Virus record (IMG/VR): IMGVR_UViG_3300028610_000967
Coordinates: 1-36,738 of that record
Reading direction: 5' to 3' (one strand)
DNA: 36,738 nt
Origin: a virus
The notes beneath the pieces are model-generated. The model saw nothing but the letters and a program-made list of their open reading frames with translations. It ran no database searches and was not told the DNA's origin. Position numbers and translations under genes: made by a program. This document shows, piece by piece, positions 1-36,738 of this stretch. Every line of letters begins with the position of its first letter. Within the stretch, counting starts at the first letter, position 1.

Positions 1-144
1 CCTTTTGGAATGACATATCATCTATGAGAGACAAACCACAGTACTCATCAAATAAGGCTATGGCTTTCTCGTCCCCATCTAAAGTTTGTTTTATAACTTC
101 CTCGTACAGGGGGCAGGTGGCTTCATCTTCCCAATCAAATTCCA
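1..144. repeat. Terminal direct repeat, left copy
   Basis: The first 144 bases are identical to the last 144 (36595-36738). The repeat lies inside one open reading frame that continues seamlessly when the ends are joined, so it most simply reflects assembly of a circular or circularly permuted molecule. A physical terminal repeat here would cut a replication gene at the genome end, which is unlikely. Confidence 0.95.
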
Positions 145-1312
145 ATCTATGTGATAATTCATGATCTATATCCCATTGTTCCAATTCCCCGGTTTTTATA
201 TTTATAGTCCCATTCATAAGACATATCCTATGCCTCATTTGATCCTCTTTAGGGTCCACGCCGGGGGTATACCCAAATATAATTTTTTCCGTTAATGTAT
301 GCATGATAGATATTGCGGACTTAGCCTCCCGCTCTTTAAGGGTAAGAGAATGCATATACATGCGTCTCATAATATTTGGTACATTGACAACGGGCCAATA
401 CCCTTCTTCATATGACCTCATTTGCCCTTTTATTGTGGCTATCTTGGTCATGGTTCCTAATTCTTCCAAAGCCCAATTTGCCATTTTTCTTTCAGGAGGG
501 ATGGATTTTGGTTTACTGCTATCAGTCATGCCTTTGGCACGTGCACTGTCTATCCATCCCTGTATGATCTTTGTGGATTGGGGCCACTTATATACCTCCC
601 CGGCCCGGAGACATGCCTCCCGCTTCGCTCTCTCCACGCGGGTATGTATATGGGGGTCCAGCCAGCCTCTGGACACCGCCAGCGCGACGGCCCGGACGGA
701 GACATCATGGGTATCGCCACCCCCATCTACCCCTGCCCATATCATCTCGTTTAAATCTAGAAAAGGACCTCCTTTACTTTCACATATAGCTACTATTTCA
801 TCAACCATATCTACGTTCAACACAGGTAGTCTATCGATAGAAGATAAAAGGTCCTCTCCTATCCACACATATTCCATCTTATCGGGATGGATAGATGGTG
901 GTATAACTGTCTGACTACCTGAGCATAAGAACTCTATCGTCGGTTTTTTAGATTTTTTGTGCTTAACTTTTTTATTAGTTATACTCTTATCTGCCAGCAT
1001 AAATATAGTAAGTCCTTTTTTACCCTTCTTTGCGCATGGATAATTCCCTAAGGCGGGTAACATATCAGGCATAACTTCTTCATTATCTATATCTACTGCT
1101 ATCAAAAATAATCCATCCCCTACTTTAGTCCCCATAGCTAACCCAATATTCTGATCTGGGTGTTTGTCACACCATTCACTTATTTCCTCTTTGGTTGGTT
1201 GTCTGTGGCAGTATTCTTGCCATTTGGTCATAACAGGTCTTTTCATACCTAGCCTGATTGGTATAGGAGAAAGCCCAGCTTTAATGTAATCTAAACACTC
1301 ACGCTTGTACAT
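1..1312 (-). CDS. PrimPol-SF3 helicase (phage/plasmid primase), N-terminal part cut by the contig edge
   Basis: I translated this by hand because the frame runs off the left edge. It starts at ATG 1312 and joins the frame at 36594-35816, giving a 696-residue protein. The N-terminal 200 residues fit the bifunctional primase/polymerase (AEP, Prim-Pol) family: a 'GLAMG' stretch is followed by 'VDID' with the metal-binding pair Asp74 and Asp76, and a later 'PPSIHPD' motif holds His142. A middle region (about 200-400) links to an SF3/D5-type helicase with Walker A 'GPGGNGKGT' at residues 443-451. The family primes DNA synthesis and unwinds the template. The start overlaps the SNF2 gene's stop by 14 bases, so the two are probably translationally coupled. 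The family call is secure; catalytic activity is inferred. Confidence 0.9.
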   Translation of the reverse strand, partial: MYKRECLDYIKAGLSPIPIRLGMKRPVMTKWQEYCHRQPTKEEISEWCDKHPDQNIGLAMGTKVGDGLFLIAVDIDNEEVMPDMLPALGNYPCAKKGKKGLTIFMLADKSITNKKVKHKKSKKPTIEFLCSGSQTVIPPSIHPDKMEYVWIGEDLLSSIDRLPVLNVDMVDEIVAICESKGGPFLDLNEMIWAGVDGGGDTHDVSVRAVALAVSRGWLDPHIHTRVERAKREACLRAGEVYKWPQSTKIIQGWIDSARAKGMTDSSKPKSIPPERKMANWALEELGTMTKIATIKGQMRSYEEGYWPVVNVPNIMRRMYMHSLTLKEREAKSAISIMHTLTEKIIFGYTPGVDPKEDQMRHRICLMNGTINIKTGELEQWDIDHELSHRLEFDWEDEATCPLYEEVIKQTLDGDEKAIALFDEYCGLSLIDDMSFQK

Positions 1313-2732
1313 GTTTCCTCCCTACTTCCGCCAATATAGCTTCCGCTAAATCTTTTTTGGATTGTAGGGCCTTAACCACTCTTTTATCTACTGGTGAATT
1401 AATCACATCAACATATGTAACATTCATATCTTGCCCCCATCTATGATTTCTATCTTCTATCTGTACTCTGTCATCAAGTGAAAATGAGTTTTCATAGAAG
1501 AATGTATAATTACATCTATCATTGCCCGGACCCCCTAATAGAGTATGTCCGTATTTTGCCGCTGATATCTGGCATATAGCTATTCTACATTTAGAATCAT
1601 TATTAAATCTGTGTTTTTCCTCATCCAAATCTAACTCTAATGTTCTCATCTTGGATTTCCCGGCGAGTAAGGCAGGATTGTACTCTTTTAATCCTTCCAG
1701 CAGATTATCTACTGATGTGTTGTAATTAACAGTCACTATAACTTTGTTTGTGGTCTGCTCCATGAATGACAATAATTCCTTTAATTTTGGGGGCATATTA
1801 GTTATATTTATTGATTTTCTCTCAAACGCATTTGTTATAGGATTAACTTCCTCATAATATAAAAATCCGCTACTTATCTGCTGTAATTTACCTAGCTGAC
1901 TGATTGCCATATCTACCGAAATTTCTATGTCCCCATCTACAAGAGTCTGGAAATTATTCTGCATCTCTTTGTAATGCTTCATTTGGTCCTTATTCATTTC
2001 CACATCTCTTGTGACATAAGTTTTTTCAGGCAGATCGGTATATTCTGATTTCTTGGCATAAAAGGCGTTAGGTTCTATTATATTCTGTAATTGCTCTTCA
2101 TTCCTAGCCCCTATTATCTTTCTATTCATGTATCCGCCCATACGACAAAATTTATTGCGGAAGGCATAGAAATTAAATGTTATATGTATCGCCCCAATGA
2201 ATACTAATTGTGCCCATAAGTCATGTGGTCCTTGAGAAATTGGGGCACCGGACAATATTCTACGATAGTTGGCCTTCATGCCTATTTCGAGGATAGCTTT
2301 AGTCCTTCGGGCTTTGTTATTTTTAATTTGGATACTTTCATCAAGGACAAACATTACATTACCTCGGTGTAATTTGATAATCTCAGGTATAATTTCACAG
2401 GCTTTAGCCCCCCCAACTGCGAATGCCTCATAATTAATAATATGTAAATATTCCAACTCCTCTATAGGGGGGTTTTCTGGCCAAACATACATTGAAGCTT
2501 CTACCCCCCTCAATTTGGCCTCTTCTATCCAGTTATTTTTCAAACTGTGGGGGCAAACCACTATTAACGGGAAGACTCCATCTATACTAAGCCATTCTGC
2601 TAGTATAACTGATGTTTTACCAAGGCCCATCTCCATGAAGTATGCAAATCCTTCCTTACCTGCCGCCATGCGGAGGGCCTTAGTTTGCACCTCATATGGT
2701 TCGCAGTTAAGAAGCCAAGTCATCATCATCAT
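1299..2732 (-). CDS. SNF2-family DNA helicase/translocase
   Basis: About 477 residues with the two RecA-like lobes of superfamily 2 SNF2 ATPases. Motif I is 'MGLGKT', motif II is 'DESIQIKN' (a DEAH-box variant), motif III is 'LSGAPIS', and the second lobe holds the 'R..Q.EDRNHRWGQ' arginine-finger region. Phage SNF2 proteins are thought to remodel or translocate on replicating DNA; the exact role is not known. The frame is open further upstream (to 2777), but a run of four ATG codons at 2732-2721 lies within the end of the HD-domain gene, with a weak GAG Shine-Dalgarno just before it, so I start here; any of the four Met codons is possible. It sits between the HD nucleotidase and the primase-helicase, overlapping both, in one operon. 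Confidence 0.88.
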   Translation of the reverse strand: MMMMTWLLNCEPYEVQTKALRMAAGKEGFAYFMEMGLGKTSVILAEWLSIDGVFPLIVVCPHSLKNNWIEEAKLRGVEASMYVWPENPPIEELEYLHIINYEAFAVGGAKACEIIPEIIKLHRGNVMFVLDESIQIKNNKARRTKAILEIGMKANYRRILSGAPISQGPHDLWAQLVFIGAIHITFNFYAFRNKFCRMGGYMNRKIIGARNEEQLQNIIEPNAFYAKKSEYTDLPEKTYVTRDVEMNKDQMKHYKEMQNNFQTLVDGDIEISVDMAISQLGKLQQISSGFLYYEEVNPITNAFERKSINITNMPPKLKELLSFMEQTTNKVIVTVNYNTSVDNLLEGLKEYNPALLAGKSKMRTLELDLDEEKHRFNNDSKCRIAICQISAAKYGHTLLGGPGNDRCNYTFFYENSFSLDDRVQIEDRNHRWGQDMNVTYVDVINSPVDKRVVKALQSKKDLAEAILAEVGRKHVQA

Positions 2733-3327
2733 TACTCGGCGGTATAGAACATGCGTTTTCTTGGTATATAACCGCATTCCTACATAATGTATCCAATTTT
2801 AATGTAGTATTATTACACCAACCACTACTATGTATAGCTTCATCAAGTCTTTTGCGTGACATTTTAAAATATGCTTTAACCGATTTGTTGCCCATCTGCA
2901 ATTCGGATGCTAATAAGCATGTCTCGTCCAACAGATTAGCTATTTTTAATACCCAATATTCATTGAAACTCTTATTCTCCCCATAATCTTTAAATATTAA
3001 ATATGAAGACATACCAAGAAATCTTTCATCGGATTGTACCGATATATAATCGTTGAACATGTTCCTATCTATAATATTTCTTTTTGCGGGACCGGGTATA
3101 TCACTGGTGTATGATTCCTCTATGTCATGTAACAAAGCTTTCATTACAATCTTACCTTTATCCACATTAACGGACATTTCTTCATTTGCTATATCAGCTA
3201 TTTCATACGCATAGATTGCAACAAAAAAACAATGTTCTGCCACGGATTGCTCTTTGATTAATCTAGCAATATTCCATCTAGTAACATGTGCCAAATCCCT
3301 CAATTCTCTTGGGAACGGATTTTCCAT
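2707..3327 (-). CDS. datZ: HD-domain deoxynucleotide phosphohydrolase, probable DatZ (dATP-removing)
   Basis: A 206-residue YfbR-like HD phosphohydrolase. The metal set is visible: His32 in 'SVAEH', His67-Asp68 in 'LLHDIEE', and Asp134 in 'ANLLDE'. The 'RW.I' motif near residue 17 and 'SDIPGPAK' near residue 75 are typical of 5'-deoxynucleotidases and DatZ. In Z-genome phages DatZ hydrolyses dATP and its lower phosphates so that adenine is not incorporated. With purZ, a mazG-type gene and a polymerase just upstream, that role is the best inference here; a general dNMP 5'-nucleotidase is the alternative. ATG 3327 has a good Shine-Dalgarno (AGGAGA). The gene follows a strong terminator at 3342-3381 and overlaps the SNF2 gene by up to 26 bases. 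Confidence 0.85.
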   Translation of the reverse strand: MENPFPRELRDLAHVTRWNIARLIKEQSVAEHCFFVAIYAYEIADIANEEMSVNVDKGKIVMKALLHDIEESYTSDIPGPAKRNIIDRNMFNDYISVQSDERFLGMSSYLIFKDYGENKSFNEYWVLKIANLLDETCLLASELQMGNKSVKAYFKMSRKRLDEAIHSSGWCNNTTLKLDTLCRNAVIYQENACSIPPSNDDDDLAS

Positions 3328-3341
3328 TTTTGTCTCCTATC

Positions 3342-3381
3342 AAAAAAGGGGGGGAGCGCCTAAAGGATAAACGCTCCCCCC
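3342..3381 (-). terminator. Rho-independent terminator
   Basis: On the minus strand a perfect 10-bp GC stem (GGGGGGAGCG with CGCTCCCCCC, 3372-3381 with 3349-3358) and a 13-base loop are followed by six T (3347-3342). It lies just after the stop of the acidic-protein gene and about 15 bases before the datZ start, so it should end or attenuate the purZ-mazZ transcript ahead of datZ. Confidence 0.9.
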
Positions 3382-3400
3382 AAGTTTAGGCCACGATCGC

Positions 3401-4072
3401 CTATGATTTCCGTAAGAACGGATAGATAGGCTTACCCTTCAATTCTGGCACATCTTCAAAGTATTTTATACCAGTTTGTCTATGCACCCACATACGAGAG
3501 ATTTTTTGATTATTCTCTCTATACCCATGACCAATTTCAAGGAACATGTTCCTATCATATTGTATTTTTTCACCGTTTTCTTCAACGATTACTTTCATGG
3601 GTAATGAGGCTTCTGATTGTGGTTCAGAAGGCATCCTCTTATGAGATTGGGATATTATCTCCTGCGCTTTGGCAAAGGCATTATCCCTAAGAGTATCACC
3701 AACTTCAAACCTTAATACACTATTAAGGTAGGATGTAAGCGGTATACCATTTTTATCAAATGCGGAATCCATGGCACCACCCACATTACCTTCAATCAGA
3801 GTAAGCACGGTAGATACGGTTATATTGAAAATCTCCGCGTCAGTAAACTTGGGGCTAGCCCCAGCAGGAGATTCATTAGGCTCGTTTTCAGGTTTGGGCG
3901 CTTGGGGCGGATTAGGCTGTCCCGTGGCATCTTTACCTGTATCGGTAGTCTCGGCATCAGATTCCTCTTGCGGGGTTTCCTCCTCCGTCTTGGTATCATC
4001 GGTTTCGGATTTCTCCTCTGCCGTATTAGCAGGCGCACCACCTTGTGCCCCCTTGTTTTCATCAGCCATCAT
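3401..4072 (-). CDS. Acidic-tailed protein of unknown function
   Basis: A 223-residue protein. The first 75 or so residues are low-complexity, rich in Glu, Asp, Thr, Pro and Ala, and probably disordered. The rest (about 75-223) looks folded, with an amphipathic helical part and a C-terminal part rich in aromatic and basic residues. I do not recognise a family. It is the last gene of the purZ-mazZ operon: its ATG (4072, or the next codon 4069) sits behind AAAGGAGA and overlaps the mazZ stop by about 11 bases, and a strong terminator follows. Acidic tails occur in phage single-stranded-DNA-binding proteins, but nothing else here supports that, so the function is left open. Confidence 0.8.
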   Translation of the reverse strand: MMADENKGAQGGAPANTAEEKSETDDTKTEEETPQEESDAETTDTGKDATGQPNPPQAPKPENEPNESPAGASPKFTDAEIFNITVSTVLTLIEGNVGGAMDSAFDKNGIPLTSYLNSVLRFEVGDTLRDNAFAKAQEIISQSHKRMPSEPQSEASLPMKVIVEENGEKIQYDRNMFLEIGHGYRENNQKISRMWVHRQTGIKYFEDVPELKGKPIYPFLRKS

Positions 4073-4556
4073 CTTCTCCTTTCATGTTAGAGTTGCTGGT
4101 TAATGAATTTTCTGCGATCATCATAGCAAAATTTGCTATATCTGCCGCCTCAAAATATACATCATATGGAGTGCCATTGTCTATAGCGTCTTTTAATTCC
4201 ATGACTTCATCAATTAGATGTTTGAGTAAAGTCATATGATCTGCTTTACGCCAACCATCAACACCTTTTTTCTCATCATCCCGCAATAATTTAGTTTCCA
4301 TTGCCTTTGAGAATTTAACTATGTCATCTCTTGGTTCACCCCAATTTATTGCCCTTAACAATAAATCATTGGGACTAAATTTCTCTGCTTCTAAATTAAT
4401 GGCCCATATGGGGTTTTTAGTGGCACACACACCACAAGCATATTCAATTATTCCTGTTCTCCCATTTATTGCCCAATCAAACATATCTTTACTAGAAATA
4501 GGTTTATTACACATTCTACACTTATCTCCATACGATATAATAGGGCGGGTTTTCAT
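4062..4556 (-). CDS. mazZ: MazG-like nucleotide pyrophosphohydrolase with zinc ribbon, probable MazZ
   Basis: A 164-residue protein in two parts. Residues 13-44 hold two CxxC pairs (Cys13/Cys16 and Cys41/Cys44), a zinc-ribbon pattern. Residues 80-150 match the MazG helical fold, with the metal motif ExxE then ExxD (Glu117, Glu120, Glu136, Asp139). In Z-genome phages MazZ converts dGTP to dGMP, which feeds PurZ. Placement two genes after purZ, joined through a small ORF, supports that role; a generic MazG house-cleaning enzyme is the alternative. The N-terminal ribbon is unusual for short phage MazG proteins. The start is fixed by a strong GAAGGAGA Shine-Dalgarno and by an ATGA overlap with the preceding small ORF. 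Confidence 0.82.
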   Translation of the reverse strand: MKTRPIISYGDKCRMCNKPISSKDMFDWAINGRTGIIEYACGVCATKNPIWAINLEAEKFSPNDLLLRAINWGEPRDDIVKFSKAMETKLLRDDEKKGVDGWRKADHMTLLKHLIDEVMELKDAIDNGTPYDVYFEAADIANFAMMIAENSLTSNSNMKGEDDG

Positions 4557-4669
4557 ATTTCATCTCCTTCTCTGTACTCAGGGAGGTACTCTGAAATGTC
4601 TCTCCGGTATGTGCATACCCGGCCCTGTACACTCGGTATATCCCGTATGGCACCGTCGGGCGCTCTCAT
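4553..4669 (-). CDS. 38-residue ORF coupling purZ to mazZ
   Basis: A short frame that fills the purZ-mazZ gap exactly. Its ATG overlaps the purZ stop (TAATG at 4671-4667) and its TGA overlaps the mazZ start (ATGA at 4556-4553). The product begins MRAPDGAIRDIPS and is rich in Arg, Glu and Tyr, with no membrane segment or known motif. Both junctions are the overlap types used for translational coupling, which argues for real translation; no strong Shine-Dalgarno is visible (GTAGGG only). It may be a functional micropeptide or simply a coupling device. Confidence 0.6.
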   Translation of the reverse strand: MRAPDGAIRDIPSVQGRVCTYRRDISEYLPEYREGDEI

Positions 4670-5715
4670 TAGACTAGGGACCCTACGACATATGGCCTGA
4701 TGTCCTCCACGGACGGACCATAACCCAAAAGTAGGGGCTTTTCAGTTTCCTTAGTTATCATACTCGCTAATCTTTCAACTCCGTCATCATCCATATAATT
4801 ACAAAAATTAAGGAATGTAACATCAGGCTGGAGGGCCTCACACGCTTCTTCCATTTGAGTTATTGAAAATTTAGCTATGCGCCTTGGTCTTTTAGTAAGA
4901 GTAGTTAATTCGGGTTCCACTCCAAGAGTATTCCACGATAATTCTTTCCCATCATAATAAAAGGGACCAGAATTACCTAATATGTGATTACCATCCATTA
5001 TATGACCCACTCTTATGGGATAAGTTCTCATTGTCATAATCACCCTACCTAAGTAGGATGGGTGTACCTGAGCATCAGATAGGAATTGTCCTATAGACAC
5101 CTCCCTACTTGTAACATAAGGATACTTATATCCTGAATTTATACCAAGCCCGTATCCTTGAGATGTTTCCATGAACACAATTTTTCCCTCTACATTTATA
5201 CACATATTCAGTTTTAGTTCATATATAAGGGGTTTTAGAGACTCGCATTGTTCTGCTATACATGCAATGTCGTCTCCACCCCTGCCTCTTGCTACCTTTC
5301 TCATCATTGCCGCCCCTGTGCCTGATCTGGTAGAAGCAAAGCCGGTAAACGGATTATCAAGGTCATGTTCATATGATCTGCAAGTATCATTAACCACAGC
5401 GGCACGTGGATGAATAGACACCCTATCATGTTTAACACCATATTCTTCCATCTCCTGAAATAATACCTCCGGGTCTATTATCGAGCCTGCCGTAAAGAAT
5501 ATATGTGCATCCGTATTTATCACCCCTGATATAGGTAGCTGGTGACATATAATCTTTTTACCACCTATGATACATGTGTGGCCAGCATTTGGGGAACAGT
5601 TGGAAACAGCTATATCAATTTTAGATTTAGTAGCTATATAACCAGCCATTAATCCCTTGCCAGTGGACCCAAATTGTCCATCTACAAGTATATTAACTTT
5701 TTTAGGTGACAGCAT
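4669..5715 (-). CDS. purZ: PurZ, dGMP-dependent adenylosuccinate-synthetase homologue (2-aminoadenine synthesis)
   Basis: A 348-residue member of the PurA/PurZ family, shorter than cellular PurA (about 430). The N-terminal phosphate loop reads 'DGQFGSTGKG' where PurA has 'GTQWGDEGKG', so the catalytic Asp of PurA is Ser17, a change reported as characteristic of PurZ. The 'NAGHT' motif with its catalytic His, 'METSQGYGLGINSG' followed by 'YPYVTSRE', 'RTYPIRVG' and 'RRIAKFS' are all present. PurZ joins dGMP and aspartate to make succino-2-aminodeoxyadenylate, which host PurB and kinases turn into dZTP. The ATG overlaps the DUF6378-like gene by 14 bases behind a GGGAGAG ribosome-binding site. 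The family call is very firm; substrate is inferred from the Ser change and the neighbours. Confidence 0.93.
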   Translation of the reverse strand: MLSPKKVNILVDGQFGSTGKGLMAGYIATKSKIDIAVSNCSPNAGHTCIIGGKKIICHQLPISGVINTDAHIFFTAGSIIDPEVLFQEMEEYGVKHDRVSIHPRAAVVNDTCRSYEHDLDNPFTGFASTRSGTGAAMMRKVARGRGGDDIACIAEQCESLKPLIYELKLNMCINVEGKIVFMETSQGYGLGINSGYKYPYVTSREVSIGQFLSDAQVHPSYLGRVIMTMRTYPIRVGHIMDGNHILGNSGPFYYDGKELSWNTLGVEPELTTLTKRPRRIAKFSITQMEEACEALQPDVTFLNFCNYMDDDGVERLASMITKETEKPLLLGYGPSVEDIRPYVVGSLV

Positions 5716-6067
5716 TATGATCTCTCCCTAATTCTTTTGCGATTTGTGCGTAATTCGATATATCATCGTAATTATCTTCATGAAATTGACCTAAAGCTAT
5801 CCTAGATAATTTAAGCATTATCATAGATATAACTTCTTGCTCAGAGGCGGACACAGAATCATTATGAAGACAAGCATTTCTAAATACGCGATTAAAACTG
5901 GCCAATACCCTAAAAGTTAAATTAGGTGGACCATAAATAGACTCCCTTTCCTCCATTATACCTACCATTCTCTCTCCGGGCATTAATCTCTTTTCATTGG
6001 CTTTGGGGCGTAGAGGGTCGTTATTAGTTTTTCTACGCCCCATCTCGTCCCTATTTTTCTTTGACAT
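5702..6067 (-). CDS. DUF6378-like small phage protein
   Basis: A 121-residue protein. The core is 'ERESIYGPP' followed by a helical stretch with 'MIMLKLSRIA' and 'DNYDDISNYA', the pattern of a family common in phages and prophages that I recall as DUF6378. Its biochemical function is not established to my knowledge. ATG 6067 has a good AAGGAG Shine-Dalgarno, which means the first 85 bases overlap the end of the nuclease gene in another frame, a long overlap for this genome. It lies directly before purZ in the modified-base operon, so a role in nucleotide metabolism or replication is possible but not shown. Confidence 0.78.
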   Translation of the reverse strand: MSKKNRDEMGRRKTNNDPLRPKANEKRLMPGERMVGIMEERESIYGPPNLTFRVLASFNRVFRNACLHNDSVSASEQEVISMIMLKLSRIALGQFHEDNYDDISNYAQIAKELGRDHNAVT

Positions 6068-6405
6068 ACCAATTCTCCTTCTGTTGCGTATATAGCTTTA
6101 TGATTTCTACTGGCATACATTACCCATTCTCCGGGCTTCGGTCTTATACAAATAACCCATCCAGCAATGTCTCCAGCAGTTTGTAATGATAATATTTCTG
6201 CTCTTTGTACAGGTGTTAATTTTAATTTTTGTCCTAAAGAAGTAGCAAATTTTAATTCCATCCACATACAAGGATAATGCGGATGCTTAACATAAATATC
6301 TGGTATACCAGCAAACATCTTATGGGATATATACTTGGCGTATGCACCCTGTACTCTAAATTCCTTAATTAATTCAGTTCTAAATTGTGCTTCATTATTC
6401 GCCAA
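5983..6405 (-). CDS. VRR-NUC-like endonuclease (Holliday-junction-resolvase type)
   Basis: A 140-residue protein. 'FAGIPDIYV' followed 14 or so residues later by 'MWMELKFA' gives the GxPD and ExK catalytic pattern of the PD-(D/E)XK VRR-NUC nucleases. 'LTPVQ' then follows, as is usual in that family. In phages these enzymes resolve branched DNA or help degrade host DNA, the role T7 gives to gp3. The likely start is TTG 6405, placed 7 bases after GGGAGG; the first internal ATG would remove the conserved N-terminal helix. It overlaps the polymerase stop by 11 bases and the DUF6378-like gene by 85 bases. Nuclease assignment is good; the resolvase role is inferred. Confidence 0.78.
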   Translation of the reverse strand: MANNEAQFRTELIKEFRVQGAYAKYISHKMFAGIPDIYVKHPHYPCMWMELKFATSLGQKLKLTPVQRAEILSLQTAGDIAGWVICIRPKPGEWVMYASRNHKAIYATEGELVCQRKIGTRWGVEKLITTLYAPKPMKRD

Positions 6406-8146
6406 AACTTGCCTCCCCCCAATTTTTTCCGGTTGAACTATCTACTCTCAACGGTACTTTTAATGTTATAGGCTGGCTTCTCCCAAAATTGGTCATCATA
6501 CGGACAGCTACATCATTTAATCCTGGGTCATCCTTTATCTGCCAGCATAATTCATCATGAACCTGTAATAACATATCCACATGTTCGTTACATTTAAAGT
6601 ATTCATCTACTTCTGCCATCTTTAATTTAGTAATGTCAGCTGATGTACCTTGTATTATTTGATTTCCAGCTTTGTGTGCAAATCTATAATCAGGAAAACG
6701 CCTCCTTCTGCCAAGTGCCGTATAAACATGTCCCCTCGTCTTGGCCCTGGATTCTGCCTTCTTCAAAAAATGTCTTGCTTCCGGTATTAATATATGATAT
6801 TTTCCTATTAATTTTTTCGCCTCTAATACTGTAATTCCTAAATTTTGCGCTAATGCCTTTGCCCCCATCCCATAAACCATACCTAAATTCATGCGCTTGG
6901 CTGTCGGGTCGCGTTCCACATTCAGCAATTCAGCTATATTACTATGAATATCTATGGGTGGTTCGGCATTATACCCATCAACTAACATCTTATTGCCCGT
7001 ATAATGGGTGAAAACCACAAACTCCTGCTGTGCATAATCATTTGAGTACCAAACGTATCCTTCATCCGGCACAAATATAGACCTGAATAGAGGTGCTAAT
7101 TCCTTATCCCGTTTAGGCACTTGTTGCATATTAGGGTTAGATGAAGATAAACGCCCGGAAACCGTACCGTAATCCTCCTGCTTCAATTGATTAAAATTGG
7201 TGTGCACTCTCCCATTAAACATGTGCCTGTCTATCAGTGGTTCTAAGAAACTATTTAATAAATTACTTACCTTTTTTGATCTTAATATTTTATTGCCTAT
7301 ATCATGGGTTCTTAACCACGCCTCAGGAAAAGAAGGGTTACCTTTTTCAGTCATCGGCCACCCTGTCTGCCCATTTTCTTCCATAAATTTTTGCATTTGC
7401 TTCGTTGATCTAGGGTTGAAGTCATCCGGTAATGCTCTATTTGCCTCCTCAAGCATTTCTGACAGCTTAAGTTTAACTACCGCAAGTCTATCCTCATCTA
7501 CCTTAACCCCCTTCCTCTCCATCCTAAATAAGGATTTAATAACCCTGCATTCTACTTCCCATACCCGCCTCAATTCTTCAAAATCCAACAATTCTTGTTG
7601 TTTTTGCCATATTTGCCATGTTGTAGTACCATCCCCCTTTGCATATTCATGAGCCATTTCATCATCAGCAGGTAATTTATGAAAATTCTCCATTTGCTTT
7701 TGTACAGGGTTCTCCCCAAACTTTAATGATAGATACTCATACATAATTTTAGATTTCTTCGGCTCTACTCCCATCAACACGGCCTGGGGTTCCAGTGCAT
7801 ATCTACCACAATTCTCATCTATGAGCGCCGCATTAACCATAGTACATTCAAGATCATGGTCCAATAGACTTATACCCTCATTCATAAGCATGTGCATATC
7901 AAATTTAAGGGCATGCCCCACTATTCTCGTATCTTTACGTAATGACTCTGACAACCAGTTGGATACGTTGTTTGCCTCTATATTAGGACCAGTTTCATGT
8001 CTAACAGGTATATAAAATGAGTCTCCCTCCATCGGGCCAAGGGTGATCACATAACCACAAATCCTGTCCCGTTTCCAGTCCAGTCCTGTGGTTTCCGTGT
8101 CTATAACGACGGTTTTAGCGGCCAATAAGTTGGGTAATACTGACAT
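6395..8146 (-). CDS. dpoZ: Family A DNA polymerase with 3'-5' exonuclease, probable DpoZ
   Basis: 583 residues if started at ATG 8146 (a GTG at 8149 is also possible). The N-terminal DnaQ-like exonuclease shows 'IDTETTGLDW' (Asp16, Glu18), 'HALKFD' (Asp83) and 'YAKGD' (Tyr168, Asp172). The polymerase half has 'SGRLSSSNPNMQQVP', motif A 'NDYAQQE' (Asp370), motif B 'AKRMNLGMVYG' (Lys417, Leu421, Tyr425) and motif C 'VHDE' (530-532). There is no 5' nuclease domain, as in T7-like phages. In Z-genome phages the homologous DpoZ favours 2-aminoadenine over adenine. Leu replaces the usual Phe or Tyr of the O helix, and Val replaces the usual Arg after motif A. TGA of the preceding small gene overlaps this ATG (TGATG). 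Confidence 0.92.
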   Translation of the reverse strand: MSVLPNLLAAKTVVIDTETTGLDWKRDRICGYVITLGPMEGDSFYIPVRHETGPNIEANNVSNWLSESLRKDTRIVGHALKFDMHMLMNEGISLLDHDLECTMVNAALIDENCGRYALEPQAVLMGVEPKKSKIMYEYLSLKFGENPVQKQMENFHKLPADDEMAHEYAKGDGTTTWQIWQKQQELLDFEELRRVWEVECRVIKSLFRMERKGVKVDEDRLAVVKLKLSEMLEEANRALPDDFNPRSTKQMQKFMEENGQTGWPMTEKGNPSFPEAWLRTHDIGNKILRSKKVSNLLNSFLEPLIDRHMFNGRVHTNFNQLKQEDYGTVSGRLSSSNPNMQQVPKRDKELAPLFRSIFVPDEGYVWYSNDYAQQEFVVFTHYTGNKMLVDGYNAEPPIDIHSNIAELLNVERDPTAKRMNLGMVYGMGAKALAQNLGITVLEAKKLIGKYHILIPEARHFLKKAESRAKTRGHVYTALGRRRRFPDYRFAHKAGNQIIQGTSADITKLKMAEVDEYFKCNEHVDMLLQVHDELCWQIKDDPGLNDVAVRMMTNFGRSQPITLKVPLRVDSSTGKNWGEASFGE

Positions 8147-8325
8147 CACTTGGTGTGCCTATTAATATTATTTGCTATACGTTGTGCGGCTTCCCGATCA
8201 ACTTTGCCTCCGCCATCTCTAGCCTTACCGGTGGCACCCGACTTTTTCTTGGCGGTTGCTATCCTGCCTGTGGCCGCTTCCACAATGCGGAATCTATTAC
8301 CTCTTTTAATTACTTTAACTGGCAT
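8146..8325 (-). CDS. Small basic phage protein (59 residues)
   Basis: A short frame beginning MPVKVIKRGNRFRIVE and ending NNINRHTK, rich in Lys, Arg, Gly and Ala. It resembles small basic proteins often found next to replication genes in phages; no function is known to me. ATG 8325 has an AAGGAG ribosome-binding site about 12 bases upstream. Its TGA overlaps the polymerase ATG by one base, which suggests coupled translation. A nucleic-acid-binding role would fit the charge but is only a guess. Confidence 0.75.
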   Translation of the reverse strand: MPVKVIKRGNRFRIVEAATGRIATAKKKSGATGKARDGGGKVDREAAQRIANNINRHTK

Positions 8326-8326
8326 T

Positions 8327-8557
8327 TTAATGTATACTCCTTTTCTTTCCTTCTCGTATTCGGCGTTTCGTGTCTGCTATTAACATTGCTCCTATCTTCA
8401 ACATTATAGCCAAAGTTTTTCTTGCTACCTTTACATCCAAGCTTTCTACTGCCCCTAAGAATAATTCAAATATGTTAACCATGTGTTCTAATGCGTCGTC
8501 CCTATTTTTTAACACCTTAACATTGGTAAGCAGTATCGTATTTTTATCTTTACGCAC
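8327..8557 (-). CDS. Hypothetical small helical protein
   Basis: 76 residues, predicted mostly helical, with a C-terminal basic tail ('KRRIREGKKR'). No family recognised. The first codon is GTG 8557, overlapping the end of the preceding gene by 8 bases; the ribosome-binding site is weak (GGAC), so an internal ATG (residue 26) is a possible start. It sits tightly between two small genes of the polymerase operon. Confidence 0.6.
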   Translation of the reverse strand: MRKDKNTILLTNVKVLKNRDDALEHMVNIFELFLGAVESLDVKVARKTLAIMLKIGAMLIADTKRRIREGKKRSIH

Positions 8558-8777
8558 TAGTTATGTCCAATTTCTTCTCTATTTGTTCAAAGATTGCCCA
8601 CATTTTCGTTGTTACAAAGAAATCGGTTTGTCTGTCTTTTCCCCCTTTATCATCTAAATAATTGTCATAGTTGCTTTCAATGAACCCTTTTTCGAAGTCA
8701 TTCAGTTTATCCATATTTTCAATTGCCTCTTGAAAAATAAGGTCTAAACGCTCCTGCTCTTGTTCACTTATTTGCAT
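8550..8777 (-). CDS. Hypothetical small acidic protein
   Basis: 75 residues, rich in Glu, Asp and Lys, helical, with no recognised motif. The ATG overlaps the stop of the preceding small gene by about 10 bases and the 3' end overlaps the next gene by 8, so it is embedded in a compact minus-strand operon feeding into the polymerase gene. Function unknown. Confidence 0.65.
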   Translation of the reverse strand: MQISEQEQERLDLIFQEAIENMDKLNDFEKGFIESNYDNYLDDKGGKDRQTDFFVTTKMWAIFEQIEKKLDITSA

Positions 8778-8953
8778 AATTCATCAAGCTTCTTTGTTAT
8801 ACCTATTATACATAAATTCATTTGTCTAATCATCTCACCCCACTTCCCACTTTCTACTTCGGGGGTGGATAACACTATTGAACCGGAGGGTATAGCATCA
8901 TCCAATTCTTCGGCGTCATTATTATCTACTATTATAATTCCTATAAATCTCAT
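8768..8953 (-). CDS. Hypothetical small protein
   Basis: 61 residues starting MRFIGIIIVDNN, with a beta-strand-like start, an acidic middle and a helical C-terminus. No family recognised. It is the first gene after the terminator-like hairpin at 9018-9037, behind an AAAGGATTAATATA leader that supplies a weak ribosome-binding site. No convincing promoter is visible in the 120-base gap before it. Confidence 0.6.
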   Translation of the reverse strand: MRFIGIIIVDNNDAEELDDAIPSGSIVLSTPEVESGKWGEMIRQMNLCIIGITKKLDELCK

Positions 8954-9017
8954 TATATTAATCCTTTATTAAAGCCTTTGGCTATCCGTTAGCTTCACCA
9001 AAAGCAAAGTGGGGGAC

Positions 9018-9037
9018 AAAAGGAAGACGACTTCCCT
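9018..9037 (-). terminator. Terminator-like hairpin after the 9076-9915 gene
   Basis: On the minus strand AGGGAAG, loop TCGT and CTTCCTT form a 7-bp stem (one G-T pair) followed by a short T-rich run (TTTTGT). It lies about 40 bases after the upstream gene's stop. The short stem makes partial read-through likely, which would let the same transcript reach the polymerase operon. Confidence 0.6.
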
Positions 9038-9075
9038 ACAAACGGCCCACAGGCGAAATCTAGGAGAGTGTCTTC

Positions 9076-9915
9076 CTAAAAATCACCTTTACCGTCATCC
9101 GCCTCTGCTTTATTAGGAGCGGTTTCTTGTGTCTTAGCTTCATCCTTGATGTCAAGACCCTCGCTCCTAAACAATTCATATCTAGATTCTAAAGTCTTGA
9201 ACAAATCCTCATCTTCAATGAGGCCCTCAGCCCTGAATTTATAATTCATAAACTGCTGACTGTCATTATTGGTGTCCATCCAGCTAGACATTTTAAATAT
9301 CATCCCATAACTTGGGGCCTCAGATATTTTCAATTTAGCCATAAATTTTTTGGCCATCTTGATTGAGGCTCTGGACATGCGGATTACAGCAGGGGATAAT
9401 TCAGGGAAATCCAACAATTGAACCACTATATAATAACCGTAAGTGGCGGCTGGAGGAGAATTTGAGTCCTCAGGGTCATAACTACCCCAGGCACCTAACC
9501 CGGATTCTGCAACTGTGGGTTTCAAGGTCCAAGTTACGGACCTTTTTACCCCTTTTGTGGGATGAATTTCAAACTCGCCCATAGGAGGGGACCAGTTCTT
9601 CCCATCATCGGCACGGGCTAAGATACCCCCGCCATCCCATAATGGGTTCCATAGAACATAGCGCGTGGTTACGAAAAGAGGTACGATACGTAATTCAGTA
9701 CCTAATTCCTTCTCCGCCACGCTATGGTAAAATTGCCCTGCCGCGCATCCTTCCTCTAACACTTGAGGTGAGATACCCTGCAAAAGCTGGATAACCGGCA
9801 TTTCATAATCACCCCTATCGAGGTTTTCTGTACCCTGACCCCCCCTGCCTTGCATAAAGCTTGGCACTTGTTGGGCCGGGGCGTTGTCCGGTTTGTTAAC
9901 AACTTCTTTGCTCAT
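9076..9915 (-). CDS. Conserved phage early protein of unknown function
   Basis: 279 residues. The N-terminal 30 residues are low-complexity. The body carries 'DYEMPVIQLLQGISPQV', 'ILARADDGKNW' and 'DSNSPPAATYGYYIVVQLL', a pattern I recall from hypothetical proteins near replication genes of podoviruses and siphoviruses. The C-terminal 30 residues are acidic and Lys-rich. An acidic tail after a beta-rich body is also seen in phage single-stranded-DNA-binding proteins, and no other such gene was recognised here, so that role is possible but unproven. The ATG follows AAAGGAAAC. A terminator-like hairpin follows the gene. Confidence 0.75.
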   Translation of the reverse strand: MSKEVVNKPDNAPAQQVPSFMQGRGGQGTENLDRGDYEMPVIQLLQGISPQVLEEGCAAGQFYHSVAEKELGTELRIVPLFVTTRYVLWNPLWDGGGILARADDGKNWSPPMGEFEIHPTKGVKRSVTWTLKPTVAESGLGAWGSYDPEDSNSPPAATYGYYIVVQLLDFPELSPAVIRMSRASIKMAKKFMAKLKISEAPSYGMIFKMSSWMDTNNDSQQFMNYKFRAEGLIEDEDLFKTLESRYELFRSEGLDIKDEAKTQETAPNKAEADDGKGDF

Positions 9916-9942
9916 GATATAGTTTCCTTTCTGTTATGAACG

Positions 9943-10242
9943 TTAAGAGTTGGTAGTTTCAATTTGATCTATGCCTAATAATTCTTTTAATTCTTTTCTA
10001 ATTGCGTCATTCCCCGCACATATGCCTTCTATATGAGCTTGATCACACAACTCCACAACTTCTCCCACAAGCTCCTCAATATCAATATTTGCTTTATCCA
10101 TGGTTGGAGATTTACGATTCGAAAAGTCCGTGGATATTCTATCACAATATCTAACATCAATCCCCTTGGTTTTAAACAAGGAAACTATAAGTACACCGAG
10201 TATGTGTGCAATGTCCGTATGATTTTTGCTAAATTCGCTCAT
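9943..10242 (-). CDS. Hypothetical protein
   Basis: 99 residues, helical in the second half ('ANIDIEELVGEVVELCDQ'), no recognised family. The ATG overlaps the TGA of the preceding gene (ATGA), which supports translational coupling since no strong ribosome-binding site is seen. A later in-frame ATG at residue 48 is an alternative start. Confidence 0.6.
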   Translation of the reverse strand: MSEFSKNHTDIAHILGVLIVSLFKTKGIDVRYCDRISTDFSNRKSPTMDKANIDIEELVGEVVELCDQAHIEGICAGNDAIRKELKELLGIDQIETTNS

Positions 10243-10817
10243 TTTGCTTTCACTTTTGTCACGCTGATGTTGCGCTTCGCATCCGTATTAAAGATTTCCT
10301 CAGGTAACTCTTTATTTTCCTCCATCATTTCCCGTGCTATACGCGAAAGGGTGCTGGCATTAATAGTGCGGGTTATCTCATCCCCATGACCAATCTTCTC
10401 AAGATAAGCGAAAGCTTCATCCTTCATGCCTGAGGCAACTTTTGCGGAAATAGATGAGGTGGTAGATACTCGAACACCTAATTCATCAATAGTTACGGTT
10501 TTCATTTTTCGCTCATCCATATACTCAGGAATAAGAGTATACGATAATGAACCCTTTAGTGCCTCTAGTTCTGATTTAATCTGCTTTATGTCTTCAATAA
10601 ACTCCAACAACTTCATGTATTTTGTCATGATTTCCCAAAATCTTGAATCAGAGGACGTTAGATCAGCTTTAATTGCATCTCCTGCGTCAGCCGCTTTATC
10701 CGTTATTACGATTAATGCGTGATTATACATGTTATCAGGTTCAATTAATTTATCTAATTCATAATCAATCCCTTGGACAGCTTCAAGTATTTCATGTATT
10801 TTGTCTAGATACTTCAT
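10239..10817 (-). CDS. Gp157-like coiled-coil phage protein
   Basis: 192 residues. The first 95 are helical with a coiled-coil-like stretch. The second half has 'MKTVTIDELGVRVSTT', a helix-loop segment and a final strand 'RNISVTKVKAK'. This layout resembles the siphovirus Gp157-type proteins, which are small helical phage proteins lying among early genes; the similarity is by eye and weak. ATG 10817 has a good AAAGGAAA Shine-Dalgarno, overlapping the preceding gene by 26 bases. The 3' end is ATGA-coupled to the next gene. Confidence 0.65.
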   Translation of the reverse strand: MKYLDKIHEILEAVQGIDYELDKLIEPDNMYNHALIVITDKAADAGDAIKADLTSSDSRFWEIMTKYMKLLEFIEDIKQIKSELEALKGSLSYTLIPEYMDERKMKTVTIDELGVRVSTTSSISAKVASGMKDEAFAYLEKIGHGDEITRTINASTLSRIAREMMEENKELPEEIFNTDAKRNISVTKVKAK

Positions 10818-11151
10818 ATTTAGTTTCCTTTCTAATTGTGATTGGTAGTATTAATGGGTAATATGTTTTTTCATCTCGGTCATATTGAAGAACGCGTATC
10901 TCTTTGTGCCCCCTTGCGGCTAAGTAGGCGGCAATCATAGCTATATATACCGGATGCCCGGCCATAACTAAGTAATCCTTGCGGGGGTCATACTTACGTA
11001 TAAATTTGTGGATGCGGGAGATAAACTCGCCTATTCTTATATTAGCATTGTCAGGAAATATGGCCTTGGTTGTGATAGACCTAACCACGCCATATTTACT
11101 TAGAGCCTCGAAATTTTTGGTATTGTCGTTATGCACGATAAAAACGGCCAC
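10792..11151 (-). CDS. Conserved small alpha/beta protein of unknown function
   Basis: 119 residues, probably one compact alpha/beta domain: strand 'AVFIVHN', then 'YLVMAGHPVYIAMIAAYLAARG' read as strand-turn-helix, then 'IRVLQYDRDEKTYYPL'. I recall this motif from hypothetical proteins of other phages but no function. The start is GTG 11151, correctly spaced after AAAGGAAAC. It is the first gene after a promoter-like site (11275-11304) and a long stem-loop leader (11172-11237). Confidence 0.7.
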   Translation of the reverse strand: MAVFIVHNDNTKNFEALSKYGVVRSITTKAIFPDNANIRIGEFISRIHKFIRKYDPRKDYLVMAGHPVYIAMIAAYLAARGHKEIRVLQYDRDEKTYYPLILPITIRKETKYEVSRQNT

Positions 11152-11171
11152 TTGTTTCCTTTCTAATGGCG

Positions 11172-11237
11172 GGGGGCCAACAAACTTTCCCGTAATGGGG
11201 AGGGGGTGAAGTGGTAGGAAGAGATTTGTTGGCCCCC
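11172..11237 (-). promoter_or_regulatory. Long inverted repeat in the 5' leader of the 10792-11151 gene
   Basis: GGGGGCCAACAAA (11172-11184) and TTTGTTGGCCCCC (11225-11237) are a perfect 13-bp inverted repeat with a 40-base loop. A further GGC/GCC pair lies beyond one bulged base. It lies between the promoter-like site and the GTG start, so it would fold in the leader RNA. No T-run follows on either strand, so it is not a simple terminator; RNA stabilisation or control of translation is more likely. Confidence 0.75.
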
Positions 11238-11274
11238 TTGCCGGTCGTATGCCTTGTTCAACTTGAGCCTGTAT

Positions 11275-11304
11275 ATCTCAGCACAGGTAGGGTATGTATG
11301 TCAA
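11275..11304 (-). promoter_or_regulatory. Candidate early promoter, copy 3
   Basis: On the minus strand a perfect -35 TTGACA (11304-11299) and an 18-base spacer lead to a weak -10 (TGAGAT, 11280-11275). The 'TGTGCTG' before the -10 resembles the two stronger promoters at 14.49 and 15.47 kb. It lies in the largest gap of this gene run, upstream of a structured leader. Confidence 0.45.
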
Positions 11305-11384
11305 GAGGTCAGCAACAGTGCGTAAACATAAACTATCGTTACTACTATAGCGCCTCGCATTGCCCACTTCGTGTTCTCACTCAT
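11301..11384 (-). CDS. 27-residue membrane peptide
   Basis: The frame begins MSENTKWAMRGAIVVTIV and ends ALLLTS, giving a short charged start and one transmembrane segment. The ATG overlaps the stop of the preceding gene (TAATG) and AAGGAA lies 9 bases upstream. Tiny membrane peptides are common in phage early regions and may act on the host envelope; function here is unknown. The 3' end overlaps the -35 box of the next candidate promoter. Confidence 0.5.
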   Translation of the reverse strand: MSENTKWAMRGAIVVTIVYVYALLLTS

Positions 11385-11680
11385 TAACTTTTTTCCTTCC
11401 TCTCCCCGTAAGCAAGGAGGATGGGTTTAACCCACAATTGTTTACTATCTTCTACTTCCTGTTTTCTTACTTTGTCAGACACCTTATATGGTAGCCTCCA
11501 AGTGTTCCCCCATAAATACCCCGTCCAATGACACTTTGGGCAAAAATATTCATATTTAGAACCCAAGCCGATGTGTTCATAATCTCCCCCTTTTTCGAGT
11601 TTCATATTACATTTGCCACAATACGGAGTTGATATAACTGCCTGAATTTTTCTGGTTTTAATGATTATATTCTTATTCAT
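11384..11680 (-). CDS. Zinc-ribbon protein
   Basis: 98 residues with CxxC at 'YCGKC' and a second CxxC at 'FCPKC', the four ligands of a zinc ribbon, followed by 'GYLWG' and a basic C-terminus. Such ribbons bind nucleic acids or protein partners; the target is unknown. The ATG has a strong AAGGAGG Shine-Dalgarno and an ATGA overlap with the upstream gene. The stop overlaps the start of a small membrane peptide. Confidence 0.72.
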   Translation of the reverse strand: MNKNIIIKTRKIQAVISTPYCGKCNMKLEKGGDYEHIGLGSKYEYFCPKCHWTGYLWGNTWRLPYKVSDKVRKQEVEDSKQLWVKPILLAYGERKEKS

Positions 11681-11919
11681 TTGTGGTCCTCCTTATAAAA
11701 TTCCCTATCCTTGGGTAGGTATGGTACTTCTTCCCACTCCTTAGTATCAAAATTATAGAAATGTAGGGGATGGTCGGGATGCACAATATATAAATTATCT
11801 TGGAATAATGCACAATCCCCCCTTCCATCATGATACCATTCTGGAAAGTCAATTCTCGTCATACCCTTTATTTTAAATGGTAACTTTCCGTTTTTATGCT
11901 CTATTTTTTTAATCATCAT
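11677..11919 (-). CDS. Hypothetical small protein
   Basis: About 80 residues, rich in aromatic residues and Asp ('DFPEWYHDGRGDCALF', 'YIVHPDHPLHFYNFD'), probably beta-rich. No family recognised. The frame is open to an ATG at 11934, but AAGGACC sits ideally for the ATG at 11919 (or 11916), so I chose that. It overlaps the upstream gene by about 11 bases and is ATGA-coupled to the zinc-ribbon gene. Confidence 0.62.
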   Translation of the reverse strand: MMIKKIEHKNGKLPFKIKGMTRIDFPEWYHDGRGDCALFQDNLYIVHPDHPLHFYNFDTKEWEEVPYLPKDREFYKEDHK

Positions 11920-12118
11920 TCGGTCCTTGTTCATGAAATTCGATCTTGTGGGTTTTACCTGTCATTCTTCGTAAAGCACTCACCACTTGGGTTGCAGACA
12001 CATCAAACTCTGATAAAAGCATCGCATTATCCTTGTTATTAGTGTATAACAATCCACCCCTAAAACTTTTTACGTATTGTGGTCTACCATACTGAATTTT
12101 TCTAATAATCTTTGGCAT
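11909..12118 (-). CDS. Hypothetical small protein
   Basis: About 69 residues starting MPKIIRKIQYG. 'LLSEFDVSATQVVSALRRM' could be a helical DNA-binding-like segment, but this is weak. Two adjacent ATG codons (12121 and 12118) follow a strong GGGAGGG and overlap the stop of the preceding gene. Function unknown. Confidence 0.62.
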   Translation of the reverse strand: MPKIIRKIQYGRPQYVKSFRGGLLYTNNKDNAMLLSEFDVSATQVVSALRRMTGKTHKIEFHEQGPNDD

Positions 12119-12369
12119 CATTTGCCCTCCCCCAGCAGTTTATATAAACGGTCTTTTATTTCATCTTCTTCTTCGCTTTCGGATGCATGTTCAGCAAGCA
12201 GAAACTTTATATCTCCCCGCTTTACCCTCACGGTGTCTTTGTCTTGCTCTAGCAGGATATGGTAAGCGAGGGCGTCTAAGTGAATACGCGGAGTTATGGA
12301 AGTGTCATACTCACTAAAACCACCCATCTTAATAACCAATTCAACTTCATCTCGTGTGGTTTTCATCAT
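12118..12369 (-). CDS. Hypothetical small acidic protein
   Basis: 83 residues if started at ATG 12369 (the next codon, 12366, is equally likely), behind AAAGGAAC. The frame is open further upstream but would run into the palindrome at 12393-12408. The body has 'RDEVELVIKMGGF' and 'HLDALAYHILLEQ', and the tail is strongly acidic ('SESEEEDEI'). No family recognised. It is the first gene of a small operon downstream of a TATAAA box and the palindromic site. Confidence 0.65.
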   Translation of the reverse strand: MMKTTRDEVELVIKMGGFSEYDTSITPRIHLDALAYHILLEQDKDTVRVKRGDIKFLLAEHASESEEEDEIKDRLYKLLGEGK

Positions 12370-12392
12370 TTGTTCCTTTATACTGTGCCGGA

Positions 12393-12408
12393 TGTAGCGT
12401 ACGCTACA
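12393..12408. promoter_or_regulatory. 16-bp perfect palindrome, candidate operator
   Basis: TGTAGCGTACGCTACA reads the same on both strands, and each half is a copy of the TGTARCGK iteron found nearby. On the minus strand it lies just upstream of a TATAAA box (12377-12382) in front of the 12118-12369 gene, where an activator or repressor would bind. No good -35 box is present, which fits dependence on a bound factor. Confidence 0.6.
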
Positions 12409-12480
12409 GGACCTTGCCACGTATACTCACTGACGGCCCCGCGCGTATATAAAAAGTTTTTTCTCTCCATACCGTACACC

Positions 12481-12566
12481 CTCTACACTATACTATAGCC
12501 CCCGTCCGCCGGGGCAGAGAGTGTAGCGGGTCAATCCGTTACAACCCGCTACACAATCCGTTACAA
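12481..12566. repeat. Iteron module A (intergenic)
   Basis: Contains CTCTACACTAT (12481-12491), the 12-mer CGTCCGCCGGGG (12503-12514) and four copies of TGTARCGKRT: plus strand 12522-12531; minus strand 12534-12543, 12544-12553 and 12556-12565. An 11-bp perfect inverted repeat (12521-12531 with 12544-12554) and a 13-bp direct repeat (12532-12544, 12554-12566) result. The same elements in the same order occur in module B (16026-16117). The block sits in the gap 12421-12572. Confidence 0.85.
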
Positions 12567-12572
12567 GCAAAG

Positions 12573-13280
12573 TTAAGCGACCTTCTTCTCTTTGGCCTTT
12601 GCTTTCTTGTCCTTCGCCGCTTGGGCTTTTGCGGCCTTCTTTTCAGCGGCCACGCGTTCATTTTTCTTGCGCTCGTCAGCCAACTGAGCGGTACGGTTTG
12701 CCGCCGCAGTAGCCGGGTTATGACCAAAAATAACCACAGCTGGGTTTTCCTTCGGATTAGCCAAGTACTTCTTATGGCGGTTACGAAGAATATTGCCAAG
12801 GTTCATGCGCCGCATTCCGGGATTAAGGCTCTGCCATCTTTCCCAATTTTCCTCCAGCCCATTTTCCTTGGCTATGCTCTTTAACTCAAGGTCAATTAGA
12901 CCCAGCATTGCCGCCGAGATGTCATCCCCGCAATTGACCGAAGGTGCGCCCTTTGCAGTACGTACGCTTTTGTCAACGTTGTATTTTTCACGGAATCTAT
13001 CATCTACAGCTTTGAAACGAACCGAACCCATTGGCACATCAATCTCAGTATCGCCTACTAACACCAAATAACGTTCAGCGGCAGTATCCTCAGATTGAAG
13101 GATGCCCGTACCCCGGCTCAAGAAAACCTTACGGCCAGTGTATTGGGATTTGGTCCAGTTACGTGGCTCAGGCTCTTTTGCCTTCGCCTCGGTTTGTGTT
13201 TCCTCAACCTGAGCGGCCTCGGATTGATTAGCTTCCCCCTCGCTGGGGTTGGCTTCTTGCTGATTATCATTTCTGCTCAT
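12573..13280 (-). CDS. Early protein with charged tails, paralogue of the 13825-14442 product
   Basis: 235 residues. Residues 1-45 are Glu/Gln/Ala-rich and the last 35 are almost all Lys, Ala and Glu, so both ends are probably disordered. The middle has 'NCGDDISAAM' and 'LNPGMRRMNLGNILRNR', matched by 'NCGDEMAAVL' and 'LNPGQIRMNLGNMLRGR' in the 13825-14442 protein; the two are clearly paralogous in that domain. The Arg-rich helix and charged tail suggest DNA contact, but I know of no defined function. It lies next to iteron module A. The ATG follows a modest AAGG ribosome-binding site. Confidence 0.78.
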   Translation of the reverse strand: MSRNDNQQEANPSEGEANQSEAAQVEETQTEAKAKEPEPRNWTKSQYTGRKVFLSRGTGILQSEDTAAERYLVLVGDTEIDVPMGSVRFKAVDDRFREKYNVDKSVRTAKGAPSVNCGDDISAAMLGLIDLELKSIAKENGLEENWERWQSLNPGMRRMNLGNILRNRHKKYLANPKENPAVVIFGHNPATAAANRTAQLADERKKNERVAAEKKAAKAQAAKDKKAKAKEKKVA

Positions 13281-13315
13281 TTTATTTACCTTTCATTGGT
13301 GTTTAAGCTCATCAG

Positions 13316-13347
13316 ACCGGGTTTGTCCCGGTGACACCCCGAAGGGC
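13316..13347. promoter_or_regulatory. Two adjacent hairpins between early genes
   Basis: ACCGGG, loop TTTGT and CCCGGT (13316-13332) form a 6-bp stem. Next to it, GCCC-TTCG-GGGT (minus strand, 13347-13336) forms a short stem capped by a stable TTCG loop. Both lie between the 13354 gene and the 12573 gene. There is no T-run on the minus strand, so mRNA processing or partial termination is more likely than full termination. Confidence 0.5.
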
Positions 13348-13353
13348 GTTTCG

Positions 13354-13701
13354 CTATTTGTTATTCAGGTTACTCAACTTCACATATAATTTAGCGGCTG
13401 TGTGTAGTGGGCCTTCTAGACTCTTGATACATGCTTCTATGCCCCCTTTATCTTTAACATATAAAGCCAACAACTTAGCAATGTCCGTCATGTATTCACA
13501 GTGTGCCGCTATATCACGCAAACATTCTTCCTCAAAGATTGTGCTTGTATTGGGAAAGAATGCAAATTTGCGCCACGGGGTGTACCATTTGATCTCTCCT
13601 AAAAAAACACTTCCCTTCTTGGTCATCACGTGCCATATTGGGGTTTTACGTGTAACTTTTATAGGTATTGGCATAAAATTTATAAATCTTGGTTCCATCA
13701 T
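13354..13701 (-). CDS. Conserved small phage protein
   Basis: About 115 residues. The signature is 'HVMTKKGSVFLGEIKWYTPWRKFAFFP' read in two halves around residue 30-50, followed by 'CLRDIAAHCEYM'. I recall a similar 'lG.ikWy..WR.YaFfP' pattern in many phage and bacterial proteins of unknown function. The most likely starts are the two ATG codons at 13701/13698, one of which overlaps the preceding gene's TGA; the longer frame to 13710 is less likely. Confidence 0.68.
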   Translation of the reverse strand: MMEPRFINFMPIPIKVTRKTPIWHVMTKKGSVFLGEIKWYTPWRKFAFFPNTSTIFEEECLRDIAAHCEYMTDIAKLLALYVKDKGGIEACIKSLEGPLHTAAKLYVKLSNLNNK

Positions 13702-13910
13702 TTCACCCATATTCCATTTGACCCTAGTTTCCAGTGGTATTCATGCTTACGTAGCCACGCATTAACCAGAATAAGGGAGGAGGAGTATAGTTTGCTCCCC
13801 GTCCCTATATCTGTGATTGTGGCTTCAAGCGGCGTTCCGGGCTGGTGTGTTTGCACTTTCACCTTTACCCTTTTTGCGTCTTGAAGCGTATTCTGCTTGT
13901 GTCTTTTCAT
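13698..13910 (-). CDS. Hypothetical small basic protein
   Basis: 70 residues, basic at the start and beta-like later ('TPLEATITDIGTG'), with 'WLRKHEYHW' near the end. No family recognised. If it starts at ATG 13910 (weak GGAAAG ribosome-binding site) it overlaps the upstream gene's coding end by 86 bases; GTG codons at residues 17 and 19 behind AAAAGGG would shorten that overlap and are plausible. Confidence 0.55.
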   Translation of the reverse strand: MKRHKQNTLQDAKRVKVKVQTHQPGTPLEATITDIGTGSKLYSSSLILVNAWLRKHEYHWKLGSNGIWVK

Positions 13911-14442
13911 TAGCTTTCCAAGTCTTTTTGCCTATAGTCACCTGCAACCCTTTGGCCAGTCTGCCCCTCAGCATGTTGCCAAGGTTCATTCTTATCTGTC
14001 CGGGATTGAGGCCGTTTTTTGCCCAAATATTGAAGTTGTCCAAGACATCATTCTCCTGAGCCACTTCAAGCATTGTATCAACGTTGGCGTGGGCAACGTC
14101 TTTTTTACCCTCCACCTTAATTGGCATGGACACCCAATTGGTGAGAACAGCGGCCATTTCGTCTCCGCAATTCTGCTCTCTGCCATAGAGTTTTTTGTAC
14201 TTGTCTTTAACGATAGTACCATGCTCTTTAACGATTACGTTTGCCTTGCACCATGCCTTAACCATCTTGAGTGTTGGTGCTCGTTCCGCTACAAACGCCT
14301 CAGCCGCCTCAATAAAACCATCGGCACCCATGACGATTGCGTTCTTGATTGTGTGAACGTGGGCGAGATCAAGCCCTACGTAAAACTGTAACTCGTCGTC
14401 GTCCTCATTCACGGTCACTTTGTTGATCGGTTGTTTAGTCAT
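13825..14442 (-). CDS. Early protein, paralogue of the 12573-13280 product
   Basis: 205 residues. The C-terminal half has 'NCGDEMAAVL' and 'LNPGQIRMNLGNMLRGR', shared with the 12573-13280 protein, then a Lys/Arg-rich tail. The N-terminal half ('QFYVGLDLAHVHTIKNAIV', then an Ala-rich helix) is not shared. Abundant positive charge near the conserved helix suggests nucleic-acid binding, but function is unknown. The ATG follows AGGAG with an 11-base spacing. A strong sigma70-like promoter lies just upstream (14474-14503), so this is probably an abundant early product. Confidence 0.78.
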   Translation of the reverse strand: MTKQPINKVTVNEDDDELQFYVGLDLAHVHTIKNAIVMGADGFIEAAEAFVAERAPTLKMVKAWCKANVIVKEHGTIVKDKYKKLYGREQNCGDEMAAVLTNWVSMPIKVEGKKDVAHANVDTMLEVAQENDVLDNFNIWAKNGLNPGQIRMNLGNMLRGRLAKGLQVTIGKKTWKANEKTQAEYASRRKKGKGESANTPARNAA

Positions 14443-14473
14443 CTTTTAAGTCTCCTTTCTAATTTAGGGTTTC

Positions 14474-14503
14474 AGTAAAGCACACCAGACTATAGCTTGT
14501 CAA
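14474..14503 (-). promoter_or_regulatory. Early promoter, copy 2
   Basis: On the minus strand TTGACA (14503-14498), an 18-base spacer and TTTACT (14479-14474). The sequence GGGGTTGACA and the spacer end GTCTGGTGTG are nearly identical to the promoter at 15452-15480. It lies 32 bases before the ATG of the 13825-14442 gene. The gap 14443-14596 also holds a 7-bp inverted repeat (14539-14545 with 14585-14591). Confidence 0.75.
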
Positions 14504-14596
14504 CCCCTTTTGTGCACTGGCCTGTTTCATCAGTACCGACGGGGCCATTTGCCGGTAGACGAGACGACGGGTTTGGACCCCGCCGCCCCGTTTCAA

Positions 14597-14761
14597 CTAC
14601 TTGTCGTCTTTTTTTCTCCTTTTCAGTTTGTGGTTGTCCCATAGTTCTTTGACGATGGCAAAGGGAAAGACAACGAAAATAGTGAACAACACGGACCCGG
14701 CCATAAATAAGCCGAAAATCGCGATTGCCCACATCCCTATGTCGTACAATAAGTCGAGCAT
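14597..14761 (-). CDS. Small membrane protein
   Basis: 54 residues. The sequence begins MLDLLYDIGMWAIAIFG and has one long or two close hydrophobic segments (about 8-38), followed by a strongly basic tail ending KRRKKDDK, which should lie in the cytoplasm. The frame is open upstream, but AAGGAG sits 8 bases before ATG 14761. Probably an early host-interaction or membrane protein; no family recognised. Confidence 0.68.
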   Translation of the reverse strand: MLDLLYDIGMWAIAIFGLFMAGSVLFTIFVVFPFAIVKELWDNHKLKRRKKDDK

Positions 14762-14775
14762 TCTGGGTCTCCTTT

Positions 14776-14976
14776 CTACAGTTGGCGTACGGTGAACAGC
14801 AATCGCCCGTACTGGTTTGTGATCACGTGGTCCCCGGCGCTGTTCTTCCCGGTGATCAGGTCCACGTCTCCTATGGTTGCCTCCTCCTCTCTGCACAGTA
14901 GAACAGCTACCGCGTCCTGAGGGTCAGCCTCCATCCTTTCAACCCGCCCGTGGTTATTGGTTACGATTACGGCCAT
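14776..14976 (-). CDS. Hypothetical small protein
   Basis: 66 residues starting MAVIVTNNHGRVERM, probably a small beta-rich fold ('GDHVITNQYGRLLFTV'). No family recognised. ATG 14976 is preceded by AAGGACC; the longer frame to 14994 lacks a site. It overlaps the end of the 32-residue peptide gene by 23 bases and is closely followed by the small membrane protein gene. Confidence 0.62.
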   Translation of the reverse strand: MAVIVTNNHGRVERMEADPQDAVAVLLCREEEATIGDVDLITGKNSAGDHVITNQYGRLLFTVRQL

Positions 14977-15052
14977 TCTTCGGTCCTTTTTCAAGCCACC
15001 TACAGAAGCCGAGTAAAGCCACGGCTGTCAAAAACAGCAGAACGTCTCCCAT
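14954..15052 (-). CDS. 32-residue membrane peptide
   Basis: MGDVLLFLTAVALLGF begins the frame, giving one short transmembrane segment followed by a basic tail (CRWLEKGPKNGR...). ATG 15052 has an excellent GAGGAG site 7 bases upstream, the main reason for calling such a short gene. It lies between two early genes with the same type of ribosome-binding site. Function unknown. Confidence 0.55.
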   Translation of the reverse strand: MGDVLLFLTAVALLGFCRWLEKGPKNGRNRNQ

Positions 15053-15081
15053 GTGTGTCTCCTCGTTGTTTGGCCTGCTCA

Positions 15082-15381
15082 TCAGCGCCGGGTTGACCGC
15101 CTCCATTTGGCGTAAGCTATGCGCCGTGTTTTTTTGGCATCGCCGTTTCCGTCGTACATCTCGCAGGCGGAGTGTCCGGTCAAGAGGCCCGTCTTTTTGT
15201 CAAGGATGAGCCACTCGTCGTTTAGGTACGGGTTGCGCCCCACGTAGCAAAGCAACTGGCCTTCTTTGGTCATCACGCTGTGCACTTCGTCCGCTCTTGT
15301 CAGCTTTGCGTCGGTGAACTCCCGCTGGATGAGCACCTCGCTCGGTGTTGGTAGGTCGTCGTTTGATCCTCTTGTTGTCAT
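15082..15381 (-). CDS. First early gene, hypothetical protein
   Basis: 99 residues starting MTTRGSNDDLPTPSE. The middle is beta-like ('SVMTKEGQLLCYVGRN', 'EWLILDKKTGLLTG') and the end strongly basic ('KKTRRIAYAKWRRSTRR'). No family recognised. ATG 15381 has AAGGAG eight bases upstream; the longer frame (to 15480) would run through the promoter and is rejected. Being the first gene after the strongest promoter, it may be a host-takeover factor, which is inference only. Confidence 0.68.
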   Translation of the reverse strand: MTTRGSNDDLPTPSEVLIQREFTDAKLTRADEVHSVMTKEGQLLCYVGRNPYLNDEWLILDKKTGLLTGHSACEMYDGNGDAKKTRRIAYAKWRRSTRR

Positions 15382-15451
15382 CGGTTGTCTCCTTCGTTGT
15401 GTGTGCCGTGTGTCACGGACCGGGGGCGGCGCGTTAACCCCGGCACACCCC

Positions 15452-15480
15452 AGTACAACACACCGGACGGCTCGTGTCAA
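15452..15480 (-). promoter_or_regulatory. Early promoter, copy 1
   Basis: On the minus strand TTGACA (15480-15475), a 17-base spacer and TGTACT (15457-15452). It shares GGGGTTGACA and GTCCGGTGTG with the promoter at 14474-14503, so the spacer end is conserved beyond ordinary sigma70 needs. It is about 70 bases before the first early gene and faces left from the central hub. Confidence 0.75.
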
Positions 15481-15845
15481 CCCCTCGCGTTGCTGGCGTC
15501 TCCTCGACTTCTTTTTTGTGCGCGTTCCGTGCGGCTTGTGCCGTGTCCCTCGGTGTGGTGCACTGCCTGTGTCCGGCTTTTGCAGGGCGACGAGGCCCAG
15601 GGGGCCGTGACGCGGCTGGGTTCGTTCTTGTCCTGACTAGGGACTCCCATATACGGGGGTTGCGTCGCTTGGTGTTTGTACCCGCCCCGGTTGCCTTGAC
15701 TTGGCTTTTTGGCGGCGTTGGGAGGACCCACGGGACCCGCGTTTCGGGGGGCGGTTTTTGGCGGCGGGGACTCCCTCCTCTTATGTATTGGGTCACATAT
15801 ATATCGACAATGGAGAATAATATGAGAAATACCATTAAATTGCAC

Positions 15846-15941
15846 TGTAACGTATCGTGTAGCGTATCTGTAGCGTATGGAAATATATCCCAGGACCCGC
15901 GTCCGCCGGGGGCTGTAGCGTATGTAGCGGGTGTAGCGTAT
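15846..15941 (+). repeat. Iteron array, plus orientation
   Basis: Six exact copies of TGTARCGKRT at 15846-15855, 15858-15867, 15869-15878, 15914-15923, 15923-15932 and 15932-15941. The last three are head to tail with a 9-bp period, sharing one T. A copy of the 12-mer CGTCCGCCGGGG (15900-15911) lies between the two groups. Regular spacing near one helical turn suggests cooperative protein binding on one face of the DNA. Confidence 0.85.
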
Positions 15942-16025
15942 CCGAGGACCCCTCCGCTCTCTCCCCGTCCTCCGTACGTATACACACGTGCCACCCTCTC
16001 CCCCCTAAAAATTTTTAAGAGAGTA

Positions 16026-16117
16026 CTCTACACTATCTCTAGGTGGCTTCGAGGCCCGTCCGCCGGGGCCTCTGGCGTAGCGTATCCATACGTTACAACC
16101 CGTTACAACCCGCTACA
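16026..16117. repeat. Iteron module B, just before the late genes
   Basis: The order is CTCTACACTAT (16026-16036), a 7-bp hairpin GAGGCCC/GGGCCTC (16051-16057 with 16066-16072) enclosing the 12-mer CGTCCGCCGGGG (16057-16068), a near-copy of the iteron (16076-16085), then three minus-strand iterons in tandem with a 10-bp period (16088-16097, 16098-16107, 16108-16117). It ends 13 bases before the first terminase gene. The same elements in the same order form module A at 12481-12566. Confidence 0.85.
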
Positions 16118-16129
16118 GGGGGTAATAAC

Positions 16130-16492
16130 ATGTCTAAGGTAATTTATTTCATATGTGAGGACAAGTATCAATTAACCATCGAGCAGGAATTTTTCTGCTG
16201 GAGATACGCTTTGCATGGGGTCGGAATGAAGGCTGTGAGGGAGGCGTATGGTCAGAAATCCCCCCAGGCTCAGAATACGAAGGCTTGGAAATTATTGGAA
16301 AGAGGGAAGATACGTGATAGAATACATTATTTGCAAAAACAGCATCATAATAAGGATATAGATTTGTATAAAGGACCCTGGGATTATTACGGAAGGTCAG
16401 ATGTGGGGTGCCCGCTGGACCCCGGAAACTCTATAAAGCCAATCCTAGATGAAATTAGAGGTATTCAGGAGGTATGCAATGAGCCGGAATAA
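16130..16492 (+). CDS. Terminase small-subunit-like protein 1
   Basis: 120 residues from ATG 16130 behind GGGGG. Residues 12-65 ('QLTIEQEFFCWRYAL...GMKAVREAYG', then 'KLLERGKIRDRI') match the N-terminal helix-turn-helix pattern of Terminase_2-type small subunits: 'Lt..Q..F...Y', an Ala/Tyr-Gly turn, then 'LL....V...I'. The C-terminal part is not recognised. Small subunits bind the packaging site and load the large subunit. A second, different small-subunit-like protein is encoded immediately after it, overlapping by 14 bases, so one may have another DNA-binding role. It lies directly beside the iteron module. Confidence 0.62.
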   Translation: MSKVIYFICEDKYQLTIEQEFFCWRYALHGVGMKAVREAYGQKSPQAQNTKAWKLLERGKIRDRIHYLQKQHHNKDIDLYKGPWDYYGRSDVGCPLDPGNSIKPILDEIRGIQEVCNEPE

Positions 16493-17009
16493 GGGTATAG
16501 AACCTATTGAGCCGAGGTCTGATAATGTGGCGGACCCCGCAGAACCGGGGAATGAGTATCTATCCCTTAAGCAATTATCCTTCGTGAACCATCTATTATC
16601 CCCGGCATGTATGCTTAATCCAGTAACGGCCACCAAACTAGCGGGGTATAAGTGTTCAACTGATAAGTCTGCACGTTTACAGGCGGAGAGGAATATGTTA
16701 CACCCCCTTATCCGGGCGGAAATAGAAACAAGAATGGCTAAGATATCTCTCCAATCCTCTTTGTCTGCAGAGGCGGTGCTGAATAAATTATGGGAGGAGG
16801 GAAATAATCATACTCCTGAGGATTCCTCTCCGTCCGCGAGAGTTCAAGCACTCAACACACTAGCCAGATTTTATAAAATGATAGGACCCGGCAAAAAGGA
16901 TCAAGAACCGGAGGAACAACAGTCTAGCGTTAACATTCATATACACACGGGTGAAGGTCCAGTAATTATAGAAGGGGAGAAGGTAAATGAGCCTAATAGT
17001 ACCGGATAA
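16479..17009 (+). CDS. terS: Terminase small subunit (protein 2)
   Basis: 176 residues from ATG 16479, 6-7 bases after CAGGAGG. 'LSLKQLSFVNHLLSP' and 'TATKLAGYKCSTDKSARLQA' are the small-terminase helix-turn-helix pattern, followed by a long helical region with 'ARVQALNTLARFYKM' and a C-terminal strand-rich tail. It overlaps the large terminase start by 23 bases. As the larger and more complete of the two candidates, and next to terL, it is the more likely true small subunit. Confidence 0.75.
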   Translation: MSRNKGIEPIEPRSDNVADPAEPGNEYLSLKQLSFVNHLLSPACMLNPVTATKLAGYKCSTDKSARLQAERNMLHPLIRAEIETRMAKISLQSSLSAEAVLNKLWEEGNNHTPEDSSPSARVQALNTLARFYKMIGPGKKDQEPEEQQSSVNIHIHTGEGPVIIEGEKVNEPNSTG

Positions 17010-18513
17010 GAAGTTAATATTGCCTGATGAGTATGACGATAGTTATCATTTAAAATATGTGTCCCCCCCTACTATTGGTAAGTTTATGCAATCCAATGCA
17101 TTTATCAGGGGTCTCAGGGGTCCGATTGGTAGTGGAAAGTCATCCGGGTCTGCAATGGAGATATTCAGGAGGGCGAGTTTACAAGAACACAATAATCTAG
17201 GGGGAATAAAGAAAAGACGAACAAGATTTGCTGTAGTACGTAATACCAATAATCAATTAGAGACTACCACGGTTAAGACGTGGCTTGACTGGTTCCCGGA
17301 GAATATATTCGGTAGATTTTACATGCGATACCCTATGAGGCATTATATTAGGTATAAGGATATAGAATCAGAGGTATGGTTCATAGCATTAGATAAGCCG
17401 GATGATATTAAGAAATTGCTGTCATTGGAATTAACAGGCGCGTGGGTAAATGAGGCCAGGGAAACCCCCTATGAAATTATCGAGATGTTAACCGGGCGTG
17501 TTGGGAGGTATCCAGCTGAAAAGGACGGAGGGCAAACTTGGTCCGGGGTGATAATGGATACCAATTCTCCTGAGGATGATCATTGGTGGGCCATACTGGA
17601 GGGAGTGGCACCTGTCCCTGATAATTGGGCACCCCCGGAGGATGTAGAAATGTTTATACAGCCTCCTGCCATGTTTGAAAAAAGGGATGGGAAGGAAATA
17701 AAATGGGAATTGAACCTAAATGCGGAGAATTTGGCAAATCTTAATCCCAAGTATTACCAGAGGTATGCATCAGGGAAACCCCAATCAAAAATTAGAATAT
17801 ATATTGGTAATAAATATGGTACCGATACGGAAGGTAAACAGGTATATGATGAGTTCAATGAAGACGTTCATGTGGCTAAAGAACCACTAAAAAGAATACC
17901 CGGAGGTATTATTATAGTAGGATTAGATTTTGGAAGAACCCCAGCCGCCTGTTTCTCGCAAAGGACAGCAAGGGGACAATGGCAAGACATACATGAATTA
18001 GTTACGCAGAATATGGGGGCTGAAAGGTTTGCTGTGTTATTAAAACAGGAATGTGCGTCTGTATTTCCTGGGTGTAATTTTCAATTTTGGGGGGACCCTT
18101 CCGGCGGTCATGGCGGCCAAATAGATGAGCGTACATACTTTGATGTGCTACGTGCGAATGGTACAAAGGTTAGAGCGGCCCCCGCACAAAACTGGACAAT
18201 ACGAAGGGAAGCAGGAGCGGCCTCACTAAACCGTATGATAGATGGATTTCCGGGGTATTTGTGTTCCCCCACGTGCAAAAATTTAATTAAAGGATTTAAA
18301 AATGGATTTAAATTTAGGAGGTTGAATGTTTCTGGACAGCCAAGATATACAGAATTACCTGAGAAAAATATTTACTCCCATATCCACGAAGCAAGGCAGT
18401 ATGGGTATTGTGGGGGAGGCGAAGCAAGGGAACTTATTAGAGATAAGTCGGGCAAGAAACAAAAAGTCCGGAAGGCCAAAATTAAAATTCCAATCCACAA
18501 AAGACGAAGATAA
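16987..18513 (+). CDS. terL: Terminase large subunit
   Basis: 508 residues. The ATPase half has Walker A 'GPIGSGKSS' (residues 45-53) and the Walker B/catalytic region 'ELTGAWVNEARE' (about 148-159). The RNase H-like nuclease half has the first acidic motif 'VGLDFGRTPA' (about 310-320) and a later 'FWGDPSGGHGG'. It packages DNA into the prohead and cuts it. The lysine/arginine-rich C-terminus is typical of T7-like terminases. ATG 16987 has AAGGGGAGAAGG upstream. The last part overlaps the next gene's frame. Confidence 0.93.
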   Translation: MSLIVPDKKLILPDEYDDSYHLKYVSPPTIGKFMQSNAFIRGLRGPIGSGKSSGSAMEIFRRASLQEHNNLGGIKKRRTRFAVVRNTNNQLETTTVKTWLDWFPENIFGRFYMRYPMRHYIRYKDIESEVWFIALDKPDDIKKLLSLELTGAWVNEARETPYEIIEMLTGRVGRYPAEKDGGQTWSGVIMDTNSPEDDHWWAILEGVAPVPDNWAPPEDVEMFIQPPAMFEKRDGKEIKWELNLNAENLANLNPKYYQRYASGKPQSKIRIYIGNKYGTDTEGKQVYDEFNEDVHVAKEPLKRIPGGIIIVGLDFGRTPAACFSQRTARGQWQDIHELVTQNMGAERFAVLLKQECASVFPGCNFQFWGDPSGGHGGQIDERTYFDVLRANGTKVRAAPAQNWTIRREAGAASLNRMIDGFPGYLCSPTCKNLIKGFKNGFKFRRLNVSGQPRYTELPEKNIYSHIHEARQYGYCGGGEARELIRDKSGKKQKVRKAKIKIPIHKRRR

Positions 18514-19078
18514 AATATCCGTATTATGGTTCTTAATATTCAGGACTGATTTACCTACTGATGATATTCATTGGTGGAGGATTTTCACATTCGGGAAGTA
18601 TAAGCACGTGTCCGCAATGTCTTATGACAAGGGGTATTGGGTGGTTATTGACCCTTTAATTTGGGGTATTGAAGTAGCTTTGGTCCCCGGAGAATGTAAT
18701 TTGTTGTCCGCATATATACATGATAAAAATCATAAGGTGTTAATGGTAGAGAGCGACATGGAAAGAAGATATCTTCCGAGATGGCTTCCCATGACCTGTG
18801 TATCTGTGGTAAAATCTCTATTAGGTCTGCAAATCTCGGCGTTTACACCACAAGGCTTATATAATCAATTGACGGAGGAAGATCATGGTAGGTGGCGGAG
18901 GAGGAAGTGCTCAGTTACAACAGTCATTGATGGAATCCGAAGAAGCAAGAAAGGAAGCCGAGGAGGAAGCCGCAAGGGCAAATCAATCCAGAAGAAAACT
19001 GTTGGAGGATCAATTAAGGCAAAGAGCCGCAAGAAGGCGGAGAACGATAGGTCGCTTCTCTCTGATTTCGGGTTCTGA
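18401..19078 (+). CDS. Papain-fold-like protein between terminase and portal, overprinted at both ends
   Basis: 225 residues from ATG 18401 (AAGG upstream; the frame is open to 18326, inside terL). The core, about residues 40-160, has 'KHVSAMSYDKGYWVVIDP' and then 'TCVSVVKSLLGL': a His, an Asp and later a Cys at a helix start. I recall similar proteins at this place in other podoviruses. The order His-then-Cys resembles circularly permuted papain-like (NlpC/P60-type) folds, but that is by eye. The first 113 bases overlap terL, and the last 194 bases overlap the next gene in another frame, encoding a Lys/Arg/Ser-rich tail. Confidence 0.6.
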   Translation: MGIVGEAKQGNLLEISRARNKKSGRPKLKFQSTKDEDKISVLWFLIFRTDLPTDDIHWWRIFTFGKYKHVSAMSYDKGYWVVIDPLIWGIEVALVPGECNLLSAYIHDKNHKVLMVESDMERRYLPRWLPMTCVSVVKSLLGLQISAFTPQGLYNQLTEEDHGRWRRRKCSVTTVIDGIRRSKKGSRGGSRKGKSIQKKTVGGSIKAKSRKKAENDRSLLSDFGF

Positions 19079-19289
19079 GTTGGGAGTTACAGAGGAAACG
19101 ATAGGAACGGGTAAACGATTGTCTTCTACTCGTGGTGCTCAATCCGGGGGTAGAACAGGGACCCCGGCTGGGGGTAGAACACTTAGGGCTTTGCCTCCAT
19201 CCACTACTTCTTCATTAAGACAAACCATCAACACAAGACTTGCATCCCGCGCCTCAGGTATAGGTGGATTTGCCGGGGTTACTCCATAG
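18885..19289 (+). CDS. Hypothetical protein before the portal, Gly- and Arg-rich
   Basis: 134 residues from ATG 18885, 5-7 bases after a strong GGAGGAA site. It starts with a Gly run, then a charged helix ('EEARKEAEEEAARANQSRRK'), a basic part and a Gly/Ser/Thr-rich tail, so it is largely coiled or disordered. No family recognised. The strong ribosome-binding site and the close join to the portal ATG support it as a real gene although it overlaps the preceding frame by 194 bases. Confidence 0.7.
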   Translation: MVGGGGGSAQLQQSLMESEEARKEAEEEAARANQSRRKLLEDQLRQRAARRRRTIGRFSLISGSELGVTEETIGTGKRLSSTRGAQSGGRTGTPAGGRTLRALPPSTTSSLRQTINTRLASRASGIGGFAGVTP

Positions 19290-20822
19290 ATGCCTATAAG
19301 TCCAATAATAAAACGGTTCGAGATGTTACGTTCGGAACAGCGTAATTGGGAGGATTTGTATGAGGAGGCATACCAATATACTATGCCCGAACGTGGGATA
19401 GAGTTGGGAGAAACTGATGGTCAAAATGAAAGAGCCGAATTATATGATTCTACGGCCACAGACAGTTTAGTAAATCTCGCAAATAGATTACAAGATTCTT
19501 TGGTGCCCCCGTTTTCAAGGTGGGCACAATTCATTTCAGGGCGGTTGATACCAGATGAACAAAAGGATGAAGCCGATGATATATTACATAGGGCGACTAT
19601 ACAATATTTTGATGTCCTTCAACGTACCAATTTTAAGGTGGAAATTAATCCTGCATTGATGGATATAGGTATAGGGATGGCGGGTTTAGTAATAAATGCT
19701 TCTCCCAAACCTGATATTGGTGCAGTTTTTTCATCTATACCAGCACACCAATTAATAGTCGATGAAGGCCCGGAAGGTACAATAGATACTGTTTTCCGCG
19801 AACATGATATGGCTATCAGGAATGTGAAGGAAACGTGGGAAGGTGCAAGATTTGATGACACCATGGATAGATTGCTTAGGGAGAAGCCTGATGATAAAAT
19901 CCGATTGATAGAAGGAGTATTTCCTAATTTCAGCACTGGATTATTTGAATATCATGTATTTGCTAAAAAAGGCTCATTTGAAATATTTAATGACAAAGAC
20001 ACTACTTCTCCTTGGGTGGTTCCGAGATGGTCTAAAATCCCCGGTAGGAGTTATGGCAGAGGTCCGGTATTATTTGCACTATCTGATATTAAATCCCTAA
20101 ATGTTGTTATACAAATGATTTTGGAGAATGCTTCATTAGAGGTTGCTGGTATGTATACAGCTGTTGATGATGGGGTGCTTAATGTAGACTCTATTGAGAT
20201 CGCTCCGGGTATTACTATACCTGTGGCATCAAATGGGGGTACGGTAGGTCCATCATTAGCTAGGCTTCCGGGGGGACAAGGGTTTGATCTTACTCAGATT
20301 TCTATATCCGAGTTGCGCCAGTCTATACGCAGAAAATTACAGGACGATTCCCTTTCTCCCTTGGATGGTACTGTTAGGAGCGCGGAAGAAGTAAGATTGA
20401 GAAATAGAGAATTTGCAAAATCTATAGGTTCTTCATTCGGAAGATTACAGAATGAGTTATTAGGCCCAATAATTACTAGAACTTTGGATTTATTTTCCAA
20501 GAAGGGTTTAATGCCAGAACTTAAAGTGGATGGTGATATTATTGACATAAAATACACGTCTCCTTTAGTTCAATTGCAAAATGACGCAGACATGGAATCA
20601 TTACAGAGGTCCTTGGCGAACATGAATGCTTTCCAACCCGGTCTTGCTCAAATTGCGTATAAGACCGGATTTTTGGCGAAATTCATACATGCTAAATCCG
20701 GTGCTCAACCTGATTTAATAAGATCAGCTGAGGAAATTGAACAATTAATAGCTTCTGCTACTCAATCGGCAATAGAGAATCCTGAGGGTGCTCAAGCCGT
20801 TCAAGGATTGATAGGAGCATAA
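19290..20822 (+). CDS. Portal protein (head-tail connector, T7 gp8 family)
   Basis: 510 residues. The start 'RFEMLRSEQRNWEDLYEEAYQYTMPER' (in parts) and the later 'DSTATDSLVNLANRLQDSLVPP' are the signature of the podoviral head-tail connector family. It forms the ring at the capsid vertex through which DNA is packaged and ejected. Length fits T7-like portals (about 510-540). ATG follows the preceding stop directly (TAGATG). It lies in canonical order after terminase and before scaffold and capsid. Confidence 0.93.
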   Translation: MPISPIIKRFEMLRSEQRNWEDLYEEAYQYTMPERGIELGETDGQNERAELYDSTATDSLVNLANRLQDSLVPPFSRWAQFISGRLIPDEQKDEADDILHRATIQYFDVLQRTNFKVEINPALMDIGIGMAGLVINASPKPDIGAVFSSIPAHQLIVDEGPEGTIDTVFREHDMAIRNVKETWEGARFDDTMDRLLREKPDDKIRLIEGVFPNFSTGLFEYHVFAKKGSFEIFNDKDTTSPWVVPRWSKIPGRSYGRGPVLFALSDIKSLNVVIQMILENASLEVAGMYTAVDDGVLNVDSIEIAPGITIPVASNGGTVGPSLARLPGGQGFDLTQISISELRQSIRRKLQDDSLSPLDGTVRSAEEVRLRNREFAKSIGSSFGRLQNELLGPIITRTLDLFSKKGLMPELKVDGDIIDIKYTSPLVQLQNDADMESLQRSLANMNAFQPGLAQIAYKTGFLAKFIHAKSGAQPDLIRSAEEIEQLIASATQSAIENPEGAQAVQGLIGA

Positions 20823-20824
20823 GG

Positions 20825-21148
20825 ATGGGTAAACAAATAGTAGAAAGTCATCAAAGTAAAAAACAAGCTGAGGCTATGAGGTTGCGGCTAGAGAAGGCTG
20901 GAAAATTTAATTCAGTATTTTCTTCACCCCAAGGTGCAGAGGTGTTGGGGCTTATAAAGGAAATGTTTATATCGAGACCTCTGCAATTACCAGAACCGAA
21001 CAATGCGGATAACCAAGTGGCGTATTTATATCTAAGTACGAAACGAAGGGGCAACGTGGAAATCATTAATTACATAGAAAATCAAATGAGATTACATCAA
21101 AAATCTGTACAAGTTGATGTGGAGAGAAAAAATGAACAAACAAGTTGA
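20825..21148 (+). CDS. Hypothetical small morphogenesis-region protein
   Basis: 107 residues, helical and basic at the start ('QSKKQAEAMRLRLEKAG'), with 'NQVAYLYLSTKRRGNVEIINYIENQM' in the second half. No family recognised. A good AGGAGCATAAGG site precedes ATG 20825. It overlaps the scaffold gene start by 17 bases. The position between portal and scaffold suggests a head assembly role, not shown. Confidence 0.68.
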   Translation: MGKQIVESHQSKKQAEAMRLRLEKAGKFNSVFSSPQGAEVLGLIKEMFISRPLQLPEPNNADNQVAYLYLSTKRRGNVEIINYIENQMRLHQKSVQVDVERKNEQTS

Positions 21149-21947
21149 TGAAAATAGTTTAATTGAATCTAACCCTGAAAATAAAGGAGAAGATAATGCC
21201 CAGCCACACCCCAGCAACGAGGAAGGCCAACCGGAAGGCCAAGAAGAAGGCAAGCCGGAAGGCGGCGGTGAACCGGAGCAAGCGAAGGAAGAACCTCAAA
21301 AAATAACCGTCCCGGAAAACATGCCGGGAAAATTTGTCGGAGAGGATGGGATTCCAGATTTTGAGGGTCTGGTAAAATCTTATAATGAATTGGAATCGAA
21401 ATTTCACGCGCCAGATAAATATGAATTTAACGTGCCAGAGGGCACTTCCAATGAATTATTTCAAGGTGAAAAGCCGGAAGATGATCCTTTATTCAAGGCC
21501 GTAGTTGAAGTTGCCAAGGAAAACAAAATGACGCAAGGCCAACTTGATGCTATGGTTAGTGCGTATATAGATTTCTATGGTGATATGACTACCACCAATA
21601 AAGATGAAGAATTAAAGGCTCTTGGAGGGGATGGGCCTAAAATGATTACTGAGGTTGGTCAATTCTGTAAGGCCCATTTGAATGAGGAAGAAATGGCGTT
21701 GGCAAAAGCGTTCACTACTACTGCAGTTGGCGTGAGTCTTCTTCATAAAATGGTGTCTATGGCTTCAAAAACCATGAGTGTTCCCAAAGGGGAAGTCGCT
21801 AAGGTTGACTCAGGGTTGACAGAAGAAGAACTCAAGGCTATAATGAAGACTCCTGAGTACCTGAATACTAATCATCCATTGTATGAGGCTACTCAGAAAA
21901 AGGTTCGAGAAGGGTTTCAAATGTTAGAAGCCCGAACAAAGAAGTAG
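21132..21947 (+). CDS. Scaffolding protein (T7 gp9-like)
   Basis: 271 residues from ATG 21132 behind GGAGAGA. The first 65 residues are low-complexity, rich in Glu, Gly, Pro and Gln. The middle has 'ENMPGKFVGEDGIPDFEGLVKSY', typical of podoviral scaffold proteins, followed by helical segments and a basic, helical C-terminus that usually contacts the capsid protein. It acts inside the prohead and leaves before maturation. The position directly before the capsid gene supports the call. Confidence 0.82.
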   Translation: MNKQVDENSLIESNPENKGEDNAQPHPSNEEGQPEGQEEGKPEGGGEPEQAKEEPQKITVPENMPGKFVGEDGIPDFEGLVKSYNELESKFHAPDKYEFNVPEGTSNELFQGEKPEDDPLFKAVVEVAKENKMTQGQLDAMVSAYIDFYGDMTTTNKDEELKALGGDGPKMITEVGQFCKAHLNEEEMALAKAFTTTAVGVSLLHKMVSMASKTMSVPKGEVAKVDSGLTEEELKAIMKTPEYLNTNHPLYEATQKKVREGFQMLEARTKK

Positions 21948-21987
21948 TCTGGATAACCGTTCCCCGGCCCAGACCGCGTAGCAAGGC

Positions 21988-22051
21988 CCTTGTTAGGATA
22001 ACCAAATAGTGAAACGGTAGGGAATTAACACTTACTTTAACTCTAACAAGG
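21988..22051 (+). promoter_or_regulatory. Inverted repeat that can cover the capsid ribosome-binding site
   Basis: CCTTGTTAG (21988-21996) and CTAACAAGG (22043-22051) are a perfect 9-bp inverted repeat, extended by a G-T pair, with a 46-base loop. The 3' arm ends in AAGG, part of the capsid gene's Shine-Dalgarno (AAGGA, 22048-22052). Folding in the mRNA would hide that site. The octamer GGATAACC also occurs twice in the leader (21951 and 21996). Confidence 0.55.
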
Positions 22052-22061
22052 ACGATTGCAT

Positions 22062-22922
22062 ATGTCTCAATCTGTTGATCAAGCGTTTGTCAAGCAGTTT
22101 GAAGCGGACGTGCACACCGCCTACCAAAGGAAAGGTACTTTGCTCAGGGGTATGGTTCGAATTAAGAACGGTATCACTGGTTTGAGCACTACTTTCCAAA
22201 AGGTAGGCAAGGGCACGGCATCAACCAAGACTCGTCATGGTTTAGTTCCTGTCATGAATATTGACCATACACCTGTAGAATGTATCTTAGAAGATCATTA
22301 TGCTGGTGATTTTGTTGATAAACTTGATGAACTTAAAATCATGCACGAAGAACGGTTGGTAACTGCTCAAGCTGGTGCGTGGGCATTGGGTCGAAAGACC
22401 GACGATTTAATTATTGACAATGGCCTGTCAAACGGGACCAATCAGGTTCTGGCTACTCTCCAAGATGATCGCACTATAGGTGCTTCTACTGGCATGAATG
22501 TTGGTAAAGCACTTGAAGCTGTGAACAAGCTTGCTGATCGTGATGTTCCTGTCGGCGATGGTGATCTCTTTGCCGCTTTGTCCCCTAAGGCGTGGACACA
22601 GTTGCTTAGATTTGACGAATTTGCTGATGCAGACTCGGTTGGGGAAACACAGTTACCGTTTCCTGGGCTTGGTTTGGTGGAAAATCGTAGATGGGCAGGA
22701 GTGACTTGGATAATGCATTCAGGACTACCACTCGCGGCGGCTATTCGCTCGACTTTTATGTGGCACAGAACGGCCATTGGCCATGCTATCGGTGCTGACG
22801 TAACATCAGATATTACATGGGAAGGCACAAGAGCCGCCCATTTTGTCAATAATATGATGAGCCAAGGTTCATGTCTTATTGATGATGATGGTGTCGAGGA
22901 AATACTCGTGGACGAGACATAA
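22062..22922 (+). CDS. Major capsid protein
   Basis: 286 residues from ATG 22062. 'FVKQFEADVHTAYQRKGTLLRGMVR' (in parts) at the start and 'EDHYAGDFVDKLDELK' in the middle resemble the capsid proteins of small podoviruses of the phiVC8/VP2 type, with an expected HK97-like fold. It follows the scaffold gene and a 114-base leader. The Asp/Glu-rich end ('DDDGVEEI') closes the protein. Codon choice is less AT-biased than in its neighbours, which fits high expression. Confidence 0.85.
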   Translation: MSQSVDQAFVKQFEADVHTAYQRKGTLLRGMVRIKNGITGLSTTFQKVGKGTASTKTRHGLVPVMNIDHTPVECILEDHYAGDFVDKLDELKIMHEERLVTAQAGAWALGRKTDDLIIDNGLSNGTNQVLATLQDDRTIGASTGMNVGKALEAVNKLADRDVPVGDGDLFAALSPKAWTQLLRFDEFADADSVGETQLPFPGLGLVENRRWAGVTWIMHSGLPLAAAIRSTFMWHRTAIGHAIGADVTSDITWEGTRAAHFVNNMMSQGSCLIDDDGVEEILVDET

Positions 22923-22934
22923 GGAGGATGAAAT

Positions 22935-23213
22935 ATGGCATTTTCAGCTACTGGCCTTAAACTCACCTCTCTTGGTGGTGCTATAGGTGTTGGTGAAAAC
23001 AGCGTCAAGAATATATATCATTATGCTACTAATGATGTAGATACTGTTGTTGAAGCCGATGCTTATTTTGATAATGCATTAATCGACGATAGCCTGAACA
23101 TAGGGGATATTATTTTAGCCAGCCTAGATGTGGATGGTACCCCTGAGGTCAAAATATATATAGTATCAGTAGGAGGTTCAGACGTTACTGTGGTTCCAAT
23201 GCTGATAGTTTAA
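22935..23213 (+). CDS. Small capsid-associated protein, possible decoration protein
   Basis: 92 residues, a beta-rich domain with 'YHYATNDVDTVVEADAYFDNA' and 'LNIGDIILA'. The same pattern occurs in the N-terminal 75 residues of the next product ('FNYTSNDTFDIIFASGYFDE', 'LQIGDLF'), so the two are tandem paralogues. Small proteins of this pattern lie after the capsid gene in other phages and are thought to decorate heads or form head fibres; not shown here. A strong GGAGG site precedes the ATG. Confidence 0.72.
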   Translation: MAFSATGLKLTSLGGAIGVGENSVKNIYHYATNDVDTVVEADAYFDNALIDDSLNIGDIILASLDVDGTPEVKIYIVSVGGSDVTVVPMLIV

Positions 23214-23219
23214 CCAACA

Positions 23220-23243
23220 GGGGACCGGGGAAACTCGGTCCCC
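23220..23243. terminator. GC hairpin after the capsid block
   Basis: GGGGACCG (23220-23227) pairs perfectly with CGGTCCCC (23236-23243) around an 8-base loop. It lies in the 45-base gap after the small capsid-associated gene. No T-run follows on the plus strand, so it may be a weak or factor-dependent terminator, or an mRNA end-stabilising stem that raises capsid transcript levels. Confidence 0.55.
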
Positions 23244-23258
23244 AAATTGGAAAATATA

Positions 23259-23879
23259 ATGCCATTTGATAAGACAGGATTAATAGCCTACGGATATGGT
23301 GGAACAATTCAAGGTGTTGGACTCCAATTATTTAATTATACTTCTAATGATACTTTTGATATAATATTTGCCAGTGGCTATTTTGATGAAGTAGCAAATA
23401 AGTTACAAATAGGAGATTTATTTACAGTATTAGGCGAACTAAATACTCCTAGTCAATGGATTACAATAGCTTGTGTGTCTAGTAATGTTGTACCTGTCGT
23501 AATTACAGAACAAATTAGACGATTTGAGTCTTCATTATTAATTCCAGATTTGTCTAAACCAAATAAAAAGTTTTTTATGCCTATTGGTGCTGATGTGGTT
23601 TTGTTGCAAATTTGTGCAACTTCCGAAGGAGTACTGGCCCCTGAATCAACAGGGAATGTTACTTTTGATTTTAAACAGGGTGGGGCACCTATAACTGGTG
23701 TTGATTCTATAGTATTTGATGCAGGGGAGACAGTACCGGGTGGAGTAGAAATGGCAAATGTTGTTGCAGACCCACAAGTTAAATTTTCCGCAGGAGACGT
23801 AATAGAAATTGATATGACTAGCCTTAATATTAATGAATTGTCCGCAATAATAGTATTTACATTTAGGGATGTCTCATAA
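23259..23879 (+). CDS. Two-domain virion protein, paralogous start
   Basis: 206 residues from ATG 23259 (GGAAA upstream; the frame reaches back to 23247). Residues 1-75 repeat the domain of the preceding 92-residue protein. Residues 90-206 form a different beta-rich domain ('KFFMPIGADVVLLQICATS', 'VKFSAGDVIEIDMT') of the kind found in exposed virion proteins. It is a likely head-fibre or decoration protein with an added outward domain; this is inference from layout and position. Confidence 0.65.
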   Translation: MPFDKTGLIAYGYGGTIQGVGLQLFNYTSNDTFDIIFASGYFDEVANKLQIGDLFTVLGELNTPSQWITIACVSSNVVPVVITEQIRRFESSLLIPDLSKPNKKFFMPIGADVVLLQICATSEGVLAPESTGNVTFDFKQGGAPITGVDSIVFDAGETVPGGVEMANVVADPQVKFSAGDVIEIDMTSLNINELSAIIVFTFRDVS

Positions 23880-24442
23880 TGGCAACTGATGTGGATTTAT
23901 CATCTCAAGCAATGTTGAGCATAGGTGCAGAATCAATAGAATCATTTCAGGATGGTACTACAGAATCCGAGATGGCAGCTAAATTATATAATGATTTAAG
24001 AGATTATATATTATCCATTTATCCGTGGAGGTTTACTGTACGGAAGTCTACTTCTCTTAATAAATTGATAGATGCACCGGAGAATGAATTTTTATTCACA
24101 TATCAATTACCTAATGAGTTAACGGTGTTATTGAAGGTGTTGCCAGCCCATGTTAAGTATGAATTAGGGGAAAACCAGAAATTATGGACGAATTATGATG
24201 GGGAAATTTTTGTAGAATATCAATATAGACCAAGCGAAGTCAGATTTCCAGCATATTTTAATAAGATGTTTGTAAATTATTTAGCATCACAGTTTGCTAT
24301 ACCTATAACGGAGGATGAGGGCAAGGCGGCATATTGGCAACAACAGTTTGAACTTTCATTTCGTAGAGCCAGATTAACCGATGCTAAACAAAGAAAAGGC
24401 ACAGGGTTTAAAAGATTTCCAATAACTGGAGTTAGGGGGTAA
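23879..24442 (+). CDS. Tail tubular protein A-like (adaptor, T7 gp11 type)
   Basis: 187 residues. 'QAMLSIGAESIESFQDGTTE' and 'LYNDLRDYILSIYPWRFTVRK' are typical of podoviral tail tubular protein A and related adaptors: a short start, then a helix ending in 'YPWrFa..r'. It forms the ring between portal and nozzle. ATG overlaps the preceding stop (TAATG). The next gene is the matching nozzle protein. Confidence 0.88.
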   Translation: MATDVDLSSQAMLSIGAESIESFQDGTTESEMAAKLYNDLRDYILSIYPWRFTVRKSTSLNKLIDAPENEFLFTYQLPNELTVLLKVLPAHVKYELGENQKLWTNYDGEIFVEYQYRPSEVRFPAYFNKMFVNYLASQFAIPITEDEGKAAYWQQQFELSFRRARLTDAKQRKGTGFKRFPITGVRG

Positions 24443-24443
24443 T

Positions 24444-26399
24444 ATGGGCAAGATACGCACAGTTGTATCTAACTTCGCCTCCGGAGAATTAGACCCAAGG
24501 CTATTTGGGAGAATTGATAAACAATTTTATTATAATGGGGCCAGTAAATTAAGAAATGTATTAGTACACCCTCATGGTGGAGCATTTAGAAGACCGGGGC
24601 TACAGTTTGTGGATGATCTTGGGGTTACAGCCATTAATGGGGTAAAATTAATAGAATTTGCATTTAATAACGTCCAAACATATGTGTTCGCTATAATAGA
24701 TTCTGCTGCCTTAATATATAGGGATGATGAATTAGTAAAAACTTTAACATTGCCTTTTTTATCGGCAGATATTGATGAGATAACATGGGTGCAAAGTGCC
24801 GATGTACTTATAATATTCCATCCAGATCATCACCCGCAAAAAATAGTTAGAGGGGCTACTCATGCTGATTGGACTGCTGTTAATTTAGATTTTTCTTTTA
24901 TTCCAAAATTTGCTTTTACTGTGGTTACTTCATCCCCCGCATTTACTCTTCAACCATCTGCTATATCTGGTAATATTAAGTTAACAGCTGGTGGAGTATT
25001 TTTTTTATCCACTGATATTGGGTCTGTTATAACGGGAAATGGTGGAGAAGCAACCGTAACTAGTTTTATAAGCACTACTGTGGTTCAGGCGACTGTAAAT
25101 GTAGAATTTTTTGATACGGCATTAATCGCGTCTGGTGCTTGGCAAATAGACCGTGGGTTCGAGGATGTGTGGTCTATTGCACGAGGCTGGCCTAGGTCTG
25201 GTACTTTTCATGCTGGGAGGTTATGGATAGGAGGAGCAAAAGAAAGACCTAATACTATATGGGGGTCTCATATAGGAGACTTTTTTAATTTTGACCCTGG
25301 ACAAGGTTTTGCTGATCAAGGACTTGATTTTACTCTGGATACTGATCAAGTAAATCATATAAGAAATTTGATATCATCTGATCATTTATTAATATTTACT
25401 TCTGGCGGAGAATTTTATCAGCCTAAAAAAGCTAATGAGGGCATTACTCCATCTAATTTTGAACCAGTTAGACAAGATAAAAGGGGTTCTGGATTTATAC
25501 GTCCTATATTTGTAGATGGCGCCACCATATTTATACAAAGAAATGCTGATATTGTAAGAGAATTTTTATTTTCTGATCTAGAACAAAAATATAATGCTAA
25601 TAATATATCTTTATTATCATCTCAATTAATAAAAGCCCCAGTAGATATGGCCCATTCCCCCCCAAATGCAGATAGTGATTCTGATTTAATATATGTTATT
25701 AATGCTGATGGCACATGGGCCGTATTGAATAGTCTTAGAAAACAAGAGATAACTTCATGGGTTGGAGGTGCAACTGATACTGGGGTTATGTTGTCTGTGG
25801 CGTATAATGAATTTTTCATGTATTGTGCTGTAAAGAGAACTATTGATGGAGTTACAACTATATATTTAGAAAGATTTAATTTTGATCATATGTTGGATTC
25901 GTCTATAGTAGTGGACAATGGGACACCATCTACTGTATTTTCTGGATTTGATCATCTTGAGGGGGAAACAGTTGAAGTTTGGGGGGACCCGGCTGATGGT
26001 TTAGGGTTTTTTGAGGGTTCATTCGTGGTTACTGGTGGTGATATTACTACTATAAATCAATATAGCAAGATAGAGGCTGGGTATAATTTAAATCCGCTCC
26101 CTCAGATTTCATTAATGCCAATAGAAAGGGAATTACCAGATGGAGTAATGGTTGGGGAGAGAAGAAGAATACCTGCCATAAAATTAAGTTTTGATGGGGC
26201 ACACAGTGTCACGGTAAATAATAGGCCCGTAAAATTTAGACAGTTTGGGCAAGAGATATTTGATCAGCCTCTACCAGCTTTTGTTGGTATTAAGCGAGTT
26301 ACCAATCTTGGTCATGGTAGAAGACCACCAATCGATATTAGACAAACTGGTCCTGGACCGTTTGAGTTATTATCAGTATTACAGGAGGTAACAATATAA
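24444..26399 (+). CDS. Tail tubular protein B-like (nozzle, T7 gp12 type)
   Basis: 651 residues. 'NFASGELDPRLFGRID' and 'KLRNVLVHPHGGAFRRPG' are signatures of the podoviral tail tube B family, followed by beta-propeller-like repeats and later 'ITPSNFEPVRQDKRGS'. It forms the tail nozzle through which DNA leaves. Length fits the family. GGGGG precedes the ATG. The stop overlaps the next gene's ATG (TAATG). Confidence 0.9.
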   Translation: MGKIRTVVSNFASGELDPRLFGRIDKQFYYNGASKLRNVLVHPHGGAFRRPGLQFVDDLGVTAINGVKLIEFAFNNVQTYVFAIIDSAALIYRDDELVKTLTLPFLSADIDEITWVQSADVLIIFHPDHHPQKIVRGATHADWTAVNLDFSFIPKFAFTVVTSSPAFTLQPSAISGNIKLTAGGVFFLSTDIGSVITGNGGEATVTSFISTTVVQATVNVEFFDTALIASGAWQIDRGFEDVWSIARGWPRSGTFHAGRLWIGGAKERPNTIWGSHIGDFFNFDPGQGFADQGLDFTLDTDQVNHIRNLISSDHLLIFTSGGEFYQPKKANEGITPSNFEPVRQDKRGSGFIRPIFVDGATIFIQRNADIVREFLFSDLEQKYNANNISLLSSQLIKAPVDMAHSPPNADSDSDLIYVINADGTWAVLNSLRKQEITSWVGGATDTGVMLSVAYNEFFMYCAVKRTIDGVTTIYLERFNFDHMLDSSIVVDNGTPSTVFSGFDHLEGETVEVWGDPADGLGFFEGSFVVTGGDITTINQYSKIEAGYNLNPLPQISLMPIERELPDGVMVGERRRIPAIKLSFDGAHSVTVNNRPVKFRQFGQEIFDQPLPAFVGIKRVTNLGHGRRPPIDIRQTGPGPFELLSVLQEVTI

Positions 26400-26917
26400 T
26401 GGCTACGGCAGTTATAGTCATGGCGGTGGTTGCCGTCGTTCAGGTGGGCGTTGCTATAGCCGGAGCCGCAACAACTATATCCCAAGCTAAGAGACAGGAG
26501 AAATTAGAGCAAGCTGATATTGATCTTGAAGGGGCTAAGGCTAAGGCTGAATTTGAATTTAAGGCATTAGAGGCGGTAAAAGCTTTGAGGGTAAAGATTG
26601 CTCAGAATAGGGCGGCATTTGCCGGTAGAGGGCTTGCAATTGGTTCTGGTACACCTTTAGCATTCGAAACTCAAAATTTAAGGGAAACTAACCAGCAATT
26701 GGTTATAGATAGGCTCGGATTAACTCTTACTCAAGCAAGATTAGATTTATCATCTGCCGCTTCAAGCTTAAGATTATCATCTACAATAACTTCTGCTAAA
26801 TTAGGAGCTATAAGTGATTCTATATCTGCTATATCAGGAGTTGCTGGGTCTGTGGCATCTACTGGTAGTAGTGGGTCTAGTTCTGCGGGTAGTAGAAAAA
26901 TAGGGGGGGGCACCTAA
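26399..26917 (+). CDS. Internal virion (ejection) protein, T7 gp14-like
   Basis: 172 residues. The start 'VIVMAVVAVVQVGVAIAGAA' is a strong hydrophobic segment, followed by a long Ala/Lys/Glu helix, 'NRAAFAGRGLAIGSGTP', more helix, and a Ser/Gly-rich tail. This is the layout of gp14-type ejection proteins, which enter the host outer membrane during infection. Order (tube B, gp14-like, gp15-like, gp16-like) matches T7. Confidence 0.75.
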   Translation: MATAVIVMAVVAVVQVGVAIAGAATTISQAKRQEKLEQADIDLEGAKAKAEFEFKALEAVKALRVKIAQNRAAFAGRGLAIGSGTPLAFETQNLRETNQQLVIDRLGLTLTQARLDLSSAASSLRLSSTITSAKLGAISDSISAISGVAGSVASTGSSGSSSAGSRKIGGGT

Positions 26918-28444
26918 ATGGCGGACCCATCTATAACCAGAACTCCTAGACAAAATCTGTCTGTTTCTCCTGCCAGATCATTATCTATACCCGTGGGCAA
27001 TATACAACGAAATTTGAGTGGCATAAGTCGAGCATTAGATAATATATCTGGCACGGCTCAGGAGTTTCATAAGAGGAAGGTGATAAAGGAATCCAAAGAA
27101 GTAGGTGCGGCGGCGGGTCTTGAAGAAAATCTTGAATTAAGGGAAGGAGTAACTTTAGCGGATATGGCTTTCAATGCCTCCGCCTCAGACATTTTCCTAA
27201 ATAAATTATTATTGAGTACCTCTGTGGGGTTGGATAATATAGCTAGAGATAACCCAGGGGACCCTGTAGCAATTAAGGCGGCAGGAGATGCTCAGGAATT
27301 GGCTATAATTTCGTCTATACCAGATGAATTGGTTCCTGGGTTTATATTAGCACATAGAGATAAATTAAATATTAAAATAGCACAAGCGAGGGATGATCAA
27401 CTAAAGAATGAGATTGATGAGCATACAGCTGTATTTCTTGACACGGAGGAACAACTATTAACTGATCTTGAAGAATCGGCAATATTTGGGGATGATGCGG
27501 CAATACTTACTAATTTAGAATTATATATAGGATTAATAGAGAGGAATGGTCCTATTGATAATGGGGGTACAGGAGTGTTTACTGAAACTCAACAAGCGGC
27601 TAGAATTATATCTGCAAGAAAGGTTGCTGAAAAAAATATCATAATAGGGCAATTTAGAGATGTGTCATTGGGCGATAAGCCCGAATTTCTTAGTCTATTG
27701 TTAGAGGAGGAAGAATTTGATAAATTGATAGGGGGGGATTCCGTTTTTTCCCCATCTGAGGTAAAGCAAATACAAGATGAATTATATAGTGAGTATGTAA
27801 GAGAAAGTCAACTAAGAATTGAGAATGGTAAAGCAGATTTACAGGCATTAAAGGATGAAGCGTCTGTTGCTGAAATAGAATTTTATTTAGACCCAAGTGA
27901 GAAGAATTTTAGAAAGTTAATAGAATTAAAAACCCTAACTTCCGATGCCACCAATACTAAAGCCATATTAGATTATTTTAGGGGGGCGGCTTTCGAGATA
28001 GATGCAAGGGTGGTTAATGAATTAAAACAAGGAATTATAGAAGATGAGATTGTTTCATTCTTCCAAATACAAAAATTTATAGGAAATGGTTTAGATGTGG
28101 ATACGGCTCTTAAACTTAGAGAGACTTTGATTAATAAACAGACTGCTGATACTACGTTTGTTGATTTAGCGGAATGGAAAGAGGCTCTACGTAGACTTGA
28201 CTCTATATTTCAAATACAGAGAGATGGGTTTGGTTTCATATCTAGTTTATCAAATCAACAAACTATTGATAATAGAAACGCTATTCATCAATCTATATGG
28301 GACACTGTTAGAGTTAAATGGTCTGCTTTTGTGGCCGGGGCAGAGGAGAAACCCGACATATTGGGAATATTAAGAAAGGAAATAGAAAGATTTAATAAAA
28401 ATGAGGAAGCTAAGAGGAAATTGGAAGAGAGTGTGGTAAAATAA
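26918..28444 (+). CDS. Internal virion (ejection) protein, T7 gp15-like by position
   Basis: 508 residues, almost entirely helical and acidic, with no catalytic motif seen. It starts with a Pro/Ser/Arg-rich segment ('PRQNLSVSPARSL'), then long helices ('ELQARDD'-like composition). It sits between the gp14-like and the 1203-residue gp16-like genes and is TAATG-coupled to the latter, so it is named by position; sequence similarity to T7 gp15 is not obvious by eye. Confidence 0.65.
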   Translation: MADPSITRTPRQNLSVSPARSLSIPVGNIQRNLSGISRALDNISGTAQEFHKRKVIKESKEVGAAAGLEENLELREGVTLADMAFNASASDIFLNKLLLSTSVGLDNIARDNPGDPVAIKAAGDAQELAIISSIPDELVPGFILAHRDKLNIKIAQARDDQLKNEIDEHTAVFLDTEEQLLTDLEESAIFGDDAAILTNLELYIGLIERNGPIDNGGTGVFTETQQAARIISARKVAEKNIIIGQFRDVSLGDKPEFLSLLLEEEEFDKLIGGDSVFSPSEVKQIQDELYSEYVRESQLRIENGKADLQALKDEASVAEIEFYLDPSEKNFRKLIELKTLTSDATNTKAILDYFRGAAFEIDARVVNELKQGIIEDEIVSFFQIQKFIGNGLDVDTALKLRETLINKQTADTTFVDLAEWKEALRRLDSIFQIQRDGFGFISSLSNQQTIDNRNAIHQSIWDTVRVKWSAFVAGAEEKPDILGILRKEIERFNKNEEAKRKLEESVVK

Positions 28445-31400
28445 TGGCTAAGAACAAGAAAAATTTATTAGTACGAGAAAAAGTTGAAGCTGGTCTTTTG
28501 TCACCGGAGGCTTTTACTGTACTTACGGGCGAAGAATTCGTTGCAGATGCTGTTTCGGACCTAGAAAAATCTGAGATATCTCAATCAGACACGGATTTTA
28601 TAGTTGGGCGCGAAGCGGAGATTGGTCTTCATAAATCCATATCTGAAACATTTAGATTATCACAAGAAAAGGCGGGGATTATTCCGGGAGTTATCTCCCC
28701 TCTTGATGTTGTTTTTGATTTGGTTCCAGAGGTTTTGCCTAATTTAGCCAAAAGAGAATTATTTGAAACTCTTAAACAGTTCAGAGAAACCCCTATAACA
28801 GATGTATTAGGTCCTCAAGCATTAAAAAATGTCTCAGAAACATTAGATAGAGCGGCTACGGGGGAAATAAAAGAGGGTTTTGATTTGGGGTTTTTTAGGA
28901 GAGGGGTTGTTAATACAGGCGATGAAGATACTGACAGATTTCTTGATAAATTTACTACTGGACTATTGGGTTCGGATGAGTTTGGCATTGGGGATTTAAT
29001 ACCCGGTGTAGAATTAGGGTTAGCGGTAAATGATATAAATGCCCTAATGGATGCAAGATCACGTGGAGTAGAACCATCATTTGAAGATAAATTAACGGTT
29101 GAATTAGGACTTATTGGGTCTTTGGTTGGATTAAAAGTTGCAGGAAAGCCCTTAGCCAAATTTATAACGAAGAATGTTGGAAAATTAGATGATACTATTA
29201 GGGCTACTTTAGGTCTTAAATCAAGAAACGCTTCTGTATTAGACAAAACTTTAGAGGCTGAACGAAAGGTGGAAAAAGTCACTGGGGAACCTTCCAAATT
29301 AACCCCTGAACCAACTCCTTCGGGCCTCAAGGCAAAATCCAAAAAGGCGGAGGATTTTATTACTCCTTCTGTTAAACAATCAGGGGAATTAGCTGATGAT
29401 ATTGCCGCATTTAAGGCATTTTCGAGTGAAGACATTGCCAAAATAATCGAGGGTAAAGCACCCCCTAATATTAATTTAAAAAATATTGGAACTACCGATG
29501 ATATCAAACTTACATTAGATGCAGTTGGTAAAAAATTTAAGATACCGAAGAAAAAAGTAACCCATAAGGAAACTGTTGCGGCGGCTCAAGATTTAGGGCT
29601 AACTGTTCAACAATTGAAAAAGGCTGTTAAAGAGGGGAGGGTTAATCCAGAGTTAATTCAAGCGTCTAGAGTGTTATTAGCTACATCTGCCAAGAATTTA
29701 TCCGATCTGGCTAAGCTTTATGACCCGGCAAAAGCTGGTGTTAAGGTTAAATTAGAATTGTGGAGGACCACTGTACAACATCTAGAGATACAACAATATA
29801 CATCTGGATTAGTATCCCAAGCTGGTCGTACACTTAATTCTGCAAAAATACTTGCCGGGGAAAGCTTAGATGATATTGGTAAATTAAAAAGAATAATAGA
29901 TACAGAGATAGGACATTTAGGTGGGAAATTTGATGCTAAAATTGATGAATTAGCCAAAGCGCTGGATGTAGCTATCAGTGCCAAGCATATTAATAATGTA
30001 GCTAAACAGGCAGTGCAGAACAAATTTTGGGATGGCTTTACGGAATTATGGATTAATGGTTTACTATCGGGTACAGGGACCTTGGCTGTTAATATAGCTG
30101 GTAATACAATATTTACTTTGTGGCAAATTCCTGAAAGAGCAATAGCGGGTATGGTGGGTAAATTGAGGAATGCTGGAGTAAAAGACGCAGATAGGGTATT
30201 TGTTGGTGAGTCTTTAGCTTTAATGAAGGGATTAGTAGAAGGATTTGGAGAAGGTATAATTGCCGCTGGCAGAGCCTTTAAAACTGGTGTTCCTCAGGTA
30301 GGGTCAAGAGCCGCTAAATTTGATGTATTAAGACCAAGGGCGATTTCATCTGAGGCCCTTGAATTATCAGGTACTGCTGGCAGAGCGGTAGATGGAATAG
30401 GCAGAGTGGTTAGAACTCCTCAAAGTTTAATATTATCGCAAGATGAGTTCTTTAAAACAATAGCTGTTAGGATGGAATTAAATGCTCAAGCATATAGAAA
30501 AGCTATGCAAGAAGTAGGGGGGGATATATTAGGTAATTCTAAACAGGTGGGCAAACGTATACAAGAAATAAAAGACAATCCTTCAATTTTGGGAGGAGAA
30601 ATAACTGCAAAAATCGATGAATTTGCCGATTATATAACTTTTCAAAGAGAGTTGGGACCAACTGGCAGAATGGTCCAAGGATTAATAAATACTAAATGGG
30701 GCAGTATTGAGATACCAGTTATGAAATTTATAGTACCCTTTCTTAGAACTCCTGTTAATATATTTAAAGCGGGAGTATTAGAGAGAAATCCCGCATTTGC
30801 CGTGTTTTCTAGAGAATTTAGAAATACGGTGAAAAAGGGTGGGGCCGAAGCAGATTTGGCCTTGGCGAAAGTATCGATAGGAACATTAGTTGGAGCGGTT
30901 ACTATGTATCACACTGCTCAGGGTGATATTACTGGTAGAGGCCCCGCTGACCCTAAAATGAGACAAGCATTGATGAAGCAGGGGTGGAGGCCATATTCAA
31001 TTAGATTTATGACAGGGGAAACCATAGATGGAGAACCTATATATAAATATTTATCCTATAGAAGATTAGAGCCGCTTGCATTTTTAATGGGTGCTTCCGC
31101 AGATATAACAGAATGGATGCAATTTACTCGTAAAGACGATCCCTTGAGAGAGGAACAAGCTAATACGGTTATAGCCGCTCTAATAGCTACAATATCTGAG
31201 AATACTTTAAGTAAGAATTTCATGGGTAATATATCAGAGACTTTATCTGCTATGGCTGACCCCCAACAACATTTACAGAGATGGGAGCAGAGATTTGCTG
31301 GGTCATTCGTTCCGGGAATAGTATTTGATATTAGAAAAATAAAGGACCCTTTTATTAGGGAAACAAGAACTTTAGTTGATGCGCTTATTAATAAAATGCC

Positions 31401-32055
31401 GGGCCTATCAGAATCATTACCCCCTGTATTATCATGGGATGGACAACCAATTAAGAGAGATGAGGGCTTATTATTTGGAGTGGCGGACCCAGTTAAAATA
31501 TCTGAGGAGAGCAGGGATATAGTAGATAATGAAATAGTACGATTAGGGGTAAATGGTGTTCCAGATGAGAATGGGAATATGGTTGTTTTCCGCGAAGCCT
31601 TGATTTCTCCTCCGGGACGTGTTTTACTGGATGGTGCTGTAAGATTGGATGATGAATTTTTATATCACAGGCTTGTACAATTAGTTGGAGAAATAGAATT
31701 ACCGGATAAATTTAGTGGAGGTGGGAAAACTTTAAAAGTTAGAGAACAATTGACAAAATTAGTAGAGTCTAATATTTATAAAAATGCCCCAGAAGTCGCA
31801 AAAGCCGCATTAATACATGATGTATATGGGGCTTATAAAAACACAGCAAAGAGTGTATTACTTACAGATGATAAAATACACCCCGAAATAGGTATATCAT
31901 TTGGTGCTATGTTTAATGAGATGATAACAACCGCACAACTCAATAAACGCAAATTATTTGGGGACATTGATGGTAGACAGAACCCGTCCGTAGATAAAAG
32001 AATAGAGAATTTCTTACGGGACCCTAAAGAAGATGATACAGAAAATGAGGAGTAA
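28444..32055 (+). CDS. Large internal virion (ejection) protein, T7 gp16-like by position
   Basis: 1203 residues, the largest product here. The sequence is mostly helical, with a Lys/Pro-rich linker near 280-300 and a segment around 535-620 containing membrane-like stretches ('LLSGTGTLAVNIAGNTIFTL'). I see no lytic transglycosylase motif at the N-terminus, unlike T7 gp16. Size and order suggest the ejection protein that spans the inner membrane and helps pull DNA in. The function is inferred from position. Confidence 0.68.
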   Translation: MAKNKKNLLVREKVEAGLLSPEAFTVLTGEEFVADAVSDLEKSEISQSDTDFIVGREAEIGLHKSISETFRLSQEKAGIIPGVISPLDVVFDLVPEVLPNLAKRELFETLKQFRETPITDVLGPQALKNVSETLDRAATGEIKEGFDLGFFRRGVVNTGDEDTDRFLDKFTTGLLGSDEFGIGDLIPGVELGLAVNDINALMDARSRGVEPSFEDKLTVELGLIGSLVGLKVAGKPLAKFITKNVGKLDDTIRATLGLKSRNASVLDKTLEAERKVEKVTGEPSKLTPEPTPSGLKAKSKKAEDFITPSVKQSGELADDIAAFKAFSSEDIAKIIEGKAPPNINLKNIGTTDDIKLTLDAVGKKFKIPKKKVTHKETVAAAQDLGLTVQQLKKAVKEGRVNPELIQASRVLLATSAKNLSDLAKLYDPAKAGVKVKLELWRTTVQHLEIQQYTSGLVSQAGRTLNSAKILAGESLDDIGKLKRIIDTEIGHLGGKFDAKIDELAKALDVAISAKHINNVAKQAVQNKFWDGFTELWINGLLSGTGTLAVNIAGNTIFTLWQIPERAIAGMVGKLRNAGVKDADRVFVGESLALMKGLVEGFGEGIIAAGRAFKTGVPQVGSRAAKFDVLRPRAISSEALELSGTAGRAVDGIGRVVRTPQSLILSQDEFFKTIAVRMELNAQAYRKAMQEVGGDILGNSKQVGKRIQEIKDNPSILGGEITAKIDEFADYITFQRELGPTGRMVQGLINTKWGSIEIPVMKFIVPFLRTPVNIFKAGVLERNPAFAVFSREFRNTVKKGGAEADLALAKVSIGTLVGAVTMYHTAQGDITGRGPADPKMRQALMKQGWRPYSIRFMTGETIDGEPIYKYLSYRRLEPLAFLMGASADITEWMQFTRKDDPLREEQANTVIAALIATISENTLSKNFMGNISETLSAMADPQQHLQRWEQRFAGSFVPGIVFDIRKIKDPFIRETRTLVDALINKMPGLSESLPPVLSWDGQPIKRDEGLLFGVADPVKISEESRDIVDNEIVRLGVNGVPDENGNMVVFREALISPPGRVLLDGAVRLDDEFLYHRLVQLVGEIELPDKFSGGGKTLKVREQLTKLVESNIYKNAPEVAKAALIHDVYGAYKNTAKSVLLTDDKIHPEIGISFGAMFNEMITTAQLNKRKLFGDIDGRQNPSVDKRIENFLRDPKEDDTENEE

Positions 32056-32057
32056 TC

Positions 32058-33218
32058 ATGGCTGATGTAGATTTTGCAGATATAACCCCAAGGATACAAT
32101 ATACGGCTATAGCGGCTCAGACTGATTTTACTATACCCTTTGGATTCTTCGAGGGTACGGACATAGTGGTGTTCGAGGATGATAATGCCACTCCCACTGA
32201 TACGGGCGATTATACAATTATAGGTTCTGGAACTCCTGATGGTTCTCAAAAGGTTAGATTTACGGTTGGGAGGGCGGCTGGAGTTAGGGTACTAATCAAA
32301 AGGGATATACCAATTCAGCGTGTAACGGATTTTGAGGATTCCGGTCAGTGGCAAGGAGACAATGTAAATTTTGAATTTGATTTTTTAGTGGCCACCCTTC
32401 AACAAGTAGAGTTGGTACATGAACGGTCTATGACATTACCTGAGACTGACCCGGATGGTGCTACTCTTATATTACCTATAAAAGCCATTAGGTCGAATAA
32501 AGTAGCAGGATATGACTCAAATGGTGATCCTATTGCTTCTACTGGAACGATGGCTGATTTGGATTTATTAATTGCTGGTGTCATAGGTTCTGGTGGAGAA
32601 GTTAATACTATGTCTAATTCCGGTACAGGCGTTGCAGCATTTGAACCAAAATCCGTTGTTGATTTTCCAATGCGTGGTCATAATGGAATACCCACCGGGG
32701 GTGTTGGTGTAACCTTAGACGCTGGTAATGATAACATTGATTATGATTTGGATATTGGTAATATGACCAATAAATCTTCTCCACTTGATTCTGATGAAAT
32801 TCCTATTCAGGCTACGGGGGGTGGGACGCTAAATAAAGTTACTATAGAGAATGTTAATAAACTAACTAAAAAAGAATATGCTATAGCATTGAGTGATACC
32901 ACTACAGCTATTACAACCGGGGTGCTTATAGATTCATTTAGGATACCTCTAAATTTTACGTTAACAGAGGTTAGAGCGAGTTTGATCACGGCCTCCAGTT
33001 CCGGTATTCCGACTATAGATATTAATGAGGGGGGAGTGTCTATATTATCCACCAAACTTACCATAGATGCTAATGAAAAGACTTCTAAAACTGCCTCTAT
33101 TGCCGCTGTAATATCGGATAACACCCTTGCTGATGACGCCGAAATATCATTCGATATTGATATTGCAGGAACAGATGCGGCAGGATTAAAGGTTACATTA
33201 ATTGGGCATGAAACATGA
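32058..33218 (+). CDS. Tail fibre protein (T7 gp17-type N-terminus)
   Basis: 386 residues. Residues 5-125 match the virion-attachment domain of T7-like tail fibres: 'RIQYTAIAAQTDFTIPFGF', 'DDNATPTDTGDYTI', 'GVRVLIKRDIPIQR' and 'NFEFDFLVATLQQVE'. The C-terminal 110 residues form a beta-sandwich-like domain ('DINEGGVSILSTKLTIDANEK') common in phage fibres. The middle is a short shaft. A short fibre followed by an ATGA-coupled lectin-like gene suggests that the next product carries the receptor-binding tip. Confidence 0.88.
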   Translation: MADVDFADITPRIQYTAIAAQTDFTIPFGFFEGTDIVVFEDDNATPTDTGDYTIIGSGTPDGSQKVRFTVGRAAGVRVLIKRDIPIQRVTDFEDSGQWQGDNVNFEFDFLVATLQQVELVHERSMTLPETDPDGATLILPIKAIRSNKVAGYDSNGDPIASTGTMADLDLLIAGVIGSGGEVNTMSNSGTGVAAFEPKSVVDFPMRGHNGIPTGGVGVTLDAGNDNIDYDLDIGNMTNKSSPLDSDEIPIQATGGGTLNKVTIENVNKLTKKEYAIALSDTTTAITTGVLIDSFRIPLNFTLTEVRASLITASSSGIPTIDINEGGVSILSTKLTIDANEKTSKTASIAAVISDNTLADDAEISFDIDIAGTDAAGLKVTLIGHET

Positions 33219-33946
33219 GCCGAATAATAAATTCATTTAATTTTGGTTTACCTCCCTACATCACAACCGCGAATGATTATGATGGCACGAATGATTTTGC
33301 GGCCCATGCTGGTGATTTAACTGGTATGGCAGACGGGAAAGAAGGCACACTTTCTGTATTGTTACGACTGGATGGTGGAGACGGGGCACTTCAAAGAGTT
33401 TTCAGTAATCAGGGGAATCGTTTTTTATTTGAGAGACAAGCGGATGATACATTTCGTTTGCGAGCGCAAACATCTGCCGCCTCCACTTTAATTCAAGTTA
33501 TTTCAGACACAGCATATACTGCGTCATCCGTTTGGCTTCATCATTTAATAGCGTGGAATGCAGCAACGCCGGAAGCCCATTATTTCGTTAATGATGTAAC
33601 CGATGAAGCGGCGGGTTCGATTGAAATTGATGGTACGATTGATTACACCAGAACTGCTTGGCGTTTTGGAGCAACAGTTGCAACTGGCGGCAATAAACTA
33701 AATGGTTGTGCATCTGAGATTTGGTTCGACCCCACCTTTATTGATATTAGTGTTTTAGCTAATAGAAGATTATTCATAAGAGCAGACGGCAAACCGGAAG
33801 ATTTAGGGGCAACCGGACAAACGCCGACAGGTGGCCCAGTATTGGTCTATTCCAAAACTGGTGATTTAAGCACTAATTTAGGAACTGGTGGGAACTTCAC
33901 AATAACCGGAGCATTGACACCGTGTTCCTCAAATCCGAGTGATTAA
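33215..33946 (+). CDS. Concanavalin/LamG-like protein, probable receptor-binding tip
   Basis: 243 residues. 'GTLSVLLRLDGGDGALQRVFSNQGNRFLF' (in parts), 'RLRAQTSAAS' and 'WLHHLIAWNAATPEAHYFVND' follow the pattern of LamG/concanavalin-like jelly rolls, which bind sugars. It starts on an ATGA overlap with the tail fibre gene, so the two are made together. Base use is slightly richer in GC than its neighbours, compatible with exchange of host-range modules. Sugar binding is inferred. Confidence 0.72.
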   Translation: MSRIINSFNFGLPPYITTANDYDGTNDFAAHAGDLTGMADGKEGTLSVLLRLDGGDGALQRVFSNQGNRFLFERQADDTFRLRAQTSAASTLIQVISDTAYTASSVWLHHLIAWNAATPEAHYFVNDVTDEAAGSIEIDGTIDYTRTAWRFGATVATGGNKLNGCASEIWFDPTFIDISVLANRRLFIRADGKPEDLGATGQTPTGGPVLVYSKTGDLSTNLGTGGNFTITGALTPCSSNPSD

Positions 33947-33947
33947 T

Positions 33948-34061
33948 ATGAAAATGAAAATTCGGTTTAATGGATGCAAATCAAACTACTGGTTTGATTT
34001 TGATGTGCATTATAAACAAGTCAAATGGATAAAAATCCTTTCATCATGGGATGTTAAATAA
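33948..34061 (+). CDS. 37-residue ORF between fibre-region genes
   Basis: The frame begins MKMKIRFNGCKSNYWFDF and ends SSWDVK, rich in Lys, Trp, Phe and Tyr. Its stop overlaps the next gene's ATG (TAATG, 34059-34063), which supports translation; the ribosome-binding site is weak (CCGAG). No family recognised; possibly a small chaperone or accessory protein for the fibre. Confidence 0.5.
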   Translation: MKMKIRFNGCKSNYWFDFDVHYKQVKWIKILSSWDVK

Positions 34062-34333
34062 TGCTTTATGTGAAAATAGATATGAGCCATCCAGGTAAGA
34101 TTACAGCTTTACAGGCAATGATAAATGAGTTTGCCAAAAAACACCCAGATAATATTTTATCTATAAATGAAAAAATGGATGGAAGCGTTGCTTGGGTAAA
34201 ACTTCAAGAGGGGGCTGATGTGTCTATCCTTCCACCAGGAATTATTTTAGACACCGCTATAAATAAGCAGGAACATATGAATAAAGTTCAGGCTGATGTT
34301 TATACAATAGGGTGGTGGCCATTGGAGGAATAA
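34061..34333 (+). CDS. Hypothetical small protein
   Basis: 90 residues, alpha/beta in appearance ('YVKIDMSHPGKITALQAMI', 'VAWVKLQEGADVSIL'). No family recognised. It lies between fibre-region and lysis genes and is followed at once by a GGAGGAA site for the next gene, located within its own last codons. Confidence 0.65.
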   Translation: MLYVKIDMSHPGKITALQAMINEFAKKHPDNILSINEKMDGSVAWVKLQEGADVSILPPGIILDTAINKQEHMNKVQADVYTIGWWPLEE

Positions 34334-34335
34334 AT

Positions 34336-34728
34336 ATGAAGGATTCTATTATTAAATTTAAGGCGAACCCCGTGTCTATTATTATGTGTGCACTTAGGAA
34401 GGGAGGTGGATATATTGCTGCTATTGCCGCCATATATGCTGGAGCCGCCGCATTGGGTATGGATATACCAAAACCCGCTTGGTCAAACGATATAGATAGA
34501 ATAGAAAAAGATGTAAGATATTTAAGCGTTCATGTTATTAGGGGGGATATTAAGGATGCAGAATATTTAATGGATGATCTAATAATGGCTAGAGATAGTA
34601 TATTAGATTTGGGAGGTAATGCGGAATTTGTTATAAGAAGAATAATAGATATAGAATTGGATATCAGAGAACTAATAATACAATATGAATGTTTAACTGC
34701 AGGGAGGGAAAATTGTCTGGAATTTTAA
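34336..34728 (+). CDS. Membrane-anchored helical protein in the lysis region
   Basis: 130 residues from ATG 34336 behind GGAGGAA; the longer frame to 34312 lacks a site. A basic start is followed by one transmembrane segment (about 23-43, 'GGGYIAAIAAIYAGAAALG') and then long charged helices. One membrane anchor plus a helical outer part fits an inner-membrane spanin (Rz-like), with the lipoprotein at 35233-35586 as partner, but a pinholin-type or unrelated role is also possible. Confidence 0.6.
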   Translation: MKDSIIKFKANPVSIIMCALRKGGGYIAAIAAIYAGAAALGMDIPKPAWSNDIDRIEKDVRYLSVHVIRGDIKDAEYLMDDLIMARDSILDLGGNAEFVIRRIIDIELDIRELIIQYECLTAGRENCLEF

Positions 34729-35039
34729 AAATTAAGTCCGGTGTTGCTATTAATGGCTTAAGGACAGAGGCACTCCTAGGTCTAATTATCGCTCACTCTA
34801 TATTTACTTCATTTGGGTATGATACTATATTAGTTAGTGTGGTTGAGGCTCCTCACAGCAGAGGATCATTCCATTATGTGGGATTAGCGTTTGACTTGAG
34901 GCGTAGACACGTAAAGGAGGAGGATTTGAACCCCATTCATGAGGCATTGACAGAGGCCCTAGGGATACAGTATGATGTGGTACTGGAGCCAGATCATTGG
35001 CACATAGAATACCAACCTAAGAAAGGAGTTAATCTATGA
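34713..35039 (+). CDS. M15-family peptidase endolysin
   Basis: 108 residues if started at TTG 34713, 5 bases after AGGGAGG; ATG 34689 has no site. 'HSRGSFHYVGLAFDLR' holds the SxHxxGxAxD zinc motif (His and Asp ligands), and 'EPDHWHIEY' gives the catalytic Glu region and third ligand His. M15 peptidases (VanY/L-alanyl-D-glutamate type) cut peptidoglycan cross-links, so this is the best lysis enzyme of the genome. No signal peptide is seen, so a holin is needed for export. Confidence 0.85.
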   Translation: MSGILKIKSGVAINGLRTEALLGLIIAHSIFTSFGYDTILVSVVEAPHSRGSFHYVGLAFDLRRRHVKEEDLNPIHEALTEALGIQYDVVLEPDHWHIEYQPKKGVNL

Positions 35040-35236
35040 ACTCAGTAGATAAACTGTTAGGTGGTGGATTTTTGAAAGGTCATAAAACTTACCTAGTTGC
35101 TATATCAGGTGCTGTTACTCTTATAATTCAGTATTTGATTGGTGATATAGGTCTGATGGACATGATTGCTCAGATTTCTATCCCTCTCGGTATACTTTAT
35201 GCTCGTATGGGCATGAAAAGTGCGGAAACCAAATGA
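35036..35236 (+). CDS. Holin-like membrane protein
   Basis: 66 residues with two hydrophobic segments (about 18-36, 'TYLVAISGAVTLIIQYLI', and about 43-57, 'IAQISIPLGILYA') and a charged end. A strong AAGGAG site precedes ATG 35036, which overlaps the endolysin stop (ATGA). Size, topology and place right after an endolysin support a class II-like holin, which would release the endolysin to the periplasm. Confidence 0.75.
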   Translation: MNSVDKLLGGGFLKGHKTYLVAISGAVTLIIQYLIGDIGLMDMIAQISIPLGILYARMGMKSAETK

Positions 35237-35586
35237 TGTTTAAAAGATTTATGAGCGTCATATTAATGGTATCGCTGATGGCGTTTGCGTCAGCGTGTTC
35301 CGTATTTAAGGACAGCCCTCGTGAGGCTTTGTCAGCGGCCCAAGGTTCATATGCTATTGGCCTCTCTACGGCAAATTCTCTATTCAATCAAGGGGATATA
35401 TCTCCTGAGGATTGGTTGGATGAGGTTGTCCCAGTACAGCAAAAGGCCAACGAAGCTATTAGTACAGCGGAGAAGGCTATAATCCATTGGGAAACTTTTA
35501 AAGATAAGGACGAAGCAATGCCTGCTGTAGAATTTGCGCGCAATCTTATCTTCGAGTTTCTAGCCCTAGTGGAGAAATTCCGATGA
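35233..35586 (+). CDS. Lipoprotein, candidate outer-membrane spanin
   Basis: 117 residues. The first 22 are a signal peptide ('FMSVILMVSLMAFASACS') ending in a lipobox with Cys22, so the mature protein should be lipid-anchored. The rest is helical. ATG 35233 overlaps the holin stop (ATGA). Lying in the lysis cassette it may be the outer-membrane spanin, although at about 95 mature residues it is longer than lambda Rz1 and not Pro-rich. Lipoprotein nature is firm; spanin role is inferred. Confidence 0.72.
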   Translation: MMFKRFMSVILMVSLMAFASACSVFKDSPREALSAAQGSYAIGLSTANSLFNQGDISPEDWLDEVVPVQQKANEAISTAEKAIIHWETFKDKDEAMPAVEFARNLIFEFLALVEKFR

Positions 35587-35819
35587 ACGTTCTCATGAAA
35601 ATTCTGGCCATAGCGAAAGATATTCATCCCGCTGGGTCAATTCTTTTCAATATGATTAATTCATGGAGAAAAGGTGAAACTGTCTCCCCCGAAGATCAAC
35701 AAAAAATGATCATTATAATTCAGGAGGAGGAAAAAGAATTTGATGAGCACACTAATGAGGCGTTACAGGCTCTAGGATTTGAAAGTTTGGAAGAATACGA
35801 GGATTCCAAAGAGGGTTAA
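35583..35819 (+). CDS. Hypothetical last gene of the right arm
   Basis: 78 residues, helical: 'IHPAGSILFNMINSWRKGE' then a strongly acidic part ('QEEEKEFDEHTNEAL'). No family recognised. ATG overlaps the preceding stop (ATGA) behind GTGGAGA. Its stop overlaps the stop of the oppositely transcribed primase-helicase gene. Confidence 0.62.
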   Translation: MNVLMKILAIAKDIHPAGSILFNMINSWRKGETVSPEDQQKMIIIIQEEEKEFDEHTNEALQALGFESLEEYEDSKEG

Positions 35820-36738
35820 AATTCGTGACCATCCTTAACCTTAAGCAAGCGGCACCGGATTACTTTATGTCCGAACCGCTTGCTGATAGGGTTGTATCCC
35901 AACCCAACCATCTTTTTACCCCAAAAAATCTCTGAATAAGGTGATTTGAAGCCCATAGCCATTGACCAGTCTCTATAATGACTATATAATATCCTAGAAG
36001 CCGTACCCTTTTCATCTTCCTCACATTCTTCTAATACATCTTTAACCCAATACGCTACAGGATTGTTTTCCAACATATATTGCTCTACGCTCTCCAAACT
36101 TTTCTCAGGTATGTCGAAATCTCCCCTATCGTATAATCTTTTTAATGCCGCAACCCATCTTCTTAAAATCCCTGCTCTCTCTTTATGTAATTTTTTGTCC
36201 AAATCGAAATCCGGCTTATTCACTTTATTTGGGCATTCTAGTATTATTATTCTTCTTTTTAATGCGTGGCTATGATCACTGGTTGATGGCATTTCATTAA
36301 CTAATTCAAGAAATCTAACACTAAGCATTATATTATTTTGTGTCTCTCCGTACAATTTTCTAATGTCAATAGGGTCCCCCCCGGTTATCTTTTTTAAATA
36401 AGTGTCTGATACTAAATTTAATCTAGATTGTTCTCCTGATATATTAATCAATTTACCAACTAATGAGGTCCTTTTTCTTTCATCATTCAGATCAGTTATG
36501 GCGACCGACGATACACTATTCGGATTATGCATATCTCTCAGTACACGGGCCAATGTACCCTTACCATTACCCCCAGGACCTTTCAAAAATAGCACCTTTT
36601 GGAATGACATATCATCTATGAGAGACAAACCACAGTACTCATCAAATAAGGCTATGGCTTTCTCGTCCCCATCTAAAGTTTGTTTTATAACTTCCTCGTA
36701 CAGGGGGCAGGTGGCTTCATCTTCCCAATCAAATTCCA
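35816..36738 (-). CDS. PrimPol-SF3 helicase, C-terminal part (continues at 1312-1)
   Basis: This carries residues about 391-696 of the protein described at 1-1312; the internal TTG at 36628 is not the start. The SF3/D5 helicase is clear: Walker A 'GPGGNGKGT' (443-451), 'LINISGE' (Walker B region), and 'KKITGGDPIDIRKLY' followed by 'LELVNEMP' (sensor 1 and motif C-like Asn) and 'LKRRIIILE' with the Arg finger. The C-terminal 150 residues include a D5-type winged region. It unwinds DNA ahead of synthesis. There is no terminator between this stop and the convergent last right-arm gene. Confidence 0.9.
   Translation of the reverse strand, partial: EFDWEDEATCPLYEEVIKQTLDGDEKAIALFDEYCGLSLIDDMSFQKVLFLKGPGGNGKGTLARVLRDMHNPNSVSSVAITDLNDERKRTSLVGKLINISGEQSRLNLVSDTYLKKITGGDPIDIRKLYGETQNNIMLSVRFLELVNEMPSTSDHSHALKRRIIILECPNKVNKPDFDLDKKLHKERAGILRRWVAALKRLYDRGDFDIPEKSLESVEQYMLENNPVAYWVKDVLEECEEDEKGTASRILYSHYRDWSMAMGFKSPYSEIFWGKKMVGLGYNPISKRFGHKVIRCRLLKVKDGHEF
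36595..36738. repeat. Terminal direct repeat, right copy
   Basis: These 144 bases are identical to bases 1-144, so the contig closes into a circle of 36,594 bases. See the left copy for interpretation. Confidence 0.95.

Follow-up and report, generated by a model that had tools for sequence, protein, structure and literature searches.

The locus analysed here raises the question whether a phage encoding homologues of DpoZ, PurZ, MazZ and DatZ also replaces adenine (A) by 2-aminoadenine (Z) in the manner of vibriophage phiVC8. For the polymerases involved, no single element explaining the preference for Z over A has been found (PMC8599892). The window, i.e. the whole stretch of DNA that was analysed, comprises 36,738 nt and represents the terminally redundant, podovirus-like genome (~36.7 kb) of an uncultivated phage; the ORF of its PrimPol-D5 primase runs over the genome ends, with both parts on the minus strand. 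Our analysis suggests that this is probably a Z-DNA phage with a new variant of the known system. We regard it as quite likely that these genes form the Z-DNA cassette of a lineage to which Ochrobactrum phage OH is related, and that selection of Z there is not fully phiVC8-like.

A preliminary description had placed polymerase, purZ, mazZ and datZ in one leftward block at 2707-8146, and all four were found there on the minus strand (Table 1). They were picked from all ORFs of the window with HMMs of known Z-phage proteins, built without the window's own proteins (leave-one-out E-values: PurZ, 2.4e-95; HD protein, 3.4e-22; MazZ-2, 5.8e-9; PolA, 5.7e-146); no other ORF was convincing. The polymerase starts with GTG at 8149. 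Three further genes lie inside the block, encoding a hypothetical protein for which family searches gave no convincing match, a DUF6378 protein and a small protein without a Pfam match. DUF6378 adjoins PurZ in phage OH as well, and in several environmental contigs. Beyond datZ follow an SNF2-type helicase and then the primase, while the Pam3 gp34-like gene upstream of the polymerase is conserved within the same gene order.

Table 1 Genes of the block and its surroundings in the window
Feature	Position	Strand	Basis
PrimPol-D5 primase, amino-terminal part	2-1312	-	continues at 35816-36736
SNF2-type helicase, after datZ	1299-2777	-	profile matches, conserved gene order
DatZ-like HD phosphohydrolase (HD/YfbR-like)	2707-3327	-	PHROG 7076, E 8e-21
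Hypothetical protein, between mazZ and datZ	3401-4072	-	weak homologues in the corresponding position of contigs L011, L012, L015
MazZ-2-like MazG-fold pyrophosphohydrolase, putative dGTP to dGMP	4062-4556	-	leave-one-out E 5.8e-9
PurZ, 2-amino-deoxyadenylosuccinate synthetase	4669-5715	-	profile matches, residues, tree
DUF6378 protein	5702-6067	-	Pfam PF19905, E 1.4e-10; OH protein, E 5.3e-23
Small protein, GxPD...ELK motif	5983-6405	-	VRR-NUC/PD-(D/E)XK-like by eye; position as OH putative nuclease
Family A DNA polymerase, 3'-5' exonuclease domain	6395-8149	-	NCBIfam DpoZ_1, residues/insertions, trees
Pam3 gp34-like protein	9076-9915	-	Pfam PF23977, E 2.6e-40
Homologue of OH protein annotated as Gam-like host-nuclease inhibitor	10239-10817	-	PHROG 2378
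PrimPol-D5 primase, carboxy-terminal part	35816-36736	-	same primase as 2-1312

As judged from its sequence, the identity of PurZ is secure. Ser17 (in QFGSTGKG) replaces the catalytic Asp of PurA (Asp13 in E. coli), and the protein has Thr273, the Asn305-Phe306-x-Gln/Asn308 signature and Val241 followed by an insertion (S-2L numbers). At the same columns, PurA has Gly and Thr-Lys-x-Asp, PurZ0 has Ser/Thr-Met-x-Asp and PurZ has Asn-Phe-x-Asn. The phylogenetic tree placed the protein in the PurZ clade (100/99), apart from PurA, PurZ0 and archaeal Ser-type proteins, and united it with that of phage OH in a sub-clade (100/98). NCBIfam NF038379 was its best model at 226.3 bits; the cut-off of 300 is a model threshold and not a biochemical feature. 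Since every residue and tree test agreed with PurZ, synthesis of dZTP by this phage is likely. Members of the PurZ sub-clade shared with OH are also encoded by large phages that lack an adjoining cassette and by two bacterial chromosomes, so that PurZ alone is no proof of Z-DNA.

The MazG-type enzyme postulated for the cassette is MazZ-2-like, but the match is weak. The MazZ-1 model did not match (E 0.24), and MazZ-1 identity was rejected in favour of MazZ-2. Pfam MazG scored 16.6 bits, below its cut-off. The acidic metal-binding residues E117, E120, E136 and D139 are invariant among 24 relatives; where MazZ-2 has Arg83, the C-terminus contains no Arg and a single Lys (...NSNMKGEDDG). A structural search yielded no match at E 0.001, the top-ranked weak matches all being MazG-like folds, and the assignment hence rests on sequence and on the position between purZ and datZ, with one extra gene intervening before the latter.

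The polymerase turned out to be atypical. NCBIfam DpoZ_1 was its best polymerase model at 410.7 bits, below the cut-off of 500. Compared to phiVC8 DpoZ, insertion 1 and Leu455 are present, insertions 2 and 3 are absent, the Phe459 position is Tyr (NLGMVYGMG) and the Gly548 position is Asn; Phe459 is the only signature common to both tested DpoZ clades (PMC8599892). In trees computed without the polymerase of phiJL001, a non-Z relative of DpoZ, the window-type clade (100/100) came out as sister to, rather than within, the phiVC8-like DpoZ clade (100/100), with a joint support of 95/92 (100/95 under other sampling). The label 'DpoZ' is therefore not established. In helix O, typical PolA enzymes carry a Phe and a Tyr (Phe762 and Tyr766 of E. 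coli Pol I), for which the window-type clade usually has Met or Gln, plus Thr; the window polymerase itself keeps the canonical Tyr.

To find relatives, profile scans were needed, as scans with one protein at a time, either the window PurZ or the polymerase of phiVC8, returned nothing or near-copies only. The order pol, nuclease-like, DUF6378, purZ, mazZ, hypothetical gene, datZ, helicase recurs in phage OH and in dozens of IMG/VR contigs. PurZ accompanies 76 of the 80 best polymerase relatives (74 in the fetched locus, two elsewhere on the contig), a linkage that is biased upward since the search patterns were taken from PurZ-linked enzymes and the best 80 were kept. The remaining four comprise two short fragments (L233 and L254), a contig with the polymerase at its end (L225) and L224, the one real candidate for absence, in which the polymerase clade occurs on a 63.7-kb contig without PurZ. 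We tentatively propose to assign the window to a third group of family A polymerases linked to PurZ, which may select Z via a different active site: insertions 2 and 3 and Phe459 are missing, most members carry Met or Gln plus Thr for the helix-O aromatics, and selection would possibly rest on the greater strength of the Z:T pair, which would have made DatZ dispensable.

Whether the HD protein removes dATP, as previously assumed, is uncertain from its sequence. Equivalents of the DatZ substrate residues Arg19, Trp20, Ile22, Gln29, Ala32, Pro79, Lys81 and Lys116 are kept, as are the metal-B ligands Glu70 and Asp75 and the metal-A ligands His34, His66 and Asp67, but the fourth metal-A ligand, Asp119, is replaced by Asn131 (codon AAT). 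Asp119 is described as strictly conserved, and 69 of 75 relatives have Asp in this column. The AF2 model (pLDDT 91) matched the folds of YfbR, OxsA and DatZ. DatZ was not detectable in 14 examined PurZ contigs.

Among known systems, Ochrobactrum phage vB_OspP_OH (MT028492) has the gene order of the window, with a small protein between mazZ-2 and the HD gene, and its polymerase and PurZ belong to the same sub-clades as those of the window. However, identities amount to only 40% for PurZ and 34% for the polymerase, the OH polymerase has Met and Ser where the window has Leu and Tyr, and in the HD protein of OH the metal-binding Asp is retained. When the first 25 kb of the window were compared with isolated phages at the nucleotide level, no match was obtained. 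Phage phiVC8 shares homologues of DpoZ, PurZ, MazZ-2 and DatZ and the order purZ-mazZ-datZ, but its primase sits between pol and purZ, and its DpoZ has all three insertions, Phe459 and Gly548. Cyanophage S-2L resembles the window in its PurZ and DatZ residue patterns and in having a PrimPol, yet uses MazZ-1 and lacks PolA (PMC8065100). The PurZ0/Wayne-type Z phages also combine a PurZ-family enzyme with PolA, but PurZ0 forms a separate clade, their polymerases lie elsewhere in the PolA tree and they employ DutZ/DmtZ (PMC12884076).

How, then, should the block be read? A canonical cassette, with a true DpoZ, a fully active DatZ and total replacement of A as in phiVC8, would explain the presence of all four families in the expected order, the top rank of DpoZ_1 and the retained DatZ substrate residues. 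We consider it unlikely given the missing polymerase features, the sister position to DpoZ and the Asn at a metal ligand; because of these departures, the earlier claim of a complete cassette is only partly right, in that the four genes, PurZ and the MazZ-2-like enzyme stand and a typical polymerase and HD metal site do not. Alternatively, dZTP might be made and A only partly replaced owing to weaker removal of dATP and a lack of strong discrimination by the polymerase. Asn131, the canonical helix-O Tyr and the contigs without detectable DatZ would fit this scenario, as does the lower substitution obtained with an incomplete Z-cluster in E. coli (PMC8342488). Against it speak the tight association of the polymerase clade with PurZ and, in the HD protein, the conservation of those residues by which dATP is bound and dZTP kept out; we judge partial replacement improbable as well.

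The HD protein could also be an ordinary YfbR-like 5'-deoxynucleotidase. YfbR and OxsA are indeed its nearest solved structures by sequence and fold, DatZ ranking lower, and the HD tree did not separate it from cellular YfbR, with E. coli YfbR grouping on the window/OH side. This is nonetheless doubtful: branches are long, a tree with a phage-only HD clade was retained by the AU test (p-AU 0.26), the Trp20 and Ile22 equivalents and the place beside mazZ fit DatZ, and the best phage family is PHROG 7076 (dATP triphosphohydrolase). That the PurZ-like protein is a PurA making adenylosuccinate from IMP in a phage with ordinary DNA is highly improbable; its Pfam family is Adenylsucc_synt, but the Ser, Thr and Asn-Phe-x-Asn residues and the clade are those of PurZ. 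A position inside PurA was thus ruled out and PurA identity rejected.

In the preferred reading of a Z-DNA cassette in an OH-related lineage, the MazZ-like enzyme would hydrolyse dGTP to dGMP, PurZ would join aspartate to dGMP to form the dZMP precursor, and host PurB and kinases would complete dZTP. PolA would then copy the genome with Z placed opposite T; these activities, and Z in the virion DNA, are predictions. Selection of Z over A in this lineage probably proceeds without all structural features of phiVC8 DpoZ, and DatZ is probably not always used: in the DatZ-like enzyme of the window one metal ligand is altered, and the gene is missing from some relatives.

The phage is a good test of Z selection, since features regarded as typical are missing from its polymerase as well as from its DatZ-like enzyme. 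With a large polymerase clade that is linked to PurZ and lacks most of the described features, the question of Z preference becomes testable by comparison, and the absence of DatZ in relatives tests the need for dATP removal when the polymerase can choose. The same clade would supply new enzymes for work with Z-DNA.

An exact 144-base direct terminal repeat (window 1-144 and 36595-36738) and a primase gene spanning both ends indicate that the 36,738 bases of this virus record probably make up the whole genome. Judged by its genes for terminase, head-tail adaptor, major head, tail and internal virion proteins, the phage is podovirus-like. Models built from other Z phages, with the window's own proteins left out, matched the ORFs of PolA (E 5.7e-146), PurZ (2.4e-95), the MazG-like protein (MazZ-2 model, 5.8e-9) and the HD protein (3.4e-22), and no model of the four families convincingly matched any other ORF of the window. 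The four-gene set on one strand, previously described from the sequence alone, was recovered.

Genes of the block encoding the putative 2-aminoadenine (Z) pathway
Feature	Position	Strand
PolA	6395-8149	minus
Small nuclease-like protein	5983-6405	minus
DUF6378	5702-6067	minus
PurZ-like protein	4669-5715	minus
MazG-like protein	4062-4556	minus
Hypothetical protein	3401-4072	minus
HD protein	2707-3327	minus
SNF2 helicase	1299-2777	minus

The PurZ-like protein carries Ser in place of the catalytic Asp of PurA, the PurZ-specific Thr, Asn-Phe-x-Asn at the adenine site, and the conserved Val with an insertion after it; the equivalent sites are Asp, Gly and Thr-Lys-x-Asp in PurA and Ser/Thr-Met-x-Asp in PurZ0 (residue roles from PMC8342488). 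The tree assigns it to PurZ (clade support 100/99) and there to a sub-clade (100/98) with the cultured Ochrobactrum phage vB_OspP_OH (its closest isolated-phage match, 40%) and most environmental sequences, separate from the phiVC8/S-2L/SH-Ab sub-clade. The NCBIfam PurZ model scores best, yet at 226 bits against a cut-off of 300. Residues and tree exclude a position inside PurA, and the preliminary assignment as PurZ holds.

PurZ-type proteins were also encountered elsewhere. Two bacterial MAGs recorded as Proteobacteria/Alphaproteobacteria (L097:7983-9026, L098:7992-9029) encode one in the chromosome, with the Ser and Asn-Phe-x-Asn residues and 47% identity to the window PurZ, in the order cmk - purZ - Ham1 - rpsA; at that similarity these were the only cases among 289 searched genomes of the class. 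PurA and IMP dehydrogenase were not found in these possibly incomplete MAGs, where PurB matched nothing but a FumC-type lyase. Two genomes of the same class (L173:1351-2166, L174:1345-2163) hold an extra PurA/PurZ-like gene, which in L173 adjoins a gene with a weak DarG match alone. Viral contigs of 67-287 kb (L014, L020, also L019, L024-L026, L032) carry PurZ of the window's sub-clade, with no Z-cluster adjoining it and no DatZ-type gene detected; by reading, L020 appears to have genes for a family B polymerase and for a RecA-like recombinase.

The MazG-like protein scored 16.6 bits in Pfam, under the cut-off of 22, and was matched by the MazZ-2 model, which derives from OH, ZP6 and phiVC8. 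Its four acidic residues are invariant in 24 relatives, and its predicted fold weakly resembles MazG-like proteins. A MazZ-1 model gave no match.

The HD protein retains the residues with which S-2L DatZ contacts phosphate and base, and its confident model (pLDDT 91) matches YfbR, OxsA and DatZ. In DatZ, Asp119 holds metal A together with His34, His66 and Asp67 and has been described as strictly conserved across HD phosphohydrolases (PMC8065100); its equivalent here is Asn131 (codon AAT), a difference that, in a single genome, may reflect a sequencing or assembly error at that base. Among 75 non-redundant sequences, comprising E. coli YfbR and phage or contig proteins all with PurZ at the same locus, 69 have Asp at this site, including the nearest relative (L011); the others have Asn (window and contig L016), Gly, Ser, Glu or, once, a gap. 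Where Asn, Gly or Ser occurs (window, L016, L062, L223), an Asp lies three positions further on (residues 131-134, window 2926-2937), a candidate that could take over metal binding. The tree placed E. coli YfbR on the window's side, but a phage-only clade was not rejected (p-AU 0.26), a placement compatible with both a DatZ and an ordinary dNMP nucleotidase.

PolA forms a clade with that of OH (100/100), sister to phiVC8-like DpoZ (100/100), and the two together are split from the tested non-Z phage and E. coli enzymes (95/92; 100/95 in a second tree). Features described for phiVC8-like DpoZ are three insertions, an enlarged exonuclease region and the residues Leu455, Phe459 and Gly548; the sole signature that Wayne-like DpoZ shares is Phe459 (PMC8599892). 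The window enzyme has insertion 1 and Leu455, with the exonuclease catalytic residues, but lacks insertions 2 and 3, and at the sites of Phe459 and Gly548 it carries Tyr and Asn, respectively. Non-redundant PurZ-linked polymerases comprise a Leu/Phe type with insertion 3 (13 sequences) and, all without it, Leu/Tyr as in the window (7), Met/Thr (34), Gln/Thr (22) and other types (6), at two positions that by alignment correspond to Phe762 and Tyr766 in Pol I of E. coli. Earlier work distinguished two groups of DpoZ, one matching PurZ and the other PurZ0 (PMC12884076); among the non-subscription papers covered on PurZ, 2-aminoadenine and DpoZ, no title or abstract described a PurZ-linked polymerase group lacking these features.

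The window's polymerase clade clearly travels with PurZ. An IMG/VR profile scan, biased to close relatives, gave 185 relatives, and 74 of the best 80 have PurZ on the fetched locus. Two more carry it elsewhere on the contig (L211, L221), two without it are short fragments (L233, L254), and in L225 the polymerase lies at the contig end. Only in L224, a 63.7-kb contig with a polymerase of this clade well inside (helix O NLGMMYVMG), was PurZ not found; possibly Z was lost or the contig is incomplete. No DatZ-type HD gene was detectable in seven PurZ contigs of near-genome size (37-44.5 kb) whose polymerases belong to this clade, or in seven large ones (67-287 kb), records that may be fragments.

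Following the published pathway (PMC8342488, PMC12884076), MazZ would convert dGTP to dGMP, PurZ would join dGMP with aspartate to a dZMP precursor, host enzymes would complete the route to dZTP and PolA would incorporate Z. Sequence evidence supports the first steps in this phage, as proposed in the preliminary description; its further assignment of the polymerase as a Z-preferring DpoZ is not established, insertions 2 and 3, Phe459 and Gly548 being absent. The published DpoZ features do not explain the choice of Z over A in this lineage. Selection might instead come from dATP removal together with pool size, from a polymerase favouring Z by another route, or A might be replaced only partly; the altered HD metal site and the relatives without DatZ favour the latter two, another polymerase route to Z or partial replacement.
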